From contig CANGLU010000008.1 of the NCBI GenBank assembly GCA_947455025.1, positions 1 through 64,000 on the forward strand: a stretch of 64,000 nt of DNA, written 5' to 3'. This DNA is from Hyphomicrobiales bacterium. GTDB lineage: Bacteria; Pseudomonadota; Alphaproteobacteria; Rhizobiales; Beijerinckiaceae. Below the pieces are notes generated by a model that did not search any database, was not told where the DNA came from, and saw only the letters and a program-made list of their open reading frames with translations. Shown in pieces: positions 1 through 64,000 of this stretch (within the stretch, counting starts at the first letter, position 1; the number at the start of each line of letters is the position of its first letter). The position numbers were made by a program, and so were the translations under genes.

Positions 1-284
1 AACGAGGTACGCCGGTTTCGCCTCCGGCTGCCGATTGATTATCGGATTCGTCGAGAAGTCTGACGAACCCGGGCGGCTGTCCGGCCTCTTGTCCGGATGC
101 CCACCAACCGACACACGACCACAGGCACGTGCGAAATTGGGCAAGGGGGAAATAGGGGCATTACCCCCCCATTGCAAGTGTTTTTTTCGTCATAATTTAT
201 GTGACAAAAAAGAGCCTAATAACATAGTCATTTCAATACGCTAGGAAACAGTTCAAGTTAGACGGGACGCACCCTATAACAAGG
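1..284. other. Unassigned left edge
   Basis: I recognise no gene here. A plus-strand frame stays open from the window edge to a stop near 244, but its translation has no familiar motif, is rich in Pro, Cys and Arg, and has no good ribosome binding site at its first ATG (35). The stretch holds a C-run near 165 and a T-run near 180. It lies downstream of the metallopeptidase gene, which is read leftwards. It could be the tail of a gene beyond the edge or plain intergenic DNA. Confidence 0.3.
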
Positions 285-866
285 CTATGGTCGCCACGTG
301 CCTCGCCGCGCCAATTGGAACCCTATGCCAGTGGTGTTTTTACGCTGTCTGATAAGTTGTAAGCTAACACCAAAATAATTAGCGGCATCTTCATCTGAAA
401 ACCCGCCGTTTACATGATTCAAAAGTGCCTCACGCGGAACAAGTAGCGCGCCCCCCAATGTTGAAGCTTCTTCCTCTTGAACGGCATCATAGTCGGTCAT
501 GATCATCGCTCCATCCAACGCCTGCATCATCTTGGGTGGTTCATGGCGTAGGATCACGTGGGACAATTCATGCGCAAGCGAATTCCTTACACGCGCTAGT
601 TGATGACTACTGTTGACGATGATGAGGCTATGCGGCCCGTCGCGCATGGTCAGTGCGGACCAGCAATCACTTTCAGTAACGGTCAGACAGCGAACATATT
701 CTGCGTCCAACTCTGGAATATCATCGGGAGACCAGACAGGGATCTGTAGGTGGTGGGCCAGGTTGAACGGATCAAGGGCATCGAAGGGCGAAAGCCCAAG
801 TTCACGACGAAACCCCCGAGCCGCATTTTCACACCATGTCTTGAACCCGCGCCGCAGCTTGGCCAT
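285..866 (-). CDS. ImmA/IrrE family metallopeptidase
   Basis: A 193-residue zinc metallopeptidase of the ImmA/IrrE (COG2856) type. The HELSH motif at residues 99-103 gives the two zinc histidines and the catalytic Glu, and an acidic EEEAS run at about 131-135 supplies the likely third ligand. Family members cleave a partner XRE-type repressor, often after DNA damage or phage infection. The gene starts 4 bp after the stop of the XRE gene, so the two are almost certainly co-transcribed. Together they sit divergently from the ubiquitin-like operon. Inference: this protein inactivates the adjacent repressor and so induces that operon. Length and motif are normal for the family. The cleavage target is not visible from sequence. 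Confidence 0.85.
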   Translation of the reverse strand: MAKLRRGFKTWCENAARGFRRELGLSPFDALDPFNLAHHLQIPVWSPDDIPELDAEYVRCLTVTESDCWSALTMRDGPHSLIIVNSSHQLARVRNSLAHELSHVILRHEPPKMMQALDGAMIMTDYDAVQEEEASTLGGALLVPREALLNHVNGGFSDEDAANYFGVSLQLIRQRKNTTGIGFQLARRGTWRP

Positions 867-870
867 GCGG

Positions 871-1203
871 TCACTCGTTCAAATCAGGGGCGGAGGGCCC
901 CCTCTTCCAGGCTCTATCTGCCTTAAGGATCATTTCCGCCAAGGATTTCGCGGCGTTAGGGCTGATTTCCCGGTGACGCCGAAAGTGGACCTGGGGCAAT
1001 ATTACTTCAATAGAAGGAGCTGCGGGCATTTCCTCGCCAAGCCATGTGGCAATCTTTTGGAGTGTGGCGAGATCAGGATGAAAGCCCCGCTCAACTCGCG
1101 ACAGTGTCGCATGACTGATGCCTATTTCTTTTGCCGCAGCACGAATACCTTGATCACCTCGCCGATCCAAGACACGACGACCGAGATTTTCTAGTAATTT
1201 CAT
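871..1203 (-). CDS. XRE family transcriptional regulator
   Basis: A 110-residue protein with an N-terminal helix-turn-helix of the Cro/CI (XRE) type at about residues 18-55 (AAAKEIGISHATLSRVERG is the recognition region). The 50-residue C-terminal tail has no domain I recognise and could be the site cut by the metallopeptidase. An AGG sits about 8 nt before the ATG at 1203, which supports this start. It is the first gene of a two-gene operon with the ImmA/IrrE protein. GTAAG half-sites in the divergent intergenic region are the obvious candidate operators. Inference: it represses both its own operon and the ubiquitin-like operon. Confidence 0.85.
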   Translation of the reverse strand: MKLLENLGRRVLDRRGDQGIRAAAKEIGISHATLSRVERGFHPDLATLQKIATWLGEEMPAAPSIEVILPQVHFRRHREISPNAAKSLAEMILKADRAWKRGPSAPDLNE

Positions 1204-1221
1204 ATGCTTGCCTTTTTATGG

Positions 1222-1301
1222 TTCACAAGTAAGACAGTGGTTGACATTTAATACATAATGCTTCACTATGTCTTACGTGTAAGCCACTATCCCAGATAGT
1301 G
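1222..1301. promoter_or_regulatory. Candidate operators between XRE and Ubl genes
   Basis: Two 12-bp sites share one layout, a 5-bp arm, two bases, then GTAAG. The site at 1272-1283 is CTTACGTGTAAG with perfect arms. The site at 1222-1233 is TTCACAAGTAAG with an imperfect left arm. The wider sequence GTAAGACA (1229-1236) recurs inverted as TGTCTTAC (1269-1276). A further perfect inverted repeat, CACTAT-CCCAG-ATAGTG, lies at 1285-1301. The two 12-bp sites flank the predicted promoter, so a bound dimer pair could loop or occlude it. The binding protein is inferred to be the adjacent XRE regulator. Confidence 0.55.
1241..1269 (+). promoter_or_regulatory. Sigma70-like promoter of the Ubl operon
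   Basis: A perfect -35 hexamer TTGACA at 1241-1246 is followed after 17 bp by a weak -10, CACTAT (1264-1269). Predicted transcription start is near 1276, inside the downstream operator-like site 1272-1283. A strong -35 with a weak -10 under an overlapping operator fits a tightly repressed promoter. The start has not been measured. Confidence 0.5.
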
Positions 1302-1333
1302 ACAAGCTCGTCAACCATCAGAAGGATTTAAAC

Positions 1334-1603
1334 ATGACTACCGAGAGTGAGCCAAAAGAGCCTGACAAGACGATCACGATTGTAGTAAACGGCACCGCCC
1401 ACGCTGTGCCAAAAAAAGAAAACCTGACTTATGCGGAGGTCGTGACCTACTTCGACCCAACCTATCCCCAACATCCGCAGACAGTTTACTCCGTGACTTA
1501 TACGCGCGGCCATAAGCCAAAAGAGGGCACGCTTGCTCCCGGGGGCACAGTGAAAGCCAAAGAAGGGATGCAGTTCGATGTTATTCCAACTAGCGCATCA
1601 TAA
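1334..1603 (+). CDS. Multiubiquitin-family ubiquitin-like protein
   Basis: An 89-residue protein matching, from memory, the single-domain form of the bacterial Multi_ubiq (beta-grasp) family. Visible family features are the opening strand TITIVVNG (about 13-20), the helix EVVTYFDP, the strand VYSVTYTRG, and the closing segment GTLAPGGTVKAKEGMQFDV. Only one beta-grasp unit is present, although many relatives have tandem copies. It ends in TSAS, not a diglycine, so if it is conjugated the tail is either trimmed or used in a non-canonical way. AGAAGG lies 7-12 nt before the ATG. Its last 26 bp overlap the start of the E1-like gene, which suggests translational coupling. Inference: it is the modifier transferred by the downstream proteins. 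Confidence 0.8.
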   Translation: MTTESEPKEPDKTITIVVNGTAHAVPKKENLTYAEVVTYFDPTYPQHPQTVYSVTYTRGHKPKEGTLAPGGTVKAKEGMQFDVIPTSAS

Positions 1604-2753
1604 TCCTGATATCCAAAAGCTGATTGATCGGGGCTATGCGCTCCGATTTGACAGCAATTATCTTGTCATCAGGGACATTCCGTACCTTGATGCTGAGGGA
1701 CAGCTTTGTTGGGGAGCAATTGTTACCGTAATTAAAGATATTGATGGCATGCGAGTAGAGCCTGTTGATCATCAAATATTCTTCGCCGGCGGAGTGCCAT
1801 ACGGCCTCGACGGCAATCCGATACCATCTCTCGGTGGCGGAGCTGCAAACGTGACGTTGGCAAAGAATGATGTCATCGTACAGCGTTCGTTTTCCAATAA
1901 GCCGCCTAACGGACTTCCAGATTTCTTCGTCAAAATTGAACACTATTTGTCGATTCTTTCGGGACCCGCTCGGCATAGATATCCAGACGCCAACCCCTTT
2001 ACCTTCAATGTCGACGAGGACACCGGGACCGATAGTGTCTTTCTATTCCGAGATACACTTACGAGCCAAGCGCTAATTGGTGACCTCGCCGCCAAATTTT
2101 CTAAAGAGGTCATAGCGATCATCGGCCTAGGTGGCACAGGAGCATATATGCTCGATTTTCTTGTGAAGACCAATGTTCAGGAAATTAGAGGATTCGATCC
2201 AAAACCCTTCCACGTTCATAATGCATTTCGTTCACCTGGGCAGTTATTAAACGAAGAACTCAACAATTCTAAAGCTGCAGTTTACCAAAAACGCTACGAA
2301 AATTTCCGCAAAAGCTTGCACCTTGAGGCGAAAGCCATTGACAAAGATTGCGACGCCGATTTTGTGAACGTGACCTTCGCATTCGTCTGCGTGGATCGCG
2401 GGACCGCCCGTGCAGAGATTTTCGACCTTCTTATCCGCCTCGGCATTCCTTTCATTGATGTCGGGATGGGACTCGTACGCCAAGGCGACTCACTAGCTGG
2501 CATGATTCGCACGACTCTTTTTGAACCAACCAATGCGGCAGAAATACGCGCTAAGGGAATTGTGCCTCTGACTGATCCTCCCGGCAATGAATATCGAACA
2601 AATATTCAGATCGCCGAGCTAAACGCGCTAAATGCGAGCATAGCCATGCTCCGTTACAAGCAGTATTGTGGATTTTACAAGCAGTCCGAGCTCTCGTACC
2701 ATCTGCTTATGAACACCGCCACGCATCGCATATTTGTTGAACCCGAAACATGA
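1578..2753 (+). CDS. ThiF/E1-like adenylyltransferase with N-terminal DUF6791-like domain
   Basis: A 391-residue two-part protein. Residues about 175-391 form a ThiF/E1 Rossmann domain with the nucleotide motif GLGGTG at 183-188, HNAFRSP at 214-220 in the position of the E1 arginine-finger loop, and CVDRG around 271-275. The first 165 residues resemble the DUF6791 domain often found before ThiF (conserved-looking DHQIFFAGG at 64-72); the name is from recall. Such enzymes activate the C-terminus of a ubiquitin-like protein with ATP. Odd points: no CxxC zinc pairs, and only four cysteines (44, 258, 271, 364), so the thioester residue is not obvious. The start overlaps the Ubl gene by 26 bp, and the stop overlaps the next gene as ATGA. 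GAAGGG precedes the ATG by about 10 nt. Confidence 0.82.
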   Translation: MLFQLAHHNPDIQKLIDRGYALRFDSNYLVIRDIPYLDAEGQLCWGAIVTVIKDIDGMRVEPVDHQIFFAGGVPYGLDGNPIPSLGGGAANVTLAKNDVIVQRSFSNKPPNGLPDFFVKIEHYLSILSGPARHRYPDANPFTFNVDEDTGTDSVFLFRDTLTSQALIGDLAAKFSKEVIAIIGLGGTGAYMLDFLVKTNVQEIRGFDPKPFHVHNAFRSPGQLLNEELNNSKAAVYQKRYENFRKSLHLEAKAIDKDCDADFVNVTFAFVCVDRGTARAEIFDLLIRLGIPFIDVGMGLVRQGDSLAGMIRTTLFEPTNAAEIRAKGIVPLTDPPGNEYRTNIQIAELNALNASIAMLRYKQYCGFYKQSELSYHLLMNTATHRIFVEPET

Positions 2754-3142
2754 CCGACTTTCGGGTGGAAAAAGTTCACTATATCCCCGCAGCGCTGGAA
2801 CCGGGTATTCTTTACATGTCCGAAGAATTCAAGATTGCAATGCACCTGTGTGCATGTGGTTGCGGCAGCAAGGTTCCAATCTCCCTTGGACCGGCAGGCT
2901 GGACGGTCAGAGAGCAAAACGGCAAGCCTACAATCAAACCCTCGATCGGAAGCGGACAATTGTTATGCAATTCACATTATTCAATCAGCGAGGGTAAGGT
3001 TAAGTGGGCGCTCGCAATGAGCGCCGCCGAGGCTGTAGCAGCGCTCAAATCAGATCATAATCGGCGCGAAGCCTATTATGTCGAACATCGATGGCATATC
3101 CGTGTGCGGAGGATGTTGTTCGATTGGTTCGGCATGCAGTGA
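2750..3142 (+). CDS. DUF6527 family zinc-binding protein
   Basis: A 130-residue protein that looks like DUF6527, a family that travels with bacterial ubiquitin-like operons. Residues 34-38 are CACGC, and C73 with H76 (CNSH) can complete a zinc site. A conserved-looking KPSIG lies at 63-67, followed by a Trp-rich tail. The biochemical role is not settled in my knowledge; processing of the Ubl tail, removal of the modifier, or target recognition are all possible. It begins in an ATGA overlap with the E1-like gene and is the last gene of the operon. The zinc motif and gene order are seen directly. The function is inference. Confidence 0.72.
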   Translation: MTDFRVEKVHYIPAALEPGILYMSEEFKIAMHLCACGCGSKVPISLGPAGWTVREQNGKPTIKPSIGSGQLLCNSHYSISEGKVKWALAMSAAEAVAALKSDHNRREAYYVEHRWHIRVRRMLFDWFGMQ

Positions 3143-3199
3143 CGCTTTAACTTGGACTATCAGCTTCGCTGACTTCAAAAGTAGACTTTCATATCTCTG

Positions 3200-3225
3200 C
3201 CAAAGCTGCCCGGAGGCGGCTTTGG
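3200..3225. terminator. Hairpin after the Ubl operon
   Basis: An 11-bp stem (CCAAAGCTGCC with GGCGGCTTTGG, one T-G wobble) and a CGGA loop. It lies between the end of the DUF6527 gene and the convergent broken antidote gene. The following T-run is poor, so termination is uncertain. Confidence 0.35.
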
Positions 3226-3254
3226 CCGTTTCAGTCCACGTATGACCCTCACCC

Positions 3255-3554
3255 CTACGCCTGCCGTTTCGTCTTCGGAACGATATCTATCCGGTAGCCC
3301 AGCGCATCGAGAACTTTGGTGATTGTCGCGAAGCTCGGATTGCCGCCGTTTGAGAGCGCTTTGGTGAGTCTGATGCGGCTGATGCCCGTCTTGCGCGAAA
3401 GTTGACTCATACCGCATGCGCGGGCGACGTCGCCTAAAGCGCGGGCCGTAAATGCGGGATCATTATCCTCGGCCACCGCTGCAAGATAATATTTAATATC
3501 TTCATCGGTTTTCAGAAAGTCGGCGGTATCTTAGCGCGTAAGTTTCAAAGCCAT
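3255..3554 (-). pseudogene. Addiction-module antidote gene with in-frame stop
   Basis: Reading from the ATG at 3554 gives MALKLTR, then TAA at 3531-3533, then the normal start of a COG3636-type antidote in the same frame (DTADFLKTDEDIKYYL), running without further breaks to 3255. The helix-turn-helix is intact (SQLSRKTGISRIRLTKAL). Intact relatives are about 100 residues long, which fits 3554 as the original start. Translation could restart at the GTG at 3476, giving a 73-residue protein without the N-terminal 25 or so residues. No matching RelE-type toxin is adjacent, so this is an orphan or decaying antitoxin. It sits just 3' of the higBA pair in the same direction. Confidence 0.7.
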
Positions 3555-3565
3555 AGCCGCCCCCT

Positions 3566-3895
3566 TCAGCCCTTTCGCGGAATGATCCGCTCAAGCACTT
3601 CCGATAAGGCCCGCCGCTCTTCCATCAGTTCAAAATCCATTTGCAGGCCCAGAAAAAAGCCTTCGGAGACGCCGAAATAACGCGCCAGCCGTAAATCTGT
3701 ATTTGCGGTGACGGCGCGTTTTCCGAGAATAATTTCATTAATTCGGCGCGGTGCCACGCCAATGGCTTTCGCCAGCGCCGTTTGGCTCATGCCTAAGGGC
3801 TTTAAAAAGTCTTCGGCCAGAACATCGCCCGCATGGGGGTTTTTTAGCCGCTCATCAGTGATAGTCGACGATTCGGACGCGGAAAGCGTCGCCAT
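3566..3895 (-). CDS. higA: HigA-type antitoxin
   Basis: About 109 residues. After a short variable N-terminus comes the classic HigA/VapI pattern: NPHAGDVLAEDFLKPLGMS, an XRE helix-turn-helix (TALAKAIGVAPRRINEIILG), then LRLARYFGVSEGFFLGLQ. It binds and neutralises the preceding toxin and represses the operon through the palindrome upstream. The start is uncertain: ATG 3895 or ATG 3928 are in frame, and both lie inside the end of the toxin gene, an overlap of about 40 bp or more. Close overlap with toxin first is the usual higBA order. Confidence 0.8.
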   Translation of the reverse strand: MATLSASESSTITDERLKNPHAGDVLAEDFLKPLGMSQTALAKAIGVAPRRINEIILGKRAVTANTDLRLARYFGVSEGFFLGLQMDFELMEERRALSEVLERIIPRKG

Positions 3896-4136
3896 TTTGC
3901 CAGATGAAACAGATGCGCCATTGGTCATTGATGCGAATACTCCATTGTCCTTTAAGGTCGCCCCGAAGTGCCTCGAGCCGGTTACCGGGCGGAACCATCA
4001 AATCCTCAATTGTTTTGGCCTGCTGAATCAGGCGCAATTTGCGGAGCGCCGTATCTTGAATGTCACGCGGGAGCCGCCGGCTAACCCGGCCCTCCCATAT
4101 TGTAGCCGTCTCGCCATTCCCAAAAGTCTGGATCAT
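3855..4136 (-). CDS. higB: HigB/RelE family toxin
   Basis: A 93-residue RelE-superfamily mRNA interferase. Typical signatures are LRLIQQAKTIEDLMVPPGNRLEAL, then GQWSIRINDQWRICFIW and the end RVRIVDYH, which match HigB proteins across their length. Such toxins cut mRNA at the ribosome. The gene lies directly upstream of and overlapping its antitoxin. Its ATG is 5 bp from an 18-bp palindrome whose GAGG end serves as the ribosome binding site. It lies 48 bp after the stop of the deacetylase gene in the same direction, so some read-through is possible. Confidence 0.85.
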   Translation of the reverse strand: MIQTFGNGETATIWEGRVSRRLPRDIQDTALRKLRLIQQAKTIEDLMVPPGNRLEALRGDLKGQWSIRINDQWRICFIWQNGDAFRVRIVDYH

Positions 4137-4141
4137 CTATA

Positions 4142-4159
4142 CCTCATAACGTTATGAGG
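4142..4159. promoter_or_regulatory. Palindromic operator over the higB ribosome binding site
   Basis: CCTCATAACGTTATGAGG is a perfect 18-bp palindrome ending 5 bp before the higB start codon. On the minus strand its last bases, GAGG, are the only good Shine-Dalgarno sequence. A bound HigA dimer would therefore cover the translation start region of the gene. The palindrome is seen directly; HigA binding is inferred from the known autoregulation of this family. Confidence 0.65.
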
Positions 4160-4184
4160 ATCAATATCGATAGACTCCTTAATG

Positions 4185-5096
4185 TCACCCCGCCGGATGC
4201 ACCTTCCGCCAATGCCGTGCAATATCCACCCGTTTAGCTACCCAAACCCTGTCATGGCTCTGCACATAATCGAGAAATTTTTCGAGGGCGAGCGCACGGC
4301 CGGGTCGACCAACCAAGCGGCAATGCAGGCCAATATTCATCATTTTCGGCGCGCCTTCCGCTCCTTCGCGATACAGCATGTCGAAATTGTCTTTGAGATA
4401 AGAATAAAAGTGCTCGCCCGTATTGAAGCCCTGTGGGGTCGCAAAACGCATATCATTGGCATCCAATGTATAAGGGATGATCAAATGCGGGCCTTTTGGG
4501 CCTTTAACCCAATAGGGTAAATCATCGGCATAGGTATCGGAGGAGTAGAGAAATCCGCCCTCCTCCATCACCAAATCTTGCGTGTTCATCGAACAGCGGC
4601 CCGTGTACCAGCCTAGAGGACGCTCGCCGACCAGTTCCGTGTGAAGGCGGATCGATTCGGCTATTTGTCGACGCTCTTCCTCAATCGGCATATCCTTATG
4701 CTCGACCCATTTGAGGCCGTGGGAAGCAATTTCCCAATCGGCTTCCTGCATCGCCTTTAATTGTTCGGGGCTGCGCGCCAAGGCCGATGTGACGCCATAA
4801 ACGGTCACCGGCATGTTGCGTTTGGTGAACATGCGCCAAAGACGCCAAAAACCCGCGCGGGCGCCATATTCGTAGATAGATTCCATATTCCAATGGCGCT
4901 GGCCCGGCCATTGGGCTGCGCCGACGATCTCGGACAAGAAGGCTTCTGAGGCAGCGTCGCCATGCAAAATATTGTTCTCGCCACCCTCCTCATAATTGAC
5001 GACAAATTGCACGCAGACATTGGCTTTGCCCGGCCATTGCGGATCGGGGGTGTGGCGGCCATAGCCGAGCATATCGCGGGGGTAATCGGTCGTCAT
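4185..5096 (-). CDS. puuE: PuuE-type allantoinase (polysaccharide deacetylase family)
   Basis: About 303 residues of the NodB-like deacetylase superfamily in its cofactor-poor, allantoinase PuuE form. Family features are YPRDMLGYGRHTPDPQWPG at the start, VNYEEGGENNILHGD, DWEIASHGLKW (metal-site His region) and the C-terminal GLHCRLVGRPGRA. PuuE opens the allantoin ring in purine breakdown; close relatives act on other cyclic amides. The start at 5096 is chosen because GAAGGAGA lies just upstream; an in-frame ATG at 5153 lacks this. No other ureide genes are adjacent, so the exact substrate is an inference. It lies 25 bp after the chromate transporter gene, in the same direction. Confidence 0.75.
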   Translation of the reverse strand: MTTDYPRDMLGYGRHTPDPQWPGKANVCVQFVVNYEEGGENNILHGDAASEAFLSEIVGAAQWPGQRHWNMESIYEYGARAGFWRLWRMFTKRNMPVTVYGVTSALARSPEQLKAMQEADWEIASHGLKWVEHKDMPIEEERRQIAESIRLHTELVGERPLGWYTGRCSMNTQDLVMEEGGFLYSSDTYADDLPYWVKGPKGPHLIIPYTLDANDMRFATPQGFNTGEHFYSYLKDNFDMLYREGAEGAPKMMNIGLHCRLVGRPGRALALEKFLDYVQSHDRVWVAKRVDIARHWRKVHPAG

Positions 5097-5121
5097 GTCA
5101 GTCTCCTTCATGCAATTGGGG

Positions 5122-6462
5122 TCAAGAAAAGCCGAGTATCGCCGGCAAGGCAAGCTTGATGACGAGTCCGAAGCCCGTTGTTACGAGGAGCGTTAGGCCA
5201 AGCCCTCGATGTAGGACAAGCAAAAGGACAAAGGCCAGAAGGGACAAGACCAGAGCATCCGGCCGAACCGATGAAAACGCCACCGAAGGTAGTTGGATAA
5301 ACCCCAAGGTCATTTCGCCAACGTCAGCGAACAAAACATGGAGCCCAAACCAAAAAGCAACCCATGCAACCACCCCAACAACAATGGCGGCAATCGCCGC
5401 GAGCGAAGCCGAAAGCCGCCGATTGGACCGTAGCCGCTCGAGATAGGGCGCAAGCGAAAAGATCCAAAGAAAAGACGGCGCAAAGGTCATCCATGTCGTG
5501 AGCAGCGCCCCCAATATGCCGGCCAATACGGGGTTGAGAAGGCCGGGCGCACGCATGGCGGCAAGGAAGCCTACAAATTGCGTCACTAAAATCGTCGGCC
5601 CCGGCGTTGTTTCGGCCAGTCCGAGGCCATCTACCATTTCATGCGGCTGGAGCCATCCCTTGCTTTCAACGGCCGCCTGCGCGAGCCAAGCGAGAAGTGC
5701 ATAGGCCCCGCCAAACGTTACGGCTGCGAGTTTGGCGAAGAATAAGCCGATGTCCAAAAGACGGTGATCGGGACCCAACATCAGGAACACAAGGGCTAGG
5801 GGTGCAAACCAGATGGCAAGCCACACCAGAATCGTCCGCACTGTGCGTAGACTTTGGCCCGATGGGATGATGATGTCGTCCGCATCCGGCGAATTGGCCA
5901 ACGCAAAGGCCTGCGGCACAAAAGGGCTGATGCCATAGGCTAACGCAGCAACACCAAGGACCAACACCGGAAACGGTACGCCGAGCAAGCCGATGGCAAT
6001 AAAGGAAGCGACCGACAAAGCGGCCAAGGCACGCGTCTTAAAGGCACGCCGGGCGATGCGCATGACCGCCTCAACAACCACCGCCAGCACCGCAGCTTTG
6101 AGCCCAAAAAACAGAGCCGAAACGAAGGGGACATGACCAAGCAACGCATAAACCAAAGACAGAGCCAACATGACGATGGCGCCCGGCAGGACAAACAATA
6201 CGCCCGCCGCCAGTCCCCCCTTAACGCCATGCAAGCGCCAGCCAATATAGGTTGCGAGCTGTTGCGCCTCAGGACCGGGCAGCAACATACAAAAATTCAA
6301 CGCGTGCAAAAATGTCGCCTCGTCGATCCATTTCCGTTCATCGACAACAGTTTTGTGGAGCATAGCGATTTGGGCTGGAGCACCTCCAAAAGATAAACAC
6401 CCGATCCGCAGCCACAGCAGGACCGCTTCAACAAATGATACCTCAGTTTTTGACTCAACCAT
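5122..6462 (-). CDS. chrA: Chromate efflux transporter ChrA
   Basis: About 446 residues with two homologous CHR halves. The first carries LRIGCLSFGGAPAQIAMLH and the second LAAVTFGGAYALLAWLAQ, each followed by the PGP-type segments LLPGPEAQQLA and ETTPGPTILVTQFVGF. This is the long, two-domain ChrA of the CHR family, an inner-membrane protein with about 10-12 helices that expels chromate (and possibly sulfate-like anions). The start at 6462 fits the family N-terminus; an in-frame start at 6483 is possible. No chrB regulator is seen nearby. Confidence 0.85.
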   Translation of the reverse strand: MVESKTEVSFVEAVLLWLRIGCLSFGGAPAQIAMLHKTVVDERKWIDEATFLHALNFCMLLPGPEAQQLATYIGWRLHGVKGGLAAGVLFVLPGAIVMLALSLVYALLGHVPFVSALFFGLKAAVLAVVVEAVMRIARRAFKTRALAALSVASFIAIGLLGVPFPVLVLGVAALAYGISPFVPQAFALANSPDADDIIIPSGQSLRTVRTILVWLAIWFAPLALVFLMLGPDHRLLDIGLFFAKLAAVTFGGAYALLAWLAQAAVESKGWLQPHEMVDGLGLAETTPGPTILVTQFVGFLAAMRAPGLLNPVLAGILGALLTTWMTFAPSFLWIFSLAPYLERLRSNRRLSASLAAIAAIVVGVVAWVAFWFGLHVLFADVGEMTLGFIQLPSVAFSSVRPDALVLSLLAFVLLLVLHRGLGLTLLVTTGFGLVIKLALPAILGFS

Positions 6463-6598
6463 GATTCGCATCCCGCTTTGCACGCATCGACCTATCCTTC
6501 AGCCGTGACAGAGATGCAACGGAGATCAGCTAAGCTGGAGGTCGCAGCGCACGCGATTAGGCGGTAATGTTGAAAAAATTTTGCAAGAAAATGTACCG

Positions 6599-7519
6599 AT
6601 GACGTCTCAGCCCTTACCCCCTTCCCATTCCGATGTCGCACCACAGCGCCTTATGGGCATAGCGCTGATGGCGGGGGCGTTCTTCTTATTTTCATTGCTC
6701 GACGCTTCAGCTAAATGGCTCAACCATCATATCCCGACGATTGAGACCGTATGGTCGCGCTATGTTTTTAGCGTCATCTTCGTAATGATCGTCGTCAATC
6801 CGGGTACCAAGCCCGGCGTGTTAAAAACCAAAAGGCCCCTGCTACAGGCCGTTCGCTCATTGTTTCTGTTTGTATCAACCATTTTAAATTTTATTGCTGT
6901 GAATTATTTACAGCTTTCGCAAACAATTTCGATCGCACTTGCAACCCCCTTATTGGTCGCGCTGCTATCGGGGCCATTGCTGGGCGAGCGCATTAGCCGC
7001 GATCGGCTGATTGCCATTGTTGTCGGATTTTTAGGCGTTCTGGTGGTCGCACGCCCCGGCTTTGGGGGCATTCACCCCGTTGCCATTTTGTCGGTTTGCA
7101 GCGTGTTTTGTACGGCGATGTACGCTATTATGACGCGGCACCTGGCAGCGCATGATTCAACCGAGACGACCCTTGTTTATTCAGGGCTCGTTGGAGCTCT
7201 TCTCTTAACGCCCGCGCTACCATGGTTTTGGCAAAACCCGCCTGACATCCTGACGATGATGACCATGATGGCCCTTGGGGTCTACGCCGCTCTTGGCCAT
7301 TTCGCCTTGATCAAGGCGCATCGATTTGCACCCGCCTATATTCTGTCACCCTTTATATATAGCCAACTGATTTGGATGGTCATTTTAGGCTATATCGTCT
7401 TTGGCGATATCCCCGATGGCTTTACGCTTTTAGGCGGGTTTATTGTTATTGGTTCAGGACTTTATCTGATCGCCCGCGAACGCAAACGGCAGGGAATGAC
7501 CCCTGCCGTTGCTAACTAG
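6599..7519 (+). CDS. EamA/DMT family permease
   Basis: About 306 residues with ten hydrophobic segments in two EamA repeats, each of about 140 residues (the first opens ALMAGAFFLFSLLDASAKWL, the second VAILSVCSVFCTAMYAIMTR). Drug/metabolite transporters of this type export or import small metabolites; the substrate cannot be read from sequence. The ribosome binding site is weak. A TTG six codons upstream (6581) is an alternative start. It is a single gene facing the convergent hydroxyacid dehydrogenase pair. Confidence 0.8.
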   Translation: MTSQPLPPSHSDVAPQRLMGIALMAGAFFLFSLLDASAKWLNHHIPTIETVWSRYVFSVIFVMIVVNPGTKPGVLKTKRPLLQAVRSLFLFVSTILNFIAVNYLQLSQTISIALATPLLVALLSGPLLGERISRDRLIAIVVGFLGVLVVARPGFGGIHPVAILSVCSVFCTAMYAIMTRHLAAHDSTETTLVYSGLVGALLLTPALPWFWQNPPDILTMMTMMALGVYAALGHFALIKAHRFAPAYILSPFIYSQLIWMVILGYIVFGDIPDGFTLLGGFIVIGSGLYLIARERKRQGMTPAVAN

Positions 7520-7532
7520 ATCTTTTATGCCT

Positions 7533-8435
7533 TCACTTTTTCTCGAGTGATGTACCGTTTGCTTCGGCAATCACGTCAGCAAGCATGGGCACGAAATCAT
7601 TCGCACGACCGCCATTAATCGCAACGGCATAGGCATTCTTCACGGCGTTACCAAGCGGATTGGCAATGCCTGCGTCATCCGCCATCGATTCAAGATACCG
7701 CATATCTTTAAATGCGTTGCCGAGTGTGAATTTATGCGCATCGCGATCGCGCTCAAGCGTGTATTTCATAAAGGTCTGGTAGAAGCCGCAATCCATACGC
7801 CCCCCACGAATAACACTATCAAACCGATCAGGCGTGATACCGACCTTCTGTGCCAAGACCATCGCCTCTGAATAAAGCGCTGCGTAGCCGAGGGACAAGA
7901 AATTATTGATCAATTTCATCTTGTGACCATCGCCTGGTCCACCAATATGAACCGCGCGACCCGACCATGTTGCCAATACGGGCTTTAGTCTCTCAAACAC
8001 AGCATCGGTTGCACCAACCATCGTGTCGAGCGTGCCTTCCCAGGCTTCTTTAGGCGTGCGCCCAAGCGGCGCATCGACGAGTGTTATGCCATGCGCTTCA
8101 CACTCCTTGAACAACGCCATGGTCGATGTCGGATCGGATGTTGAACAATCAACAATCAAAGCGCCTTTTGGCAAATTTGCCACGAGGCCGTCAGGCCCAC
8201 GCAACACGGCTTCCACTTCCTTGGAGCCTGTTACACAAAGAAAGACGATGGTTGATGCTTCAGCCAACGCCTTAATGCTTTTGGCTTCTTTGGCACCACG
8301 CGTTACAAGATCCTCAATGGGCGCACGGTTGCGATGCCCGATAACCGTGAGCGGATAGCCCTTTTCAACAATATTCTTAGCCATTCCGTGGCCCATGAAG
8401 CCTACGCCGATAAATCCGATTGTTTCCTGAGTCAT
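7533..8435 (-). CDS. NAD(P)-dependent beta-hydroxyacid dehydrogenase
   Basis: A 300-residue member of the 3-hydroxyisobutyrate dehydrogenase family. It has an N-terminal Rossmann motif GVGFMGHGMA, the substrate-binding DAPLGRTPKEAWEGTL and the catalytic-lysine helix GHKMKLINNFLSLG. These enzymes oxidise a beta-hydroxy acid to a semialdehyde or keto acid, or run the reverse. GGAAGGA precedes the ATG. It lies 17 bp downstream of a second, LtnD-like paralogue in the same direction, so the two probably form one operon. It is clearly diverged from that paralogue, which suggests a different substrate. Confidence 0.8.
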   Translation of the reverse strand: MTQETIGFIGVGFMGHGMAKNIVEKGYPLTVIGHRNRAPIEDLVTRGAKEAKSIKALAEASTIVFLCVTGSKEVEAVLRGPDGLVANLPKGALIVDCSTSDPTSTMALFKECEAHGITLVDAPLGRTPKEAWEGTLDTMVGATDAVFERLKPVLATWSGRAVHIGGPGDGHKMKLINNFLSLGYAALYSEAMVLAQKVGITPDRFDSVIRGGRMDCGFYQTFMKYTLERDRDAHKFTLGNAFKDMRYLESMADDAGIANPLGNAVKNAYAVAINGGRANDFVPMLADVIAEANGTSLEKK

Positions 8436-8452
8436 TTGATGTCCTTCCCTCG

Positions 8453-9331
8453 TTACTTTTTTAATCCGGCGATGTGCCGATAGGCTTCGACGACTTGACT
8501 GTCGTCTTTTGATCCGAGACCCATTGCAGATGCTGCGAGAAACATCTGCAAGGCTGCCGAGGCGATGGGCAATGGCGTCTTAGAGGACTTACCCGCATCA
8601 ACGACAATGCCTAGGTCTTTGACGAAAATATCAACCGCGCTTGCAACAATCGGCTCTTCTTCGAACATGCGCGGACCGCGATTATTGAGCATCCAACTCG
8701 CCGCCGCCGAGCCGCCTAAAATTTCAAGCGCCAGCTTGCCATCAATTCCAGCTTTCTCGGCCAAAGCAAAGGCCTCTGCTGCAACGGCGATATGAACGCC
8801 ACAGAGCAATTGGTTGACGGTTTTTACCGCTGCTCCTTGCCCGGGCTCCTCGCCAACATGAAAGAGCTTATCGCCCAGTGTCGAAAGCACAGGATGCAGC
8901 CTATCAAAAACCGCCTTAGGCGCGGATGCCATAATGGTAAGCGTACCGCCCTTGGCACCGATCGTTCCGCCGGAAACAGGTGCATCGATGATGTGGCGTC
9001 CCGTCGCAGCTATGCGGGCAGCAATCGCCTTAACCGATGAAGGCGCACAGGTCGCCATGAGAACGACCGTTCCAGAAGGCGCCATCGCTTCAAGTGCTCC
9101 GGCGTCAAACAATACGCTTTCGGCTTGCGCCGCATTGACCACCATAACGATCAACACATTGGCATCTGCGGCCGCCTGAGCGGCTGTGGCGGCGCCTTTA
9201 CCACCGAGAGCCTCAAAAACACTCACACTTTCGGACCGAACATCAAAGCCTGTGACAGAATACTGCTTTTTTATAAGATTTTCTGCCATTGGCATGCCCA
9301 TGGCGCCGAGTCCTACAAACCCAATTTTCAT
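8453..9331 (-). CDS. ltnD: L-threonate dehydrogenase-like oxidoreductase
   Basis: A 292-residue beta-hydroxyacid dehydrogenase. The Rossmann motif is VGLGAMGMPMA, the substrate loop DAPVSGGTIGAKGG, and the catalytic Lys lies in VKTVNQLLCGVH. Several C-terminal stretches (NQLLCGVHIAVAAEA, SWMLNNRGPRM, SAVDIFVKDLGIV) match my memory of LtnD, which oxidises L-threonate to 2-oxo-tetronate. A DenD-like enzyme 1.2 kb away supports a tetronate role. The kinase OtnK and decarboxylase OtnC expected to follow are not in the window. The assignment to threonate is an inference; the family is certain. Confidence 0.7.
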   Translation of the reverse strand: MKIGFVGLGAMGMPMAENLIKKQYSVTGFDVRSESVSVFEALGGKGAATAAQAAADANVLIVMVVNAAQAESVLFDAGALEAMAPSGTVVLMATCAPSSVKAIAARIAATGRHIIDAPVSGGTIGAKGGTLTIMASAPKAVFDRLHPVLSTLGDKLFHVGEEPGQGAAVKTVNQLLCGVHIAVAAEAFALAEKAGIDGKLALEILGGSAAASWMLNNRGPRMFEEEPIVASAVDIFVKDLGIVVDAGKSSKTPLPIASAALQMFLAASAMGLGSKDDSQVVEAYRHIAGLKK

Positions 9332-9475
9332 TGCTAAACTATCCCCCGCCTTTATATTTTTATCAGAAAGATCATCGCACGCGTTGCGCGGAAATCAAGA
9401 AAAGGTCATACCCGTTTTACGCAACCCACCCGGTCATTTACAAGCGTGTGTCGTAAATATTGAGAAGGAAACCCT

Positions 9476-10444
9476 ATGACGGCCAATGAAATTCTAATGC
9501 CCAAACCAATGATGCCGCTGATCATGGATGGATTAAAAGCAACGGGCCGCCTTCATTGTCTTTGGGAAAAATCCGATCCTGACGCCTTTATAAGGGAAAA
9601 TGCATCGAAGATCGGCGCCATTGCTACCGGCGGCCATATCAAAGTGGACGGCGCTTATATGTCGCAGTTCCCAAACCTCAAAATCGTTTCAAATTTCGGT
9701 GTCGGCTACGACACGGTCGATGCAGCTTGGGCGGGACAGCATGGAATCATCGTCTCAAACACACCCGACGTCTTGACCGAAGAAGTTGCCGACACGGCGT
9801 TGGGACTTCTTATTATGACCATGCGTGAATTGTCCCAATCGGAGCGCTATCTGAGAGACGGGCTATGGGCTTCAAAGGGCCCCTATCCGCTCACCCATAA
9901 TACGCTACGCGGAAAGACAGTCGGCATATTGGCCCTTGGCCGCATCGGCAAAGCGATTGCCACACGGTGTGAAGCGTTCGGACTTAAAATTGTCTATCAC
10001 GGCCGTAACCAGCAAAAGGATGTTACCTATCCTTATTATTCAACGCTTGTCGGCATGGCCAAAGACGTCGATATTCTTCTAAGCGTGGCGCCTGGTGGGG
10101 CTGCAACCTTTCACACCATTAATGCCGAAGTTCTTGCTGCGCTTGGATCAAAAGGTGTGCTTATCAATATTGGCCGCGGCAGTGTTGTTGACGAGAAGGC
10201 GCTGATCAAAGCCCTGCAAGATAAAGTGATCTTTTCAGCCGGTCTTGATGTCTTTGAAGATGAACCTCACGTACCATCAGAACTCATCGCAATGGATCAT
10301 GTGGTTCTGCTGCCGCATGTCGGTTCCGCTTCCCATCATACCCGCAATTTGATGGGGCAATTGGTCGTCGATAATATTATCGCGTTCCAAGGTGGCAAGC
10401 CGCCCGTTACACCGGTCGCGGAAACGCCCTTTAAGAGCTGGTAA
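9476..10444 (+). CDS. D-isomer-specific 2-hydroxyacid dehydrogenase
   Basis: A 322-residue enzyme of the glyoxylate/hydroxypyruvate reductase type. Family landmarks are NFGVGYDTVD, NTPDVLTEEVAD, the nucleotide motif LALGRIG (first Gly replaced by Ala), the catalytic Arg in NIGRGSVVDE, Glu in DVFEDEP, and His in LLPHVGSA. It reduces 2-keto acids such as glyoxylate or hydroxypyruvate with NAD(P)H. GAGAAGGAA precedes the ATG. It is divergent from the two hydroxyacid dehydrogenases and convergent with denD, ending at a shared terminator. It could recycle products of the sugar-acid pathway. Confidence 0.82.
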   Translation: MTANEILMPKPMMPLIMDGLKATGRLHCLWEKSDPDAFIRENASKIGAIATGGHIKVDGAYMSQFPNLKIVSNFGVGYDTVDAAWAGQHGIIVSNTPDVLTEEVADTALGLLIMTMRELSQSERYLRDGLWASKGPYPLTHNTLRGKTVGILALGRIGKAIATRCEAFGLKIVYHGRNQQKDVTYPYYSTLVGMAKDVDILLSVAPGGAATFHTINAEVLAALGSKGVLINIGRGSVVDEKALIKALQDKVIFSAGLDVFEDEPHVPSELIAMDHVVLLPHVGSASHHTRNLMGQLVVDNIIAFQGGKPPVTPVAETPFKSW

Positions 10445-10465
10445 GAATATTTTTCCAAGACAATA

Positions 10466-10496
10466 AAAAGGGGCGGTCATAGGGACCGCCCCTTTT
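10466..10496. terminator. Bidirectional intrinsic terminator
   Basis: A perfect 13-bp stem (AAAAGGGGCGGTC with GACCGCCCCTTTT) and a 5-nt loop ATAGG. It has A- and T-runs on either side, so it can end transcripts from both the 2-hydroxyacid dehydrogenase (plus) and the denD-like gene (minus). Confidence 0.88.
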
Positions 10497-10520
10497 CCAT
10501 GAGTGAATGACAAAAGCTAA

Positions 10521-11501
10521 TCAGGCAATTTTGCCGCCTAATTCATCGTCGATGTGAACGCGGATAATTTCTTCAAAGCTCGTTTCCGCTTTAAACCCAA
10601 GCGATGTGGCTCGCTTAGCATCGAGCCGCGTAGCCCAGCCATCGACAATCTTGATGATCGCCGGATCAGGCTCACGCCGAATGCGCGCCACAACTTTTTC
10701 GCCTGCGACTTTTCTCAAAGCTTCGATCTGTTCACCCACCGTTACCGATAGACCAGGCATCGCGAGGTTCCGCCTCGGGCCCACGAGATTTAAATCAAGC
10801 GTTGCCGCATGCATCAAGAAGCCAACGGCCGAACGCGGGCTCGCATGCCAATGGCGCACACTTTCGGAGACCGGAAGTACAGCTTCCTGACCTGCTAAAG
10901 GTTCGCGAATAATGTTGGAAAAGAAACCCGAAGCTGCCTTGTTAGGCTTGCCCGGACGCACACAAATGGTTGGCAGGCGGATGCCTATGCCGTCGAAAAA
11001 TCCTTTGCGGGAATAGTCGGCCAACAATAATTCGCCAATGGCCTTTTGCGTGCCATAGGATGTCAGAGGTGTCGTGAAGAATTCATCGCCAATGGCATCC
11101 GGAAATGGGGCGCCGTAAACCGCGATGGACGATGTAAAGACAACGCGTGGTCGATACCCGTCACCCACCGCACGAATAGCCGCAAAGAGCTCCATTGTAC
11201 CGTGAAGATTGATACGATAGCCGAGATCAAAATTTTGCTCCGCCTCGCCGGAAACAATCGCTGCCAAATGAAAAATAACATCCGGCCGGCCCGCAACCAG
11301 TTTCGCAGCCTCGCCGGGCAGCGAGAAATCAGACGCCATGAGGGTTGACGAAAATTGAGCGCCGACCGGCGCTGTCGGTTCAACAACATCATGTAATGTT
11401 GCTTTTGTGATTACTTTGCCACCAAGATGGCCGTCTTTTGCAAGCTGGTTGGCCAGTTTGCGGCCAACCATACCTGCAGCACCGATGATGAGAATATGCA
11501 T
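10521..11501 (-). CDS. denD: D-erythronate dehydrogenase-like epimerase family protein
   Basis: A 326-residue extended SDR with IGAAGMVGRKLA for NAD binding, FHLAAIVSGEAE, and the catalytic YGTQK motif. The N-terminal HILIIGAAGMVG and the segments VSGEAEQNFDLGYRINL and RLPTICVRPGKPNKAAS fit DenD, which oxidises D-erythronate to 2-oxo-tetronate. With the LtnD-like gene it points to C4 sugar-acid use. GAGG lies upstream of the ATG. The next gene upstream, an SDR, ends 21 bp before it, so both are likely in one operon with the GNAT and dehydratase genes further upstream. Confidence 0.75.
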   Translation of the reverse strand: MHILIIGAAGMVGRKLANQLAKDGHLGGKVITKATLHDVVEPTAPVGAQFSSTLMASDFSLPGEAAKLVAGRPDVIFHLAAIVSGEAEQNFDLGYRINLHGTMELFAAIRAVGDGYRPRVVFTSSIAVYGAPFPDAIGDEFFTTPLTSYGTQKAIGELLLADYSRKGFFDGIGIRLPTICVRPGKPNKAASGFFSNIIREPLAGQEAVLPVSESVRHWHASPRSAVGFLMHAATLDLNLVGPRRNLAMPGLSVTVGEQIEALRKVAGEKVVARIRREPDPAIIKIVDGWATRLDAKRATSLGFKAETSFEEIIRVHIDDELGGKIA

Positions 11502-11522
11502 GAAATTTACCTCGATTTAAGA

Positions 11523-12269
11523 TTAAAGCGCGAAACCGCCATCGGCGAGATGGATTTGTCCGGTGGTATAGCTTGACTCATCGGACGCCAAATAGACGGC
11601 CAACATCGCAATTTCTTCGGCGGTCCCTAGGCGACCCATAGGCTGCCGATCAATAAAGGCCTGACGCGCCGCAGCTTCCGTAATGCCTTGGGTTTTTGCC
11701 AAGGTTACGATGCGCTCATCGAGCGAGGGCGACTGAATCGTACCGGGGCAAATGGCATTGGCGCGAATACCCTTCTTGATAAAATCAGCCGCGACAGCCT
11801 TCGTTAATCCGATCACCGCTGCTTTGGACGCGCCATAAACGTAACGGTTTGGAATACCTCTAACTGAGCCCGCACCCGATGCAATATTGACAATGGAACC
11901 ATGTCCCTTTGCCAACATGCCCGGCATGAAGGCCTTAATGGTCCGGTGCATGGATTTTACGTTGAGATTCATTGAAAAATCCCAATCTTTATCGTCGCAC
12001 TCAAGCACGGTGCCGTGATGTACAAAGCCCGCTGCGTTGACGAGAATATCAATCGTTCCTACTTTTTCAGCAAAGCTGTTAACAGCTTTATCGGAAAGAA
12101 CATCAAGCTTGCGACGCTTGGCGCGGGAAAGTCCCTCTAATTTATCCGTATCCCGATCCGTCGCCCAAACGATTGCACCTTCACGCACAAAAGCCTCGGC
12201 AATCGCCCGACCGATCCCTTGGCCTGCAGCCGTTATAACCGCTACTTTACCCTTTAAGCGTCCCGCCAT
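11523..12269 (-). CDS. SDR family dehydrogenase (ketodeoxyfuconate/BDH2-like)
   Basis: A 248-residue classical SDR with TAAGQGIGRAIA (cofactor), NAAGFVHHG, a catalytic Ser in NIASGAGSV, and YGASK. The Asp in ATDRDTDKL favours NAD. The pattern resembles 2-keto-3-deoxy-L-fuconate dehydrogenase and the related BDH2/DHRS6 proteins. That role would suit a gene near an IlvD/Edd sugar-acid dehydratase and, 20 kb away, a fuconolactonase-like protein and fucU. GGGAGAG precedes the ATG. The substrate is inferred; the SDR fold and active site are clear. Confidence 0.72.
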   Translation of the reverse strand: MAGRLKGKVAVITAAGQGIGRAIAEAFVREGAIVWATDRDTDKLEGLSRAKRRKLDVLSDKAVNSFAEKVGTIDILVNAAGFVHHGTVLECDDKDWDFSMNLNVKSMHRTIKAFMPGMLAKGHGSIVNIASGAGSVRGIPNRYVYGASKAAVIGLTKAVAADFIKKGIRANAICPGTIQSPSLDERIVTLAKTQGITEAAARQAFIDRQPMGRLGTAEEIAMLAVYLASDESSYTTGQIHLADGGFAL

Positions 12270-12287
12270 GACCGTCTCTCCCTTGGT

Positions 12288-13007
12288 TTATTTGAATTCG
12301 TTTAATCGCTTTTTTTGTTGCCCCAGCGGATCAAAATTACTGGGCGATAACCACTTCTCAAAGGCCGCCTTTTGATTGGGCCATTCGGATTCAAGAATAG
12401 AATACCAAGCCGTGTCGCGGTTTCTTCCTCGCAGCATCATATGTTGCCGGAAGATACCTTCGAATGAAAATCCGAAGCGCACAGCCGAACGTCTGGATGG
12501 CTCGTTTAGCGCGTTGCATTTCCATTCAAACCGACGGTAACCGAGCGTGTCGAAAACATAGCGCATCAAAAGATATTGTGCCTCAGTAGCACCCGGCGTT
12601 TTTTGAAGCGGTGAACCATACATGATATTGCCGACTTCAATAACGCGATGAACGGTATCGATCCGCATCAAGGTTTCATAGCCAACCGCTTTGCCGGAAG
12701 CCTTATCGATGATGGCGTAAAACAATGGATCTTCCGATGCCGATTTACGTTCAATATGGGATCGAAATTCGGCTAGATTTTCAAAGGGCGGTTCGAACAA
12801 ATATTGCCAAACGACATGCTTGTCAGGGCCATGCGAAGCCGCAAAAAGATCGTCCGTGTGCTTGTCAGGATCAAGCGGTTCCAACCGGACATACTGCCCT
12901 TCCATCACGATCCGCTCGGGACGAGGTGCGGGATGCGTATCAACTTCTTTGCCGATGGGCAGTCCACTGATCGGATCTGGAACGGAATTACTATTGTTTA
13001 CGGACAT
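12288..13007 (-). CDS. GNAT family N-acetyltransferase (RimJ/RimL-like)
   Basis: About 239 residues. After a polar 40-residue leader comes an acetyltransferase domain with VRLEPLDPDKH, an acetyl-CoA region around EVGNIMYGSPLQKTPGATEA, and the RimL-type RFEWKCNALNEPSRRSAVRFGF. Relatives acetylate protein N-termini or small amines. The start at 13007 (ATG, AAGG upstream) is preferred over an in-frame TTG at 13028. It sits between the SDR and dehydratase genes on the same strand, but nothing in the sequence ties it to sugar acids. Confidence 0.78.
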   Translation of the reverse strand: MSVNNSNSVPDPISGLPIGKEVDTHPAPRPERIVMEGQYVRLEPLDPDKHTDDLFAASHGPDKHVVWQYLFEPPFENLAEFRSHIERKSASEDPLFYAIIDKASGKAVGYETLMRIDTVHRVIEVGNIMYGSPLQKTPGATEAQYLLMRYVFDTLGYRRFEWKCNALNEPSRRSAVRFGFSFEGIFRQHMMLRGRNRDTAWYSILESEWPNQKAAFEKWLSPSNFDPLGQQKKRLNEFK

Positions 13008-13087
13008 GGCCTTAGACGTGCTTTTCAATGAAGGAATGGGTTCAGGTAAGAGGCGCCGAATGAAAGCGCCCTGACCTTTTTATCGAT

Positions 13088-13112
13088 GATGGCCGGGATC
13101 AACCCGACCATC
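13088..13112. terminator. Hairpin after the dehydratase gene
   Basis: GATGGCCGGG pairs with CCCGACCATC (one mismatch) around a 5-nt loop. It lies 33 bp beyond the dehydratase stop and before the GNAT gene. There is no strong T-run, so it may attenuate rather than stop transcription. Confidence 0.35.
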
Positions 13113-13144
13113 AAAAGTTTAAATCAAATGTGCAAGCGAAAGAC

Positions 13145-15013
13145 CTAGTGGTTATCGCGCGCTACGCCAAATTTCTGAGCAACGCGTTGGTATTTTACCG
13201 CTGGCTTTAAAACCATGCCATCGGACAACTGATCCACCATGCTGCGCTGAATTTCCTGCCACGGCGTCTGGCTTGCAGGATATTGGAAGCCACCATGCTT
13301 CATCAGTTCCGCACGGCGTTGCGCAAGCTCCTCTTTCGAGATCAGAATATCGGCAGTTCCTTTTTTAAGATCAATCCGCACGCGATCATTCGTGCGCAAG
13401 ATTGCTAATCCGCCATTGGCTGCTGCTTCCGGCGAAGCATTCAAAATGGAGGGCGATCCGGACGTGCCCGATTGCCGGCCATCACCAATACAAGGCAAAG
13501 CCATAATGCCCTTCTTGATCAACGCTGCAGGAGGCTGCATGTTCACGACTTCGGCCGCACCAGGATAACCGATAGGGCCTGTGCCGCGGATGAACAGCAT
13601 GCAATTGGCATCAATCTTCAGTTTTGGATCGTCGATGCGGTGGTGATAATCTTCAGGACCTTCGAATACGATGGCGCGACCCTCAAAGGCTTCGGGATCT
13701 TTTGGGTTAGACAGATAACGCGCACGGAATTCATCCGAAATAACGCTCGTCTTCATCACCGCGCTATCAAACAGATTACCCTTGAGGACAAGGAAGCCTG
13801 CGTCCTTCTTCAACGGCTTATTGATTGGGAAAATAACATCCTTATCAATCACCGTTGTATCAGCGCAATTCTCGCCCATTGGCTTACCATTGGCCGTAAG
13901 TGCACCCTCGCGGATGAGCTTCTTTTTCATTAGCTCATTAATAACGGCAGGAACACCACCGGCACGGTGGAACTCTTCACCGAGATATTTACCAGCGGGC
14001 TGCAAATTGACGAGCAAAGGAACCTTATGGCCAATCTTCTGCCAGTCCTCGACCTTCAAATCGACGCCGATGTGACGCGCAATCGCATTGATATGAATGG
14101 GCGCATTGGTTGAGCCGCCAATCGCCGAATTGACGATAATGGCGTTTTCAAACGCTTCGCGGGTCATAATGTCAGATGGCTTTAAATCTTCCCAAACCAT
14201 CTGGACAGCGCGAACACCCGTCTCGTAGGCAATTTGACCGCGCTCACGATAAGGAGCCGGAATGGCAGCGCATCCCGGCAATGTCATACCAAGCGCTTCG
14301 GCCAAAGAATTCATCGTTGAGGCGGTACCCATCGTGTTGCAATGGCCGACGGATGGGGCGGACGACGCCACGATTTCCATGAATTCATCATAATTGATTT
14401 CACCCGCAGCAAGCCGCTCGCGTTGACGCCAAACGACAGTGCCCGAGCCGGTGCGTTCGCCATGATACCAGCCGTTCAGCATCGGGCCGCCGCACAGAAC
14501 GATCGAGGGGATATTCACGGTTGCCGCTGCCATGATGCAGGCGGGGGTCGTTTTGTCGCAGCCTGTGGTCAGCACGACACCGTCAAGCGGATAGCCGTAA
14601 AGCACTTCGACAAGTCCGAGATAGGCGAGATTTCGATCGAGTGACGCGGTTGGGCGTTTACCTGTCTCTTGAATGGGATGAACGGGAAACTCGAAAGCAA
14701 CGCCACCTGCCGCCGTAATACCCTCACGAACACGCTTCGCCAGATCAAGATGGTGGCGGTTGCAAGGCGACAAATCGGATCCTGTCTGTGCGATGCCGAT
14801 AATGGGCTTGCCCGATTGGAGCTCTTCGCGCGTGAGGCCAAAATTGAGATAGCGTTCCAAATAAAGCGCCGTCATGCCCGGATTTTCGGGATTATCGAAC
14901 CACAGCTTAGAGCGGAGCTGGTGCTTCTTGATACCCTTGGGCTTGGAGACCGCTTTAACAGTCATTTTCTTCGGTTGGGTCTTTTTCACCGAGGTGTTTT
15001 TTGGCGCCGCCAT
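13145..15013 (-). CDS. IlvD/Edd family sugar-acid dehydratase
   Basis: About 622 residues. The Fe-S ligand motifs are present: [14 protein letters not shown] and [20 protein letters not shown]. The long N-terminal domain matches the L-arabonate/D-xylonate dehydratase branch, not biosynthetic IlvD ([20 protein letters not shown] is the branch opening). It would turn an aldonate into a 2-keto-3-deoxy acid. The start at 15013 is set by GGGAGAT a few bases upstream; the open frame extends to 15067. A Lys-rich leader of about 35 residues precedes the conserved part. A KDPG aldolase lies 1.3 kb away on the same strand, across the plus-strand aminotransferase. Confidence 0.85.
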
Positions 15014-15152
15014 TTCGATCTCCCATTGTGTCTCGTTAGGCATGCCTACAAGAATTCTTGCATGCACATTGATTTCCTACCTACCATCGCCCTAAATGCA
15101 ACCAGAAATCAATAAGGTTAGGTCCAACATCTTGGACGGAGGAGCCCTGCTT

Positions 15153-16334
15153 ATGCTGCATATCATCGACGCCTTTTCACGAATTGGAGAAGAAAATGCC
15201 TTCGCCGTTCTGGCCCGAGCGACCGAATTGCAACGCCAAGGCCGGGATATTATTAATTTAGGTATTGGCCAGCCAGACTTCCGAACCCCCGAAAATATTG
15301 TCGAAGCGGCAATCAAGGCCCTGCGCGACGGCCACCATGGTTACACGCCAGCAACCGGCATTTTACCCTTGCGCGAAGCCGTTTCAGCCGATCTTAAAAA
15401 ACGCTTCAATGTCGATGTCTCCCCCGAGCTCGTGATGATCGTGCCAGGCGGGAAAGTCACCATGTTTATGGCCATCCTGATGTTCGGAGAGCCCGGTGCC
15501 GAAATTCTCTATCCCGACCCCGGCTTCCCGATTTATCGCTCGATGATCGAATTCACCGGCGCAAAAGCCGTTCCAGTGCCGATACGTGAAGAAAATGGAT
15601 TTGCCTTTTCGGCCGACGAGACTTTGGCCCTTATTACGCCGAAGACGCGGCTCCTGATTATCAACTCACCCGCAAATCCGACCGGCGGCGTGACGCCAAA
15701 ATCGGAAATCGACAAGCTCGTCAAAGGTCTCGAGCGGTTCCCCGATGTTGCGATCATGTCCGACGAAATTTACGCGCAGATGACGTATGATGGCGAGATT
15801 CATCAAACGCTGCTTGCTTATCCCGAAATTCGGGACCGTCTGATCCTGCTCGACGGTTGGTCAAAAACCTATGCAATGACCGGTTGGCGCATGGGCTATT
15901 CCGTCTGGCCCAAACCACTGTATGACGCGGCACGCAAGCTGGCAGTCAATTCATTTTCCTGTGTGAACGCTTCAGCCCAATATGCAGGTCTTGAAGCGCT
16001 CACCGGCCCGCAAGATGCGGTACATGCGATGGTTGCCGAATTTGACCGCCGCCGTAAAGTTGTCGTGGAGGGATTAAACAAATTGCCGGGTGTTTCGGCT
16101 GCCACGCCTAAGGGCGCGTTCTATGCCTTCCCAAATATTTCAAAGACCGGTTGGCGAGCAAAGCCTTTGGCATCCGCCCTTTTAGAGGAAGCAGGCGTTG
16201 CGACAATTGGCGGGCCTGATTTTGGCGTATATGGCGAGGGCTTCATCCGCCTCTCTTATGCGAATTCGACCGAGAATATTTTGCGCGCCTTAGAGCGGAT
16301 CGAGAATTTTTTGAACGAACACTCGCAGAAGTAA
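15153..16334 (+). CDS. Class I/II PLP-dependent aminotransferase
   Basis: About 393 residues of the aspartate aminotransferase fold. Visible landmarks are NLGIGQPDFRTPENI, YTPATGILPLREAV, NSPANPTGGV, SDEIYAQMTY, the PLP lysine in LDGWSKTYAMTGWRMGY, and a late Arg in FIRLSYANS. The start at 15153 has GGAGGAG 8 nt upstream; the frame is open from 15096. It stands alone on the plus strand between the dehydratase and KDPG aldolase genes, and its amino donor cannot be predicted. Confidence 0.85.
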   Translation: MLHIIDAFSRIGEENAFAVLARATELQRQGRDIINLGIGQPDFRTPENIVEAAIKALRDGHHGYTPATGILPLREAVSADLKKRFNVDVSPELVMIVPGGKVTMFMAILMFGEPGAEILYPDPGFPIYRSMIEFTGAKAVPVPIREENGFAFSADETLALITPKTRLLIINSPANPTGGVTPKSEIDKLVKGLERFPDVAIMSDEIYAQMTYDGEIHQTLLAYPEIRDRLILLDGWSKTYAMTGWRMGYSVWPKPLYDAARKLAVNSFSCVNASAQYAGLEALTGPQDAVHAMVAEFDRRRKVVVEGLNKLPGVSAATPKGAFYAFPNISKTGWRAKPLASALLEEAGVATIGGPDFGVYGEGFIRLSYANSTENILRALERIENFLNEHSQK

Positions 16335-16349
16335 GGAGACCGTTTATCC

Positions 16350-16982
16350 TTACCTGAGCAAAGCACATTCTTTCGCAAGCTGAGTAATGCGGGCCCAATC
16401 GCCCGCCTTTACCGCATCCGATGGTGTGACCCATGACCCACCGACGCAGATGACATTGGAAAGCGCCAGATAGGTTTTTGCTTTCACGACATCGATGCCA
16501 CCGGTCGGACAAAAGGTGAGGTGGGGCAAAGGAGCGCTGAGCGATTTAAGATAATTGACCCCACCTGCAGGCTCGGCTGGGAAAAACTTCAAGACGTGGT
16601 GGCCCATTTCCGCCATGCTCATCGCCTCACTTGCCGTGGCAACGCCGGGCAGAAAAGGGGCATGGGCAAGAGCTGCGGCTTGCGAAAGCTTTGACGTCGA
16701 GCCGGGGCTTACAAGAAAAGTAGAGCCCGCCGACATAGCCTCTGAAATTTGGCTCTCCGTTAGAATGGTTCCGGCACCAACAACGGCATCCGGTACTTCG
16801 CGCGCAATGGCCTCAATCGCCTTCAACGCGCCATCGGTCCGAAGGGTGACTTCCAGCACGGTAAGGCCACCAGCAACAAGCGCACGGGCAAGCGGCACGG
16901 CGTCTTCGGCCCCATTGACGGTCAAAACAGGGATGACCGGCACGCTTTTTAAGATCGAAAGCAGCGCATCATTATTGGGCAT
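16350..16982 (-). CDS. eda: KDPG/KDPGal aldolase
   Basis: About 210 residues of the Eda family. It has VIPVLTV at the start, the catalytic Glu in LEVTLRT, the phosphate-site segment GAGTILT, the Schiff-base Lys in LKFFPAEP, and FCPTGGI near the end. It cleaves 2-keto-3-deoxy-6-phosphogluconate (or the galacto form) to pyruvate and glyceraldehyde 3-phosphate. AGGATG lies upstream of the ATG at 16982; an in-frame start at 17000 is also open. No Edd or kinase is adjacent, so the feeder pathway is unclear. The sugar-acid dehydratase on the same strand is the nearest candidate. Confidence 0.85.
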   Translation of the reverse strand: MPNNDALLSILKSVPVIPVLTVNGAEDAVPLARALVAGGLTVLEVTLRTDGALKAIEAIAREVPDAVVGAGTILTESQISEAMSAGSTFLVSPGSTSKLSQAAALAHAPFLPGVATASEAMSMAEMGHHVLKFFPAEPAGGVNYLKSLSAPLPHLTFCPTGGIDVVKAKTYLALSNVICVGGSWVTPSDAVKAGDWARITQLAKECALLR

Positions 16983-17028
16983 GGATACACATCCTAACAT
17001 TGTAAACAGATCGCGATATTCAAACGAT

Positions 17029-17063
17029 GAGGGGGCGGAGCGTCAAGGCTTCACCACCCCCTC
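17029..17063. terminator. Hairpin between RND operon and eda
   Basis: GAGGGGG (17029-17035) pairs with CCCCCTC (17057-17063), and GG/CC continues the stem after one mismatch. The loop is about 15 nt. It follows the stop of the RND gene on the minus strand and is a plausible but weak terminator for that operon. Confidence 0.4.
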
Positions 17064-17089
17064 ATTCTTAATTTAACACTCGTAGACCG

Positions 17090-20000
17090 CTATTCAGCAG
17101 CTTTTGGTGAAAGCGATGGTGTCGCTTTAACCAAACGACGTGCCTCACGCTTGGCTAACCGACGGGCCTTTCGCTCGGCGCTCCATTCCCCCACATTGGC
17201 TACTGTCATAAGGGCCGCCGGAGTGACAACGAGAGTCAAGATCGTTGCAAACCCAAGCCCGAAGACGATGGCCGAGGAGAGGTGAACCCACCATTGGGTT
17301 GAAGGTGCACCAAAGGCAATATCACGATTAACGAAATCGAGATTGATACCAAATGCGATGGCCAAAACACCCAAAATGGCTGTGACGGCCGTAAGCACAA
17401 CCGGACGCGCTCTTTCGCGACAGGTTTCAATAATGGCATCGTAGGCTGTCATACCCTCTTCGCGGCATCGATCATAAGTATCGATCAATACGATATTGTT
17501 GTTCACGATCACGCCGGCATTCGCGATAATACCGATGCCGGTCATAACGACGCCAAAGGCCTGCCCCATAATCATGAGACCCAACAAGACGCCGATCGTC
17601 GACAAAATAACGGCCGTCAAGACAAGAAAGACGCTTGAGAATTTATTGAACTGGGCGAGCAAGATCGCAAAGATCAAGAACATCGCCGTGCCAAACGCCT
17701 TACCCAGAAACGCGCCAGCTTTGGCACGCTCTTCGTCTTCACCCTTCATTTTAAACGTGATGCCCGGACCAAGATCCATTGCCGATAAATCCGACATGAT
17801 CTTTTGCTGAACAACCGCCGACTGAACGCCTTCATTCACATTGGCCGAAACCGTTATCACGCGACTGGCCGCTACGCGATTAAGTTGCCCAACGCGAGGC
17901 GACGGTGTCCTTGTGACGAAATTGCCAATCGGAACTGAACCAACGGGCGCGTTGATCCGCAATTCTTCAATATCATCAAGGGTTCTCTTATCTTCCGGAA
18001 AGCGTAGGATAAGATCAACCGACTTATCGGTATCAACAGGACGGTATTCGGTTATCTTCAAGCCATTGGTCACAAGCTGAAGGGCTGAACCAACACCCGT
18101 CGCGCTGATGCCATATTTAGCGGCTTCCGCTTTATCGACGTTGATTTTCCAATCGATCCCCGGCAAAGCGAGTCCATTATCGATATCGCGCACATCCGCA
18201 GTCTTCTCCAACACGGCCGCCACTTTTTTGGCCGCAGGGATGAGATAGTCGGGATCAACAGCCGCAATCTGGACTTGAATAGCCTTGCCCGTTGGTGGAC
18301 CGCCCTTGGGAGCCGTAACTTCAATAGAAACACCGGCAATATCGGCTGTTTTAGTCCTAATATCATCCATGATCAGATGAGCCTTACGGCGATGCTGCCA
18401 CTCAATAAATTCAAACTGAATTGAGCCGATAGTATCTTCCGAGACTTCGTTTGATCCCTTTTGCCCTTCGCCTGCCCGAGCATAGACGGTCTTAAGCTCC
18501 GTCATGGGCAAGATACGCTCTTCGACACGGCGAACAAATTCATCCTTTTCGGAAATCGATAAATTTCCGCGCGCATGAATTTGCACAATACCGTAATCGG
18601 GTTCCACATTAGGGAAAAATTCGACGCCATGACCAAAGACGCCATAGGCTTTGATCACCGTCACCAGCAACAGAAATGTTGCCGATAGCGTTAACGACGG
18701 ATGCTTGATGCAAAACCGCACCACATTCATATAGGCGCCTTTATCGCTCGCGCGATCGTCATGCGGCTTAGCGGCTGCTTTTCCTAACAAGGCACCAAGC
18801 GTTGGGGTAAAGAAAAGCGCAACAACGAGCGAAGCCGACAAAGTAGCGATCAACGTAAGCGGCATATATTTCATGAACTGGCCGACGATGCCGGGCCAAA
18901 ATAGAAGAGGCGAGAAAGCCGCAACGCGGGTAAGGGTGGCCGCAATAACGGGGCCCGCCATACGCTTTGCTGCCATGGAAAAGGCAAGCTTTGGATCCAT
19001 CCCTTCCGCCATTCGACGTTCGGCAAATTCCGACACAATGATCGCGTCATCCACCAACATGCCTACCGCCAGAATGAGCGCAAACAGGACGACGATATTG
19101 ACGGTTAAGCCTGCCATTTGCAGCGCCAAAATTCCGGCGAGAAACGAGCCCGGAATTGCAATACCGATAAAGAGCGACGGCCGCCCCCCGAGAACCATCA
19201 TCATGATCACGAGGACCAAGAGAACGGCCGTAACAACGCTATTCTGCAATTCGTGCAACATGTCACGAATGGTTTTCGATTTATCCTGACTGAAGGAGAC
19301 GGAAACGGTTCCGGGCCATGATTTTTGCAATTCAGCGACGACATATTTCACAGCGTCCACGGTTTCGATTAAGTTCGAACCGGTACGCTTTGAAACTTCA
19401 ATGGCGATTGCTGGCTTGCCGTTTACCCGCGTAATCGATGTTGCATCCTTAAACGTTGGACGAACTTCTGCCACATCGCCAAGCACAACACTGGCGCCAG
19501 CCGACGCCGTAACCGGAAGTTTCAGAATATCCTCCGGACGCTCGATCAAGGCGGGAACTTTAACCGCAAATCGTCCCGTACCACCTTCCAAGGCACCTGC
19601 CGTCACCAGACTATTGCTCTGGCTGACGCCACCGATAAGACCATCAAGGCTGATGCCGTAACTTTTCATCAGCATGGGTTCAGCAATAATTTCGACAACT
19701 TCATCGCGGGCGCCCCGAAGGTCAGCGGAGAGCACGCCGGGAATTTGTTCAATATAATTTTTGGCAGAACGCGCTATGCGCAACAAAGTACGCTCAGGCA
19801 CTTCGCCGGTAAGGGCGACAACAAGCACTGGAAAGAGGGAGAGATTAACTTCTCGGACAGCGGGTTGATCCGCATCCTTTGGCAAATCACGCTTGGCATC
19901 ATCCACTTTTGCCCGAACATCGGCAACCGCCTTGGTTGAATCAAAGCCCGCCTCAAACTCCAACAATACGAAGCCGCCGCCTTCAAAAGCCGTCGACCGC

Positions 20001-20242
20001 ATTTCCTTAACATTGGCAACCGATTTGAGTTGCGTCTCCATAGGCCGTAGCAAAAGACGCTCGGCATCTTCGGGACTTATTCCACGCTGCGAAAGCTGAA
20101 CATAAACGATTGGAACCTTTACATCCGGTTCCGCTTCTTTCGGAATTGTTTGATACGCAATAAATCCGGCGAGAAGCAGAAAGACAAGAACCGCTAGGGT
20201 TAATCTAGCGTGGGAAATCGCATAATCGACAGGGTTTTTCAT
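17090..20242 (-). CDS. RND family efflux permease
   Basis: A 1050-residue inner-membrane proton antiporter of the AcrB/HAE1 type. It has 12 predicted helices in two halves with two large periplasmic loops. The TM4 proton-relay region reads LVDDAIIVSEFAERR. It opens NPVDYAISHARLTLAVLVF and ends with a basic tail (RKARRLAKREARR), which lies in the cytoplasm. It is the third gene of a tetR-MFP-RND operon, starting 25 bp after the adaptor. Substrates are probably drugs, solvents or bile-like compounds. No outer-membrane factor is adjacent, so it may share the one at 54179. Confidence 0.9.
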   Translation of the reverse strand: MKNPVDYAISHARLTLAVLVFLLLAGFIAYQTIPKEAEPDVKVPIVYVQLSQRGISPEDAERLLLRPMETQLKSVANVKEMRSTAFEGGGFVLLEFEAGFDSTKAVADVRAKVDDAKRDLPKDADQPAVREVNLSLFPVLVVALTGEVPERTLLRIARSAKNYIEQIPGVLSADLRGARDEVVEIIAEPMLMKSYGISLDGLIGGVSQSNSLVTAGALEGGTGRFAVKVPALIERPEDILKLPVTASAGASVVLGDVAEVRPTFKDATSITRVNGKPAIAIEVSKRTGSNLIETVDAVKYVVAELQKSWPGTVSVSFSQDKSKTIRDMLHELQNSVVTAVLLVLVIMMMVLGGRPSLFIGIAIPGSFLAGILALQMAGLTVNIVVLFALILAVGMLVDDAIIVSEFAERRMAEGMDPKLAFSMAAKRMAGPVIAATLTRVAAFSPLLFWPGIVGQFMKYMPLTLIATLSASLVVALFFTPTLGALLGKAAAKPHDDRASDKGAYMNVVRFCIKHPSLTLSATFLLLVTVIKAYGVFGHGVEFFPNVEPDYGIVQIHARGNLSISEKDEFVRRVEERILPMTELKTVYARAGEGQKGSNEVSEDTIGSIQFEFIEWQHRRKAHLIMDDIRTKTADIAGVSIEVTAPKGGPPTGKAIQVQIAAVDPDYLIPAAKKVAAVLEKTADVRDIDNGLALPGIDWKINVDKAEAAKYGISATGVGSALQLVTNGLKITEYRPVDTDKSVDLILRFPEDKRTLDDIEELRINAPVGSVPIGNFVTRTPSPRVGQLNRVAASRVITVSANVNEGVQSAVVQQKIMSDLSAMDLGPGITFKMKGEDEERAKAGAFLGKAFGTAMFLIFAILLAQFNKFSSVFLVLTAVILSTIGVLLGLMIMGQAFGVVMTGIGIIANAGVIVNNNIVLIDTYDRCREEGMTAYDAIIETCRERARPVVLTAVTAILGVLAIAFGINLDFVNRDIAFGAPSTQWWVHLSSAIVFGLGFATILTLVVTPAALMTVANVGEWSAERKARRLAKREARRLVKATPSLSPKAAE

Positions 20243-20267
20243 AATAATTGTCCTATGAGCAAATGTA

Positions 20268-21335
20268 TTAGGAAGCTTTGCTGAATACGGGTTCTACAAT
20301 TTGACCCTCTTTAACAAAGTCCTGCCCCTGTACGATGATTTTTGAACCTGCCGCGATGCCCGCTACGTATAAATAATCGGCTTGATCTTCTACGAGCGTA
20401 ACGGGAATGAACGTGACCGTATTGTTTTCATTAACGGCACGTACACCGAGCTTTCCCTCAGCGGAAAAAGTAAGTGCTGAACGTGCAACCTTTGTTGCGT
20501 CAACGGCCGCTAAATAAAGCGTGACCTCGGTCGTGACACCGTCAGCGATAAGACCGTTCGGGTTGGAAAGACTAACATCGATCCGGTAGGTCCGGGTTTG
20601 TGGGCTAGCGCGGTTTGAAATGAAGCGGACCGAACCGCTTACTTCAGCTCCATCAATGAAGCGAACATCCGCACGATCACCAACTTTTACGCCGCTCAGC
20701 TTGCGTTCGGAGATTTCAACAACGGCCAACATTGGATCAAGTGACATTACTTCGGCTACTTGTGCGCCAGGTTGTAAGCTTTGGCCAAGATTGGCTGGAA
20801 CTTCATTGATCACACCCGCTACCGGCGCGCGGACCATACCACGATCCCGTTCCGCTTCCGCTTGCGCAAGCTGCGCCTGAGCGCCTTTCAAATCTGCTTC
20901 AAACTGGGCAAGATTCAACTTGGCCAGATTGCCATTTTCTACCAAAAGACGCTTGGCGTCATATTCCTTTTGACGTTGCTCAAGCCGCGCTTGGGCTTGG
21001 GCCACATTTGATTCTCTTGCTTCATCCGACAAAACGGCAATGATATCGCCGGCCTGCACGATGGACCCGCGCCGTACATTCAAAGCGGTAACCGTTCCAT
21101 TGGTTCGGGCCACGGCCATGGTTCTAACATCGGCTTCGGTGCGACCTGACAAAGTCAGCTTTCTTGACCGCGGCTCTACAACGGCAGAAATGACCGTTAC
21201 GGCAAATGGCTTGGCGTCAATTTGCGTCGATGCTGTGATTGGCTGAGCTGCTTCTTTTTTTCCAATTTGGCCGGACGCAATCCATGCGATGGCGATAACG
21301 ACTAAGAGGACCGCGGTAATTCTGCTCCAAAGCAT
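20268..21335 (-). CDS. RND periplasmic adaptor (MFP)
   Basis: A 355-residue membrane-fusion protein. It starts with a signal/anchor helix (ITAVLLVVIAIAWIASG). Then come a lipoyl-like half-motif (VTALNVRRGSIVQAGDIIAVL), a coiled-coil hairpin rich in Ala, Gln and Glu (about 95-165), a second lipoyl half (VRAPVAGVINEVPANLGQ), and beta-barrel segments. It links the RND pump to an outer-membrane channel. It starts 32 bp after tetR and ends 25 bp before the pump gene, consistent with one transcript. Confidence 0.88.
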   Translation of the reverse strand: MLWSRITAVLLVVIAIAWIASGQIGKKEAAQPITASTQIDAKPFAVTVISAVVEPRSRKLTLSGRTEADVRTMAVARTNGTVTALNVRRGSIVQAGDIIAVLSDEARESNVAQAQARLEQRQKEYDAKRLLVENGNLAKLNLAQFEADLKGAQAQLAQAEAERDRGMVRAPVAGVINEVPANLGQSLQPGAQVAEVMSLDPMLAVVEISERKLSGVKVGDRADVRFIDGAEVSGSVRFISNRASPQTRTYRIDVSLSNPNGLIADGVTTEVTLYLAAVDATKVARSALTFSAEGKLGVRAVNENNTVTFIPVTLVEDQADYLYVAGIAAGSKIIVQGQDFVKEGQIVEPVFSKAS

Positions 21336-21367
21336 CTTCTTTTTCCCGATTGTTAAAATGAATTATT

Positions 21368-21985
21368 CTAGCATTTATGTGAGAATTGTATGGCACCGTT
21401 CAAAACAGCACCGATAACACAGAGATTATTTTCAATTTCGCCGTGACTGTGAAAATCACCGTCAATGGCACGGCGTCGGATCATACCATCCGACAGGGTG
21501 ATAATGAGCTGCGTCAACGCTTCGACATCAACATCCGGATGAATTTCGCCTGTTTCACGAGCCCTTGAGAGAACGCCACGGATACCGACACGTACTTCGG
21601 ATTGAACCGCGGCGACTAGCGCCGCTATTTCTGGGTCCAAGGCCGCTTCAGACCAAATTTGTAGCGCGATAACGGCTTTTTCACGGGGCTGATCAATAAA
21701 GTGCTTTCGGCCAAGCTGCTCAAAAGCGGTCATTAAATTTTGCGCATTCGATAGGGTCGCGAAATCGGCAGCGATCTCCGCCCTATCCCGCTCCACTAAT
21801 CCGGCAATAATCGCATTTTTAGATGGAAAATAGCGATAAAGATTACCGGGAACCATGCCCGCCTCGCGCGCTACATCCTGCATTGTCGTCCGATGAAAAC
21901 CGTTAAGCGCAAAGCACCGCTCCGCCGCATCAAGAATTTGCGGACGTCGGTCGACTTGCCGGGAGGTTTTCACTTCTGGAAGCAT
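21368..21985 (-). CDS. TetR family repressor of the RND operon
   Basis: A 205-residue TetR-type regulator. Residues about 15-60 hold the helix-turn-helix (TMQDVAREAGMVPGNLYRYF), followed by an alpha-helical ligand-binding domain of normal length. GGAGAG precedes the ATG. It is the first gene of the operon and has a perfect palindrome 15 bp upstream, so it most likely represses itself and the pump genes until a substrate binds. Confidence 0.88.
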   Translation of the reverse strand: MLPEVKTSRQVDRRPQILDAAERCFALNGFHRTTMQDVAREAGMVPGNLYRYFPSKNAIIAGLVERDRAEIAADFATLSNAQNLMTAFEQLGRKHFIDQPREKAVIALQIWSEAALDPEIAALVAAVQSEVRVGIRGVLSRARETGEIHPDVDVEALTQLIITLSDGMIRRRAIDGDFHSHGEIENNLCVIGAVLNGAIQFSHKC

Positions 21986-21999
21986 TGCTCTCCATTAGT

Positions 22000-22015
22000 G
22001 AATGAACATTCATTC
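22000..22015. promoter_or_regulatory. TetR operator palindrome
   Basis: GAATGAACATTCATTC is a 16-bp site with perfect 7-bp arms around CA, 15 bp before the tetR start. Its form (GAATGAA...TTCATTC) is common among operators of efflux-linked TetR regulators. Binding is inferred. Confidence 0.7.
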
Positions 22016-22115
22016 GTCAAGCAACCCTAAGTAGTTATCGGTAGGTACTTGGTCCAGATGCGTCGGCCCATCGGAAGGATTACCCTTCCACTTGCGACAA
22101 CGGAGAGGGTTGAGG

Positions 22116-23276
22116 ATGCGATGGTCCATCTCGATCGGCAAGATTGCAGGAACCACCATCAGGATCCATGTGACCTTTCTGCTTTTTCTTTTCATCATCG
22201 GCATTGCCGTTTTTAGGCAGAATGGTGTCGAAGCGGCATGGGATGCGGTTGCTTTTATAACACTCGTCTTCGCCTGCATCGTTTTACATGAATTCGGCCA
22301 TATCTTAATGGCACGATTGTTCGGCATCAAAACGCGGGACGTAACGCTCTTTCCTATTGGTGGGGTTGCCAATATTGAACGGATGCCAGACAAACCCTAT
22401 CAAGAATTATTGGTAGCGCTTGCCGGCCCGCTCGTGAATTTGTGTATTTTTTTGGCGGTTACCCTTGCTCTTAGCCAGAATCTTCGCGATCTCGACATCG
22501 AAAAAATCAATGATTCAGCAACAAGCTTGGCGCTCCGTATCGCAGTAGCGAACTTGATCTTGATGATCTTTAACCTTTTGCCTGCATTTCCAATGGACGG
22601 AGGGCGAGCCTTACGCGCGCTCCTTGCCATGTGGATTGCAAAATCAAAGGCGACAAAAATCGCGGCAACAATCGGCCAGGGCTTGGCCCTTTTGATGGGA
22701 TTTATCGGTTTCTTTGGAAACCCGACGTTGATTTTAATTGCGGCCTTTATCTTTATGGCCGCTGGAAGTGAGGCGGAAACGGCTATCTTTCACGATATCA
22801 CACACGATCTGACGATAAGAGATGCGATGATCGATACACCCGCGCAATTGAGTCCGCGCGACACCATTCGGATGGCGATTGATCGGTTACAAGGGTCGAC
22901 CGATAATGAGTTTATCGTGATGGATAAGGCCCATCACGAGATGGGAATAATCACACGTGACATGTTGCTCTTATCGCTCGCTTCCCACAATGACGAAACG
23001 CAAATCTCGTCTCTGATGAGCCGTCCAGAGTCTATGCTTTATGAGAATGATCCGCTTGATAAAGCGCTAACGATTTTCGAACGAGGCAATGATCAAGCTT
23101 TGATGGTCAAAGATATGAACAATGACATCACTGGACTCATTTCACGTGCAGCGATTGCCCAGACAATTCTCATAAAAACTGCCCGACCCGATTGGAAATT
23201 TTACCGGGGCGGGATTTTAGCCAAAAGCCTGCCAAGAACTAACCGCGACCAGCAAGCGGCATCTTCGTTGCCATAA
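22116..23276 (+). CDS. Site-2 protease family protein with CBS domains
   Basis: About 386 residues. The membrane protease part (1-230) has the zinc motif HEFGH within [19 protein letters not shown] and the third-ligand motif [12 protein letters not shown]. About six hydrophobic segments surround these. The C-terminal 150 residues carry two CBS-type repeats ([19 protein letters not shown] and [17 protein letters not shown]), which usually sense adenine nucleotides. Such M50 enzymes cut within membranes, often releasing sigma factors. GGAGAGGGTTGAGG precedes ATG 22116. The last 38 bp overlap the convergent SDR gene. Confidence 0.88.
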
Positions 23277-23997
23277 CCGTGATCGTGGAAACATTGGCGT
23301 CTAAAGGCAAGCTTGACATAAACACAACGGCGCTAGCGACATTGCTTACATCCATCGTTGGTTCGGCCGCGACCGTCAGATTGGCCTGTAGCACACCCGT
23401 GCTCATTTTTTGGGTCATATTGGTGGCTGCGTTTCCAATATCAATCTGACCACAGGCGATATCGTATTTTCGGCCATCCAGCGATGTCGATTTGGTCAGT
23501 CCGGTAATCGCATGTTTCGTTGCTGTATAGGGTGCCGAGTTCGGGCGCGGCGTTTGAGCCGAAATGGAACCATTGTTTATAATTCGACCACCACGAGGAT
23601 TTTGATCCTTCATAATCTTGAAGGCCTCCTGCGTGCATAAAAATGCAGCGGTCAAATTGGCACCAAGCACCGTCTGCCATTGCTCAAAGGTTATATCTTC
23701 GAGGTTAATTGGCGGCGCATTCGTGCCGGCATTGTTAAACAAGATATCGAGACGGCCGAATTTCTCTTTTGTCTTCTCAAAAAGCCGATGGACGGCAACA
23801 GGATCAGCAAGATCAGTCGATACGGCAAGTGTAGGAACGCCATAGCTTGCGCCTAAAGCGGCCGTTTCGTCGAGCGCGTCCTGTCGGCGACCCGCCAAAA
23901 CAACGCTGTAGCCTTCTTTCATCATCGCAAGCGCGACAGAACGGCCGATGCCTGAACCAGCGCCCGTTATCATCGCAATTTTTCCGTTACCGCTCAT
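23239..23997 (-). CDS. SDR family oxidoreductase
   Basis: A 252-residue classical short-chain dehydrogenase. It has [13 protein letters not shown] for cofactor, an Arg-Arg after beta-2 (VVLAGRRQD) that favours [12 protein letters not shown], a catalytic Ser in [11 protein letters not shown], and YTATK. The substrate is unknown. It ends inside the 3' end of the convergent protease gene and lies 33 bp after the class III aminotransferase on the same strand, so it may be co-transcribed with it. Confidence 0.82.
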
Positions 23998-24030
23998 GAT
24001 CGAATTCCTAGGTTTGTTTAAATGATGTTC

Positions 24031-25389
24031 TTATACGGTAAGGCGGTCTAATGCCCGTCCAAAGCCGTCAAAAATATCATCGATTTGTTTGTCCGTAATA
24101 ATGAGCGGCGGGCAGAAGGCCAAAATATCGCCGATTGGGCGGAAGATAACGCCTTCTTCATGACCGAGCTCGGCAAGTTTTAAACCGGTCGCGCCAGGCT
24201 TTTCAAATCCGGCTTTTGTCTTTTTATCCGCAACCAGCTCAATGGCGCCGATTAAGCCAACGCCGCGCGTTTCGCCAACGAGCGGATGATCTTTAAAGCT
24301 ATGTAATCGCTCGAGGAAATGCGGGCTGAGTTCGTTCACCCGCCCCATCAAGTTCCGCTCCTCAATAATATCAAGATTTTCCATCGCGACAGCCATCGCG
24401 AGCGGGTGACCCGCGGTTGTAAATCCGTGAGCGAATGTTCCGATTTTTGCCGTATTATCGGCAATGACGTTATAGATCTCATTGGTAAAGGTAATTGATG
24501 CCAATGGCACATAGGAAGACGTGATTTGCTTCGAGCAAATCATAAAATCAGGCTTAATGCCGTAGGTATCGGATCCCCACACATTTCCCGTACGCCCAAA
24601 TCCATTGATGACCTCGTCAACAACGATCAGAATGTCATATTTGTGGCAAACTTCCTGCATTTTTGCCCAATAGGTCCGAGGTGGAATAAATACGCCACCC
24701 GCACCCATAACCGGCTCACCGATAAAGGCTGCGACCGTTTCTGGCCCTTCGGCCAAAATCTTGTCTTCGAATTCCTTCGCAAGCCGCGTTGCAAATTCCT
24801 CTTCCGTCTCATCCGCTTCTGCAAAGCGATAATGGTGTGGGCAAGACACATGCTTGATTTGAGGAAAGGGAAGATCGAAATCACGGTGATTATTGGGCAA
24901 GCCGGTTAAGCTCGCCGACATCATGGTAATGCCGTGATAGGCTTTGATCCGCGATATAATCTTTTTCTTTTCCGGCCTTCCCCTGGCATTGTTATAAAAC
25001 CAGATCATTTTAACGACCGTATCATTCGCCTCTGAACCGGAATTTACAAAATGGGCCTTGCCCATATTGCCGGGCGACATTTTGACCATACGTTCAGCCA
25101 GCGCGATCGCGGTTGGATGCGATTTATGAGAAAACGAATGATAAAATGGAAGTTCGCTCATTTGGCGGGTGGCGGCCTGCACCAAACGTTCCTCGCCAAA
25201 TCCTACGGCGACGCTCCATAGCCCGGCCATCGCCTCAATATATTCTTTGCCCGCGTCATCATAGACATAGACACCCTTGCCCTTCGAAATAATCATCGGG
25301 CCAACTTGCTCATGCCGTCGAGCATTCGTGACAGGATGAAAATAATATTCAATATCGCGAGCGGCGAGGGAATTTGGCAAGGCAGTCAT
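24031..25389 (-). CDS. Class III aminotransferase
   Basis: About 452 residues of the omega-aminotransferase group. Landmarks are the N-terminal YYFHPVTNARRHEQVGP, AGLWSVAVGFG, NSGSEANDTVVKM, EPVMGAGGVFIPP, the Asp of VVDEVINGFGRTG that contacts the PLP nitrogen, and the PLP Lys in ICSKQITSSYVPL. Members move amino groups from beta-alanine, taurine, polyamines or similar onto pyruvate or glyoxylate. The ATG at 25389 is chosen because GGAG lies 6 nt upstream. The substrate is open. Confidence 0.82.
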   Translation of the reverse strand: MTALPNSLAARDIEYYFHPVTNARRHEQVGPMIISKGKGVYVYDDAGKEYIEAMAGLWSVAVGFGEERLVQAATRQMSELPFYHSFSHKSHPTAIALAERMVKMSPGNMGKAHFVNSGSEANDTVVKMIWFYNNARGRPEKKKIISRIKAYHGITMMSASLTGLPNNHRDFDLPFPQIKHVSCPHHYRFAEADETEEEFATRLAKEFEDKILAEGPETVAAFIGEPVMGAGGVFIPPRTYWAKMQEVCHKYDILIVVDEVINGFGRTGNVWGSDTYGIKPDFMICSKQITSSYVPLASITFTNEIYNVIADNTAKIGTFAHGFTTAGHPLAMAVAMENLDIIEERNLMGRVNELSPHFLERLHSFKDHPLVGETRGVGLIGAIELVADKKTKAGFEKPGATGLKLAELGHEEGVIFRPIGDILAFCPPLIITDKQIDDIFDGFGRALDRLTV

Positions 25390-25485
25390 GTCGATCTCCG
25401 GCAATTATCCGCTAAACTGTAAGCTTCGCGAGGATCATAACCTGCTAAAGCCGGAAAGGAAAACCCCACCCGCAGCCGGTCTCGG

Positions 25486-26658
25486 CTAAGCTGACCTGCC
25501 TTTATAGCGGATCGCCATCATAAATCCGCCCGCAATCAGGCCCCAAAACGCACTTCCAACGCCAAAAATCGTAATTCCGGAGGCCGAAACGAGAAAAGTG
25601 ATCGCCACTGGTTCCCTGAACGCGCTATCCGACAATGACGAAAAGAGCGCCGTTGAAAACGCGCCAATAAGGGCCAAGCCTGCAACGGCTTCAATATAAA
25701 TTGGCGGCGAAATGCCAATGATTGATGTCGCAGCCCCGGCGAATATTCCCAAAAGAATATATACAAGGCCTGATGCAATTCCCGCCCAATAGCGCCTTTT
25801 TGGATCTTCATGAGCGTCGGGACCCGCGCACATCGCAGCGGTAATGGCCGCCAAATTAACGGCATGGCCACCCAGAAAATTGGAAATGAACGACAATATA
25901 CCCGTAACGGTGAAGAGCGGCCCGGGCTCGGGCTTAAAGCCGTTCGCAGCCAGGACAGCGACACCCGGAATATTTTGGGAGGCCATCGTTACGATAAAAA
26001 GCGGAAAAGCCACGCTTAAAAGAGCGGAAACCGAGAAAACGGGCGTGATAAGAGTTGGAACGGCAAAGAGGTCGATTGAAGCAAGCAGTGCTCCGCCTTT
26101 TGCCATTCCCATGACGAAAACCACGCTTACCAAAGCCGCCGGGACCGCCAACAGCCGATTAATCCGAGCCATCACGGCCCAAACCAAGATAATGAACAGG
26201 CCAATCGCAGGGCTTTCTGAAACGGCATGAACCGGGGCGAGGCAAAGATGCAACAATATTCCCGCTAACATGGCATTCGCCAATGGGGCCGGAATAGCCG
26301 CGACGGCCCTACCAAGCGGCTTAAAAATCCCGGCAAAAATAAGCAATACGGACGAAACCAGAAAGGCGCCTACAGCTCCGGCAAAACCACCCTCAATGAG
26401 CCCCGTTGTCGTCAGAAGCGCCGCACCGGGCGTCGACCACGCGACGCTAATGGGCATCCGAGTTAAAAAACTCAACGCTACCCCGCCAAGCCCCATTGCG
26501 ATGGACAAAGCCATAACGCCAGACGTTGATTCGGCGAGCGATGCGCCTGCGGCTTGCAAACCATGGAGAACGATTACAAAGGAACTGGAAAATCCGACAA
26601 TGCCGGCTAAACTTCCTGCCACAAGGGCTTGGGTAGAAATCGAGTAGTTAGGCGCCAT
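25486..26658 (-). CDS. benE: BenE family benzoate/H+ symporter
   Basis: A 390-residue integral membrane protein with about 12 hydrophobic segments. The N-terminal SLAGIVGFSSSFVIVLHGLQ, the PISVAWSTPGAALL motif, and ASQNIPGVAVLAANGF are characteristic of BenE. It imports benzoate or related aromatic acids with protons. No benzoate catabolic genes (benABCD, catA) are seen nearby, so the real substrate may differ. It is upstream of and in the same direction as the aminotransferase gene. Confidence 0.85.
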   Translation of the reverse strand: MAPNYSISTQALVAGSLAGIVGFSSSFVIVLHGLQAAGASLAESTSGVMALSIAMGLGGVALSFLTRMPISVAWSTPGAALLTTTGLIEGGFAGAVGAFLVSSVLLIFAGIFKPLGRAVAAIPAPLANAMLAGILLHLCLAPVHAVSESPAIGLFIILVWAVMARINRLLAVPAALVSVVFVMGMAKGGALLASIDLFAVPTLITPVFSVSALLSVAFPLFIVTMASQNIPGVAVLAANGFKPEPGPLFTVTGILSFISNFLGGHAVNLAAITAAMCAGPDAHEDPKRRYWAGIASGLVYILLGIFAGAATSIIGISPPIYIEAVAGLALIGAFSTALFSSLSDSAFREPVAITFLVSASGITIFGVGSAFWGLIAGGFMMAIRYKGRSA

Positions 26659-26738
26659 CTAAACTTCCAAAACTGCATTTGACCGGTTTCAATCAATGCA
26701 TCGAAGGTAAGTGCGATGACAAGCCCCGATCCGCGAAT

Positions 26739-27221
26739 TTAAAGTCGGTCTTGATCAAAGTCTTCACAAGACTCGCCAAATTCGGCAAGTGCCGTTTCAA
26801 GATAGTCCGACAAAAGAGGTGTACCAAGGAGATATTTACTGACCGGACCCGTACGCCTCGCGCGCGCTTCGGCTACGACATTCTTCCAATCGGTTGCCTC
26901 ATAATCACCCCGCCCAATCCACATCATGGCAACGAGGGCATTTTGTTCGTCTTCATCCATGGCATCGATAAAGCCAACCAATTCCGCTTCAGTTGGTGCT
27001 TGGCCATCATGCGTCAATATACTTGAAAAGCCATCATCTGTTTCATTGGAAGCGTCGGCCGAAATATCCGTATCCTCCATCGCTAATTCACGGGATTTTA
27101 AAATAACAAAACAAATTTTATCGGGATTAATATCCGGCATCCCCTCATCAATCGGGACCGAAAGATCCTCGCCTTCCAACAAATTCTCTGATGTTTTGCG
27201 GATTCGATTTGTCTCACTCAT
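26739..27221 (-). CDS. DUF3775 domain protein
   Basis: A 160-residue acidic cytoplasmic protein. The DUF3775 pattern is visible: PDKICFVILKSREL, an acidic middle, then LVGFIDAMDEDEQNALVAMMWIGRGDYEATDW and a C-terminal helix. The family is common in alphaproteobacteria and its function is unknown. It stands alone, divergent from the LTxxQ/phaC pair. Nothing in the sequence suggests a partner. Confidence 0.75.
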   Translation of the reverse strand: MSETNRIRKTSENLLEGEDLSVPIDEGMPDINPDKICFVILKSRELAMEDTDISADASNETDDGFSSILTHDGQAPTEAELVGFIDAMDEDEQNALVAMMWIGRGDYEATDWKNVVAEARARRTGPVSKYLLGTPLLSDYLETALAEFGESCEDFDQDRL

Positions 27222-27377
27222 GCTTTAGCTCCACCCAAAAGAAGAGATTGCTAAGTCAATGATTGGGATGGATTGCGGTTCCATTTTGGTGAGCAACAGT
27301 CCTTATAACTGATACCGATCAATGCCTGCCCAAAAGCAATTGATAATGTGCATCATCATTTCTTTCAGGAGAGCCCG

Positions 27378-27893
27378 ATGATGAATTTAAAGAAAGCGTC
27401 GATCGTCTGTTTGGCTGTCAGCGCCTTATCCTTCCAGTCCTTTGTGTTACCCGTTCATGCGGCCGAGGCGCCGGGATGGGGACCCGGCCACGGCATGATG
27501 TGGGCCGGCCCGACACGAAATTGGTTCGGCTGGGGCATGTCGGCACATTTCTGTGGCGATGACGGGAAGAAAAATATCAAGCACTTTATGGCCCTAATCG
27601 ATAAAACCATTTCTCCAACGGCCGCCCAAAAGCCGAAGGAAGATGAACTCAATATGGCCTTTGAAAAGGCTCAAGATGAGCTCGTGAGCCTCTGTGAAAA
27701 GCCGCATGAGGGAGCATGGTCGCCAGTTGAGCGTTTAACCGTGGCAGAATCTCATCTCACAGCGATGATTGCAGCCATTCATACCATAAAGCCTGCGCTA
27801 GAAGCGTTCTATGGGACGTTAACCGATGAACAGAAAAAGAAGCTTGATGGATTAAAGCCTGATTGGCGCATGCGACTAAACTGGGTGCGGTAA
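27378..27893 (+). CDS. Periplasmic LTxxQ-motif (Spy/CpxP-like) protein
   Basis: About 171 residues. A cleavable signal peptide (positive MNLKKAS, hydrophobic core, end near PVHAAEA) places it in the periplasm. A Gly/Trp/Met-rich stretch (GWGPGHGMMWAG) follows, then helices with ISPTAAQ and LTDEQKKKLDGL, the LTxxQ motifs of Spy/CpxP relatives. Such proteins act as small chaperones or stress sensors, some metal-linked. AGGAGAG precedes ATG 27378. Its stop overlaps the phaC start as TAATG, so the two are translationally coupled, an unusual pairing. Confidence 0.72.
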   Translation: MMNLKKASIVCLAVSALSFQSFVLPVHAAEAPGWGPGHGMMWAGPTRNWFGWGMSAHFCGDDGKKNIKHFMALIDKTISPTAAQKPKEDELNMAFEKAQDELVSLCEKPHEGAWSPVERLTVAESHLTAMIAAIHTIKPALEAFYGTLTDEQKKKLDGLKPDWRMRLNWVR

Positions 27894-29632
27894 TGCCTTC
27901 AGTGCCGTCGGATAGCCCGCCCCTCAATCAGAGTACGGATATTGATCGGCTGTTGCACGCCGGTACGGCGCGGCTGACAGGCGGTGTTTCTTTGATCGGC
28001 TTAAGCCTAGCTTGGGTCGACTGGGCGAGCCATTTAATGACATCGCCTGGTCGGCAAGCCGAGCTCATGCGAAATGCTGCGGTTGAGGTGATGCGACAAT
28101 GCGATACCGCTATCGGAGAATGGTCTGGCCGCTCAATAGCGGCGTCATCGGACAATACAGATAGGCGCTTTGTTTCGCCAAACTGGAAGAAACCGCCCTA
28201 TTCGATCCTCGTTCAAAATTTTCGGGCCATAGAAAAATGGTGGGACGACGCTTTTAAAATCCACGGCGTAAGTGGGCGACACCAAGCCTTGCTCGCCTTT
28301 TTAACGCGGCAATATCTTGACATTTTTGCACCTACGAACGGGTTTCTTACGAATCCTGACATTGTCGAGCGAACCATCGAAAGGAATGGCGCCAATCTCT
28401 TCAATGGATGGCTTAACGCATTTGACGATATTGCGACTTCGACGCTCGCTGGAGAAAAATCGCTACAGACCCAAAGATCCTTGATTGGTACCAATGTAGC
28501 TGCCTCACAGGGAGCCGTTATCGCGCGAACAAAAATTGCAGAAATTATTCAATATTCGCCAACAACATCAAGCGTTAAAAAAGATCCCATTGTGATCGTT
28601 CCAGCTTGGATCATGAAATATTATATCCTCGATCTTTCCAAGCAAAACTCGCTTGTCGCATATCTCGTTGATCAGGGATTTACCGTTTTCATGGTATCTT
28701 GGAAAAACCCCGATCCCGAAGATAGGGATATTGGCCTTGATGAGTATCGAACACTAGGCGTCATGGCCGCTATCGATGCTGCAATTAATATTACAGGCTC
28801 AAAAAAAGTGCATGGTGCCGGATATTGTCTTGGCGGGACATTATTTTCTATTGCTGCAGCTGCGATGGCACGTGATGGCGATGACCGGCTTGAAACCCTT
28901 AGCCTGTTTGCCTCACAAATCGATTTCCATGATGCGGGCGAGCTCCGACTTTTTATCAATGATAGTCAGCTTGCCCTGATCGAAGACATGATGTGGATGC
29001 GTGGCTATCTCAAAGCGGAAGAAATGGCCGGCGCCTTCCATATCCTGCGGTCAAACGATCTGATTTGGTCACGCCTGATCAATAGCTATGCGATGGGTGA
29101 ACGTGAGACGCCGATGGATATCATGTTGTGGTCGGACGATTCAACCCGGATGCCTTACCGCATGCATTCGGAATATCTTCGCCAACTCTATTTGGAAAAT
29201 CGTTTGGCTGAGGGTGCGATGGTCGTAAACGGGCATCCGATTACGCTAAGGGCAATTTCGATTCCGATTTTCTTAGTTGGAACAGAATGGGACCATGTCG
29301 CGCCGTGGCGATCTGTTTTTAAATTACATTTAATGGCCGAAAAGGATGTAACCTTTGTCTTGACGAATGGTGGCCACAATGCGGGGATTGTCTCGGAGCC
29401 TGGACATGCTGGCCGACATTACAGAATTGCAACGCAAAGGGCATCGGGAACCTATATCGATCCAGACACTTGGTTAGAGGTCGCTGACTATAAAGTCGGC
29501 TCATGGTGGCCAGAATGGTCAAACTGGCTCAAGCAAATCACGCCAACGGAAACAGAGCCGCCACCTTTGGGCAATCCCAGCAAGGGCTATTCAATTATTA
29601 ATCCTGCGCCTGGTGAATTTGTATTGGGTTAA
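27893..29632 (+). CDS. phaC: Poly(3-hydroxyalkanoate) synthase
   Basis: About 579 residues, the length of class I PhaC. The lipase-like box reads GYCLGG with catalytic Cys at about residue 312. The catalytic Asp is in EWDHVAPW and the His in GGHNAGI. The N-terminal domain includes the family segment PYSILVQNFRAIEKWW. It polymerises 3-hydroxyacyl-CoA into storage granules. No phaA, phaB or phasin is adjacent. The ATG at 27893 shares a base with the stop of the LTxxQ gene. An upstream in-frame start at 27863 would overlap it further and is less likely. Confidence 0.88.
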   Translation: MPSVPSDSPPLNQSTDIDRLLHAGTARLTGGVSLIGLSLAWVDWASHLMTSPGRQAELMRNAAVEVMRQCDTAIGEWSGRSIAASSDNTDRRFVSPNWKKPPYSILVQNFRAIEKWWDDAFKIHGVSGRHQALLAFLTRQYLDIFAPTNGFLTNPDIVERTIERNGANLFNGWLNAFDDIATSTLAGEKSLQTQRSLIGTNVAASQGAVIARTKIAEIIQYSPTTSSVKKDPIVIVPAWIMKYYILDLSKQNSLVAYLVDQGFTVFMVSWKNPDPEDRDIGLDEYRTLGVMAAIDAAINITGSKKVHGAGYCLGGTLFSIAAAAMARDGDDRLETLSLFASQIDFHDAGELRLFINDSQLALIEDMMWMRGYLKAEEMAGAFHILRSNDLIWSRLINSYAMGERETPMDIMLWSDDSTRMPYRMHSEYLRQLYLENRLAEGAMVVNGHPITLRAISIPIFLVGTEWDHVAPWRSVFKLHLMAEKDVTFVLTNGGHNAGIVSEPGHAGRHYRIATQRASGTYIDPDTWLEVADYKVGSWWPEWSNWLKQITPTETEPPPLGNPSKGYSIINPAPGEFVLG

Positions 29633-29730
29633 TGAGCAGGTGTGAATTGATAATACGCAAAGACAGTCGAGTATGGATGGTTAGAATTTAGCTTCTTGTT
29701 CGGATTTTTCTAACAATAGGAGCTTTGATT

Positions 29731-30375
29731 ATGAATGATAGCGATCTTCGACAATTGGTAATTGACGAGCTGGAATTTGAACCGGCAATTGATGCGTCAA
29801 ACATTGGCGTGGCAGCAAAGGACGGCGTTGTCACCCTATCGGGCTTTGTTTCAAGCTATGCCGAAAAGATGACAGCAGAACGCGCTGTTCGACGTGTTAA
29901 AGGTGTCCATGCGATCGCGCAGGAGATCGAAATCCGTTACTCAACCGATAAAAAAATCAATGATGATGAAATTGCCCTCCGTTGTGTCAATATTATCAAT
30001 TGGGATACAACCTTGCCGGATGATAAAATCAAAGTAAAAGTAGAGCGCGGCTGGGTGACACTATCCGGCGAAGTACCCTGGCATTTTCAGCGTATGGCAG
30101 CAGAATCGGGCGTTCGGAAAATTTCGGGCGTAACGGGGATCACCAATCTCATTTCGATTAAGGCCCATGTGCAGGCGTCAAACATCAAAAAGCGGATTGA
30201 AGAAGCTCTCAAGCGGAGTGCCGAAGTGGAAGCCAATTCAATCCGGGTCGTGGTTACCGATTCAAGCGTTAGGCTTGAAGGAAAGGTTCATGACTGGCGC
30301 GAGCGTGAAATTGTTGAAAAAGCCGCATGGAGCGTGCCCGGCGTGATGACCGTTGATGATCGAATGACGGTGTGA
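29731..30375 (+). CDS. BON-domain protein (three repeats)
   Basis: About 214 residues made of three BON repeats of about 65-70 residues. Each has the pattern V...GVVTLSGFV or GWVTLSGEV, then a helix with AERAVRRVKGV-like sequence ending GV.AI or GITNLI. There is no signal peptide, so it looks cytoplasmic, as in the BON proteins linked to stress or envelope maintenance. AGGAG lies 8 nt before ATG 29731. It ends at a strong terminator and may be read from its own promoter. Confidence 0.82.
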   Translation: MNDSDLRQLVIDELEFEPAIDASNIGVAAKDGVVTLSGFVSSYAEKMTAERAVRRVKGVHAIAQEIEIRYSTDKKINDDEIALRCVNIINWDTTLPDDKIKVKVERGWVTLSGEVPWHFQRMAAESGVRKISGVTGITNLISIKAHVQASNIKKRIEEALKRSAEVEANSIRVVVTDSSVRLEGKVHDWREREIVEKAAWSVPGVMTVDDRMTV

Positions 30376-30383
30376 GGCTTTAA

Positions 30384-30411
30384 AGGCCGCCAGAAATGGC
30401 GGCCTCTTTTT
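30384..30411. terminator. Intrinsic terminator after BON gene
   Basis: AGGCCGCC pairs perfectly with GGCGGCCT around AGAAAT, followed by CTTTTT. It closes the BON transcript. Its last bases touch the stop codon of the convergent amidohydrolase gene. Confidence 0.85.
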
Positions 30412-31264
30412 AAAACAGCCTATAGGCCTTAATCGCAGTATCACGCCAAAATTTTCTTTTTTCCTCTTGGCTTGCAGCGCTTAATATCTCATCAAGAATA
30501 TCAACCCAAGTCGGATAAGAAAGAGCAAGGGTAGCTACCGTCCAATCGCTACCAAACATGACTCGGTCAAAGCCAAATGCGTCTATGGTATGTTCAATAT
30601 AGGGGCGGAGTTGCTCCCGAGTCCAAGACTGATGATCTGCTTCCGTGACAACGCCGGAAATTTTGCACACAACATTGGGTAATGTTGCAAGCTCGCGCAT
30701 CTGGCTTTTCCAGGGCTCGACGAGGCCATTTCGAATATCTGGTTTTCCAATATGGTCAAATATGAAAGAGACATCAGGGCAACGTTTGATCAATTCGATG
30801 GCATACGCCAATTGATAATGCTTGATGCACATATCAAAACTCAAATCATATTTTTTGAGCAACTTAACGCCATCTATAAAGTTTGGGTTCAAAATGACGG
30901 TTGGATCCGGCTCCTGCTGAATCAAGCGTCTAACGCCTTTGACGCCTGATATTTGTTTAAGGGCAATGAGATCGGCTTCGACCGATTTGCCTTTATGGAT
31001 CGGCGCATGGGCAACAATTGCACCAATGCGACTGTCCGTTTCGGCGAGGCCAGCCACAAAGCGCGCCTCATCGAGATGAAAGCCGGTATCAATATCAACT
31101 TCGACAAAGACCAGCCTCTCGACATCGACCGCACCACGCGCTTGGTCGAATTCCGGCATTTTTGTCGTATGCGCTAATTGAGGAACCCCCGACATCCATG
31201 AATAGCGAAGATGCTCCACGTCATAGAGATGAACATGGGAATCGATAATTGGGAAATCAGGCAC
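30410..31264 (-). CDS. Amidohydrolase (fuconolactonase-like, COG3618)
   Basis: A 284-residue TIM-barrel hydrolase. It opens with DSHVHLYDVEHLRYSWM, the DxH metal site of the COG3618 group that includes L-fuconolactonase and 2-pyrone-4,6-dicarboxylate lactonase. FIFDHIGKPDI and MFGSDWTVATL are further metal and active-site strands. It likely opens a sugar lactone. It stands divergent from the deoC operon, which also carries fucU, so a role in fucose-like sugar oxidation is attractive but unproven. Length is normal. Confidence 0.78.
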   Translation of the reverse strand: MPDFPIIDSHVHLYDVEHLRYSWMSGVPQLAHTTKMPEFDQARGAVDVERLVFVEVDIDTGFHLDEARFVAGLAETDSRIGAIVAHAPIHKGKSVEADLIALKQISGVKGVRRLIQQEPDPTVILNPNFIDGVKLLKKYDLSFDMCIKHYQLAYAIELIKRCPDVSFIFDHIGKPDIRNGLVEPWKSQMRELATLPNVVCKISGVVTEADHQSWTREQLRPYIEHTIDAFGFDRVMFGSDWTVATLALSYPTWVDILDEILSAASQEEKRKFWRDTAIKAYRLF

Positions 31265-31429
31265 ATATTCCTCCTAGGATCAGTCATTTTATTTCATCGG
31301 ATAATGGACGAGGCCTGAAGGATCAGGCAAGTCGCAACTGATTACTTTCGGGATTATTTGACAGGCTGTGCGGGCAACCTTACCAATTTGGGTATGACAA
31401 CCTTAGTTTCGCTACAGAAGGGATATGAA

Positions 31430-32392
31430 ATGGATGGCGGCGGACAGGTGCGTAATGCGCCGCGTCCGTTTGATAACGGCTGGATCGACGACATTCGCGT
31501 TAATCTATCCGCCGTTGAGCGCCGCACCAGTTCGTTACCTGGGCGACGAACCGTTAAAAATGAATCGCAAGCCGCTTGGTTGCTCAAGGCGATCACCTGC
31601 ATCGACCTGACAACATTGGCGGGCGACGACACTGAGGGTCGGGTTCGACGTCTATGCGCAAAAGCGTTGCGTCCGGTCCGCGAGGATATTTTAGCGAGCC
31701 TCGGAATGGGCGACTGTACCATTCGAACGGGTGCCATCTGCGTCTATCACCGCTATGTGGCGACGGCGGTTGATGCGCTTGGGGACTCAGGCATACCGGT
31801 TGCTGCCGTTTCCACCGGATTTCCGGCGGGACTTGTGCCCCATGATGTCAAACTTCGGGAAATTGAGGCCTCTGTTCAGGATGGCGCCCAGGAAATCGAT
31901 ATTGTGATCACCAGAGAGCATGTTCTGACAGGTAACTGGAAAGCGCTCTATGATGAAATGCGGGATTTCCGGCAGGCTTGCGGGAAAGCCCATGTTAAAG
32001 CCATTTTAGCGACGGGCGACATCAAAACGCTGCGCAATGTCGCAAAAGCATCCATGGTTTGCATGATGGCGGGTGCGGATTTCATCAAAACATCAACCGG
32101 AAAAGAGGCGGCCAATGCCACCCTGCCGGTTTCGCTCGTCATGCTGCGTATGATCCGCGACTACCATGAACGGACAGGAATTAAGGTCGGATTCAAGCCC
32201 GCTGGCGGCATTAGTGCGGCAAAAGATGTCCTAAATTACCAGTTTTTGATGAAAGAAGAACTTGGGCGGGAATGGCTTGAGCCTGATTTATTCCGGGTCG
32301 GCGCGTCGAGCCTTCTGGCCGATATTGAGCGGCAGTTAGAACACCACGTGACGGGCCGCTATTCGGCCTATAATCGGCATTCCGTAGGCTAA
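31430..32392 (+). CDS. deoC: Deoxyribose-phosphate aldolase
   Basis: About 320 residues, the longer DeoC type. The catalytic pair is visible as KAILATGDIKTL and the Schiff-base Lys in ADFIKTSTGK, with CIDLTTLAGDD near the start and GFKPAGGI for phosphate binding. It splits 2-deoxyribose 5-phosphate into acetaldehyde and glyceraldehyde 3-phosphate. The next gene, an aldehyde dehydrogenase, starts 4 bp after its stop and could oxidise the acetaldehyde. AAGGGAT precedes ATG 31430; ATG 31394 is an alternative. Confidence 0.85.
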   Translation: MDGGGQVRNAPRPFDNGWIDDIRVNLSAVERRTSSLPGRRTVKNESQAAWLLKAITCIDLTTLAGDDTEGRVRRLCAKALRPVREDILASLGMGDCTIRTGAICVYHRYVATAVDALGDSGIPVAAVSTGFPAGLVPHDVKLREIEASVQDGAQEIDIVITREHVLTGNWKALYDEMRDFRQACGKAHVKAILATGDIKTLRNVAKASMVCMMAGADFIKTSTGKEAANATLPVSLVMLRMIRDYHERTGIKVGFKPAGGISAAKDVLNYQFLMKEELGREWLEPDLFRVGASSLLADIERQLEHHVTGRYSAYNRHSVG

Positions 32393-32396
32393 ATTG

Positions 32397-34784
32397 ATGA
32401 GCGTTGCGCATTATTTCGATACGATGGGGTATGGATCCGCACCTGAGGCCGATAAAGAAGTTCGGGCTTGGCTTAAGACCCACGCCGATGGGTTTGGCCA
32501 TTTTATTGCGGGCCAATGGCACGCACCCCATTCGGGGCATTATTTTGAGGCCCTAGAGCCGGGAAGCGGGAAAACGCTCGGGAAAATCGCCCAAGGCTCG
32601 CAAGAAGATGTCGATTTGGCGGTTTCAGCGGCAAAAGCGGCGTTAGGGCCTTGGCAAAAATTGGGCGGGCACGGCCGGGCGCGGCATCTTTATGCCTTAG
32701 CGCGCATGGTTCAACGCCATAGTCGGCTCTTTGCGGTGTTGGAATCGCTCGATAATGGCAAGCCTATTCGAGAAACGCGGGATATTGATGTGCCTTTGGT
32801 GGCACGGCATTTTTACCACCATGCGGGGTGGGCGCAGATTCAGGAAAGTGAATTTCCGGATCATTCGCCGATTGGCGTCGTGGGGCAGATCATCCCGTGG
32901 AATTTCCCGCTTTTGATGTTGGCCTGGAAAATCGCCCCCGCTCTGGCGTTTGGCAACACCGTTGTGCTCAAACCGGCCGAATTTACGCCCTTAACGGCGC
33001 TGTTATTCGCAGAATTGGCCCATAAAGCCGGATTACCCGATGGTGTTTTGAACATTGTCACGGGTGACGGGACAACCGGCGCGCTGCTGGTTGAGCATCC
33101 CGATATCGACAAGATCGCCTTTACCGGATCCACCGAAGTGGGCCGAATTTTAAGGGCAAGGACCGCAGGCACCGGAAAATCGCTCACTTTGGAGCTCGGC
33201 GGCAAATCGCCCTTTATCGTGTTTGATGATGCCGATCTCGATGGGGCGGTTGAGGGTGTTGTTGACGCTATTTGGTTCAATCAGGGGCAAGTTTGCTGCG
33301 CCGGGTCGCGTTTATTGCTTCAAGAGGGCATTTCTGAGCCGTTTATTGCAAAATTAAAACGCCGAATGGATACGCTCCGCATTGGTGATCCGCTGGACAA
33401 AACCATCGATATGGGGGCCATTATTGCGCCTGTTCAGCTGGAGCGGATCAAAAAACTGGTCGAAAAAGGGGTTTCCGAGGGGGCTGAGCTTTATCAGCCA
33501 TCGGGCACCCTGCCCGCTTCGGGGAGTTTTTACCCGCCAACGCTTTTAACCAATGTATTTCCCTCTTCAACAGTAGCGGTTGAGGAGATTTTTGGGCCTG
33601 TTTTGGTATCGATGACGTTTAGAACACCCGATGAAGCGGTGATGCTGGCGAATAATTCCCGCTATGGATTAGCGGCGAGTGTGTGGAGCGAAACCATTGG
33701 CTTAGCCCTTGATATTGCTCCGAAATTAAAGGCCGGTGTCGTTTGGATCAATGCGACGAATTTGTTTGATGCCTCGGTTGGATTTGGCGGATATCGCGAG
33801 TCGGGCTTTGGTCGTGAAGGGGGGAAAGAAGGGGCTTATGCCTATCTAAAACCTACCGCCTGGGCCAAACGAGCGCCCCGGAAGCCGCTTCCGGACGTGC
33901 CACAAGCCATTGAAAAACAAGATGGATTTGAATTTCCGGACATTGACCGGACGGCCAAGCTCTTTGTCGGCGGAAAACAGGTTCGGCCTGATGGAAATTA
34001 TGTACGACCCGTGCTTTCGCCCAAAGGCGAAGTATTGGGCGAGGTTGGTGAAGGTAATCGCAAAGATATCCGCAATGCGGTGGCAGCAGCACGAAGTGCT
34101 GAAGGCTGGGGTAAAGTAACCGCTCATAATCGGGCGCAGATTTTATACTATTGGGCCGAGAATTTATCGGCGCGAAGCGACGAATTTGCTCAGACAATTG
34201 CTAAAATGACAGGCGATTCCAAAGCAATTGCTCGAAAAGAAGTCGAAACCTCGATCCGTCGTCTCTTCACCTATGCCGCTTGGGCCGATAAATATGAGGG
34301 CACGGTGCATACGCCACCTTTGCGCGGTGTAGCGCTGGCAATGAAGGAACCCATTGGAATCGCTGGGATAATTTGCCCTAATGAGGCCCCGCTTTTGGGC
34401 TTTATAAGCCTTGTGGCGCCTTTGGTGGCGATGGGGAATAGTGTGGTGGCGGTGCCGAGCGAGCGCCACCCGCTTGCCGCAACCGATCTCTACCAAGTCC
34501 TTGAAACATCTGACATTCCTGCAGGCGTCATCAATATTGTGACGGGTAATTCCTTTGCTCTTGGCAAGGTTTTGGCCGAACATGACGATGTCGATGCGGT
34601 TTGGGCCTTTGGCTCAGCGGAATTATCGGCTCAAGTTGAAAAATCTTCCATCGGAAATTTAAAAAGAACGCTGGTGGATCAAGGACTTGAGACCGACTGG
34701 TATGATCCTAAAGCGGCGGAAGGCACGGTGTTTTTAAGCCATGCGGTCGAGATTAAAAATATCTGGATTCCCTACGGAGAATAG
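32397..34784 (+). CDS. Two-part aldehyde dehydrogenase
   Basis: About 795 residues. Residues 1-480 are a complete ALDH: GVVGQIIPWNFPLLM, FTGSTEVGR, the general-base Glu in LELGGKSPF and the catalytic Cys in GQVCCAGSR. From about 490 a second ALDH copy begins (KLFVGGKQVRPDG; PIGIAGIICPNEAPLLG) but stops after the NAD-binding region. It lacks the ELGGK and catalytic Cys segments. This one-and-a-half architecture is known next to deoC. Inference: the second part is structural. The gene begins 4 bp after deoC, consistent with acetaldehyde oxidation in one pathway. Confidence 0.85.
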   Translation: MSVAHYFDTMGYGSAPEADKEVRAWLKTHADGFGHFIAGQWHAPHSGHYFEALEPGSGKTLGKIAQGSQEDVDLAVSAAKAALGPWQKLGGHGRARHLYALARMVQRHSRLFAVLESLDNGKPIRETRDIDVPLVARHFYHHAGWAQIQESEFPDHSPIGVVGQIIPWNFPLLMLAWKIAPALAFGNTVVLKPAEFTPLTALLFAELAHKAGLPDGVLNIVTGDGTTGALLVEHPDIDKIAFTGSTEVGRILRARTAGTGKSLTLELGGKSPFIVFDDADLDGAVEGVVDAIWFNQGQVCCAGSRLLLQEGISEPFIAKLKRRMDTLRIGDPLDKTIDMGAIIAPVQLERIKKLVEKGVSEGAELYQPSGTLPASGSFYPPTLLTNVFPSSTVAVEEIFGPVLVSMTFRTPDEAVMLANNSRYGLAASVWSETIGLALDIAPKLKAGVVWINATNLFDASVGFGGYRESGFGREGGKEGAYAYLKPTAWAKRAPRKPLPDVPQAIEKQDGFEFPDIDRTAKLFVGGKQVRPDGNYVRPVLSPKGEVLGEVGEGNRKDIRNAVAAARSAEGWGKVTAHNRAQILYYWAENLSARSDEFAQTIAKMTGDSKAIARKEVETSIRRLFTYAAWADKYEGTVHTPPLRGVALAMKEPIGIAGIICPNEAPLLGFISLVAPLVAMGNSVVAVPSERHPLAATDLYQVLETSDIPAGVINIVTGNSFALGKVLAEHDDVDAVWAFGSAELSAQVEKSSIGNLKRTLVDQGLETDWYDPKAAEGTVFLSHAVEIKNIWIPYGE

Positions 34785-34859
34785 GGTCAATTGAGCTAAC
34801 AAGAATGGCATTTGCGATACATAAATCCAGTGCTTGAGGTGAATAAGGGGGGCTTTGAG

Positions 34860-35315
34860 GTGCTTAAAAATATTAATCCATTGCTGAATGCGGATGTTCT
34901 CTACGCGCTGCGCGCCATGGGCCATGGCGACGACCTGGTGATCGCCGACACGAACTTCCCCGCCGACTCGGTGGCGCGTGAAACCAAGCTCGGCCGCCTG
35001 CTCCGGATCGACAACACGACGGCGGCGGAAGCCATCCGCGCGATCCTCTCGGTGATGCCGCTCGACAGCTTCGTCGACCATCCGGCAGAGCGCATGGAAG
35101 TTGTTGGCTCGCCCAACGACGTCCCCAAGGTGCAACAAGAAGTGCAACGCGAGATTGACCGGGCCGAGAAAAAGAGCATGCCCATGGCCAGCATCGAACG
35201 CATGGCGTTTTATGAGCGGGCGAAAAAATCCTATTGCGTCCTTCAAACCGGCGAGACGCGGTTTTATGGCTGCTTCATTTTGAAGAAGGGCGCCATCCCG
35301 CCAAAGCGGGGGTGA
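34860..35315 (+). CDS. fucU: RbsD/FucU family mutarotase
   Basis: About 151 residues. LKNINPLLNADVLYALRAMGHGDDLVIADTNFP is the FucU opening with the conserved His-Gly-Asp and Asp; RFYGCFILKKGAI is the usual end. These enzymes interconvert sugar anomers, for example L-fucose or ribose. The GTG at 34860 (GGGG and TTTGAG upstream) fits the family N-terminus; the open frame starts at 34812. It is the third gene of the deoC operon. Most of the gene, about 34890-35200, is strikingly GC-rich compared with both sides. Confidence 0.78.
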   Translation: MLKNINPLLNADVLYALRAMGHGDDLVIADTNFPADSVARETKLGRLLRIDNTTAAEAIRAILSVMPLDSFVDHPAERMEVVGSPNDVPKVQQEVQREIDRAEKKSMPMASIERMAFYERAKKSYCVLQTGETRFYGCFILKKGAIPPKRG

Positions 35316-35338
35316 AGCGCGTTTCGCGTGAGCCAAAT

Positions 35339-35361
35339 AAAACGATCCCGTGAATCGTTTT
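35339..35361. terminator. Intrinsic terminator of the deoC-aldH-fucU operon
   Basis: AAAACGAT pairs perfectly with ATCGTTTT around CCCGTGA, leaving a 3' T-run. It lies 24 bp after the fucU stop and before the convergent higA gene. Confidence 0.65.
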
Positions 35362-35408
35362 GAGCGACGAACGCCATTAGATCTAGCAATGGGCCGGGCA
35401 TTATCGCT

Positions 35409-35744
35409 TCACACGGCCTCCCTTATGATCTTTGCACGCTTGCCATAGGTGTTCGCATTATAAGGTACAATCTGGGCTAGCTCTTCCGAGAGCTGATCCT
35501 CGATTTGTTCGGCGTCATAGGCCGCCTGCATATTTAAAAACCATTTTGGGTCGACATTAAAAAATTTGCCAAGACGAGCAGCGATGGCGGGCGTAATGTT
35601 ATGCTCGCCCTTGCAGATGTGATGAATTCGGCTACGCGGCACAAAAATGGCTTTTGACAAAGCGTAAACCGTAATTCCCATCGGCTCCAAAAACTCGGTC
35701 ATCAATATTTCACCGGGATGTGGCAGCGGGTTTATGCGGGCCAT
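35409..35744 (-). CDS. higA: HigA-type antitoxin (second system)
   Basis: A 111-residue antitoxin. INPLPHPGEILMTEFLEPMG is the HigA opening. The helix-turn-helix reads YALSKAIFVPRSRIHHICKG, and IAARLGKFFNVDPKWFLNMQ follows. GGAG lies just before the ATG. It follows its toxin by 41 bp, unlike the overlapping first pair. It differs clearly from the HigA at 3566, so the two systems are not recent duplicates and cross-neutralisation is unlikely. Confidence 0.85.
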   Translation of the reverse strand: MARINPLPHPGEILMTEFLEPMGITVYALSKAIFVPRSRIHHICKGEHNITPAIAARLGKFFNVDPKWFLNMQAAYDAEQIEDQLSEELAQIVPYNANTYGKRAKIIREAV

Positions 35745-35785
35745 GTCTTAACTCCAATTTATTACTCGGTATCGAAATACCCTTT

Positions 35786-36070
35786 TTAGCTATGATAGTC
35801 GCACCATTCGATTTCTTCGGCTTGGCCTTCTCGCCAAACAAAGCAAATCCGGTATTGGTCGTTGACGCGAATAGAATATTGACCTTTTCGATCGCCTTCT
35901 AATTTTTCGAGACGATTACCAGGTGGGACCCGTAAATCGTCCAGCCGTGTAGCGGTCATAATCAGAGCAATTTTCTTCTTCGACTGCTTGGCCACCTCAA
36001 AATGAATACCCTTGAGCGCCTTGCCTTCGTAGATTGTAGACGTCAGAGAATTTTTAAACCGCCCGACCAT
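35786..36070 (-). CDS. higB: HigB/RelE family toxin (second system)
   Basis: About 94 residues. DDLRVPPGNRLEKLEGDRKGQYSIRVNDQYRICFVW and the end EWCDYH are the HigB core, with the basic and aromatic residues of the mRNA-cleaving site. The start at 36070 (MVGRFKNS) fits the family; an in-frame start at 36094 is open. A perfect 12-bp palindrome lies 4 bp upstream. It shares the PPGNRLE core with the first HigB but is diverged elsewhere. Confidence 0.83.
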   Translation of the reverse strand: MVGRFKNSLTSTIYEGKALKGIHFEVAKQSKKKIALIMTATRLDDLRVPPGNRLEKLEGDRKGQYSIRVNDQYRICFVWREGQAEEIEWCDYHS

Positions 36071-36074
36071 GCCG

Positions 36075-36086
36075 TTTAGTACTAAA
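36075..36086. promoter_or_regulatory. Palindrome upstream of second higB
   Basis: TTTAGTACTAAA, a perfect 12-bp palindrome, ends 4 bp before the higB start. It has the same placement as the palindrome of the first higBA pair but a different sequence, and is a candidate HigA operator. Confidence 0.5.
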
Positions 36087-36167
36087 TTTTGCAACGCAAA
36101 TCAAGGGTCTTGGCTGACAAGCCCAAGGCCTGCCATGACGGTTTAGGAGCCGCTGGCGCAATGGTTA

Positions 36168-36288
36168 CCGTCATTGCGAGCGAACGCGAAGCAAACCCGT
36201 TGATGATTGTTTTGAAAGCGCAGTGGCGGTATCGCGGTCTTATGGTTTTCTTTTAGCTGGGTTGCTTCGCCTTCGCTCGCAATGACGG
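36168..36288. repeat. Long inverted repeat (REP-like)
   Basis: Two arms of about 30 bp face each other: 36168-36198 begins CCGTCATTGCGAGCGAA, and the reverse complement of 36259-36288 begins the same way and continues almost identically. The spacer is 60 bp. The CGTCATTGCGAGCGAAGCGAAGCAA motif recurs as intergenic palindromes in many bacterial genomes, from memory. It fills the gap between the second higB and the deacetylase gene. On transcription it would fold into a long hairpin. Confidence 0.72.
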
Positions 36289-36330
36289 GTGTTGGATTGC
36301 CCGGTCACCTACCGGCCAAAGAGCGATGCG

Positions 36331-37086
36331 CTACACACTCGCAACACTCTGCGTCAGCGCATCGAGCCTGACGAACCGCACGTCCTGATCGAGCAATGCG
36401 CGGACGCCCGCGATAACCCCTGCGCCGCTTGGACGATTGGGTTGGTTGGTGTGCGCGATGATGACGTCGCCGTCTTTGGCTTGCCGCATTCGGAAGGCTA
36501 CGGCCTCGGCGGGGAGCGATGCGCCCATATCGGCATTGAGTGAGTAGCCCGCAATGGAAAACCCCATGCCTTCAATCGCGGGTACGGCTGAGGGGCTATA
36601 AAGCGCGGTGGCGCCGCGGTACCAAATCGGCTTTGCGCCTGTCGCCGCCATGATCGCTTCTTCGCCGCGCCCTACTTCATCGCGGATCGATTGCAGGTCA
36701 CCGGCGACCCGCAAGCCAAAAATGCGTCGCTCGCCCAAGATGGCAGGCACGTGATGCGCGCCGTGATTGCCGATGGCAAACAGCTCCGGATGCGCCAAAA
36801 TTGCCGCAAGTCCTGCGGGGTTAGCGTGCATCCAGGCACCGGTTACAAAGAGCGTTGCCGGCACCCGCCATTCCACCAAAGCATTGATGATTTTGGCATC
36901 GAAACCACCTGGGCAGGCATCGAGCGTAAGCGCCACCGTGCGCCGGCCGTCTTGCGGGGTTTTGAGCGTCAAGCGCGGCTCCAGCAAGCCCTCATTGGCG
37001 GAGGCGGGCGAGATCCACGAAGCGGAAAAACCGCCGATGGCGGCCGCCGCCATTCCCGCCACAATGTGGCGGCGCGAGAGAGGCAT
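36331..37086 (-). CDS. Exported polysaccharide deacetylase family protein
   Basis: About 251 residues. A twin-arginine type signal (PLSRRHIVAGMAAAAIGG, cut near PASANEG) suggests export in folded form. The NodB domain shows VALTLDACPGGFD (an Asp with Ala-Cys in place of the usual Asp-Asp), IGNHGAHH (metal-binding His pair), and WYRGATALYSP. GDVIIAHTNQPN is the C-terminal catalytic His region. It would remove acetyl groups from a cell-surface or wall glycan. The start at 37086 places the signal correctly; the open frame extends to 37176. It ends beside the inverted repeat. Confidence 0.78.
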   Translation of the reverse strand: MPLSRRHIVAGMAAAAIGGFSASWISPASANEGLLEPRLTLKTPQDGRRTVALTLDACPGGFDAKIINALVEWRVPATLFVTGAWMHANPAGLAAILAHPELFAIGNHGAHHVPAILGERRIFGLRVAGDLQSIRDEVGRGEEAIMAATGAKPIWYRGATALYSPSAVPAIEGMGFSIAGYSLNADMGASLPAEAVAFRMRQAKDGDVIIAHTNQPNRPSGAGVIAGVRALLDQDVRFVRLDALTQSVASV

Positions 37087-37397
37087 CAAGCAGCAGGCAC
37101 AGCCGAGAGATGAGCCATGTCCTGCAACGGATAGACGATGGAATTGATTAACCATTGACGCGACCATCACCTTCAAAAACAGCCCTAGGGCACCGTGAAG
37201 AATGGCCTATCGGTAAAATTAGAATAATTCGTGAATATACCGGGGCCATTTGGTGGCCGGCCCCTTTATATCGATATAGGTTACGGGTTGTTTTATTCTC
37301 AATCCGACTCTGCCTCTTGCAGAAAGGGCGTATTGAGATGGCCAGATGATGAAAATCTGCTAATAAGATTTCGTTCACAGTTCGGCGATCTGATAAA
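37087..37397. other. Divergent intergenic region
   Basis: This 311-bp gap between the deacetylase and GT39 genes has no convincing gene. It holds a GC hairpin (GGGGCC 37242-37247 with GGCCCC 37259-37264) and directly after it a perfect 12-bp palindrome TATATCGATATA (37267-37278). These could be control sites for either gene. Both promoters must lie here, but I could not fix them. Confidence 0.4.
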
Positions 37398-38822
37398 ATG
37401 GATGTTCGGAGTCTACCAACGCCTGGCCGATTGATTGGCGGATTGATCGCCTTTCAATGTTTTATTTTGGTCACCATTCCCTATGGTTTTAGCAGCGCAC
37501 CGCCACTGGATGTCGTTGAAGGTCTGGTATGGGCACCCCATTGGCTGATCGGAACCTATAAGCATCCCCCGCTGCCTTCATGGCTGATCGAGATTTCGGT
37601 TCTGCTCACGCATAATGTGATTTTGGGACCCTATCTTGTCGGACAAATCTGCGTTGCCCTGACCTATTGGTTTATCTACCAACTTGGCCGTTTGCTGATG
37701 GATCCGATACGAGCCGCTGCGGGCACGATCTTAATGGTAGGCGCCTATTATTTCACAGTACCAACGCTCGAATTTAACCACAACGTGATTCAGCTCCCGC
37801 TCTGGTCCGCAGCTGTATTGCTTTATGCCCACTTAAGACAAAAGCCGCACTCCTGGTTGCTCTGGCTCGGACTTGGGGCACTGGGCGGTTTTGGCCTTTA
37901 TGGCAAATATACGTTTGCCGTCCTTCTGATCATTCTCTTTTGCTTTTCTCTTTTCGAGCGGCCAACCCGTGCGATGTTTAAGACGGCGAGACCTTATGTG
38001 AGTGTCGCGCTCGCTGTTGCGGTTTTTTCACCGCATCTCATCTGGCTCGTTCAGCATGATTTTGAGCCCTTTACCTATGCGCTTGAAAGAAGCTCCAATG
38101 GCCCTACTTCGGCACCGCTAGTTTTTATGGCGGCGCAAGTAGCCGATCATTTGCCGATTGTATTGATCTTAGCCGTTGTCGGTATTGGCGGACTAATTAA
38201 AGCAGAATCTATTCAAGCCATCCGCGATGATGTTTTATTTTTACGCGTTATCGCTTTTGGTCCCATTCTCCTTGTCTTCGCCCTTTTTATTCTGAGTGGC
38301 TCATCGGCCAAAGACATGTGGGCGATGCCCATGTTTAATTCACTTGGGCTTTGGCTTGTGATGGAAATAGGCCGGAAATGGTCGTTGCCACAGCTTAACC
38401 GCGCGATGATGACCGCGATGGCTCTGATCTTTCTTGTCGGAATTGGGTTCATCGTTCAGGCGCTGCACCCTTATGCCGATCGGCCTTCGCGCAGCAATTG
38501 GCCAATGATTGACATAGCAAGAGCGGTTGATGAAGCGTGGCATAAGCAAACCGATCAACCGCTGAGCATTATAGGCGGAACGCCTTTTGTTGCAGGCCTT
38601 GCGGCGCTGGGACAAGCGATACGGCCCGACGTGATGATTGGCGTCGATGTCAGCCATTCACCTTGGTTAAGTGAAGCCGACATCAAAAAGCGTGGCATCG
38701 CCTTCATTTTTGATCACGACGAAGCCGTGCCGGCCTTGTGTCGCGCAACATCGTTTAAAACGACCATCACGCCGCGTGATCCTTTAATCCCGCAGCTCAC
38801 CATTATTATTTGCCCGCCTTAA
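37398..38822 (+). CDS. Glycosyltransferase family 39 protein
   Basis: A 474-residue membrane protein with about 10-12 helices in the first 360 residues, then a soluble C-terminal part. The periplasmic DVVEGLVWAPHWLIGTYKHPPLPSWLIE has the acidic residue and HPPL motif of the ArnT/PMT-like GT39 group, which move sugars from polyprenyl phosphate onto lipid A or proteins. Acceptor and sugar are unknown. It may work with the neighbouring exported deacetylase on a surface glycan, as some lipid A systems pair such enzymes; that is inference. Confidence 0.8.
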   Translation: MDVRSLPTPGRLIGGLIAFQCFILVTIPYGFSSAPPLDVVEGLVWAPHWLIGTYKHPPLPSWLIEISVLLTHNVILGPYLVGQICVALTYWFIYQLGRLLMDPIRAAAGTILMVGAYYFTVPTLEFNHNVIQLPLWSAAVLLYAHLRQKPHSWLLWLGLGALGGFGLYGKYTFAVLLIILFCFSLFERPTRAMFKTARPYVSVALAVAVFSPHLIWLVQHDFEPFTYALERSSNGPTSAPLVFMAAQVADHLPIVLILAVVGIGGLIKAESIQAIRDDVLFLRVIAFGPILLVFALFILSGSSAKDMWAMPMFNSLGLWLVMEIGRKWSLPQLNRAMMTAMALIFLVGIGFIVQALHPYADRPSRSNWPMIDIARAVDEAWHKQTDQPLSIIGGTPFVAGLAALGQAIRPDVMIGVDVSHSPWLSEADIKKRGIAFIFDHDEAVPALCRATSFKTTITPRDPLIPQLTIIICPP

Positions 38823-38836
38823 AATGCGCGCCTGCC

Positions 38837-40261
38837 TCAAGTCCTAACCCTCGGTCTAATCGGCGTAACGGTGTCGATTCGAAGCACCGATTCAAGATGA
38901 TGGGCAGACGCTAAAAGCGACGCATCGCCATTGGACGGCGCAATCATTTGCAAGCCAACTGGCAAGCCTGATTGCGTGAAGCCGCAGGGCAAGGATAAAG
39001 CCGGACAACCCGCCATGGTCGCAACCCCAACAATCAACAGCCAATCAACATAGCTATTGAACGTGACGCCATTGCATTGCTTGAGATAACGCTCCCCCAC
39101 CGGGAAGGGTGGCGTAATGGTCGCCGGACACAGCAAGCAATCATAGGTTTGGAAGAAGGTGGCGACGCGCTCCATTAAAGCGGTGCGTGCCGTTTCGGCT
39201 TTGGCAATATCGGCAACGCTGAGGGCTAGACCTTTTTCGATGTTCCAGATCACTTCGGGTTTGAGCTGATCGCGGTGATCGCGCAGCAATCCCGCCATAC
39301 CGATGGCAAATCCTTCGGCGCGGATCGTTTGAAAGATCTCATACGCGTCATGCACGTCGGGGTGCGCTTCTTCAACAATGATCCCTGCCTTGGCCCATTG
39401 CTCGGCGGCGTGGCGGGTGATGGCTACCACTTCCGGATCAACCGGCGTGATGCCACCCAAATCGGGTGAATAGGCCACGCGCTTTGGCGTTTTGCCGCTG
39501 CGGGTTGAGGTGAGAAACGGGATCGCCGGCCTTGGTTTTGATATCGGATCGCGCGGATCATCCCCGCTCATCGCATCCAGAAACAGAGCGAGGTCTTCGA
39601 CGTTCCGGGCCATCGGACCTTCCACGCCCAAGCTTGAATCAAGCCGTCCGCCTCGTGTGTGCGCAACGCGGCCCGGCGTGGGGCGAAGGCCGACAATATT
39701 GTTAAAACTCGCGGGATTGCGCAGGCTGCCGCCCATATCCGAGCCTTGGGCCAACCAAGCCATACCGGTGGCGAGCGCCACCGCTGCCCCGCCCGACGAG
39801 CCTGCCGCCGACATCCTTGTATCATAGGGGTTGAGCGTGGCACCGAAGACTTCGTTGAACGTGTTCGCGCCCGCGCCAAATTCCGGCGTGTTGGATTTGG
39901 CATAGACGATGCCACCCTCGGCCTCGATATGTTCGACCATCACATCGGAGGTGTCTGGAATAAGATCGGCAAAGATCGGCGAGCCTTGGGTGGAGCGCAC
40001 GCCTGCGACATTCGACAAGTCTTTGATCGCCACCGGCATGCCCTGCAGCAGGCCACGCTCGCTCACGGGTTTTGCCATCAACCGCTTGGCATGGTCGCGG
40101 GCGCGCTCGAAGCAAAGGGTGGGCAGCGCATTAACCTGCGGATCGACCTCGGCGATGCGGGGTTCGAGCGCATCGAGCAAATCAAGCGGGGTAATCTCGC
40201 CTTTCGCGAGGCGGGCAACGAGTGCTGTTGCCGAAGAGTGGATCAGATCATCGCTCGCCAT
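38837..40261 (-). CDS. Amidase signature family hydrolase
   Basis: About 474 residues. The Ser-cisSer-Lys triad is visible: Lys in MPVAIKDLSNV, and the serines in AAGSSGGAAVAL and GSDMGGSLRNPASF. It hydrolyses an amide bond of a small molecule; the family also includes GatA, but no gatB/C are nearby and the sequence is of the stand-alone type. The ATG at 40261 has AAGGG 6 nt upstream; the frame is open to 40363. It is divergent from the histidine phosphatase gene. Confidence 0.85.
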   Translation of the reverse strand: MASDDLIHSSATALVARLAKGEITPLDLLDALEPRIAEVDPQVNALPTLCFERARDHAKRLMAKPVSERGLLQGMPVAIKDLSNVAGVRSTQGSPIFADLIPDTSDVMVEHIEAEGGIVYAKSNTPEFGAGANTFNEVFGATLNPYDTRMSAAGSSGGAAVALATGMAWLAQGSDMGGSLRNPASFNNIVGLRPTPGRVAHTRGGRLDSSLGVEGPMARNVEDLALFLDAMSGDDPRDPISKPRPAIPFLTSTRSGKTPKRVAYSPDLGGITPVDPEVVAITRHAAEQWAKAGIIVEEAHPDVHDAYEIFQTIRAEGFAIGMAGLLRDHRDQLKPEVIWNIEKGLALSVADIAKAETARTALMERVATFFQTYDCLLCPATITPPFPVGERYLKQCNGVTFNSYVDWLLIVGVATMAGCPALSLPCGFTQSGLPVGLQMIAPSNGDASLLASAHHLESVLRIDTVTPIRPRVRT

Positions 40262-40417
40262 GGTGAACCCTTTTTGGTGTTTGGCCGTATCATCGCCATT
40301 ATTCGGCTTAGAGTGCGACGGATCAAGCCTCTCGTCCAGAAGCGGATCTGCGGCATTCTCCAAAGAAAGCGATTCCCCTTTTAGGTCGGATCGTCTATCT
40401 ACCCCCTATCGACGTGA

Positions 40418-40978
40418 GTGAAACCTGTGAAATCGATTCTTCTGATCCGGCACGGCCAATCCACTTTTAACGCGCATTACGAAAAGACCGGGCAGGACCC
40501 CGGCCATTTTGACGCGCGATTGACGGAGCTTGGCGAGAAGCAAGCAGCCGCCACGCGGCAGCTATTAGCCGATGAAGAAGTTGATCTCGTCATTGCCTCG
40601 CCACTGACGCGGGCTATTCAGACGGGCTTGGGTATTTTTGGTGGTCGTGACCTGCCCTTTTATATCACCTGCCGCCACCGCGAGCGGTTGGAAAGCAGCT
40701 GCGATGTCGGCCGTTCGCCCTCAGCCTTGAAGGCGGATTTTCCGGCGCTTGATTTCGACCATCTTGAAGAGGTGTGGTGGCACAAAGAGCCCGGCTCGCA
40801 AGCGCCTTTTATCACCGAGCCGCTCTCGGTGTTTGAAAAGCGCGTTCATGCCTTCCGTGGTTGGTTGACCGACCACCCGACGACGAAGGTCGCAGTGATC
40901 GGACATGGCACGTTTTTTCATGCGCTGACGGGCCATTGGATGCAAAATTGCGAAGTGCAACGCTGGCAACCGACCTGA
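40418..40978 (+). CDS. Histidine phosphatase family protein
   Basis: A 186-residue phosphoglycerate-mutase-like phosphatase. LLIRHGQSTFN carries the phospho-accepting His, the Arg of SPLTRAIQT and the His of VIGHGTFFH complete the site. It removes phosphate from an unknown small molecule or protein. Start codons are GTG 40418 or GTG 40427, neither with a clear ribosome binding site. It lies before the MFS gene in the same direction, 82 bp from it. Confidence 0.8.
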   Translation: MKPVKSILLIRHGQSTFNAHYEKTGQDPGHFDARLTELGEKQAAATRQLLADEEVDLVIASPLTRAIQTGLGIFGGRDLPFYITCRHRERLESSCDVGRSPSALKADFPALDFDHLEEVWWHKEPGSQAPFITEPLSVFEKRVHAFRGWLTDHPTTKVAVIGHGTFFHALTGHWMQNCEVQRWQPT

Positions 40979-41060
40979 GTGACGCCCCGCGCGTTAAACG
41001 ACTTCCGATCCGCCATTGGCTGATCGGAATGAATGCCCCTCCTCTTTATTGAAAGTTCCC

Positions 41061-42494
41061 ATGTCGCAAACGCAATTGCCATCGAAAACCATTTGGACGA
41101 TTTTGACAGGCACCATGATCGCCATGTTTTTAGGCGCGCTGGACCAGACGATTATTGCCGCCGCCTTGCCGACCATTGCGCGCGAGCTTGGCGATTTTAA
41201 TTCGATCTCCTGGGTTGCTAGTCTTTATCTTTTGGCGACAACCGCGGTAACGCCGCTTTATGGCAAGATCAGCGATATCCATGGACGCCGCGTGACCATG
41301 CTGGCAGCGATTGTGATTTTCGTGATCGGTTCGATTGCCTGCGCACTGGCGCCTACCATGTTGGCGCTTATTTTGGCGCGCGGGTTACAGGGCCTTGGCG
41401 GCGGTGGTTTGATCTCGCTATCGCAGACCATCATTGCGGATATTGTCGCGCCGAAAGACCGCGGCAAATATCAAATCTTTTTTGCGAGCGTCTATCTCTT
41501 GGCAAGCTTGATGGGGCCGATGCTTGGCGGTTTTTTGACCGAGCATTTGCATTGGTCACTGATCTTCTGGATCAATTTACCCATCGGCCTTGTGGCATGG
41601 GCAATGACGACGAATACGCTGAAGCTTTTACCCATCCATCACCGTCCGCATAGACTCGATATTCCGGGTGCGGTGCTGATCGTTCTGGCTACGGTAAGCT
41701 TGATGTTGGCGCTCGACCAAGGCGGAAGCCGCGCGGCATGGCTCTCACCGACGATCCTGAGCATGCTTGGCGCATCGCTCGTCTTGTGGGTAGCATTTGT
41801 GATGCGAATTCGGGCGGCTGAAGAGCCATTGATCCCGATTGAAATTTTAGCCAATCCGGTTGTCGCGAGTGCGACGACAGCGGCGCTGTTCAGCATGGGC
41901 ACCTATGTCGCGACCACGATTTTCATGCCCGTCTATTTTGAAACCGCACGCCAAATGAGTGCGGCGGATTCAGGCCTCGCTTTGATCCCGTTTATGGTGG
42001 GCACAGTTGTAGGCGCCACGATGGCGGGGCAGACCATGGGGCGTATCACGCATTACAAGCGGTTGCCGCTGGGTGGAACTTTGGTGGCCGCCATTGCCGC
42101 GCTGTGCATCGCTTTCTTTCAAAACCGGATGACGATTGTCGAATTGGAAGCCTTGTTTACCGTCATCGCCATTGGCCTTGGCACGGTACTGCCAACCACA
42201 ACGGTTGCGATCCAAAACGCGGTGAAGACCCATCAATTGGGAACCGCCACAGGCGCGATGAATTTCTTCCGTCAACTTGGAAGCGCGTTGCTGGTGGCGG
42301 TGTTTGGTACGATCTTGCTCAATGCCGGCGAAATCACACCGGGCAATGCCAGCGAGGCAGGCGATCGCTTTTTCGTCATGTATTTAGCGACCGCGATCGG
42401 GTTTGGTATTTCGTTTGTCGCCCTGCTTTTCATGGAAGAAAAGCCATTGCGCTCGGCCGCCAAGCATGCGGCCGAGGCAGTGATCGTCGATTAG
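41061..42494 (+). CDS. MFS transporter, DHA2 (EmrB/QacA-like) family
   Basis: About 477 residues with 14 hydrophobic segments. Motif D1, LGALDQTIIAAALPTIAREL, in helix 1 and motif A, PLYGKISDIHGRR, between helices 2 and 3 identify the 14-helix drug:H+ antiporters. It exports drugs or metabolites. ATG 41061 fits the family start; the frame is open to 41016. Its stop overlaps the stop of the convergent epimerase by 4 bp. No adaptor (emrA) gene is next to it. Confidence 0.85.
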   Translation: MSQTQLPSKTIWTILTGTMIAMFLGALDQTIIAAALPTIARELGDFNSISWVASLYLLATTAVTPLYGKISDIHGRRVTMLAAIVIFVIGSIACALAPTMLALILARGLQGLGGGGLISLSQTIIADIVAPKDRGKYQIFFASVYLLASLMGPMLGGFLTEHLHWSLIFWINLPIGLVAWAMTTNTLKLLPIHHRPHRLDIPGAVLIVLATVSLMLALDQGGSRAAWLSPTILSMLGASLVLWVAFVMRIRAAEEPLIPIEILANPVVASATTAALFSMGTYVATTIFMPVYFETARQMSAADSGLALIPFMVGTVVGATMAGQTMGRITHYKRLPLGGTLVAAIAALCIAFFQNRMTIVELEALFTVIAIGLGTVLPTTTVAIQNAVKTHQLGTATGAMNFFRQLGSALLVAVFGTILLNAGEITPGNASEAGDRFFVMYLATAIGFGISFVALLFMEEKPLRSAAKHAAEAVIVD

Positions 42495-43390
42495 CCGAGC
42501 TTCTTCACTTCATCGCGCCAATTATGCTCTTCTTTGAAGCCCAAGACTTCGCGGGTTTTCTTGTTGGAGAGCGGGGCTTCCCACTCGCCCATCGGACGGG
42601 TGATCGGCGTGTTGGGGCAATATTTTTTCAAGAATTCGGCCGTTGGTAGTTCAGCGGTGATGGTGTCATTGACCGCGTTGAACACTTGGAAGCCCAAGCC
42701 ATCTTTTTGCAAGCCGAGATGAACGATCTGCGCCAAATCGCGGGAATCGATATAGGCCCACGCATTGCGCTTGCGGGACATCGGATCCTTCAAGAAGGGC
42801 GGGAACATCGTGTATTCATGCGGCTCGATGACATTGCCGATGCGCAGCGCGTAAATATCGGCCTTGTAACGCATCGCAAACGTGCGCGAGGTGAGCTCGT
42901 TCACCACTTTTGAATGGCCGTAGCTGTCCATTGGATCGACATCATAGCTTTCATCGAGCGGGAAGGAATGGAAGTCCTTATCGCCTTCCGCAAAGCAGAC
43001 GCCATAGGTGGTCTCGGATGAGGCAACGATGACTTTGCGGATGCCGAGCTTCATCGCCGCTTCGATGACATTATAGGTACCCATGACATTGACGCGGAAG
43101 GTCTCATTGTCAGGATTGATGAGAATGCGCGGCACCGCGGCAAAATGCACAACCGCATCGACGGGTGCTGGTGCTTTGCCCGCGTTTAAGCCGTCGAAGT
43201 TAAAATGCGTGGTCATCGCGTTGAACACCTGACCGCTATCGGTAATGTCACCCACGAGATTGGAAATGCCGGGATGATCGAAGGGCTTCAAATCGAAATT
43301 GAGGATGTCATAGCCCTTGGCTTTCAGCCATGGCATGACGTGGCGACCTGCTTTGCCGGTGCCACCTGTAAAGAGAATACGTTTGGTCAT
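42491..43390 (-). CDS. NAD-dependent epimerase/dehydratase family protein
   Basis: A 299-residue extended SDR. It has TGGTGKAGRHV for NAD, VVHFAAVPRI, SSETTYG and the catalytic YGHSK. The C-terminal domain is short, as in uronate dehydrogenases and related sugar-acid enzymes rather than nucleotide-sugar epimerases. The substrate is not known. It is convergent with the MFS gene and stands alone on its strand, 108 bp from the phosphotransferase gene. Confidence 0.78.
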   Translation of the reverse strand: MTKRILFTGGTGKAGRHVMPWLKAKGYDILNFDLKPFDHPGISNLVGDITDSGQVFNAMTTHFNFDGLNAGKAPAPVDAVVHFAAVPRILINPDNETFRVNVMGTYNVIEAAMKLGIRKVIVASSETTYGVCFAEGDKDFHSFPLDESYDVDPMDSYGHSKVVNELTSRTFAMRYKADIYALRIGNVIEPHEYTMFPPFLKDPMSRKRNAWAYIDSRDLAQIVHLGLQKDGLGFQVFNAVNDTITAELPTAEFLKKYCPNTPITRPMGEWEAPLSNKKTREVLGFKEEHNWRDEVKKLG

Positions 43391-43498
43391 GGTCTGCTCC
43401 CTGATCCGATTTTATCGGTGATTGATGCGCCGCAATGTGTCGTGTCAGCGCCCATTAGGCAACCATTGCAGGTGCAGGTCAGATCGTCGCAGGACGCT

Positions 43499-44503
43499 TT
43501 AGCCGCCCATGAGGGTTAAGCCGATTTCCGCAAATCGCGCGGCAAGCGGGGCAATTTCATGGGCATTGCCACCCGCCGCATTGCCCTGCCGCGCCCGATC
43601 GGCGATGCCTACAAAAATCACCGCAAATCGAAAAAAGGCAAAAGCGATGTGAAATGGCAAGAGAGGCGGGCTATTGCGTGCGTGAGCCCGGTAATGCGCC
43701 ACGAACTCGGCCTGCGATGGAATACCGAGCGCTTTAAGATCAAGCCCCGCAATACCACCATAGTCTTCAGGGCGGCTGTGCCAGGCCATCGCAGCAAAAC
43801 CGAGATCGGCGAGCGGATGGCCTAACGTGGCCAATTCCCAATCCAAAATACCGATCACGTGCGGCTCTGTCGGATGAAACATCAGATTGCCGATCCGGTA
43901 ATCACCATGGACAATGGCAAGATGTCCGTCATCGACCGGGCGTTGATCGGTCAATCGCTCAATCAGGCGATCAAGCGCGGGAATGTCATCGGTCGGCGAC
44001 TCGTGCCATTGTTTGGACCAACGGTTGAGTTGCCGCTCAAAATAATCACCCGGACGCCCAAACTCCGATAAGCCAACAGCGGCCGGATCAACCGAATGAA
44101 GCCTGGCTAACGTCTCGGCCATAGCAAGATAAAGCGCATGACGCTCGTCCCGCATAAGTCCTTGCAGAGAAGCATCATGAAAGACGCGACCTTCGAGCCG
44201 CTCCATCAGATAAAACGGCGTCCCGAGCACCGACGGATCAGCTTCAAAGTGCACGGGGCGCGGCACGGGAATATCGGTTTTTGCCAAGGCTTCAAGCACG
44301 CGATATTCGCGATCAATGGCATGCGCGCCTTTCAAAATAGAGCCATTGGGTTGCTTGCGTAAGACGAAGCGCGCGGTACCTGTCGTGACACAATAAGTAG
44401 GATTAGATTGACCACCACCAATGCGTTCGACATTTAACAAAGGCACCGAAAACCGCTCGCGCACAAAGGCATCAAGCGCTGCGGTTTCAAAATCGGGTAC
44501 CAT
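43499..44503 (-). CDS. Phosphotransferase (APH-like) family protein
   Basis: A 334-residue kinase-fold protein. The catalytic loop reads VHGDYRIGNLMFHP and the metal-binding segment ILDWELATLGHPLADLG. This is the ACAD10/ACAD11-associated APH branch, which in animals phosphorylates 4-hydroxy fatty acyl groups; that chemistry is a fair guess here because the gene starts in a TAATG overlap with an acyl-CoA dehydrogenase. It is not an antibiotic-resistance kinase by context. Confidence 0.83.
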   Translation of the reverse strand: MVPDFETAALDAFVRERFSVPLLNVERIGGGQSNPTYCVTTGTARFVLRKQPNGSILKGAHAIDREYRVLEALAKTDIPVPRPVHFEADPSVLGTPFYLMERLEGRVFHDASLQGLMRDERHALYLAMAETLARLHSVDPAAVGLSEFGRPGDYFERQLNRWSKQWHESPTDDIPALDRLIERLTDQRPVDDGHLAIVHGDYRIGNLMFHPTEPHVIGILDWELATLGHPLADLGFAAMAWHSRPEDYGGIAGLDLKALGIPSQAEFVAHYRAHARNSPPLLPFHIAFAFFRFAVIFVGIADRARQGNAAGGNAHEIAPLAARFAEIGLTLMGG

Positions 44504-45711
44504 TACTTTGCCTCAACAGGCCATTGCCAAAAGCCATCGCCTTCATCTGCCAAGAAACGATGCAGCACCATTTTATGGACCTCATCCGCACCATCCACCA
44601 AGCGCGCTTGACGGGCATAGCGGTAAATCCATTCAAGCACGGTATCAGTTGAGTAACCCCGTGCGCCATTGATTTGGATCGACGTATCAACGGCGTCATG
44701 CAGAACTTTGGCCACATGCATTTTGGCCATTGAGATTTCTTTGCGGGCAAAAGAGCCTTGATCAAGCGCCCATGCCGCTTTCATGACAAGAAGGCGTCCG
44801 ATTTCAATGCGCATCGCGATATCGCCCAGCATCATTTGTACGCTTTCGCGTTCGGATAATTTCACGCCAAAGCCTTCGCGTTTGGCTGCATAATCACGCG
44901 CGATTTCGACCGCACGTTTCGATAAACCCAACCACCGCATGCAATGGGTGAGACGCGCTGGCCCCAACCGAACTTGCGTAACTTTTAAGCCCTTGCCCTC
45001 GCCGCCCAGAATGTTTTTTTCATTCACGACAAGGCCATCAAATTCCAATTCGCAATGGCCGCCATGTTCTTCCGGCCCCATAATGCCGATGCGCCGGACA
45101 ATCCGCCAACCAGGCTGGTCTTTATGGAATAAAAATGCGGTCAGACCGTGACGCGGATCATCCGAAGTGCGCGCCATCAGGATAAAATGGCTCGCCTCCT
45201 CGGCACCCGTAATGAACCATTTGCGGCCCGTAATGACATAGTCCGAGCCACGCTTTTCAGCGCGGGTCTGGATCATACCCGGATCAGATCCGCCGCCGGG
45301 GTGAGGCTCCGTCATCGCGAACGCCGAGCGGACTTTTCCCGCAACGATCGGGGCCAACCATTCGGCCTTCTGCTCGGGCGTGCCGAGCGCTTCGAGCACC
45401 ATCATATTGCCATCGTCGGGTGCCGCGGAATTGAACACGACCGGCCCGAAAATCGAGCGGTTCATCGCTTCATAGCAAACAGCCATGCCGACTTTGCCCA
45501 AGCCTTTGCCGCCCGTCTCGGGCTTTAATTGCAGGCACCACAGGCCTTCCGCGCGGGCTTTCGCACGCAAAGGCTCAAGGCGGGAGAGCGCAATATTGCC
45601 GTGACCGTCAAACGCGGAAGGATCGCTTTCAAGCGGCAGGATATGGGCATCGACAAAATCCGCGATCCGGCGGCGATACCCGTCAATCTCGTCGGAGATT
45701 TGAAAATCCAT
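44503..45711 (-). CDS. Acyl-CoA dehydrogenase
   Basis: A 402-residue flavoenzyme. Signatures are FAMTEPHPGGGSDPGMIQT, ITGRKWFITGAEEASH, IQINGARGYSTDTVLEWIYRYARQARLVDGADEV at the C-terminus, typical of the ACAD10/11-like group. The base Glu position cannot be fixed by eye. It is co-translated with the APH-like kinase, a pair that suggests breakdown of hydroxylated acyl-CoAs. GGGAGGA precedes the ATG but falls inside a hairpin. Confidence 0.87.
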   Translation of the reverse strand: MDFQISDEIDGYRRRIADFVDAHILPLESDPSAFDGHGNIALSRLEPLRAKARAEGLWCLQLKPETGGKGLGKVGMAVCYEAMNRSIFGPVVFNSAAPDDGNMMVLEALGTPEQKAEWLAPIVAGKVRSAFAMTEPHPGGGSDPGMIQTRAEKRGSDYVITGRKWFITGAEEASHFILMARTSDDPRHGLTAFLFHKDQPGWRIVRRIGIMGPEEHGGHCELEFDGLVVNEKNILGGEGKGLKVTQVRLGPARLTHCMRWLGLSKRAVEIARDYAAKREGFGVKLSERESVQMMLGDIAMRIEIGRLLVMKAAWALDQGSFARKEISMAKMHVAKVLHDAVDTSIQINGARGYSTDTVLEWIYRYARQARLVDGADEVHKMVLHRFLADEGDGFWQWPVEAK

Positions 45712-45719
45712 ACCTGTTT

Positions 45720-45734
45720 CCTCCCGTTGGGAGG
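45720..45734 (-). promoter_or_regulatory. Hairpin covering the acyl-CoA dehydrogenase ribosome binding site
   Basis: On the minus strand CCTCCC-AAC-GGGAGG forms a perfect 6-bp stem, and its 3' arm is the GGGAGG ribosome binding site, 8 nt before the ATG. It could hold translation low until opened. The stem is short, so the effect may be small. Confidence 0.4.
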
Positions 45735-45852
45735 TAATCTAAGCCGTAGAGGGACGAATTGCACGTGCTTTGATGACGGGTTTGCCGCGACGGAAATGCG
45801 GGTCTTAGCCAGCAAGTTATGGTTAATGTATCGTTATTAAAGGGATTAAACT

Positions 45853-45903
45853 TTGAAATGACAAAAGGTCCGCTATATGGTATCTATCATTTGATAGCTA
45901 TCA
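45853..45903 (+). promoter_or_regulatory. vapBC promoter and operator
   Basis: TTGAAA (45853-45858) and TATGGT (45876-45881) are spaced 17 bp and form a plausible promoter. Just downstream lie two overlapping inverted repeats: CTATCA-TT-TGATAG (45884-45897) and GATAGCTATC (45893-45902). This placement over the transcription start fits autorepression by the VapBC complex. Confidence 0.5.
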
Positions 45904-45916
45904 ATGGAGACCAACC

Positions 45917-46174
45917 ATGTCAGCAACCGCCAAACTCTTCATGCATGGCCGCAGTCAAGCCGTTCGCCTGCCCAAAGAATTCCGCTTTGAAGGAACCGAA
46001 GTGCAGGTACGCCGCGTCGGTAAACAGGTGATTTTGGAGCCGATGGCTGAGCCGTACAACGCGGCTGAATTTTGGGCCAAGATTGACGCTATTGGGGATG
46101 GAAATTTTTTAGAAGGGGTCGATTTGGAAGATCTGCCGCCGACTCCAGATCGCAGGGTGTTTTTTGACGAATGA
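45917..46174 (+). CDS. vapB: VapB-type antitoxin
   Basis: An 85-residue antitoxin. The first 45 residues form a SpoVT/AbrB-like swapped-hairpin DNA-binding domain ([20 protein letters not shown], then [14 protein letters not shown]). The acidic C-terminal tail ([16 protein letters not shown]) would wrap the toxin. GGAGA lies 7 nt before the ATG. It overlaps vapC by 4 bp (ATGA), the usual coupling. Confidence 0.88.
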
Positions 46175-46584
46175 TATGTCTTGATACGAATGTTGTGATC
46201 ACCGCATTAAATGGTCGGATCCCTATCATTAGAGAACGACTTTATGCCTATTTTCAAAAGCGGCTCCCCTTGGGATTACCCGTCATTGCGCATTACGAAT
46301 TACTCTATGGGTGTGCCCGCAGCACAAAGCGCGCCCAATCGGAGGCGCAGTTACGGGCATTTTTGAACCAAGGTATCACCGTTCTTCCTTTCGAAATCGG
46401 AGATGCTCAACATGCGGGTGATATTAGAGCTGATCTAGAAAAAATGGGTCAACCGATAGGCCATTATGACTTTCTCATCGCCGCCCAAGCGCGAAGCCGT
46501 GGGGCAACACTTGTTACCGCCAATACGCGCGAGTTTTTCCGGGTGCCAGGATTGGTTGTTGAGGATTGGTCGCAAGAGCCGTGA
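46171..46584 (+). CDS. vapC: VapC PIN-domain toxin
   Basis: A 137-residue PIN ribonuclease. The acidic metal-binding residues are visible: Asp5 in CLDTNVVI, Glu in HYELLYG, and Asp in [11 protein letters not shown], followed by TANTREF. VapC proteins cut tRNA or rRNA. It overlaps its antitoxin at the start and ends 16 bp before the convergent HTH antitoxin gene. Confidence 0.9.
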
Positions 46585-46599
46585 CGGCACATAACAGCT

Positions 46600-46944
46600 T
46601 CAGGCCGCCCGTGCGGCAGCCAGCGTGGCCAATGCGGCTTCTGGATCGCGCGCCAGCAAGATCAACAAGGATTTACCCGCAGGGTCAATGCCGTTGCGAC
46701 CCTGCTCCCAATTGCGCAAGGTCGCAACGGGAAGACCTAAGGCTTCGGCAAATTGTTCTTGGGTCATGTTTAATCGACGACGAAGGTTTTTAGGAGCGAT
46801 GATCTGATCCAGCGTCAATTCTGGGGCCGTATCAGCATCCTCGCCGATGGCCTTGGCAACGGCCTCGTCTGTCGCTTGCTGCAAGGACGGACGGCCACGC
46901 TTGGCCGCTCGAATATCGCCTAGTGATTGACGAATGTTTGCCAT
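46600..46944 (-). CDS. Helix-turn-helix antitoxin paired with BrnT-like toxin
   Basis: A 114-residue protein. The C-terminal half is an XRE/HigA-like helix-turn-helix (MTQEQFAEALGLPVATLRNWEQG), preceded by a polar N-terminal region (RGRPSLQQATDEAVAKAIG) that probably binds the toxin. This is not the ribbon-helix-helix BrnA of the classical BrnTA pair, but HTH partners with BrnT-like toxins are known. It overlaps the toxin gene by 25 bp. Confidence 0.75.
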   Translation of the reverse strand: MANIRQSLGDIRAAKRGRPSLQQATDEAVAKAIGEDADTAPELTLDQIIAPKNLRRRLNMTQEQFAEALGLPVATLRNWEQGRNGIDPAGKSLLILLARDPEAALATLAAARAA

Positions 46945-47195
46945 ATCTCACGCTCCCTTTTACTGGCATGACGGGCCGAAATAATCCGCCTTACCTCGCC
47001 CCGATCGGTATAGACGACGACTAAAACCACACCGTCTACTTCGCCAATGGCAATAATGCGCTCTTCGCCGTAGTCCCTGCGGTCATCAATTGCCGTTTGA
47101 ACAGGTCCATCAAAAATCAAGGCAGCACTTGCAAAATCAAGCTGCCGATCTCGTAAATTTCGATTGCTTTTAGCGTCATCCCACTCGAAAAGCAT
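46920..47195 (-). CDS. brnT: BrnT family toxin
   Basis: A 91-residue toxin. LFEWDDAKSNRNLRDR at the start, the strand pair ERIIAIGEVDGVVLVVVYTDR, and the end RRIISARHASKRERE are the BrnT pattern, a RelE-fold ribonuclease. The gene is upstream of its antitoxin and overlaps it. No good ribosome binding site is seen; a small inverted repeat lies just upstream. Confidence 0.85.
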   Translation of the reverse strand: MLFEWDDAKSNRNLRDRQLDFASAALIFDGPVQTAIDDRRDYGEERIIAIGEVDGVVLVVVYTDRGEVRRIISARHASKREREIWQTFVNH

Positions 47196-47206
47196 GGATC
47201 TAAAAC

Positions 47207-47221
47207 TACGCTATTCGCGTA
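47207..47221. promoter_or_regulatory. Small inverted repeat upstream of brnT
   Basis: TACGC-TATTC-GCGTA has perfect 5-bp arms and ends 11 bp before the brnT start. It may be the operator of the pair. Short arms make a chance match possible. Confidence 0.35.
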
Positions 47222-47245
47222 TTTTTGTCTATGCTTTTTTCCGTG

Positions 47246-48196
47246 TCACCGAAACCCGTCGGTAACCTCAAGGATGGCGTCCAGCGTGCCAGGTTCGGTG
47301 CCGGCGTGGCCTGCGTCGGGGACGATGCGGAAATCGGCTCTGGGCCATGCTTTGTGCAGATCCCACGCGTTTTTAAGTGGGGTGCAGACATCATAGCGGC
47401 CATGGATGATCGCGCCGGGGATCGAGGCGATTTTATCAACATTGGCGAGCAATTGATCATCGCGGTCAAAAAAGCCGCGATGGATAAAGTAATGGCATTC
47501 GATACGGGCGAAGGCCAGGGCATAGTCATCGCTGCCAAACAAGGCGACCCGGGCGGGATCCGCGAGCAAGGAGATGGTTTTGCCTTCCCACTGGCTCCAT
47601 GCCCGCGCGGCTTGAAGCTGTGTCTCTCGGTCAGGCGAAGTAAGACGTTTATAATAGGCGGTGATCATATCGCCGCGTTCATCGTCGGGGATCGGCGCGA
47701 GAAAGCCTTCCCACGCATCGGGGAAAAGCCAATGCGCGCCCGATTGATAAAACCACAACAGCTCTTCACGGCGGAGCATGAAGATGCCGCGCAGCACCAG
47801 CTCGGTCACCCGATTGGGGCAAAGCTGCGCGTAGGATAAAGCGAGCGTTGAGCCCCACGAGCCGCCCAACACTTGCCAACGCTCAATCCCAAGATGCTCG
47901 CGCAACCGCTCAATATCGGCGACGAGATCCCATGTCGTGTTTTCCCGCAATTCGGCATGCGGTGTCGATTTTCCGCAGCCGCGCTGATCGAACAGAATGA
48001 TGCGATAGGCTGCTGGATCGTGCAGCCGCCGCATGAAGGGGTTGGAACCACCGCCTGGCCCGCCATGCAGCAACACGACGGGTTTGCCGTTCGGGTTGCC
48101 GCTTTCTTCAAAATAAAGCTCATGGATGTCCGACACACGCAGACGTCCCGTTAAATAGGGCTCTATCTCCGGATAGGCTTGGCGTAATCCATCCAT
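47246..48196 (-). CDS. pip: Prolyl aminopeptidase
   Basis: About 316 residues of the alpha/beta-hydrolase S33 family. LHGGPGGGSNPFM is the oxyanion region, GGSWGSTLALSYAQ carries the nucleophile Ser, and GRYDVCTP and DAGHAG supply the acid and His. The cap domain segment LRGIFMLRREELLWFYQSGAHWLFPD is typical of Pip. It removes N-terminal proline from peptides. ATG 48196 has AAGGG upstream and lies 11 bp after the flavoenzyme stop, so the two share a transcript. Confidence 0.88.
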   Translation of the reverse strand: MDGLRQAYPEIEPYLTGRLRVSDIHELYFEESGNPNGKPVVLLHGGPGGGSNPFMRRLHDPAAYRIILFDQRGCGKSTPHAELRENTTWDLVADIERLREHLGIERWQVLGGSWGSTLALSYAQLCPNRVTELVLRGIFMLRREELLWFYQSGAHWLFPDAWEGFLAPIPDDERGDMITAYYKRLTSPDRETQLQAARAWSQWEGKTISLLADPARVALFGSDDYALAFARIECHYFIHRGFFDRDDQLLANVDKIASIPGAIIHGRYDVCTPLKNAWDLHKAWPRADFRIVPDAGHAGTEPGTLDAILEVTDGFR

Positions 48197-48207
48197 TTGC
48201 TTTTCCC

Positions 48208-50628
48208 TTACGCGCGCAAGCGTTCGTTTTTCGGGTCCCATGCGCAATCGGCCATGACATGCGCTTTGCAGAGATTGCCCATCATCATGATGTCGAACGA
48301 CGTGCCGGGTTTGGCCAAGGCTGGCTCAACATAAGCAAAGCTCAAGGATTTACCCGTTGCGTGACCATAGGCACCGCCTGTCGTTAAGCCAACGATTTTT
48401 CCATCGTGATAGATCGGCTCATTGCCATAACAATCATTATCGATCGCTTCGACTTCGAGATAGACGAGTTCGATGCGCGGGCCTTGTTGCTTTGAAGCAA
48501 GCGTGCCGGGTTTGCCGATAAAGTCCTTGTTGAAATCGACGAAGCGTTCCATCGCCCCTTCGATCATCGTGACTTCATTGGTCAGTTCCGAGCCCCAACC
48601 GCGATAGGCCTTTTCCATGCGCAGCGAGTTCATCGCATAGGTGCCAAAGAGTTGGATGCCCTGCGGTTTGCCGGACGCCATCAAGGCTGCAAAAACCTTT
48701 GGCATCTCCGCCATGGGGCAATGCAGCTCCCAACCGAGCTCACCGACATAATTGACGCGCAAGAGCCGGACGCCAGCGACGCCTGCAACCTTAGCTTCTT
48801 TACCCGTTAGCCAGCGGAAGCTTGCATTGGTGAGATCGATATCGGTCAGCGGTGCGAGTGTTTCGCGCGCATGAGGGCCTGCGAGAACGAGCACGCCATA
48901 GTCATCCGTCACATCGGTAATCGTTACCTTCTCGCCCTTTTCAACCCGCCAATTCAGCTGATCAAAATCATGCAGCTGTGCCACCGCGGCCGAGAGCACA
49001 TAGAAATGATCTTCCGCCAAACGGGTGACGGTGATTTCCGATTCAATAAAGCCATTGGCATTCAAAAGGTGACCCAGCATAACGCCGCCGACCTTGGCCG
49101 GAATCTTGTTGGCGCAGATGCGGGAGAGATAGGTATAGGCATCGGGGCCTGAGACTTCATATTTAGAGAAGGTCGATAGATCCATGAGGCCGACGCGGTT
49201 GCGAACGGCTTCGCATTCGCTCTTCACAGCCTCCCACCAATTCGAGCGTTTAAAGGAGAAGACCTCGCCCTTGCCGCTTTTATCGTACCAGCGCGGACGC
49301 TCCCAACCATAGATCTGGCTGAATTGCGCGCCTTCATTCTTAAGCGTCTCATAGAGCGACGATTTGCGAAGGCCGCGACCGACCGTGTGCTGCTCACCGG
49401 GCTTATAGCAATAATACATGTGGTGATAATCGGCGATGGAGACTTCTTCCGTATAGTCTTTATCCGCCCAATTGCCGAAACGGCGCGGATCAAACTCACG
49501 CATATTGATCTCGGCCTGACCATGAACCATCCATTGCGCGAGATATTTGCCAGCCCCGCCGCCTTGGCAGATGCCGATCGATGCTCCGCAATGCATCCAA
49601 TAGTTTTTCGGCCCCGGTGCAGGACCTGAAAGATAGGTACCATCCGGCGTATGGGTGATCGCGCCCGAGATGACGCTCTTGACGCCCGCTTCAGCAAAGA
49701 GCGGGAAGCGCTCGATGCAGCGTTCGAGATAGGGCATCAAGCGATCAAGCTCAGGGGTTACCAACTCGCTTTCGAAATCCCATGCCGGTGGCTTGCCATC
49801 CCAGCAGACATGCGCGGTGCCGGTTTCATAAGGGCCGATCAATACGCCATTCGTCTCCTCGCGGAGATAGGCATGCGACCAGGGATCGCGCACGACGGGC
49901 AATTCACGCTCGAGCGCGATCAGCTCCTTGACCGGCTCCGTGATCAGATAATGATGCAGCATATTGGAGATCGGCACATTATGTCCGGTCCAAGAGCCTA
50001 CGACATCGCAATAGGAACCTGCGGAATTGACGACGTGCTCGCAGATGATGTTGCCGTGATCGGTGATCACTTCCCATTCGCCCGAGGGCAGGAGCTTGAT
50101 GTCGGTGACCAGCGTACGCCGGTAGATTTCAGCGCCGAGCTTGCGCGCGCCTGCCGCCATCGCATTGGTAATGTCGGCAGGGGCGACATGGCCATCGGTA
50201 ATGGTGTGGAACGCGGCCTTCACGCCATCGGTATTCAAGAAGGGGTGAACCTTTTTGATCTCTTCCGGCCCGATGATATGGGCTTCATAGCCCGCAAGCT
50301 TCGAGACGCCATAGACTTGCTTGAGCCAATTGACCTCTTCATCCGTGCAGGCAAGCCGCAAGCCGCCGCAACCGTGCCAGCTCACCGCATGGCCGGTGAG
50401 TTCTTCAAGCTTGGGATAAAGCTCGGTGCCATACATGTGCACCTTGGTCATATTAAGAGAGGAGTTGAAATGCGGGCACTGACCCGCCGCGTGCCATGTG
50501 GAGCCGGAGGTCAACTCGCCCTTCTCAATGAGGACAACATCCGACCAGCCTTCAAGCGCCAGATGGTACAAAAGGCCTACGCCCATCACGCCACCACCGA
50601 CAACAACCACTCTGGCATGCGATTTCAT
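48208..50628 (-). CDS. Dimethylglycine/sarcosine dehydrogenase family flavoprotein
   Basis: About 806 residues. The N-terminal DAO domain has VVVVGGGVMGVG for FAD, and STWHAAGQ places the His that bonds FAD covalently. The C-terminal half from about residue 430 is a GcvT-like folate-binding domain (MDLSTFSKYEVSGPDAYTYLSR; GVRLLRVNYVGELGWELHCP). Such enzymes demethylate N-methylated glycines with transfer of the one-carbon unit to tetrahydrofolate. ATG 50628 has AGGG at good spacing; a GTG lies 3 codons upstream. Substrate (dimethylglycine, sarcosine or similar) is not fixed by sequence. Confidence 0.85.
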   Translation of the reverse strand: MKSHARVVVVGGGVMGVGLLYHLALEGWSDVVLIEKGELTSGSTWHAAGQCPHFNSSLNMTKVHMYGTELYPKLEELTGHAVSWHGCGGLRLACTDEEVNWLKQVYGVSKLAGYEAHIIGPEEIKKVHPFLNTDGVKAAFHTITDGHVAPADITNAMAAGARKLGAEIYRRTLVTDIKLLPSGEWEVITDHGNIICEHVVNSAGSYCDVVGSWTGHNVPISNMLHHYLITEPVKELIALERELPVVRDPWSHAYLREETNGVLIGPYETGTAHVCWDGKPPAWDFESELVTPELDRLMPYLERCIERFPLFAEAGVKSVISGAITHTPDGTYLSGPAPGPKNYWMHCGASIGICQGGGAGKYLAQWMVHGQAEINMREFDPRRFGNWADKDYTEEVSIADYHHMYYCYKPGEQHTVGRGLRKSSLYETLKNEGAQFSQIYGWERPRWYDKSGKGEVFSFKRSNWWEAVKSECEAVRNRVGLMDLSTFSKYEVSGPDAYTYLSRICANKIPAKVGGVMLGHLLNANGFIESEITVTRLAEDHFYVLSAAVAQLHDFDQLNWRVEKGEKVTITDVTDDYGVLVLAGPHARETLAPLTDIDLTNASFRWLTGKEAKVAGVAGVRLLRVNYVGELGWELHCPMAEMPKVFAALMASGKPQGIQLFGTYAMNSLRMEKAYRGWGSELTNEVTMIEGAMERFVDFNKDFIGKPGTLASKQQGPRIELVYLEVEAIDNDCYGNEPIYHDGKIVGLTTGGAYGHATGKSLSFAYVEPALAKPGTSFDIMMMGNLCKAHVMADCAWDPKNERLRA

Positions 50629-50736
50629 TTGGTCCACCCTCTATCTTTAAAAGACGATTATAATTCGAAAGGTAGTCCGCCGCGCCCGCTGCCATGATGC
50701 CTCGGTGCGACGCCTACCATTCCGGACGCGCCTCCC

Positions 50737-51807
50737 TCAGCGTTGCGCCAGTCGAGCAACGAGGTCGGCGGTTTCCTTTTGACCCAAGGCACCAAGGCGC
50801 ATAGCGACCGACCAGCGCTTGCCACCAGCGAGCTCAACCATATTGCCCTTTGCCTTCTCCGCCGTGAATCCTTCGGTCTCGGCGGTTGCCGGAAACGCCA
50901 TGCCGATCGCATCTTGATCGGGCGTGCGACAAATCCAGCGGATACATTTTGCGGCTTGTGATGGCTGATAGCGGATGTAGTCCGCCGTACCATCAGGACG
51001 CTTTTGCAGCGCATGGGCAAAGCCATCACGGTCGGCCTGCATATCGATGGTGAAGACGATCTCCGGATCAAAGCCCATACCAGGCTCTAAAATGTGATGC
51101 AGCTTCGGCGCTTTGGCGAGCTCGGCGATGAACTCTTTATAGCCGGGCTTCGGTGTAATATGGCCGGGTATCGCTTGGCGAACGCGCACCGCTTCTGGCG
51201 TATAGGGCGCCGAATAAACCATCTCGCCGTGATCGACGGGCCGGAAATTCGCATGCGCGAGATACATCAGATCCATCGGCGTCTGCTTCAGATTATCAAT
51301 ATCGAGCTCGATATCGAGAAGCGTTGAATTGGCGGCCATCGTAATGCTCGCCGTTGCGAGATAATGGACGGTGAAGGCAACGGCATATTGATAGGTGCCT
51401 ACAATTTTAAGGGTCTGAGCCGCCTCGTCCCATTCAAGCCATGCCTTTTGAAAAGGGGCGTTCGGCAACTCGCCGTGGAGCGGGTGACGATCACCAGGCC
51501 CCGGCGCGCCCATTCCGCTGATGCCGCAATGAATGAAGAAGGCGCCATAGGTTTCCAAATAGGTTTGCGTGGCGACCGGCTCATTGAACATCGACTTCAT
51601 CGTGAGGTCGCGACCATCGAACACCGCGCGCCAAATCTGCTGACCCTTGAACGGCAAAACATCGATGTGGCCGCGTTGATTCGCGATCCGAAGTCCCTCT
51701 ATCCCCGTCGAATACCGAAAAGTTGAGACCTTGAATTCGCCCATCGACCCTAGCGATGTTTCGTGATCGGCAAACATTGATCGTGTCAATTCAATCCGCA
51801 CCGGCAT
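50737..51807 (-). CDS. DUF4432 (aldose 1-epimerase-like) protein
   Basis: A 356-residue protein of the galactose-mutarotase-like fold. FFIHCGISGMGAPGPGDRHPLHGELPNAPF resembles the sugar-binding His region of DUF4432 proteins, and MDLMYLAHANFRP is the second conserved block. It probably binds or epimerises a sugar. AAGGA lies upstream of the ATG. It is 108 bp upstream of the flavoenzyme on the same strand, but a joint pathway is not obvious. Confidence 0.75.
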   Translation of the reverse strand: MPVRIELTRSMFADHETSLGSMGEFKVSTFRYSTGIEGLRIANQRGHIDVLPFKGQQIWRAVFDGRDLTMKSMFNEPVATQTYLETYGAFFIHCGISGMGAPGPGDRHPLHGELPNAPFQKAWLEWDEAAQTLKIVGTYQYAVAFTVHYLATASITMAANSTLLDIELDIDNLKQTPMDLMYLAHANFRPVDHGEMVYSAPYTPEAVRVRQAIPGHITPKPGYKEFIAELAKAPKLHHILEPGMGFDPEIVFTIDMQADRDGFAHALQKRPDGTADYIRYQPSQAAKCIRWICRTPDQDAIGMAFPATAETEGFTAEKAKGNMVELAGGKRWSVAMRLGALGQKETADLVARLAQR

Positions 51808-52108
51808 CTTCTTTTTCCTTACCCGAGAAATGAAATTTTTCTATGATTCCAAACTCTTTTGCCATGAAAGGCGCCGTTTGGTCCAGCACCCATCACATGG
51901 ATTTGAGTGCGGCGAGAGGCCTCGCGAAGGAGCCAAGTGGAGCATCGATGATATCGCTCCTCGTCCAATCTCATCATACCCCTTTGCAAACCAATGAAAT
52001 TACATCAGAACTACATCTTGCGAAGTGATTGCGATTCTGCGCAAATGCGTTAGAAGTGCGTCGTTCGCGTGCTGTGAACGGATCGGCTCTAACGATTGAA
52101 ATGTAAGC
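51808..52108. other. Intergenic region
   Basis: About 300 bp between divergent genes. A 61-codon frame (51843-52028) has no family features or ribosome binding site and is not called. I see no clear promoter, palindrome or RNA gene here. Confidence 0.4.
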
Positions 52109-52564
52109 ATGCTTTTTGAGTACTGTGCTGAGTGCCGCAGATGTTGCAATGTCGAGGAGGGGCAGCCTGCCCTCGAGGTAACGTTGACGGACACCGAGCA
52201 AAAGAAATTTGGCAGCATCTGCATTGAAGACAATTGTACCCATCTCGGCAACGAAGGTTGCTCGCTGGGGAACGAGAAGCCATTTTCGTGCAGCCTCTAC
52301 CCGCTCTCGTTTAACCCGCATTCGCGTGAGTTCTTCTTCGACAATGAGTGCCCGCTGATGCCGACCTACATCACGCAGCTGGCCGATAAGGGCAGCGAGG
52401 CATCGGCTCATCTGGGCGCGATTACAGAAAAAATATTGAAGCTTGAGAAGACAAACGGTGATTTTTTAGTAGAAAATCATGCTGTGGATATTGACTACTT
52501 CGAATTGATCAAGCTTCCTCATGCAGCTTTGCCGACGCGTTCGGCTAAAAAGGCGAGGCAGTAA
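52109..52564 (+). CDS. YkgJ-like cysteine-cluster protein
   Basis: A 151-residue protein. The N-terminal CAECRRCC (C6, C9, C12, C13) is the zinc- or iron-binding cluster of the YkgJ/CxxCxxCC family. More cysteines follow in CIEDNCTHLGNEGCSL and PFSCSLYPLSF, eleven in total, enough for an Fe-S or zinc centre. Function is unknown for the family. The next gene starts 34 bp after its stop in the same direction, so they form an operon. Inference: it supplies a metal centre to the acyltransferase-like partner. Confidence 0.72.
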   Translation: MLFEYCAECRRCCNVEEGQPALEVTLTDTEQKKFGSICIEDNCTHLGNEGCSLGNEKPFSCSLYPLSFNPHSREFFFDNECPLMPTYITQLADKGSEASAHLGAITEKILKLEKTNGDFLVENHAVDIDYFELIKLPHAALPTRSAKKARQ

Positions 52565-52598
52565 CGTGCTTAAAAAAACGAATTCAACAGGGACCGCT

Positions 52599-53438
52599 AT
52601 GAGTATCAAGCGTGTTGGCTTCCAAAGCTGGACTGATGAAAACCTCTGCGTCGAGAGCAATCACAACGACATCATCTATTACACGACACGCTGGGACGCG
52701 CTCTGCCCCTATGTCGATGTCAGCGACGAGATGCTCAAAAACGTGCCGAAGCCGTTTATTGTTTACGCGCTCCCGCCTGAAGGCCCTTATGGCGTGCCGA
52801 TCGGCGACCAATATGGGCTGGTGGATACCCAGTCGGATGCGTTCTGGAATGACGAACGCCGCACGCGCAAATTTCGTGAATACGACAAGATGTGGCGGAA
52901 CTTCGTCTACTCCGAGGAAGTGATCCCCGGCACCGAGCTGACCTTCGACCGGATGGTCGAGATGGGCGGCCAGCATTTTGAGAACTGCTATATTGATGAC
53001 CGCGAGATCGAAGGCTTCGTCGATTACTGCCAGAAGCTGAAGGTCCTTGTGATCAAGGTGCACGATACGGATGGCACGCTTGTTTTAACCGATGTCTCGA
53101 TCTTGCTGCCTGAGTACAACCAGCTTTATGGCAGCTTCTGCCAATGGAACCGCGCCTATAAGAACAAGTCGCCCGGCCTCTATGCCTGCCTGCTTGCGAT
53201 CCGCTGGGCCAACAAGAACAATCTGCGCTATTACAATCTCGGCCCTGTAGGCGATTATGGCTACAAGGAATTGTTCGTCACCGATTACGAACCGATTTAT
53301 TCCCTAGCCCTTACCGATCTCGACCATCCATTGGCGCTCGACGACACATCGCCGCTCCACACCGATTTCGATGTCAAACATTGGAACCAAGTGTATCGGG
53401 ATGTCGAGCCGATCAAGAAATTCAATCGGGTCAGCTGA
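52599..53438 (+). CDS. Acyltransferase-like protein resembling Ate1/Bpt C-terminal domain
   Basis: About 279 residues. I do not recognise the N-terminal half. The second half shows VLTDVSILLPEYNQLYGSF, ACLLAIRWANKNNLRYYNLGP, then GDYGYKELF and a final YEPIYSLALTD. This order of strand, long helix, YYNLGP and YKxxF resembles the GNAT-like domain of arginyl/leucyl-tRNA-protein transferases. In those enzymes a cysteine cluster lies N-terminal; here a separate cysteine-cluster gene precedes it. ATG 52599 has AGGGA upstream. It ends at a shared terminator with the SET-domain gene. The similarity is by eye only; another GNAT-type role is possible. Confidence 0.5.
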   Translation: MSIKRVGFQSWTDENLCVESNHNDIIYYTTRWDALCPYVDVSDEMLKNVPKPFIVYALPPEGPYGVPIGDQYGLVDTQSDAFWNDERRTRKFREYDKMWRNFVYSEEVIPGTELTFDRMVEMGGQHFENCYIDDREIEGFVDYCQKLKVLVIKVHDTDGTLVLTDVSILLPEYNQLYGSFCQWNRAYKNKSPGLYACLLAIRWANKNNLRYYNLGPVGDYGYKELFVTDYEPIYSLALTDLDHPLALDDTSPLHTDFDVKHWNQVYRDVEPIKKFNRVS

Positions 53439-53443
53439 GGAAT

Positions 53444-53470
53444 AATTGGCGCTTTAAGGCGCCAATTTTT
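53444..53470. terminator. Bidirectional intrinsic terminator
   Basis: AATTGGCGC pairs perfectly with GCGCCAATT around TTTAAG, followed by TTTT. It separates the convergent acyltransferase-like and SET-domain genes. Confidence 0.85.
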
Positions 53471-53910
53471 TATTCTTTCTCCGAAAAGAAATGCTCTTCG
53501 CCGAAGCTGTGATCATAATCCATCACCAGCTCTTCCCCAGCTTTGATCTTGGTCAGCGTCTCGTAATGGCCCGCTTTCTTGATGCGGATATTCGGCGTCT
53601 TTGAATGATTGAGAAAGATGGAGAAATCCATCGTATTCAGTCCGACGACCGGAATGAGCACTTCCTTATCGTCGTAATAGCAGAACATCTTGATCTGTTT
53701 ACGGACGCCTTTGGGCAGGTGCTTGAGTTCCTCTTTTTTGAACGACAGCTCTTTTCTCGGCAGCGGGCTTCGCAACGGATCAATCCCTTTTGGGATATTG
53801 CGGATTGCGAATACGCCAACCCCGTGGGTAGGCGATGAGCCGAGGCGGCAATAGACTTCGTCGGCAAGGTGCTTCAACAGCTTCTTTTTTTGCTTCACGG
53901 CTTTGCTCAT
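53470..53910 (-). CDS. SET domain protein
   Basis: A 146-residue protein that is almost only a SET domain. THGVGVFAIRNIPKGI is the first cofactor strand, FLNHSKTPNI the NHS knot, and KAGEELVMDYDHSF the closing segment with the catalytic Tyr. SET proteins methylate lysines. Bacterial copies are uncommon and usually of unknown target. It has a Lys-rich start (SKAVKQKKKLLKHL) and AGGA before the ATG. It is convergent with the cysteine-cluster/acyltransferase pair. Confidence 0.82.
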   Translation of the reverse strand: MSKAVKQKKKLLKHLADEVYCRLGSSPTHGVGVFAIRNIPKGIDPLRSPLPRKELSFKKEELKHLPKGVRKQIKMFCYYDDKEVLIPVVGLNTMDFSIFLNHSKTPNIRIKKAGHYETLTKIKAGEELVMDYDHSFGEEHFFSEKE

Positions 53911-54178
53911 TTTCCTGCTTTTCTTCTATATTGAGCTTCAACTAGGCTTCTTTTCAAGCGAAATATAGTGCTAAAGCGACGTTTGCCGCCCCTATCTTGG
54001 TCGCATAGCCGATCGCTGGCCGGCCGCCCCAACCACGACCCATGCAACAAATCCTTCGAGCAATCGTTTCCCTCCGGCACGCCACGGGGGATAAGGCGGG
54101 CCTTTGCGATTTATGACTGAAACTTAACTTTTGCTTTCAGCCGCGAAGCTCTAGACCGGATGGGAAGGCCGATGACCG

Positions 54179-55699
54179 ATGCCCAATCTGACCAGGTGCC
54201 CAGTGACTGCAGACTATCAACCGTCAAAGCGCGGATTTGGTTCGCCCCGAATAGGCCGGGCAGCGGTTTTACTGGGGCTATTGCCTGCGCTTTCAGCCTG
54301 TATGCCGAGCCTCGATACGGCCCATATCGGCGTTCCGGTACCCGCAGCCTTTGAGCAAAGCGCGCCTTCAGCCCCAACGGTCAACGCGCGATGGCCTAAG
54401 CTTTTCCGCTCCGCCGAGCTCGACCGTTTGATCGGAAGCGCGGTTGAGGACAATCTGGATCTCGCAAGCGCTGTGGCACGGATCACAGAGGCCGACGCGC
54501 AGGCCGCCGCCGCCCGTTCGGCCCTCTTCCCGACCGTTGATGGCTCGGCAACCGCGCAGCGCTCCCAGACCCCCGGCACGCTTTCGAGCGATGCGGGTCC
54601 GTTTACGACATCCGTCTCCAACCAATTCGGGGCCGGGTTGACGGCGAGCTATACAATCGACACCTGGGGCCGTTACCGCTCCTTACAAGCCGCAGGGCTT
54701 GCCACCGCCGATGCGGCCCGGTTTGACCGCGATGCGCTCGCCATCAGCATCGCCGCTTCTACCGCGAATACCTATTTCGGGATGATGGCGGCCAAAGACC
54801 GGATTGCACTTCAGCAAGAAAACATTTCGCTGGCGAGCCATATCCTCGAGGCGATTAAAGCCCGCGTTTCGGTGGGGACCGCCTCGGCGCTCGATATTGC
54901 CGAGCAAGAAAGCATTGTCGCCAGCCAAAAGGCGGCTGTGCCAGCCTTGGAACAACAAGTCGCCCAAGGGCGCACCCAGCTCGCCATCTTGCTCGGTCGC
55001 CCCCCTGAAGGCTTCGCCATTAAGGGGGCGAGCCTGAAACCCTTGACGGTGCCGGATGTGGCCGCCGGAATGCCGTCCTCGCTCTTGCTGCGCCGCCCCG
55101 ATATTGCGCGGGCCGAAGCTGATTTGCGCACCGCAGAGGCGAATGTGGAGGCCGCACGAGCCGCCTATCTACCGAGTTTCGATCTGACATTGAAGGGTGG
55201 CAATGAAAGCCGCACGCTCGAAAATATGCTCCGCCCCGACGCCGCTTTTGCCTCGGCGCTTGGCAGCATGGCGGCTCCCATTTTTGACGGCGGCGCGCTC
55301 GACGCGAGTTTCAATCAGCAAAGCGGACGGCGAGCCGAATTGATTGCGGCCTATCGCAAAGCCATTATTTCGGCGTTCGGCGATGTCGAGAATGCATTGA
55401 TCGCGGTGAAGCAAAGCCGCCGGCAAGAAGAATTGCAAAGCGCTGTCGTTGAGGCGTCCAAGCGTGCCTACACGATCAGCGAAGAAAGGCTGCGCGCCGG
55501 CACCATCGACATCGTCACGCTTTTAACGGTGCAGCAAAATTTATTTCAGGCCGAGGAAGCCCTTATTCAATCCCGTCTCACCCGTTTGCAAGCCACAATC
55601 TCGATGGTTCAAGCGGTGGGTGGTGGTTTTGAAGTTGCAGCCGATGCGGCCATTCGACAAAGGGCGATTGCCCCAACACAAGCGGTAGCAACGCCATGA
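54179..55699 (+). CDS. Outer-membrane efflux lipoprotein (NodT/OprM family)
   Basis: A 506-residue TolC-like channel subunit. The lipobox LSAC at residues 38-41 predicts lipidation at Cys41, after an unusually long leader, so the true start may be later. Two OEP repeats follow, with long helices (ASAVARITEADAQAAAARSALFP; RADLRTAEANVEAARAAYLPSF is read as ARAEADLRTAEANVEAARAAY). It forms the exit duct for the pumps encoded downstream and ends in a 4-bp ATGA overlap with the adaptor gene. It may also serve the RND pump at 17090. Confidence 0.87.
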   Translation: MPNLTRCPVTADYQPSKRGFGSPRIGRAAVLLGLLPALSACMPSLDTAHIGVPVPAAFEQSAPSAPTVNARWPKLFRSAELDRLIGSAVEDNLDLASAVARITEADAQAAAARSALFPTVDGSATAQRSQTPGTLSSDAGPFTTSVSNQFGAGLTASYTIDTWGRYRSLQAAGLATADAARFDRDALAISIAASTANTYFGMMAAKDRIALQQENISLASHILEAIKARVSVGTASALDIAEQESIVASQKAAVPALEQQVAQGRTQLAILLGRPPEGFAIKGASLKPLTVPDVAAGMPSSLLLRRPDIARAEADLRTAEANVEAARAAYLPSFDLTLKGGNESRTLENMLRPDAAFASALGSMAAPIFDGGALDASFNQQSGRRAELIAAYRKAIISAFGDVENALIAVKQSRRQEELQSAVVEASKRAYTISEERLRAGTIDIVTLLTVQQNLFQAEEALIQSRLTRLQATISMVQAVGGGFEVAADAAIRQRAIAPTQAVATP

Positions 55700-56901
55700 C
55701 ATTTCGTTTGTCTTCCCTGATCAGCCTTATCGTTTTGATCGCCGTTATTGCCGGGATCGGTTGGTTTGTGATGATTCCGCCGACACAGCCACCTGCTACC
55801 TCAAGGCGAAGCGGGGCGGATGACGGGCCTGTTCCCGTGCTCGCCATCAAGGCCGAGCGACGCGATATGCCCATTGATATCGACAGCATTGGCACGGTTC
55901 AGGCGTTTAACACCGTTACCGTGCGCAGCGAAGTGGATGGCCGTTTGATCGAGTTGAGTTTTCGCGACGGGCAAGATGTGAAGGCCGGTGATATTTTGGC
56001 CAAGATTGATCCGACGATCTATCAAGCCCAATATGATCAAACGCTTGCCAAGAAAGCGCAAGACGAAGCCATTCTTGCGAATGCCCAGCGCGATTTGGAA
56101 CGCTATTTGAATTTGGCCAAAACCGAATATGCACCGCAACAACAGGCCGACACGCAACGCTCAACCGTTGCGCAAATCAGCGCGCAGATTGCTGCTGATC
56201 AAGCAGCCCTTGATAATGCCAAGGCCTATCTCGACCGCACCACGATCCGCGCGCCGATTGATGGGCGCACAGGTATTCGTCTGGTTGATAAAGGCAATCT
56301 GGTGCGTGCCTCCGATCAAACAGGGCTTGTGGCGATTGCGCAGGTTACTCCAATATCGGTGATTATTACTTTGCCGCAACAGCATTTGCCCGCGATCAAC
56401 CGCGCCTTGGCGCGCGGCAAAGTATCGGTTGATGCACGCGATGGCGAATTGGGCACGGTGATTGATCATGGCACCGTGGAAGTTGTCGACAATCTGGTCG
56501 ATCAAACCACCGGCACGATAAAGCTAAAAGCCGCTTTTCCCAATGCAAGCTTAGCGCTTTGGCCAGGGCAGTTTGTCAATATCACCTTGCATGTCGGTGT
56601 GTTGAAAGATGCGATGATGGTGCCCACCACCGCCGTGCAGCGCGGACCATCCGGTGCGTTTGTGTATGTGGTTGATGAACAATCGAAGGTCTCGGTTCGT
56701 CCTGTGACCACGGCACGGCAAACCGAAACCGACACGGCGATTGCAAGCGGGCTTGAAGCAGGTGAGACGGTTGTCACCAGCGGGTTTAACCGCCTCTCCG
56801 ATGGCGTAACCGTGCGCGTGGATGCCGCGACGATTGTTCCTGCCGCACCTGCCAAGCAACAGGGCAAGGGCAAGAAGCCCGCAACCGGAACGACGCCATG
56901 A
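55696..56901 (+). CDS. RND periplasmic adaptor (MdtA-like)
   Basis: A 401-residue membrane-fusion protein. It has an N-terminal hydrophobic anchor (LISLIVLIAVIAGIGWFV), split lipoyl motifs (VRSEVDGRLIELSFRDGQDVKAGDILAKID and TIRAPIDGRTGIRLVDKGNLV), a coiled-coil hairpin between them, and beta-barrel and membrane-proximal domains. A basic Lys/Gly tail closes it. Overlap with the channel gene and a 10-bp gap to the first pump gene show one operon. Confidence 0.88.
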   Translation: MTFRLSSLISLIVLIAVIAGIGWFVMIPPTQPPATSRRSGADDGPVPVLAIKAERRDMPIDIDSIGTVQAFNTVTVRSEVDGRLIELSFRDGQDVKAGDILAKIDPTIYQAQYDQTLAKKAQDEAILANAQRDLERYLNLAKTEYAPQQQADTQRSTVAQISAQIAADQAALDNAKAYLDRTTIRAPIDGRTGIRLVDKGNLVRASDQTGLVAIAQVTPISVIITLPQQHLPAINRALARGKVSVDARDGELGTVIDHGTVEVVDNLVDQTTGTIKLKAAFPNASLALWPGQFVNITLHVGVLKDAMMVPTTAVQRGPSGAFVYVVDEQSKVSVRPVTTARQTETDTAIASGLEAGETVVTSGFNRLSDGVTVRVDAATIVPAAPAKQQGKGKKPATGTTP

Positions 56902-56911
56902 CGGGTGAGCG

Positions 56912-59900
56912 ATGAGCGTCTCCTCGCCCTTTATTCAACGACCCGTCGCTACATCCTTATTAGCGATGGCTTTGGCGCTGTGCGGATGGCTTGGTTATCG
57001 TGGACTACCGATAGCAGCTTTACCGCAAATCGAATTTCCGACGATTGAAATCATCACGCAATATCCGGGTGCCAATCCCGATACGATGGCGGCGTTGATC
57101 ACCGCGCCTTTAGAACGACAATTCGGGCAAACGCCATCGCTGGCGGGCATGTCCTCGCAAAGCTCGTTCGGCATGAGCCGGATTACGCTGCAATTTGATT
57201 TAGGACGCGATATCGATGCGGCCGCCCAAGACGTGCAATCGGCGATCAATGCGGCAGCGGCGAGCCTACCCAAAAGCCTGCCCTATCCGCCTGTCTATTC
57301 GAAAATCAATCCGGCGGATCAGCCGATTATTACCTTGGCTTTATCCTCATCGACCGTTTCTTTGCGCGGGCTATCGGATTTTGCCGATACGATTTTGGCG
57401 CCGAAGCTGAGCGAAATATCGGGTGTTGGCCGCGTGGCGGTCGAAGGTGGCATTAGGCCCGCCGTGCGCATCAAACTCGATCTCGATCGGTTGGCGTCCT
57501 ATAAAATCGGCGTTGAAGATGTGCGCACTGCGATTATCGCGTCGAATGTCGCGGCTCCAAAAGGTTCGCTGGATGGTGCGGAGCAGAGCTATACGATTGC
57601 GGCGAATGATCAAATCAGCACGGCGGATGCCTATCAATCCATCGTCATAGCCTCGCGCAACAGCACCAATGTCGTGCTGCGCGATGTTGCAACCGTGACA
57701 GACGGATTGGAAAATGACCGCGTTGCTGCGACGCATCAATCGGAAGCAGCCGTTATCCTCGACATTAGACGGCAACCAGGTGCCAATGTGGTGGAAACGG
57801 CGGATCTGGTTAAAGCTGCTCTGCCGCGCTTGAAGCGCACGCTGCCGATGGGCGTTTCTTTCGATATTGTACAAGACCGCACGGAGACGATCCGCGCCTC
57901 GATCCGCGATGTTGCGGTGACGCTGTTGGTGAGCATTATCCTTGTCGTCGGCGTGGTGCTGCTTTTTCTGCGTTCCCTTCGCGCTACTTTGATTGCGGGG
58001 ATTACGCTTCCTCTGTCGATCATTGCGAGCTTCGGCGTGATGTGGTTTGCGGGTTTTAGTTTGGATAATTTATCGCTGATGGCGCTCACCATTGGCACGG
58101 GCTTTATCGTCGACGATGCGATTGTGATGATCGAGAACATTGCGCGCCATATTGAAGACGGAGATCGTCCGCTGGCAGCCGCGCTAAAAGGCGCGGGCGA
58201 GATTGGGTTTACGGTGATCTCGCTCACGGTCTCGCTGATTGCGGTGTTCATTCCGCTTTTGTTTATGACGGGCCTTGTCGGACGCATGTTCCGCGAATTT
58301 GCGTTGACGCTTTCGATTGCTGTTATTGTGTCGGCGATCATCTCCCTGACGCTCACACCGATGATGTGCGCCTATCTGCTGCGCCACGTGCCCGCGCAAT
58401 CAGAGGGCCGCTGGCAGCAGGCGCTTGAATGGCCAGTCAGCGCCATGGCGCGGCTTTATGAGAACACACTCAGTTGGGCGCTGAACCGCCCTACTTTGAT
58501 GCTCTCGCTGACCGCCGCCACGATGGCGCTGACTTCGGCTTTATATATCGGGATGCCAAAGGGCTTTTTGCCCGATCAAGATACGGGGCTGATCAGCATT
58601 GTGTTGGAAGCCTCGCCCGACGCCTCCTTTACCGAGATGAAACGCTTGGAAAATGAAGTGAGTCATGCGCTCAAGGCAGATCCTGCGGTGACCCATGTCG
58701 TCGGCGTGTTGGGCGTCGGCGCGCAAAATGCCACGCTGAATGCGGCGCATATGATGGTGGCCCTGACCCCAAGCACGACGCGGCGCGAAAGCGCGGCGAT
58801 GATCGCGCAACGACTGACGACGATTGAGCAAAGCGTTAAAGGCGTGCGGCTTTATGTGGAGCCCGTGCAAGATGTTGAGATTGCAACGCGGACAAGTAAA
58901 GCGCGCTATCAATATACGCTGACAGGGGCTGATGCCGATCTCGTCTCGCTCTGGGGCGATCGTTTGCTCGCCCAATTGGCGAAAGATCCGCGCATCACCA
59001 AGGTTGCGACTGAAACCCCAAGCGGCGGCTTGCGGGCTTATGTGAATATTGACCGCGAAAAGGCCGGGCGGCTTGGCGTATCGATGCAGCTTGTCAATGA
59101 CACGCTAAACGACTCCTTCGGTCAAAGACAAATATCAACCATCTATGCACAATCGAACCAATATCGCGTGGTGATGGAAGCTGCAGCGCGTGACCAAACC
59201 GATCCGGCGATTTTGAGCAAGCTCTATGTTTCAACAAGCGCTGGCGCCCAAGTGCCGCTCTCGACATTTGCGACACTGACACGCGATACCGCACCACTCG
59301 TTCTCGCGCATGAAGAGCAATTCCCAGCCTATACGCTTAGCTTTGATGTGGCGCGTAACACCTCGCTTGATCAAGCCGTGACGGCCATGGCTGAGGCGCA
59401 ATCAGCCATTGATTTGCCGGCGCTTCTGGTGGGAAGTTTCACCGCCGATGCCGCCGAATTTCAACGCGCACTGGCCAGCGAAGTGTGGCTTATCTTAGCC
59501 GCCGTCATCGTGATCTATCTGGTGCTCGGTATGCTTTATGAGAGCTATATCCACCCGATCACGATCTTATCGACACTGCCTTCCGCGGGCGTTGGTGCCT
59601 TATTGGCCCTGTCGTTAACGGGAAATGATTTGTCGGTCATCGCGCTCATTGGCATCGTCTTGCTGATGGGAATTGTGAAGAAAAATGCGATCATGATGAT
59701 CGATTTTGCGATTACGGCAGAGCGTGAAGAAGGCCGCACCACTTATGACGCGATTGTCGAAGCCTGCCGTTTACGCTTTCGCCCGATTATGATGACCACG
59801 CTCGCGGCCTTGTTCGGCGCTGTGCCCCTGGCCTTCGCGCATGGTGCGGGATCCGAGCTTCGCATCCCGCTGGGTGTGACGATTATTGGCGGGCTGATGC

Positions 59901-59986
59901 TCAGCCAAATCCTGACGCTTTATACGACCCCCGTGATTTTTCTCGTGCTTGAAAAATGGCGTGGCCCCCAAAAGAGCGCTTCATGA
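56912..59986 (+). CDS. RND efflux permease 1 (MdtB-like)
   Basis: A 1024-residue AcrB-fold pump. It opens with SSPFIQRPVATSLLAMALAL; TM4 reads FIVDDAIVMIENIARH with the paired Asp of the proton relay; SFGQRQISTIYAQSNQYRVV and TILSTLPSAGVGALLAL are typical of the MdtB/MdtC branch. Its stop overlaps the next pump gene (ATGA). In MdtABC the two pumps make a mixed trimer; the same is inferred here. Substrates may include bile-salt-like detergents and novobiocin-type drugs. Confidence 0.9.
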   Translation: MSVSSPFIQRPVATSLLAMALALCGWLGYRGLPIAALPQIEFPTIEIITQYPGANPDTMAALITAPLERQFGQTPSLAGMSSQSSFGMSRITLQFDLGRDIDAAAQDVQSAINAAAASLPKSLPYPPVYSKINPADQPIITLALSSSTVSLRGLSDFADTILAPKLSEISGVGRVAVEGGIRPAVRIKLDLDRLASYKIGVEDVRTAIIASNVAAPKGSLDGAEQSYTIAANDQISTADAYQSIVIASRNSTNVVLRDVATVTDGLENDRVAATHQSEAAVILDIRRQPGANVVETADLVKAALPRLKRTLPMGVSFDIVQDRTETIRASIRDVAVTLLVSIILVVGVVLLFLRSLRATLIAGITLPLSIIASFGVMWFAGFSLDNLSLMALTIGTGFIVDDAIVMIENIARHIEDGDRPLAAALKGAGEIGFTVISLTVSLIAVFIPLLFMTGLVGRMFREFALTLSIAVIVSAIISLTLTPMMCAYLLRHVPAQSEGRWQQALEWPVSAMARLYENTLSWALNRPTLMLSLTAATMALTSALYIGMPKGFLPDQDTGLISIVLEASPDASFTEMKRLENEVSHALKADPAVTHVVGVLGVGAQNATLNAAHMMVALTPSTTRRESAAMIAQRLTTIEQSVKGVRLYVEPVQDVEIATRTSKARYQYTLTGADADLVSLWGDRLLAQLAKDPRITKVATETPSGGLRAYVNIDREKAGRLGVSMQLVNDTLNDSFGQRQISTIYAQSNQYRVVMEAAARDQTDPAILSKLYVSTSAGAQVPLSTFATLTRDTAPLVLAHEEQFPAYTLSFDVARNTSLDQAVTAMAEAQSAIDLPALLVGSFTADAAEFQRALASEVWLILAAVIVIYLVLGMLYESYIHPITILSTLPSAGVGALLALSLTGNDLSVIALIGIVLLMGIVKKNAIMMIDFAITAEREEGRTTYDAIVEACRLRFRPIMMTTLAALFGAVPLAFAHGAGSELRIPLGVTIIGGLMLSQILTLYTTPVIFLVLEKWRGPQKSAS

Positions 59987-62900
59987 GTGGGTTTAGCAGC
60001 CTGTTTATCAAAAGGCCTGTTGCAAGCTCATTGCTCGGCTTGGGGATTTTGTTTGCTGGGGCTCTCGCCTTTTTTGTCTTGCCCGTCGCGAGCCTGCCTT
60101 CGGTGGATTTGCCGACCTTGCGCGTAACCGCGACGCAACCCGGCGCTGATCCCGAAACGATGGCAACCACGGTCGCAGCCCCGTTGGAACGGCAATTGGG
60201 CTCGATTGCGGGGGTTACTGAAATCACCTCGACGAGCTCGCTGGGTGCCACCGCGATTGCGGTGCAATTTGATATCAACCGCCCCGTCGATAAAGCCGCG
60301 CGCGATGTGCAAGCAGCGATCAATGCGGCGGCTTATGATTTACCGTCCGACCTGCCCGCTTTGCCCTTGGTGAGAAAACTCAATCCGGCGGCATTTCCGG
60401 TCTTGGTCTTGGCACTAACCTCCGAGACCATTCCAAACAGCGAGCTTTACGACATTGCCGATACGGTGATTGCGCAGCGATTGAGCCAAGTCGCAGGTGT
60501 GGCGGAAGTCAGTGTGAATGGGGCCGAGCAACCCGCCATCCGGATCAGCCTTGATCCCAATCGATTGGCCGCCATTGGCGTTGGCATCGATACGGTTCGC
60601 TCAGCCGTCGTGAATGCGAATGCACTTGGACCGCTTGGCGCGTTTGAAGGATCTAGCCGAACTGAAATGCTGGCGTCCAACGCCCAATTGCAAACGTCGG
60701 AGGATTATCAATCGATCATCGTTGCCAATCGCAATGGCGCTGCAATCCGCTTGGGTGATATCGCGGATATTAAACAAGGCGTGCGGAACAACCGCGCCGC
60801 CGGATGGTTTAACGGCAAGCCCGCCGTCATTTTGCAAATCACCAAGCAGCCTGACGCCAATGTGATTGAAACGGTTGATGCGGTTAAAGCGCTTTTACCC
60901 GAACTCGGACGCTGGATTCCGGCGGGTGTCAAAATCAGCACGCTCACCGATCGAACCGAATCCATCCGCTCGTCCATCCGCGATTTGATGAAGACGCTCT
61001 TTGTCGCCATCCTCTTGGTGATGGGCGTTGTCCTCGTCTTTTTGCGCAGCCGCGCGCAAACGATTGCCGTAGGTGTTTCGGTCCCCCTTTCAATTGCGGG
61101 CAGCTTTGCCGCAATGTGGGTGGCAGGCTTTACGCTCGACACGCTTTCTTTGATGGCGATTACGATTGCCGTGGGCTTTGTTGTCGATGATGCCATTGTC
61201 GTGGTTGAAAATGTCCATCGCCATATTGAAGCAGGCGACACGCCGCTCACCGCTGCTTTAAAAGGCGCGCAGGAATTGGGCTTTACCGTGCTCTCGATCA
61301 GCCTATCGCTCGGCGCGGCGTTTATTCCGATGATCTTTATGGAAGGGATTATCGGGCGCTTGTTCCGCGAATTTGCCTTGACGCTCGTCTTTGCGATTGC
61401 GGTTTCAACCTTTGTCTCTCTCACCATCGCGCCCGTGATTTGCTCAAAACTGATGAAGCAACACGCGCCAGATGCGAAGCCTTTTTGGCTCGACCACTGG
61501 ATTGAAACAGGGCTTACGGGCTTGGCCTCGCTTTATGCCCTATCGCTTAAACCGGTGCTGCGGCATCCTTGGATAACATTGATTGTCTTTTGCTTGGTGA
61601 TTGGGGCAACGGTAAATCTCTTCCGCACGCTGCCCAAAGGTTTTTTTCCGCAAGATGATATTGGGTTGATTTTTGGTTCGACCGAAGCCGCGCCCGATAT
61701 TTCGTTTGCGCGCATGAGCGCTCTGCAACAAAAGATCAGCGATATTGTCAGTGCGGATTCATCCGTCTCCGGTGTTGCATCCTTCATTGGCGCATCGGGC
61801 GGGCTTTCAACCGTTAATCAAGGGCGGCTTTTGGTAAGTTTAAAGCCCTTTGCTGAGCGGCAAGAATCGAGTGCTACGATCGTGGCGCGCCTTCGAAAAG
61901 CAACGGCGGGCATTGTGGGGATCCGCTTGTTTATGGCATCCGCGCAGGATTTTCGTGCCGGTGCGCGTTCGGGTAAATCGCCGATGCAATTCACGCTGTG
62001 GGGACAAGATTTAAAAGCCTTGCAGGAATGGGGCCCCAAGGCCGAAGCCGCATTAAAAGCAGCGCCCGAACTTGCCGATGTCTCCACCGATAAAACAAGC
62101 GGCGGGTTGCAGCTTGATTTAACCATTGACCGCGTTCGCGCCGCACGTTTGGGCGTTAAATTTACCGATATTGATGCCGCCCTGAACGATGCCTTTGGGC
62201 AGCGCCAGATCGCGACCTTTTACACGCCCCGCAACCAGTACAAAACAGTTTTGGCGGTGAACAAAGACAGTCAATCCGATCCGAGCGATTTATCGGGTAT
62301 CTATGTGCCGGGCGCAAAGGGCGTGCAAATCCCCATCGAAACGATTGCCCATATGGGCCGCGGGTTACAACCGCTCGCCATCAACCATCAAGGACAATTC
62401 GCTTCCGTCACGATTACCTATGACATGGCTGAAAACGTAACGCAGGATGCGGCAATGGCCGCGGTGAAACGCGCAATTCTCGATTTGCATTTGCCCGAGA
62501 CGGTCAATTCCGATTTCGCGGGCGATGCAAAAGCCTTTGCGACATCGGCAGGCTCACAGCCTTTGCTGCTCTTGGCGGCTGTTCTCGCGGTCTATCTGAT
62601 TTTAGGCATTCTGTATGAAAGCCTTATCCATCCGATTACGATTCTCTCGACCCTCCCTTCGGCGGCGCTAGGGGCTTTGCTCGCGCTCAAGGCGGCGGGT
62701 TTGGAATTAAGCCTGATTGCGATTATCGGCATTATTCTGCTGATCGGCATTGTGAAGAAGAACGGCATTATTCTGGTCGACTTCGCGCAATCGCGCCGAC
62801 GCGAGGTCGACCTCTCCGCATTGTCGGCCATGACGGAAGCCTGCCGCGTTCGCTTTCGTCCTATTTTGATGACGACGATGGCATCGATGCTCGGCGCGCT

Positions 62901-63066
62901 ACCGCTTTTATTGGCGACAGGTCCCGGCGCTGAATTAAGGCGACCGCTTGGTGTTACGATTATTGGCGGTTTGCTGCTCTCGCAAATTTTGACGCTTTAC
63001 ACGACGCCCGTAATTTATTTGCTGATGGATCGCTTAATCCGTCGGAAGCCTCGCAAAAATCCTTAA
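59983..63066 (+). CDS. RND efflux permease 2 (MdtC-like)
   Basis: About 1027 residues. It is homologous to the previous gene along its length (SGFSSLFIKRPVASSLLGLG start; VVDDAIVVVENVHRH in TM4; AFGQRQIATFYTPRNQYKTV). ATG 59983 overlaps the previous stop by 4 bp; an in-frame start at 59956 is less likely. The two TM4 segments both keep the Asp pair, so both subunits could move protons. The stop overlaps the convergent SorC-type gene by 4 bp. Confidence 0.9.
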   Translation: MSGFSSLFIKRPVASSLLGLGILFAGALAFFVLPVASLPSVDLPTLRVTATQPGADPETMATTVAAPLERQLGSIAGVTEITSTSSLGATAIAVQFDINRPVDKAARDVQAAINAAAYDLPSDLPALPLVRKLNPAAFPVLVLALTSETIPNSELYDIADTVIAQRLSQVAGVAEVSVNGAEQPAIRISLDPNRLAAIGVGIDTVRSAVVNANALGPLGAFEGSSRTEMLASNAQLQTSEDYQSIIVANRNGAAIRLGDIADIKQGVRNNRAAGWFNGKPAVILQITKQPDANVIETVDAVKALLPELGRWIPAGVKISTLTDRTESIRSSIRDLMKTLFVAILLVMGVVLVFLRSRAQTIAVGVSVPLSIAGSFAAMWVAGFTLDTLSLMAITIAVGFVVDDAIVVVENVHRHIEAGDTPLTAALKGAQELGFTVLSISLSLGAAFIPMIFMEGIIGRLFREFALTLVFAIAVSTFVSLTIAPVICSKLMKQHAPDAKPFWLDHWIETGLTGLASLYALSLKPVLRHPWITLIVFCLVIGATVNLFRTLPKGFFPQDDIGLIFGSTEAAPDISFARMSALQQKISDIVSADSSVSGVASFIGASGGLSTVNQGRLLVSLKPFAERQESSATIVARLRKATAGIVGIRLFMASAQDFRAGARSGKSPMQFTLWGQDLKALQEWGPKAEAALKAAPELADVSTDKTSGGLQLDLTIDRVRAARLGVKFTDIDAALNDAFGQRQIATFYTPRNQYKTVLAVNKDSQSDPSDLSGIYVPGAKGVQIPIETIAHMGRGLQPLAINHQGQFASVTITYDMAENVTQDAAMAAVKRAILDLHLPETVNSDFAGDAKAFATSAGSQPLLLLAAVLAVYLILGILYESLIHPITILSTLPSAALGALLALKAAGLELSLIAIIGIILLIGIVKKNGIILVDFAQSRRREVDLSALSAMTEACRVRFRPILMTTMASMLGALPLLLATGPGAELRRPLGVTIIGGLLLSQILTLYTTPVIYLLMDRLIRRKPRKNP

Positions 63067-64000
63067 GCGTCCGGCGTCATCAAATAGTCAGCGACCGTTT
63101 CATCGGTGATCAAAACTGTCGGCTTCACCACTTTCAAGCTGGCAGCCACGCCAAGCTTTTTCTGCGCCCCACCGGAAGCGAGAATTTTTTTCTTGGCTGC
63201 GCGAACCGAGGCCATATCGACCGCAACGACACGGTCATTGATCGGATGATCAATCGGTTGCCCGTCTTTATCGATAAAGCGGCAAAAGAAATCGCCCACC
63301 GCGCCCGCCTTTTGCAACGCGTCAATCGTGTCCTGATCGAGCACTTCAAGGCCAGCAAGCGTTGAGCCCGGATTAAGATGGCCGACGCTGACAATCGCAA
63401 GGTCCAAATGTTCGGCGCGACGACAGACTTCGACAATGCCCGGATGGTTCATCAGCCCATCATGAATGGCTTTATCGGGGGCAAAAATCGGGGCCGCCAT
63501 CAAATAGCAATTGGCACCCACTTTATCGGCAAAGCGCCAGGCGAATTCGGTTGGGTTATAGGCACCCACTTTCGATAATCCGCCGAGCAGCGAGACCACA
63601 TTAACGCCTTTGAGCGCCAAAGCGTTGAGCGACGGCAAACAGGCATTCAGCGTTTCACCCCAGCCAAGACCGATCGTCATATTGTCGGCGAGCGCATCGG
63701 AAAGATACGCCCCGAGCATCGAGCCGATAAGCGCCGAAGTGCGTGTTTCATCCATCGGCTTTGGAATGACAATGGCGCGCTCAATGCCCCATTTTTTTTC
63801 AACCGCACGCTCCAATGCAACGCAATGGCTGAGTTCCGACGTAACGCGAATTTGCACAAGCCCCGATTGGCGGGCGGCGGTGAGGATTTTAAGCACGCGA
63901 ACGCGGGTAAGGCCGAGCGCAACCGCGATCTGATCCTGCGTCATATCCTCCATATAATAGAGCCATGCCGCGCGCGTTTTAATATCGTCGGTTAAATCGG
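63063..64000 (-). CDS. SorC/DeoR-type sugar-responsive regulator (partial)
   Basis: At least 311 residues; the frame stays open to the window edge, so the N-terminus is missing. The visible start RAAWLYYMEDMTQDQIAVALGLTRVRVLKIL is the helix-turn-helix of SorC-family regulators. The remaining domain is the sugar-phosphate-binding part (GLGWGETLNACLP; VVSLLGGLSKVGAYNPTEFAWRFAD; LYMAAPIFAP-like ends). It controls a sugar or polyol operon that probably lies beyond the right edge. The ATG at 63953 is internal. Confidence 0.85.
   Translation of the reverse strand, partial: DLTDDIKTRAAWLYYMEDMTQDQIAVALGLTRVRVLKILTAARQSGLVQIRVTSELSHCVALERAVEKKWGIERAIVIPKPMDETRTSALIGSMLGAYLSDALADNMTIGLGWGETLNACLPSLNALALKGVNVVSLLGGLSKVGAYNPTEFAWRFADKVGANCYLMAAPIFAPDKAIHDGLMNHPGIVEVCRRAEHLDLAIVSVGHLNPGSTLAGLEVLDQDTIDALQKAGAVGDFFCRFIDKDGQPIDHPINDRVVAVDMASVRAAKKKILASGGAQKKLGVAASLKVVKPTVLITDETVADYLMTPDA

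Follow-up and report, generated by a model that had tools for sequence, protein, structure and literature searches.

A candidate ubiquitin-like protein activation operon related to Bub, with a conserved C-terminal serine and a frequent metalloprotease neighbour

A compact operon encoding a ubiquitin-like protein (Ubl), an E1-like enzyme and a DUF6527 protein lies near the start of the window (the whole stretch of 64,000 nucleotides that was analysed, the first part of contig 8 in a genome of 2.5 Mb). The Ubl ends in serine here and in nearly all of the relatives that were collected, and a gene for an ImmA/IrrE-type metalloprotease is frequently found upstream. These two features are the new content of the analysis; the three-gene architecture itself has been known since 2006. 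We judge the odds to be about even that this is a stress-inducible, mobile Ubl-activation operon, related to Bub and to operon type 6e, whose Ubl works through a C-terminal serine that is present from the start and needs no trimming by JAB. The more specific proposal, that the Ubl is activated and attached through its encoded C-terminal serine by a cysteine-less E1, without E2 or deconjugase genes and under the control of a switch responding to single-stranded DNA, is tentative, and we lean somewhat against it. If true, a widespread family that keeps its serine would alter what chemistry E1 enzymes are expected to perform, and its compact gene set would allow conjugation to be studied where no thioester cascade operates.

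Operon architecture and conservation

The Ubl gene (positions 1334-1603, 89 aa), the E1-like gene (1578-2753, 391 aa) and the DUF6527 gene (2750-3142, 130 aa) all lie on the plus strand, with overlaps of 26 and 4 bases, respectively, in the ORF list. The Ubl consists of a single Multi_ubiq beta-grasp domain (PF14452; 46.2 bits against a Pfam cut-off of 24.5). The E1-like protein carries an N-terminal DUF6791 domain (residues 10-160, at about 1605-2057; 135 bits, cut-off 25) followed by a ThiF/E1 adenylation domain (31.5 bits, cut-off 28.1), and over its length matches NCBIfam family NF004803 (533 bits, cut-off 419). The third protein matches DUF6527 (71.7 bits, cut-off 23.6) and contains a putative zinc site, C-x-C-x-C ... 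C-x-x-H. The original prediction, made from the DNA alone, of three overlapping genes for a Ubl, a ThiF-type E1 with an extra N-terminal domain and a DUF6527 protein is thus borne out, all four families exceeding their curated Pfam cut-offs. Its expectation of a beta-grasp fold for the first protein is supported by a profile of eight Ubl sequences, which matches the solved multi-ubiquitin protein 9cd2 at 3.9e-51 (the window sequence alone gives E 0.038).

A search with the E1 matched 114 plasmid records, and at least 522 relatives were confirmed in species genomes, the best 80 of which served as the sample of genome loci. These best 80 of at least 522 come from Pseudomonadota, Bacteroidota, Chloroflexota, Actinomycetota, Bacillota and Desulfobacterota, and further from Nitrospirota, Nitrospinota, Acidobacteriota, Verrucomicrobiota, Planctomycetota and Armatimonadota, about 12 phyla by names that we assigned from the record titles, with many of the records being metagenome bins. 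Among the matches listed, the nearest come from rhizobia, namely Aminobacter (80%) and a Rhizobium plasmid (79%). Eight of the 398 genomes from the window's phylum, its own among them, carry DUF6791, and none of 12 other genomes of the same family does. By this distribution pattern, the operon appears to be a sporadic, mobile accessory operon. A tblastn search for a phage origin, with the Ubl and the E1 against 50,697 phage records, gave no match.

The same three genes occur in the same order in all seven plasmid regions first examined, and among the best 80 of at least 522 genome loci an E1 ORF is present in 79, with the DUF6527 gene in 78 of these 79. Because of this recurrence, the gene set is not a product of chance, and the gene order is kept in homologous operons, as had been anticipated. 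Measured from an E1 start codon to the end of the Ubl gene, the overlap is exactly 26 bases long in 60 of 74 genome loci (among the same best 80) and in 5/5 additional loci on plasmids of Gammaproteobacteria, Actinomycetota, Bacillota and Cyanobacteriota. That the window Ubl has a single domain was confirmed, but it does not set the operon apart: 55 of the 77 Ubl ORFs of near relatives (among the best 80 of at least 522) are at most 125 aa long and 11 exceed 200 aa, these lengths being upper bounds, as each ORF was counted from its first possible start. The set of 77 was obtained from the 80 by setting aside L012 (truncated, no Ubl), L017 (no E1 ORF called) and L079 (broken Ubl frame).

A conserved serine at the C-terminus of the Ubl

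A C-terminal glycine is generally held to be necessary for ubiquitin-like proteins that are activated by E1 enzymes. The window Ubl ends in T-S-A-S (codons 1589-1600, stop codon 1601-1603), without the GQ that is usual among its relatives. T-x-x-S is the ending in 76 of 77 loci among the best 80 of at least 522, and glycine is the last residue in none; the tails are TGQS (66), TSES (4), TGES (3), TDKS (2), TSQS (1) and TGQA (1), and the Ubl of L017, outside the 77, also ends in TGQS. Serine is likewise terminal in 18/18 further DUF6791-type records (L002-L008, six genomes and L145-L149), 15 of them distant, in which position -3 is G, S, D, V, I, N or T and one record has Ser for Thr at -4. Among the ten genomes with a Multi_ubiq match, one is that of the window itself and three (G111, G256 and G236) stand outside the 18, having no DUF6791 E1 match, with the contig of G236 being cut. 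The solved relative 9cd2 ends in TQTDKS. Five loci in which the Ubl and E1 ORFs do not overlap (L024, L031, L036, L047 and L077) still end in TGQS, so overlap with the E1 start does not account for the conservation of the serine tail. The account of the remaining newly found Ubl families in Iyer et al. 2006 (PMC1779556) describes them as having no conserved C-terminal residue; with the sequences now available, the Ubls of the DUF6791 subset do share one. Among the titles listed in a literature search, none concerned DUF6791 operons or a serine terminus; the latter may be described by Gong (2025), by Ye (2026) or by Chambers (2024).

By our reading of the loci, Bub-type Ubls have glycine at or near the C-terminus, in contrast to TSAS in the window and T-x-x-S in its relatives, many of which have glycine at -3. 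Of the E2-associated Ubls that were inspected, the stand-alone ones end in TTTEG, QTEG, NFGAR, TFGL, NPGQES, NPGQN, NPGR, or TTEG followed by a further eight residues, whereas fusions to an E2 have N/D/E-Gly at the junction. A terminal serine is not exclusive to the DUF6791 type: the E2-associated L139 and L143, together with L097, end in serine after glycine and a tail, and all three are Multi_ubiq proteins without an adjacent DUF6791 E1. The serine might serve for recognition, as a tag, and not itself be activated.

The T-x-x-S tail might also be a propeptide or tag whose final residues are cut off by a protease, perhaps behind the glycine of T-G, to allow glycine-type conjugation as in Bub or Bil. 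Glycine does occupy -3 in the predominant TGQS tails (66/77 among the best 80 of at least 522), the E2-type endings NPGQES, NPGQN and NPGR resemble a glycine with a short tail, and BilA is trimmed by its DUB to a C-terminal glycine (PMC11354881). We nevertheless regard such trimming as unlikely, as a pattern for JAMM peptidases found nothing among ORFs of more than 90 aa in the first 9 kb of the window and in L001-L088, against 11/11 in Bub-type control loci (11 of 12 such loci, with L139 left out for its broken E1 gene and L150-L152 not included). Furthermore, it is the last residue that is conserved, position -3 being Ser in the window and also D, V, I, N or T in other records, and propeptides usually vary. 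A peptidase of another kind may still act on the tail. Our preferred reading remains that the Ubl is made with its working terminus, and because the gene ends at that conserved terminus, a JAB peptidase may be unnecessary.

An E1-like protein without a family-wide cysteine

The AlphaFold2 model of the E1 (pLDDT 91.2, pTM 0.81) has BubCD as its first Foldseek match (E 4.6e-13), and VIA-align gives Z 24.2 for BubCD, 23.5 for ThiF, which is tied with it, and 21.7 for MccB. Residue conservation was counted in an alignment of 73 E1 sequences from the best 80 of at least 522, which omits L012, L014, L017, L066, L079 and L088 (incomplete or uncertain E1 ORF) as well as L081 and L085. D207, R218, K232 and D273, which by position we take to be the adenylation residues known from MoeB, are present in 73/73. 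Y339 is found in 72/73 and in 8/8 of a separate eight-sequence set, and it pairs with Tyr370 of BubCD in a comparison of the E1-domain profile with ten Bub E1s (E 4.6e-15); according to its entry title, PDB 9eav carries a mutation of Tyr370. The cysteines are less constant: C271 is present in 71/73, C354 in 39/73 and C258 in 27/73 (same alignment), and C271, two residues before D273, is Ser in 3/8 of the eight-sequence set. The E1 thus has no cysteine that is family-wide.

Since ThiF matches the E1 fold as well as BubCD does by Z, a use other than conjugation is possible, in which the enzyme, in the manner of MccB or ThiF, would yield a modified Ubl or a small molecule instead of protein adducts. 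The good fold matches (23.5 and 21.7, against 24.2 for BubCD), the lack of a family-wide cysteine and the missing E2 gene are consistent with it, as is the action of MccB on a C-terminal asparagine, an example of an E1 fold working on something else than glycine. However, kin of the E1 domain and of DUF6527 sit in Bub-type operons that encode an E2 and a JAMM peptidase, and the recurrent neighbours that could be named at the operon's own loci are M78, HTH and DUF2188-like proteins, so that we rate this possibility as quite improbable, the least probable of those weighed here.

DUF6791 and DUF6527

The operon was predicted to have neither a separate E2 nor a JAB gene, and none was found: Prok-E2_E has no match in the window proteins or in the genome that carries them, and the first 9 kb contain no JAMM-like ORF. 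The single Prok-JAB match in that genome is marginal (25.1 bits, cut-off 25). It had also been argued that DUF6791 and DUF6527 must cover the missing functions unless these are not needed, and of this argument the second half gains for JAB, which may be dispensable for the reason given above.

DUF6791 may nonetheless be a cysteine-less E2-like domain in the slot that JAB occupies elsewhere, giving an E2-E1 fusion as in Bub. In the model, the domain runs helix, strands, loop, helix, its alignment with Prok-E2_E is roughly colinear, and H65, S106 and K108 are found in all 73 aligned E1 sequences (among the best 80 of at least 522). Profile comparisons with Prok-E2_E were inconsistent: a larger DUF6791 set gave a score reached by 1/200 shuffles, but the first set gave no signal, the next set a score reached by 14/200, and the largest sets a score reached by 28/300 with a changed alignment, none of these others being significant. 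No other Pfam family matched DUF6791 above chance, no PDB sequence matched it, and the search with the whole E1 fold barely probes this domain, because the E1 domain fills the list. Iyer et al. (2006), in their discussion of this operon type, speculated instead that the N-terminal domain may do a job analogous to that of JAB (PMC1779556). An E2-like DUF6791 is a reasonable possibility, though we place it a little short of even, and it is compatible with the use of a ready-made serine.

In the DUF6527 protein, C34, C36, C38, C73 and H76 are invariant in 65 sequences. Its model is confident (pLDDT 91.6), yet one fold search against PDB gave no match at E <=0.001 and another a best Z of 2.5, and a sequence search against PDB gave nothing convincing, with one match at E 0.82. 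Homologues are associated with E2-type operons: DUF6527 is present in 12/15 Bub-like plasmid records (11 by annotation and L137 by sequence), and a profile of the window-type proteins is homologous, at E 1.9e-20, to the DUF6527 proteins (nine in number) that Bub-type loci supplied. A literature search found no mention of "DUF6527", and our guess is a zinc-bound accessory role.

Relationship to type 6e, Bub and Bil operons

Operon type 6e was described by Iyer, Burroughs and Aravind (2006), a paper cited by a 2024 review. Its account of this type includes one to three Ubl repeats, with a solo Ubl in one species, an E1 with an uncharacterised N-terminal domain (domain X) replacing JAB, and a metal-binding protein with C-x3-C-x35-38-H-x2-C (PMC1779556). 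The window operon resembles the domain X form in its beta-grasp Ubl, in the unrelated N-terminal domain that its E1 has in place of JAB, and in a metal site, C34-x3-C38 ... C73-x2-H76, whose second pair is in reverse order relative to the paper. The paper predates the DUF numbers, and its description of the type mentions no regulator (PMC1779556). DUF6791 probably corresponds to domain X. The operon was first taken for a minimal variant, and it is indeed a short cassette without E2 or JAB, but as an architecture it is not new (Iyer et al., 2006; PMC1779556).

The operon fits the domain X subset of type 6e and is a sister of Bub. It is not placed within Bub because it has no JAB, no E2 gene and no glycine-type terminus. 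Bub structures are available (PDB 9ea4, 9ea5, 9ea8, 9eae and 9eav, by their titles; Ye et al., 2026, as cited in PMC13373217). Shared with Bub are the Ubl family, the E1 adenylation domain with the aligned tyrosines (Tyr370/Tyr339), the position of DUF6527 after the E1 and frequent CapH/CapP-type control; the JAMM peptidase fused to the E1 and the Prok-E2_E protein or domain of Bub are absent from the window. Bil, which the original prediction had named, also has a Ubl and an E1 in one operon, but differs in having separate genes for an E2 and a JAB-family DUB (PMC11354881). Of the studied systems, Bub is the nearer one, given the DUF6527 proteins of Bub-like plasmids and the rank of BubCD in Foldseek. 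PADLOC models gave only weak E1-E2 matches for the E1 (best E 1.4e-4), a best E of 0.055 for the Ubl and no match for DUF6527.

A divergent HTH/protease pair and the proposed mechanism

Upstream of the operon, two genes on the minus strand encode an HTH repressor-like protein (871-1203; HTH_3, 34 bits), in the position of CapH, and a CapP-like metalloprotease of the ImmA/IrrE type (285-866; Peptidase_M78, 55.1 Pfam bits; HELSH motif). The layout, a divergent HTH gene and then an M78 HExxH protease gene, is that of the CapH/CapP module of CBASS and other immune operons, with a repressor and a protease at the promoter; in PADLOC, the match of the protease to capP is moderate (35.2 bits, E 2.1e-9) and that of the HTH protein to capH is weak (E 0.0036). 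Neither this pair nor the serine terminus had been remarked upon in the original prediction.

The association is frequent. An M78 gene lies upstream, within 3.3 kb, in 58/75 loci and downstream in 2/75, and 54 of 62 upstream matches are on the opposite strand (all among the best 80 of at least 522, restricted to loci that have a Ubl preceded by >=1.7 kb of sequence). There is no upstream M78 gene in 17/75 of these loci, and HExxH is absent from the M78 ORF in 3 of the 58 (L076, L084 and L085). Because the window's own genome has only two M78 genes in 2.5 Mb, we estimate the probability of chance adjacency there at well below one per cent.

The gap of 130 bases between the divergent HTH gene and the operon (1204-1333), which is included in the stretch originally noted because that starts at 1204, would be the shared divergent promoter region. 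It contains an inverted repeat (1219-1236 / 1269-1286) with 15/18 bases paired, a value reached by 2/400 first-order resamplings, which resembles an operator; TTGACA was noted by eye at 1241-1246, between the arms. Of 544 Bub operons, 219 are accompanied by CapW or by CapH plus CapP, modules that respond to DNA damage (PMC13373217); activation of CapP by single-stranded DNA is mentioned in PMC10904395. The M78 linkage, the likeness to capP and capH, the inverted repeat and these reports together lead us to predict that the operon is induced by DNA damage or stress. Through its protease neighbour, the pathway becomes accessible to induction experiments and is connected with the control by DNA damage that has been reported for CBASS and Bub operons.

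We propose that the CapH-like repressor would sit on the shared promoter until cleaved by the CapP-like protease, the trigger probably being single-stranded DNA that arises in phage attack or DNA damage. The Ubl and the E1 would then be made together, coupled through the 26-base overlap, with the Ubl bearing its working T-x-x-S terminus and requiring no JAB trimming. The E1 would adenylate the carboxylate of the terminal serine. As the E1 has no conserved catalytic cysteine, the Ubl may be held as an oxyester on Tyr339, a type of intermediate that Bub may also use; alternatively, it might pass directly from the adenylate to its target, with help from DUF6791 and DUF6527. The earlier view that the cassette is a candidate for conjugation and deserves a test is upheld in those terms. 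A defence function is plausible; for Bub operons, a 2026 EMBO J paper states that protection against phage has not been shown. Downstream of the operon, toxin-antitoxin-type genes are found on the minus strand at 3255-4136, as indicated by Pfam and NCBIfam family matches.

Genes neighboring the operons

The Ubl gene is preceded, on its own strand and at a distance of no more than 1 kb, by a small DUF2188-like gene in 18 of 79 genome loci drawn from the best 80 of at least 522 relatives (L009, L013, L019, L030, L038, L040, L042, L049, L057, L058, L061, L063, L071, L080, L083, L084, L085 and L086), and 19 of these 79 carry such a gene anywhere at the locus. The protein is possibly an optional fourth component of the operon. 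The DUF6791-type plasmid locus L004 likewise has a DUF2188-like gene just 5' of the Ubl gene, the corresponding slot in plasmid locus L147 is held by a DUF1508 gene, and in L143, a Bub-type operon, a DUF2188 gene is located 3' of the operon. YegP is a relative of the DUF2188-like proteins. It is reported to adjoin CapK/CapS modules (PMC13373217).

The end of a UvrD-helicase gene falls less than 100 bases 5' of the Ubl gene in the DUF6791-type plasmid operons L007, L145 and L149 and in the Bub-type plasmid operon L141. Of 15 Bub-type plasmid records retrieved, five (L135, L137, L138, L140 and L144) also carry, upstream and on the opposite strand, a gene annotated as ImmA/IrrE together with one for an HTH protein. 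The short Ubls of the E2-type operons L139, L142 and L151 have C-termini of NPGQES, NPGQN or NPGR, which may be intermediate between the Gly-type and T-x-x-S-type termini.

DarT and macro-domain genes (6482-7122 of L148) occur near the DUF6791 operon of a Cytobacillus plasmid, and genes for DUF4433, a DarT-like family, and for macro domains (66-1783 of L004) are present 5' of the DUF6791 operon in L004. In the window, three genes recognized by family profile matches adjoin the 3' end of the operon on the reverse strand (3255-4136): two are antitoxin-like, and the other encodes a HigB-like toxin.

Follow-up and report, generated by a model that had tools for sequence, protein, structure and literature searches.

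Gene content of the locus

The window, a 64,000-nucleotide stretch of DNA from a Hyphomicrobiales bacterium, carries three intact, adjacent genes for a small cysteine-cluster protein (P0001), a protein with a predicted tandem-GNAT fold (P0002) and a SET-domain methyltransferase (P0003; Table 1). The genome measures 2.5 Mb, and its nearest named relatives are Beijerinckiaceae/Hyphomicrobiales bins. A gap of 34 bases separates the P0001 and P0002 genes, and P0002 has an alternative, longer frame of 305 aa starting at 52521. The P0003 gene is convergent with the P0002 gene, as an earlier note on this DNA had described. Where the note placed a shared terminator between the two, a hairpin has its T run on the + strand only, and a scan for hairpin sites of this type gave a count not above that from shuffled sequence. 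A terminator is plausible here but not above shuffled expectation, and it would probably serve the + strand genes. Upstream of the trio lies a DUF4432 gene (50737-51807), which is present in most same-genus genomes tested, and just downstream an outer-membrane efflux, HlyD-type, AcrB-type pump operon (54179-59986).

Table 1 Features of the three-gene locus, with positions in the window.
Feature	Position	Strand	Remarks
P0001 cysteine-cluster protein gene	52109..52564	+	151 aa; diverged CxxCxxCC/YkgJ-type (PF03692)
P0001 CxxCxxCC motif, C6-C13	52124..52147	+	From sequence; invariant 47/47
P0002 tandem-GNAT gene, probably aminoacyl-tRNA-dependent transferase	52599..53438	+	279 aa from ATG; fold model and ATE_C matches
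P0002 Bpt-like motif SPGxYACL...YxNLG, S191-G215	53169..53243	+	Profile alignment, invariance
P0002 Lys223 codon	53265..53267	+	Invariant 42/42; placed by YK..F motif
Terminator-like hairpin between convergent gene ends	53444..53467	+	Perfect 10-bp stem; T run on + strand only
P0003 SET-domain methyltransferase gene	53470..53910	-	146 aa; Pfam SET; no post-SET cysteine site
P0003 SET motif N101-H102-S103 (SAM binding)	53602..53610	-	Invariant 41/41
P0003 SET motif D131-Y132 (catalytic tyrosine position)	53515..53520	-	D 39/41, Y 40/41

The three genes form a conserved, patchily distributed unit

To follow the trio across genomes, we scanned 85,000 species genomes with two peptide patterns, a search that may miss more distant relatives, and found 76 P0002 loci. 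In the tree, these are mostly from Burkholderiales, with several from Beijerinckiaceae and one from a Chthoniobacteraceae bin (Verrucomicrobiota); two form a separate deep branch, one of them titled Steroidobacteraceae. Carriers of the trio thus occur in Beijerinckiaceae, Burkholderiales, Gammaproteobacteria and Verrucomicrobiota, that is, in two phyla. The verrucomicrobial occurrence is not a stray contig, because 4 of 40 genomes from that bin's family are positive and all four carry the complete trio. Closer to the window, P0002 is present in 10 of the 12 genomes of its genus, its own included, but the 48 other genomes sampled from its family and order all lack it. Among 385 genomes of the class it was found in no others, and 398 genomes of the phylum added solely one weak, stop-ridden stretch.

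The arrangement is non-random, recurring in almost every P0002-bearing genome. Wherever the flank is visible, the cysteine gene directly precedes P0002 (74/74 loci; gap of -4 to 113 bases, with a 4-base stop/start overlap in eight loci), and the SET gene follows it in 73 of 74; contig ends explain the missing cysteine gene in two loci and the missing SET gene in two. The sole exception is L087, which lacks the SET gene although its full flank is present, and whose genome encodes a distant SET protein only. Second, distant SET types (E ~1e-8 to the trio SET profile) occur elsewhere in the L041, L087, L073 and L089 genomes, at loci L101-L104. Four loci (L082, L083, L086 and L089) have the SET gene on the same strand as the other two genes. 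The P0002 match in L161 extends across a single in-frame TAG; its open frame closes with ...EEWNKLYR, and the C-terminus may be truncated.

These linkage loci fall into 30 P0002 clusters at 85% identity, and each flanking family within 3 kb occurs in five of them at most. The two families that reach five clusters are RND pump genes; they come from two unrelated groups and flank the trio on opposite sides. Pairwise divergence of the three trio proteins is correlated (r 0.69-0.80), against a best value of 0.24 among 2000 permutations. The earlier note proposed a module, and neither of its refuting outcomes came about: the three genes adjoin one another almost wherever P0002 occurs, and the predicted fold of P0002 (below) is of the expected kind. 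We are highly confident that the three genes work together. A transporter as a fourth member was considered and rejected: RND genes are found close to the trio both in the window's genus and in one group of Comamonadaceae, but they are probably independent neighbours, because they occupy opposite sides of the trio and the HlyD-type proteins of the two groups share only ~22-26% identity.

The position of the trio varies within the window's genus. G009 agrees with the window: there, too, the trio is flanked by the DUF4432 gene and the efflux operon. In several same-genus genomes, by comparison, the DUF4432 gene sits on a different contig from the trio (G001, G003 and G005), and in the corresponding loci (L078, L024 and L088) a tRNA-Arg gene lies upstream of it. 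In the alphaproteobacterial loci L024, L078, L088 and L079, a tRNA-Arg(ACG) gene is ~0.3-0.6 kb from the cassette and is perhaps an integration site. Directly upstream of the L089 cassette are a phage-type integrase gene and a tRNA-Thr gene (L089:4041-5158), an arrangement that resembles a genomic island; L089 comes from a 2.1-Mb bin titled Klebsiella pneumoniae, and this title is very probably wrong. The distribution fits horizontal spread, because the trio occurs at differing sites within one genus and integrase and tRNA genes adjoin the L089 cassette; the alternative is deep vertical descent with loss. Record titles (lake, pond, reservoir; Limnohabitans, Polynucleobacter) suggest that the carriers are freshwater bacteria.

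Spread of this kind would also be expected of a small system for anti-phage defence or another conflict. Such a role would agree with the patchy distribution and with the integrase and tRNA-Thr genes in L089, but it is very unlikely: PADLOC gives a chance-level match only, the trio was not found in the phages, plasmids and viral contigs searched, and its high conservation is unlike that of fast-evolving defence genes. PHROGs yielded nothing for P0001 or P0002; P0003 matched a single family there, weakly, and that family has no name.

P0002 is a predicted tandem-GNAT transferase with a Bpt-like motif

The earlier note took P0002 for an Ate1/Bpt-like transferase, and structure prediction places it in the superfamily that contains Ate1/Bpt. 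The AlphaFold2 prediction, based on 42 members of the family (mean pLDDT 90.9, pTM 0.88), has a two-lobed tandem-GNAT architecture in which approximately residues 1-258 align to FemX and MprF. The top Foldseek matches are MprF/L-PGS and A-PGS synthases, FemX, Sba18/Sbb17 and Ate1 (best E 7e-8, to MprF), and the first 35 matches all belong to aminoacyl-tRNA-dependent families. Structural alignment (VIA) gave Z values of 13.3 for L-PGS, 12.1 for FemX, 11.8 for Sbb17 and 9.4 for Ate1. These relatives share 9-15% identity with P0002, i.e. the relationship is at superfamily level. From the model, we are highly confident that P0002 folds as a whole tandem-GNAT member of the aminoacyl-tRNA-dependent transferase superfamily. 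The fold alone is insufficient proof of tRNA use, because ordinary tandem and single GNATs reach Z 9-11 against P0002, with acetyl-CoA-using tandem GNATs at ~10.

At the sequence level, the window's P0002 resembles Ate1/Bpt weakly, a likeness that its fold supports. The best Pfam family for P0002 is ATE_C, at 22.1 bits with a cut-off of 25; three same-genus copies score 28.0-29.1 bits, above this cut-off, and 39 of the 42 family members match at E<=0.1. No family member (0/42) matches ATE_N. In a profile alignment, SPGLYACLLAIRWANKNNLRYYNLG of P0002 aligns with a stretch of the genome's own Bpt at identical spacing: SPGxYACL...YxNLG in P0002 corresponds to SLGTYMIL...YLYLG in Bpt, with equal S-to-LG spacing. 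Reading the alignment further reveals a YK..F element after this motif, whose Lys223 is invariant (42/42) and, placed by motif, probably corresponds to FemX Lys305 and DhpH-C Lys329, both of which have active-site roles (PMC12945691). Four further basic residues, R87, R88, R90 and K91, are invariant within one helix that could contact tRNA. The profile-profile comparison with Bpt was weak (probability 14%), and that with MprF was uninformative. Matches of the P0002 sequence to PDB entries (rat RAP and others) were dismissed as chance-like, as they were gone when the family profile was used.

Two other roles for P0002 have to be weighed against this evidence. As an ordinary acyl-CoA-dependent tandem GNAT, it would make the cassette an acetylation/methylation module without tRNA. 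Weak matches to Acetyltransf_6 (18.4 bits for P0002, cut-off 22; 38/42 members) and the acetyl-CoA GNATs at Z ~10 speak for this possibility, but the acetyl-CoA motif (Q/R)xxGx(G/A) is absent and replaced by (R/K)SPGxYA, the Bpt form, and no acyl-CoA enzyme is among those first 35 Foldseek matches. We consider it highly improbable. Slightly less remote, though still improbable, is aminoacylation of a lipid or cell-wall precursor in the manner of MprF/FemX, with the partner proteins adjusting the head group. The best fold matches are indeed MprF synthase domains and FemX, and the PF09924 lipid lysyl-transferase is absent from the window's genome. Against it, neither P0002 nor its family members match PF09924 or a FemAB Pfam family, the three trio sequences on reading contain no hydrophobic membrane segment, and the P0002 motif is closer to Bpt. 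We know of no lipid precedent for a SET methyltransferase. On balance, we judge it likely that P0002 uses aminoacyl-tRNA.

P0001 is a cysteine-cluster protein and not one half of a split Ate1

The cysteine cluster reported in the earlier note is real: nine cysteines (C6, C9, C12, C13, C38, C43, C51, C61 and C81) are invariant in 47/47 aligned sequences. P0001 scores 18.5 bits against PF03692, below the cut-off of 23, and 43 of the 47 family members give a weak match at E<=0.1. Its AF2 model has a pLDDT of 80, and the fold search returned no PDB match and nothing usable. Going by its motif, P0001 is a diverged CxxCxxCC protein, with either zinc or an Fe-S cluster as its probable ligand. A separate CxxCxxCC protein (L014) is encoded elsewhere in the window's genome. 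FliB, the one studied protein whose motif has been likened to this type, carries a [4Fe-4S] cluster and uses SAM to methylate lysines of flagellin (PMC8598068).

In Ate1/Bpt, a metal site for zinc or iron, of the form CX2C...CC, lies in the N-terminal region (PMC10115844), and the earlier note had read P0001 and P0002 as the cysteine cluster and GNAT halves of such an enzyme, split over two genes. We reject this reading. P0002 is two-lobed on its own and its family lacks ATE_N, P0001 is of PF03692 type and gave no Ate1 fold match, and the genome encodes a separate, whole canonical Bpt (L012) with both ATE_N and ATE_C.

P0003 is a compact SET domain

By its sequence, P0003 is a typical compact catalytic SET domain, which scores 32 bits against Pfam SET (PF00856; cut-off 22.4) and keeps the NHS and ELxxDY motifs. 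Its family profile matches KMT2C over the whole length (E 4.9e-8) and the SET enzyme BurB in part (E 0.0017). BurB is a methionine S-methyltransferase that acts on free methionine, so a SET fold is no proof of a protein substrate (PMC12542666).

A proposed modification module

We tentatively propose, as a reading that falls a little short of even chances, that the trio is a horizontally exchanged module in which P0002 aminoacylates and P0003 methylates a common acceptor, with P0001 as the metal-cluster partner and a protein as the acceptor. P0002 would take an amino acid from aminoacyl-tRNA and attach it to the acceptor, at an amino (or hydroxyl) group positioned between the two GNAT lobes, with Lys223 as the conserved active-site lysine. 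Using SAM, P0003 would methylate either that acceptor or the amino acid that has just been attached. P0001, a metal-cluster protein with probably [4Fe-4S] and made together with P0002, may deliver or condition the acceptor, or add a second SAM- or redox-dependent modification, like FliB. By analogy, we slightly favour a protein over a small molecule as the acceptor: for all three trio members, the closest characterised relatives in sequence or motif (Bpt/Ate1, FliB and SET lysine methyltransferases) act on proteins. No conserved acceptor protein or small ORF was found beside the cassette. Candidate RiPP-type precursor peptides were discarded: the adjoining ORF families proved to be fragments of the cassette genes, their antisense strands, or translated tRNA genes. 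Among the flanks, no conserved neighbour is fit to be a dedicated aminoacyl-tRNA synthetase.

A minimal metabolite pathway ranks close behind the protein-acceptor reading, and we regard it as possible. P0002 would couple an amino acid carried by tRNA to a small amine or to an amino acid, in the manner of Orf11/Sba18, VlmA and DhpH-C; the SET protein would methylate the small molecule, as BurB does; and P0001 would contribute a redox or metal step. A peptide-like metabolite or a metal ligand would result inside the cell. Sbb17/Sba18 rank high in the fold matches of P0002, the BurB precedent applies, and a set of three enzymes that travels with no target of its own suits a self-contained route that works in unrelated hosts. 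The flanks, on the other hand, hold no transporter, synthetase, regulator or resistance gene conserved with the trio, and P0003 matches BurB over part of its length and less strongly than it matches protein methyltransferases.

Returning to the protein-acceptor reading, its fullest form would be a dedicated protein-modification system that combines tRNA-borne aminoacylation, lysine methylation and an iron-sulfur partner, is shared horizontally among unrelated, probably freshwater hosts and acts on one conserved target. That all of these parts hold at once is rather unlikely. tRNA-dependent transferases that work outside the ribosome are few, and their chemistries are distinct: N-end tagging, lipid and cell-wall aminoacylation, and antibiotics. 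With its fixed place next to a SET methyltransferase and a probable metal-cluster protein in bacteria of two phyla, the new P0002 family would point to a novel modification or metabolite with a selectable role, and the trio is small enough for one plasmid.

Comparison with known systems

The earlier note could match the trio to no described system, and our literature searches (mostly open-access papers) likewise yielded no description of the P0002 family or of the fixed trio. A computational survey of tRNA-dependent peptide ligases groups Ate1, MprF and Fem enzymes and leaves the SET domain unmentioned (PMC2922099).

P0002 resembles Bpt/Ate1 in its GNAT core, its ATE_C-like sequence, the (R/K)SxGx(Y/F)...LG spacing and a YK near the end of the core, but it has no ATE_N and no CX2C...CC metal site and is four residues shorter before the lysine. 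With the MprF/L-PGS synthase domain and FemX it shares the two-lobed tandem GNAT over residues 1-258 (Z 12-13), whereas identity is ~10%, and P0002 has no membrane part and no membership in their Pfam families. Sba18/Sbb17, streptothricin-type aminoacyl-tRNA-dependent peptide synthases, have the same fold (Z 11.4-11.8, 14% identity) and are similar in size; they were solved with streptothrisamine, according to their PDB titles, whereas the trio stands without an antibiotic gene cluster. The N-terminal CX4CX3CC cluster of FliB was likened to PF03692 by its authors, and FliB has eight conserved cysteines; P0001, in contrast, is only 151 aa long, has a CX2CX2CC arrangement and shows no flagellar gene linkage; the likeness is one of motif. 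P0003 shares the SET motifs GxG, NHS and ELxxDY with KMT2C, PBCV-1 vSET and BurB, but it has no post-SET zinc site, and BurB aligns in part only. In summary, the superfamilies to which these proteins belong are known, whereas the fixed trio in which the P0002 family occurs probably forms an undescribed modification system.
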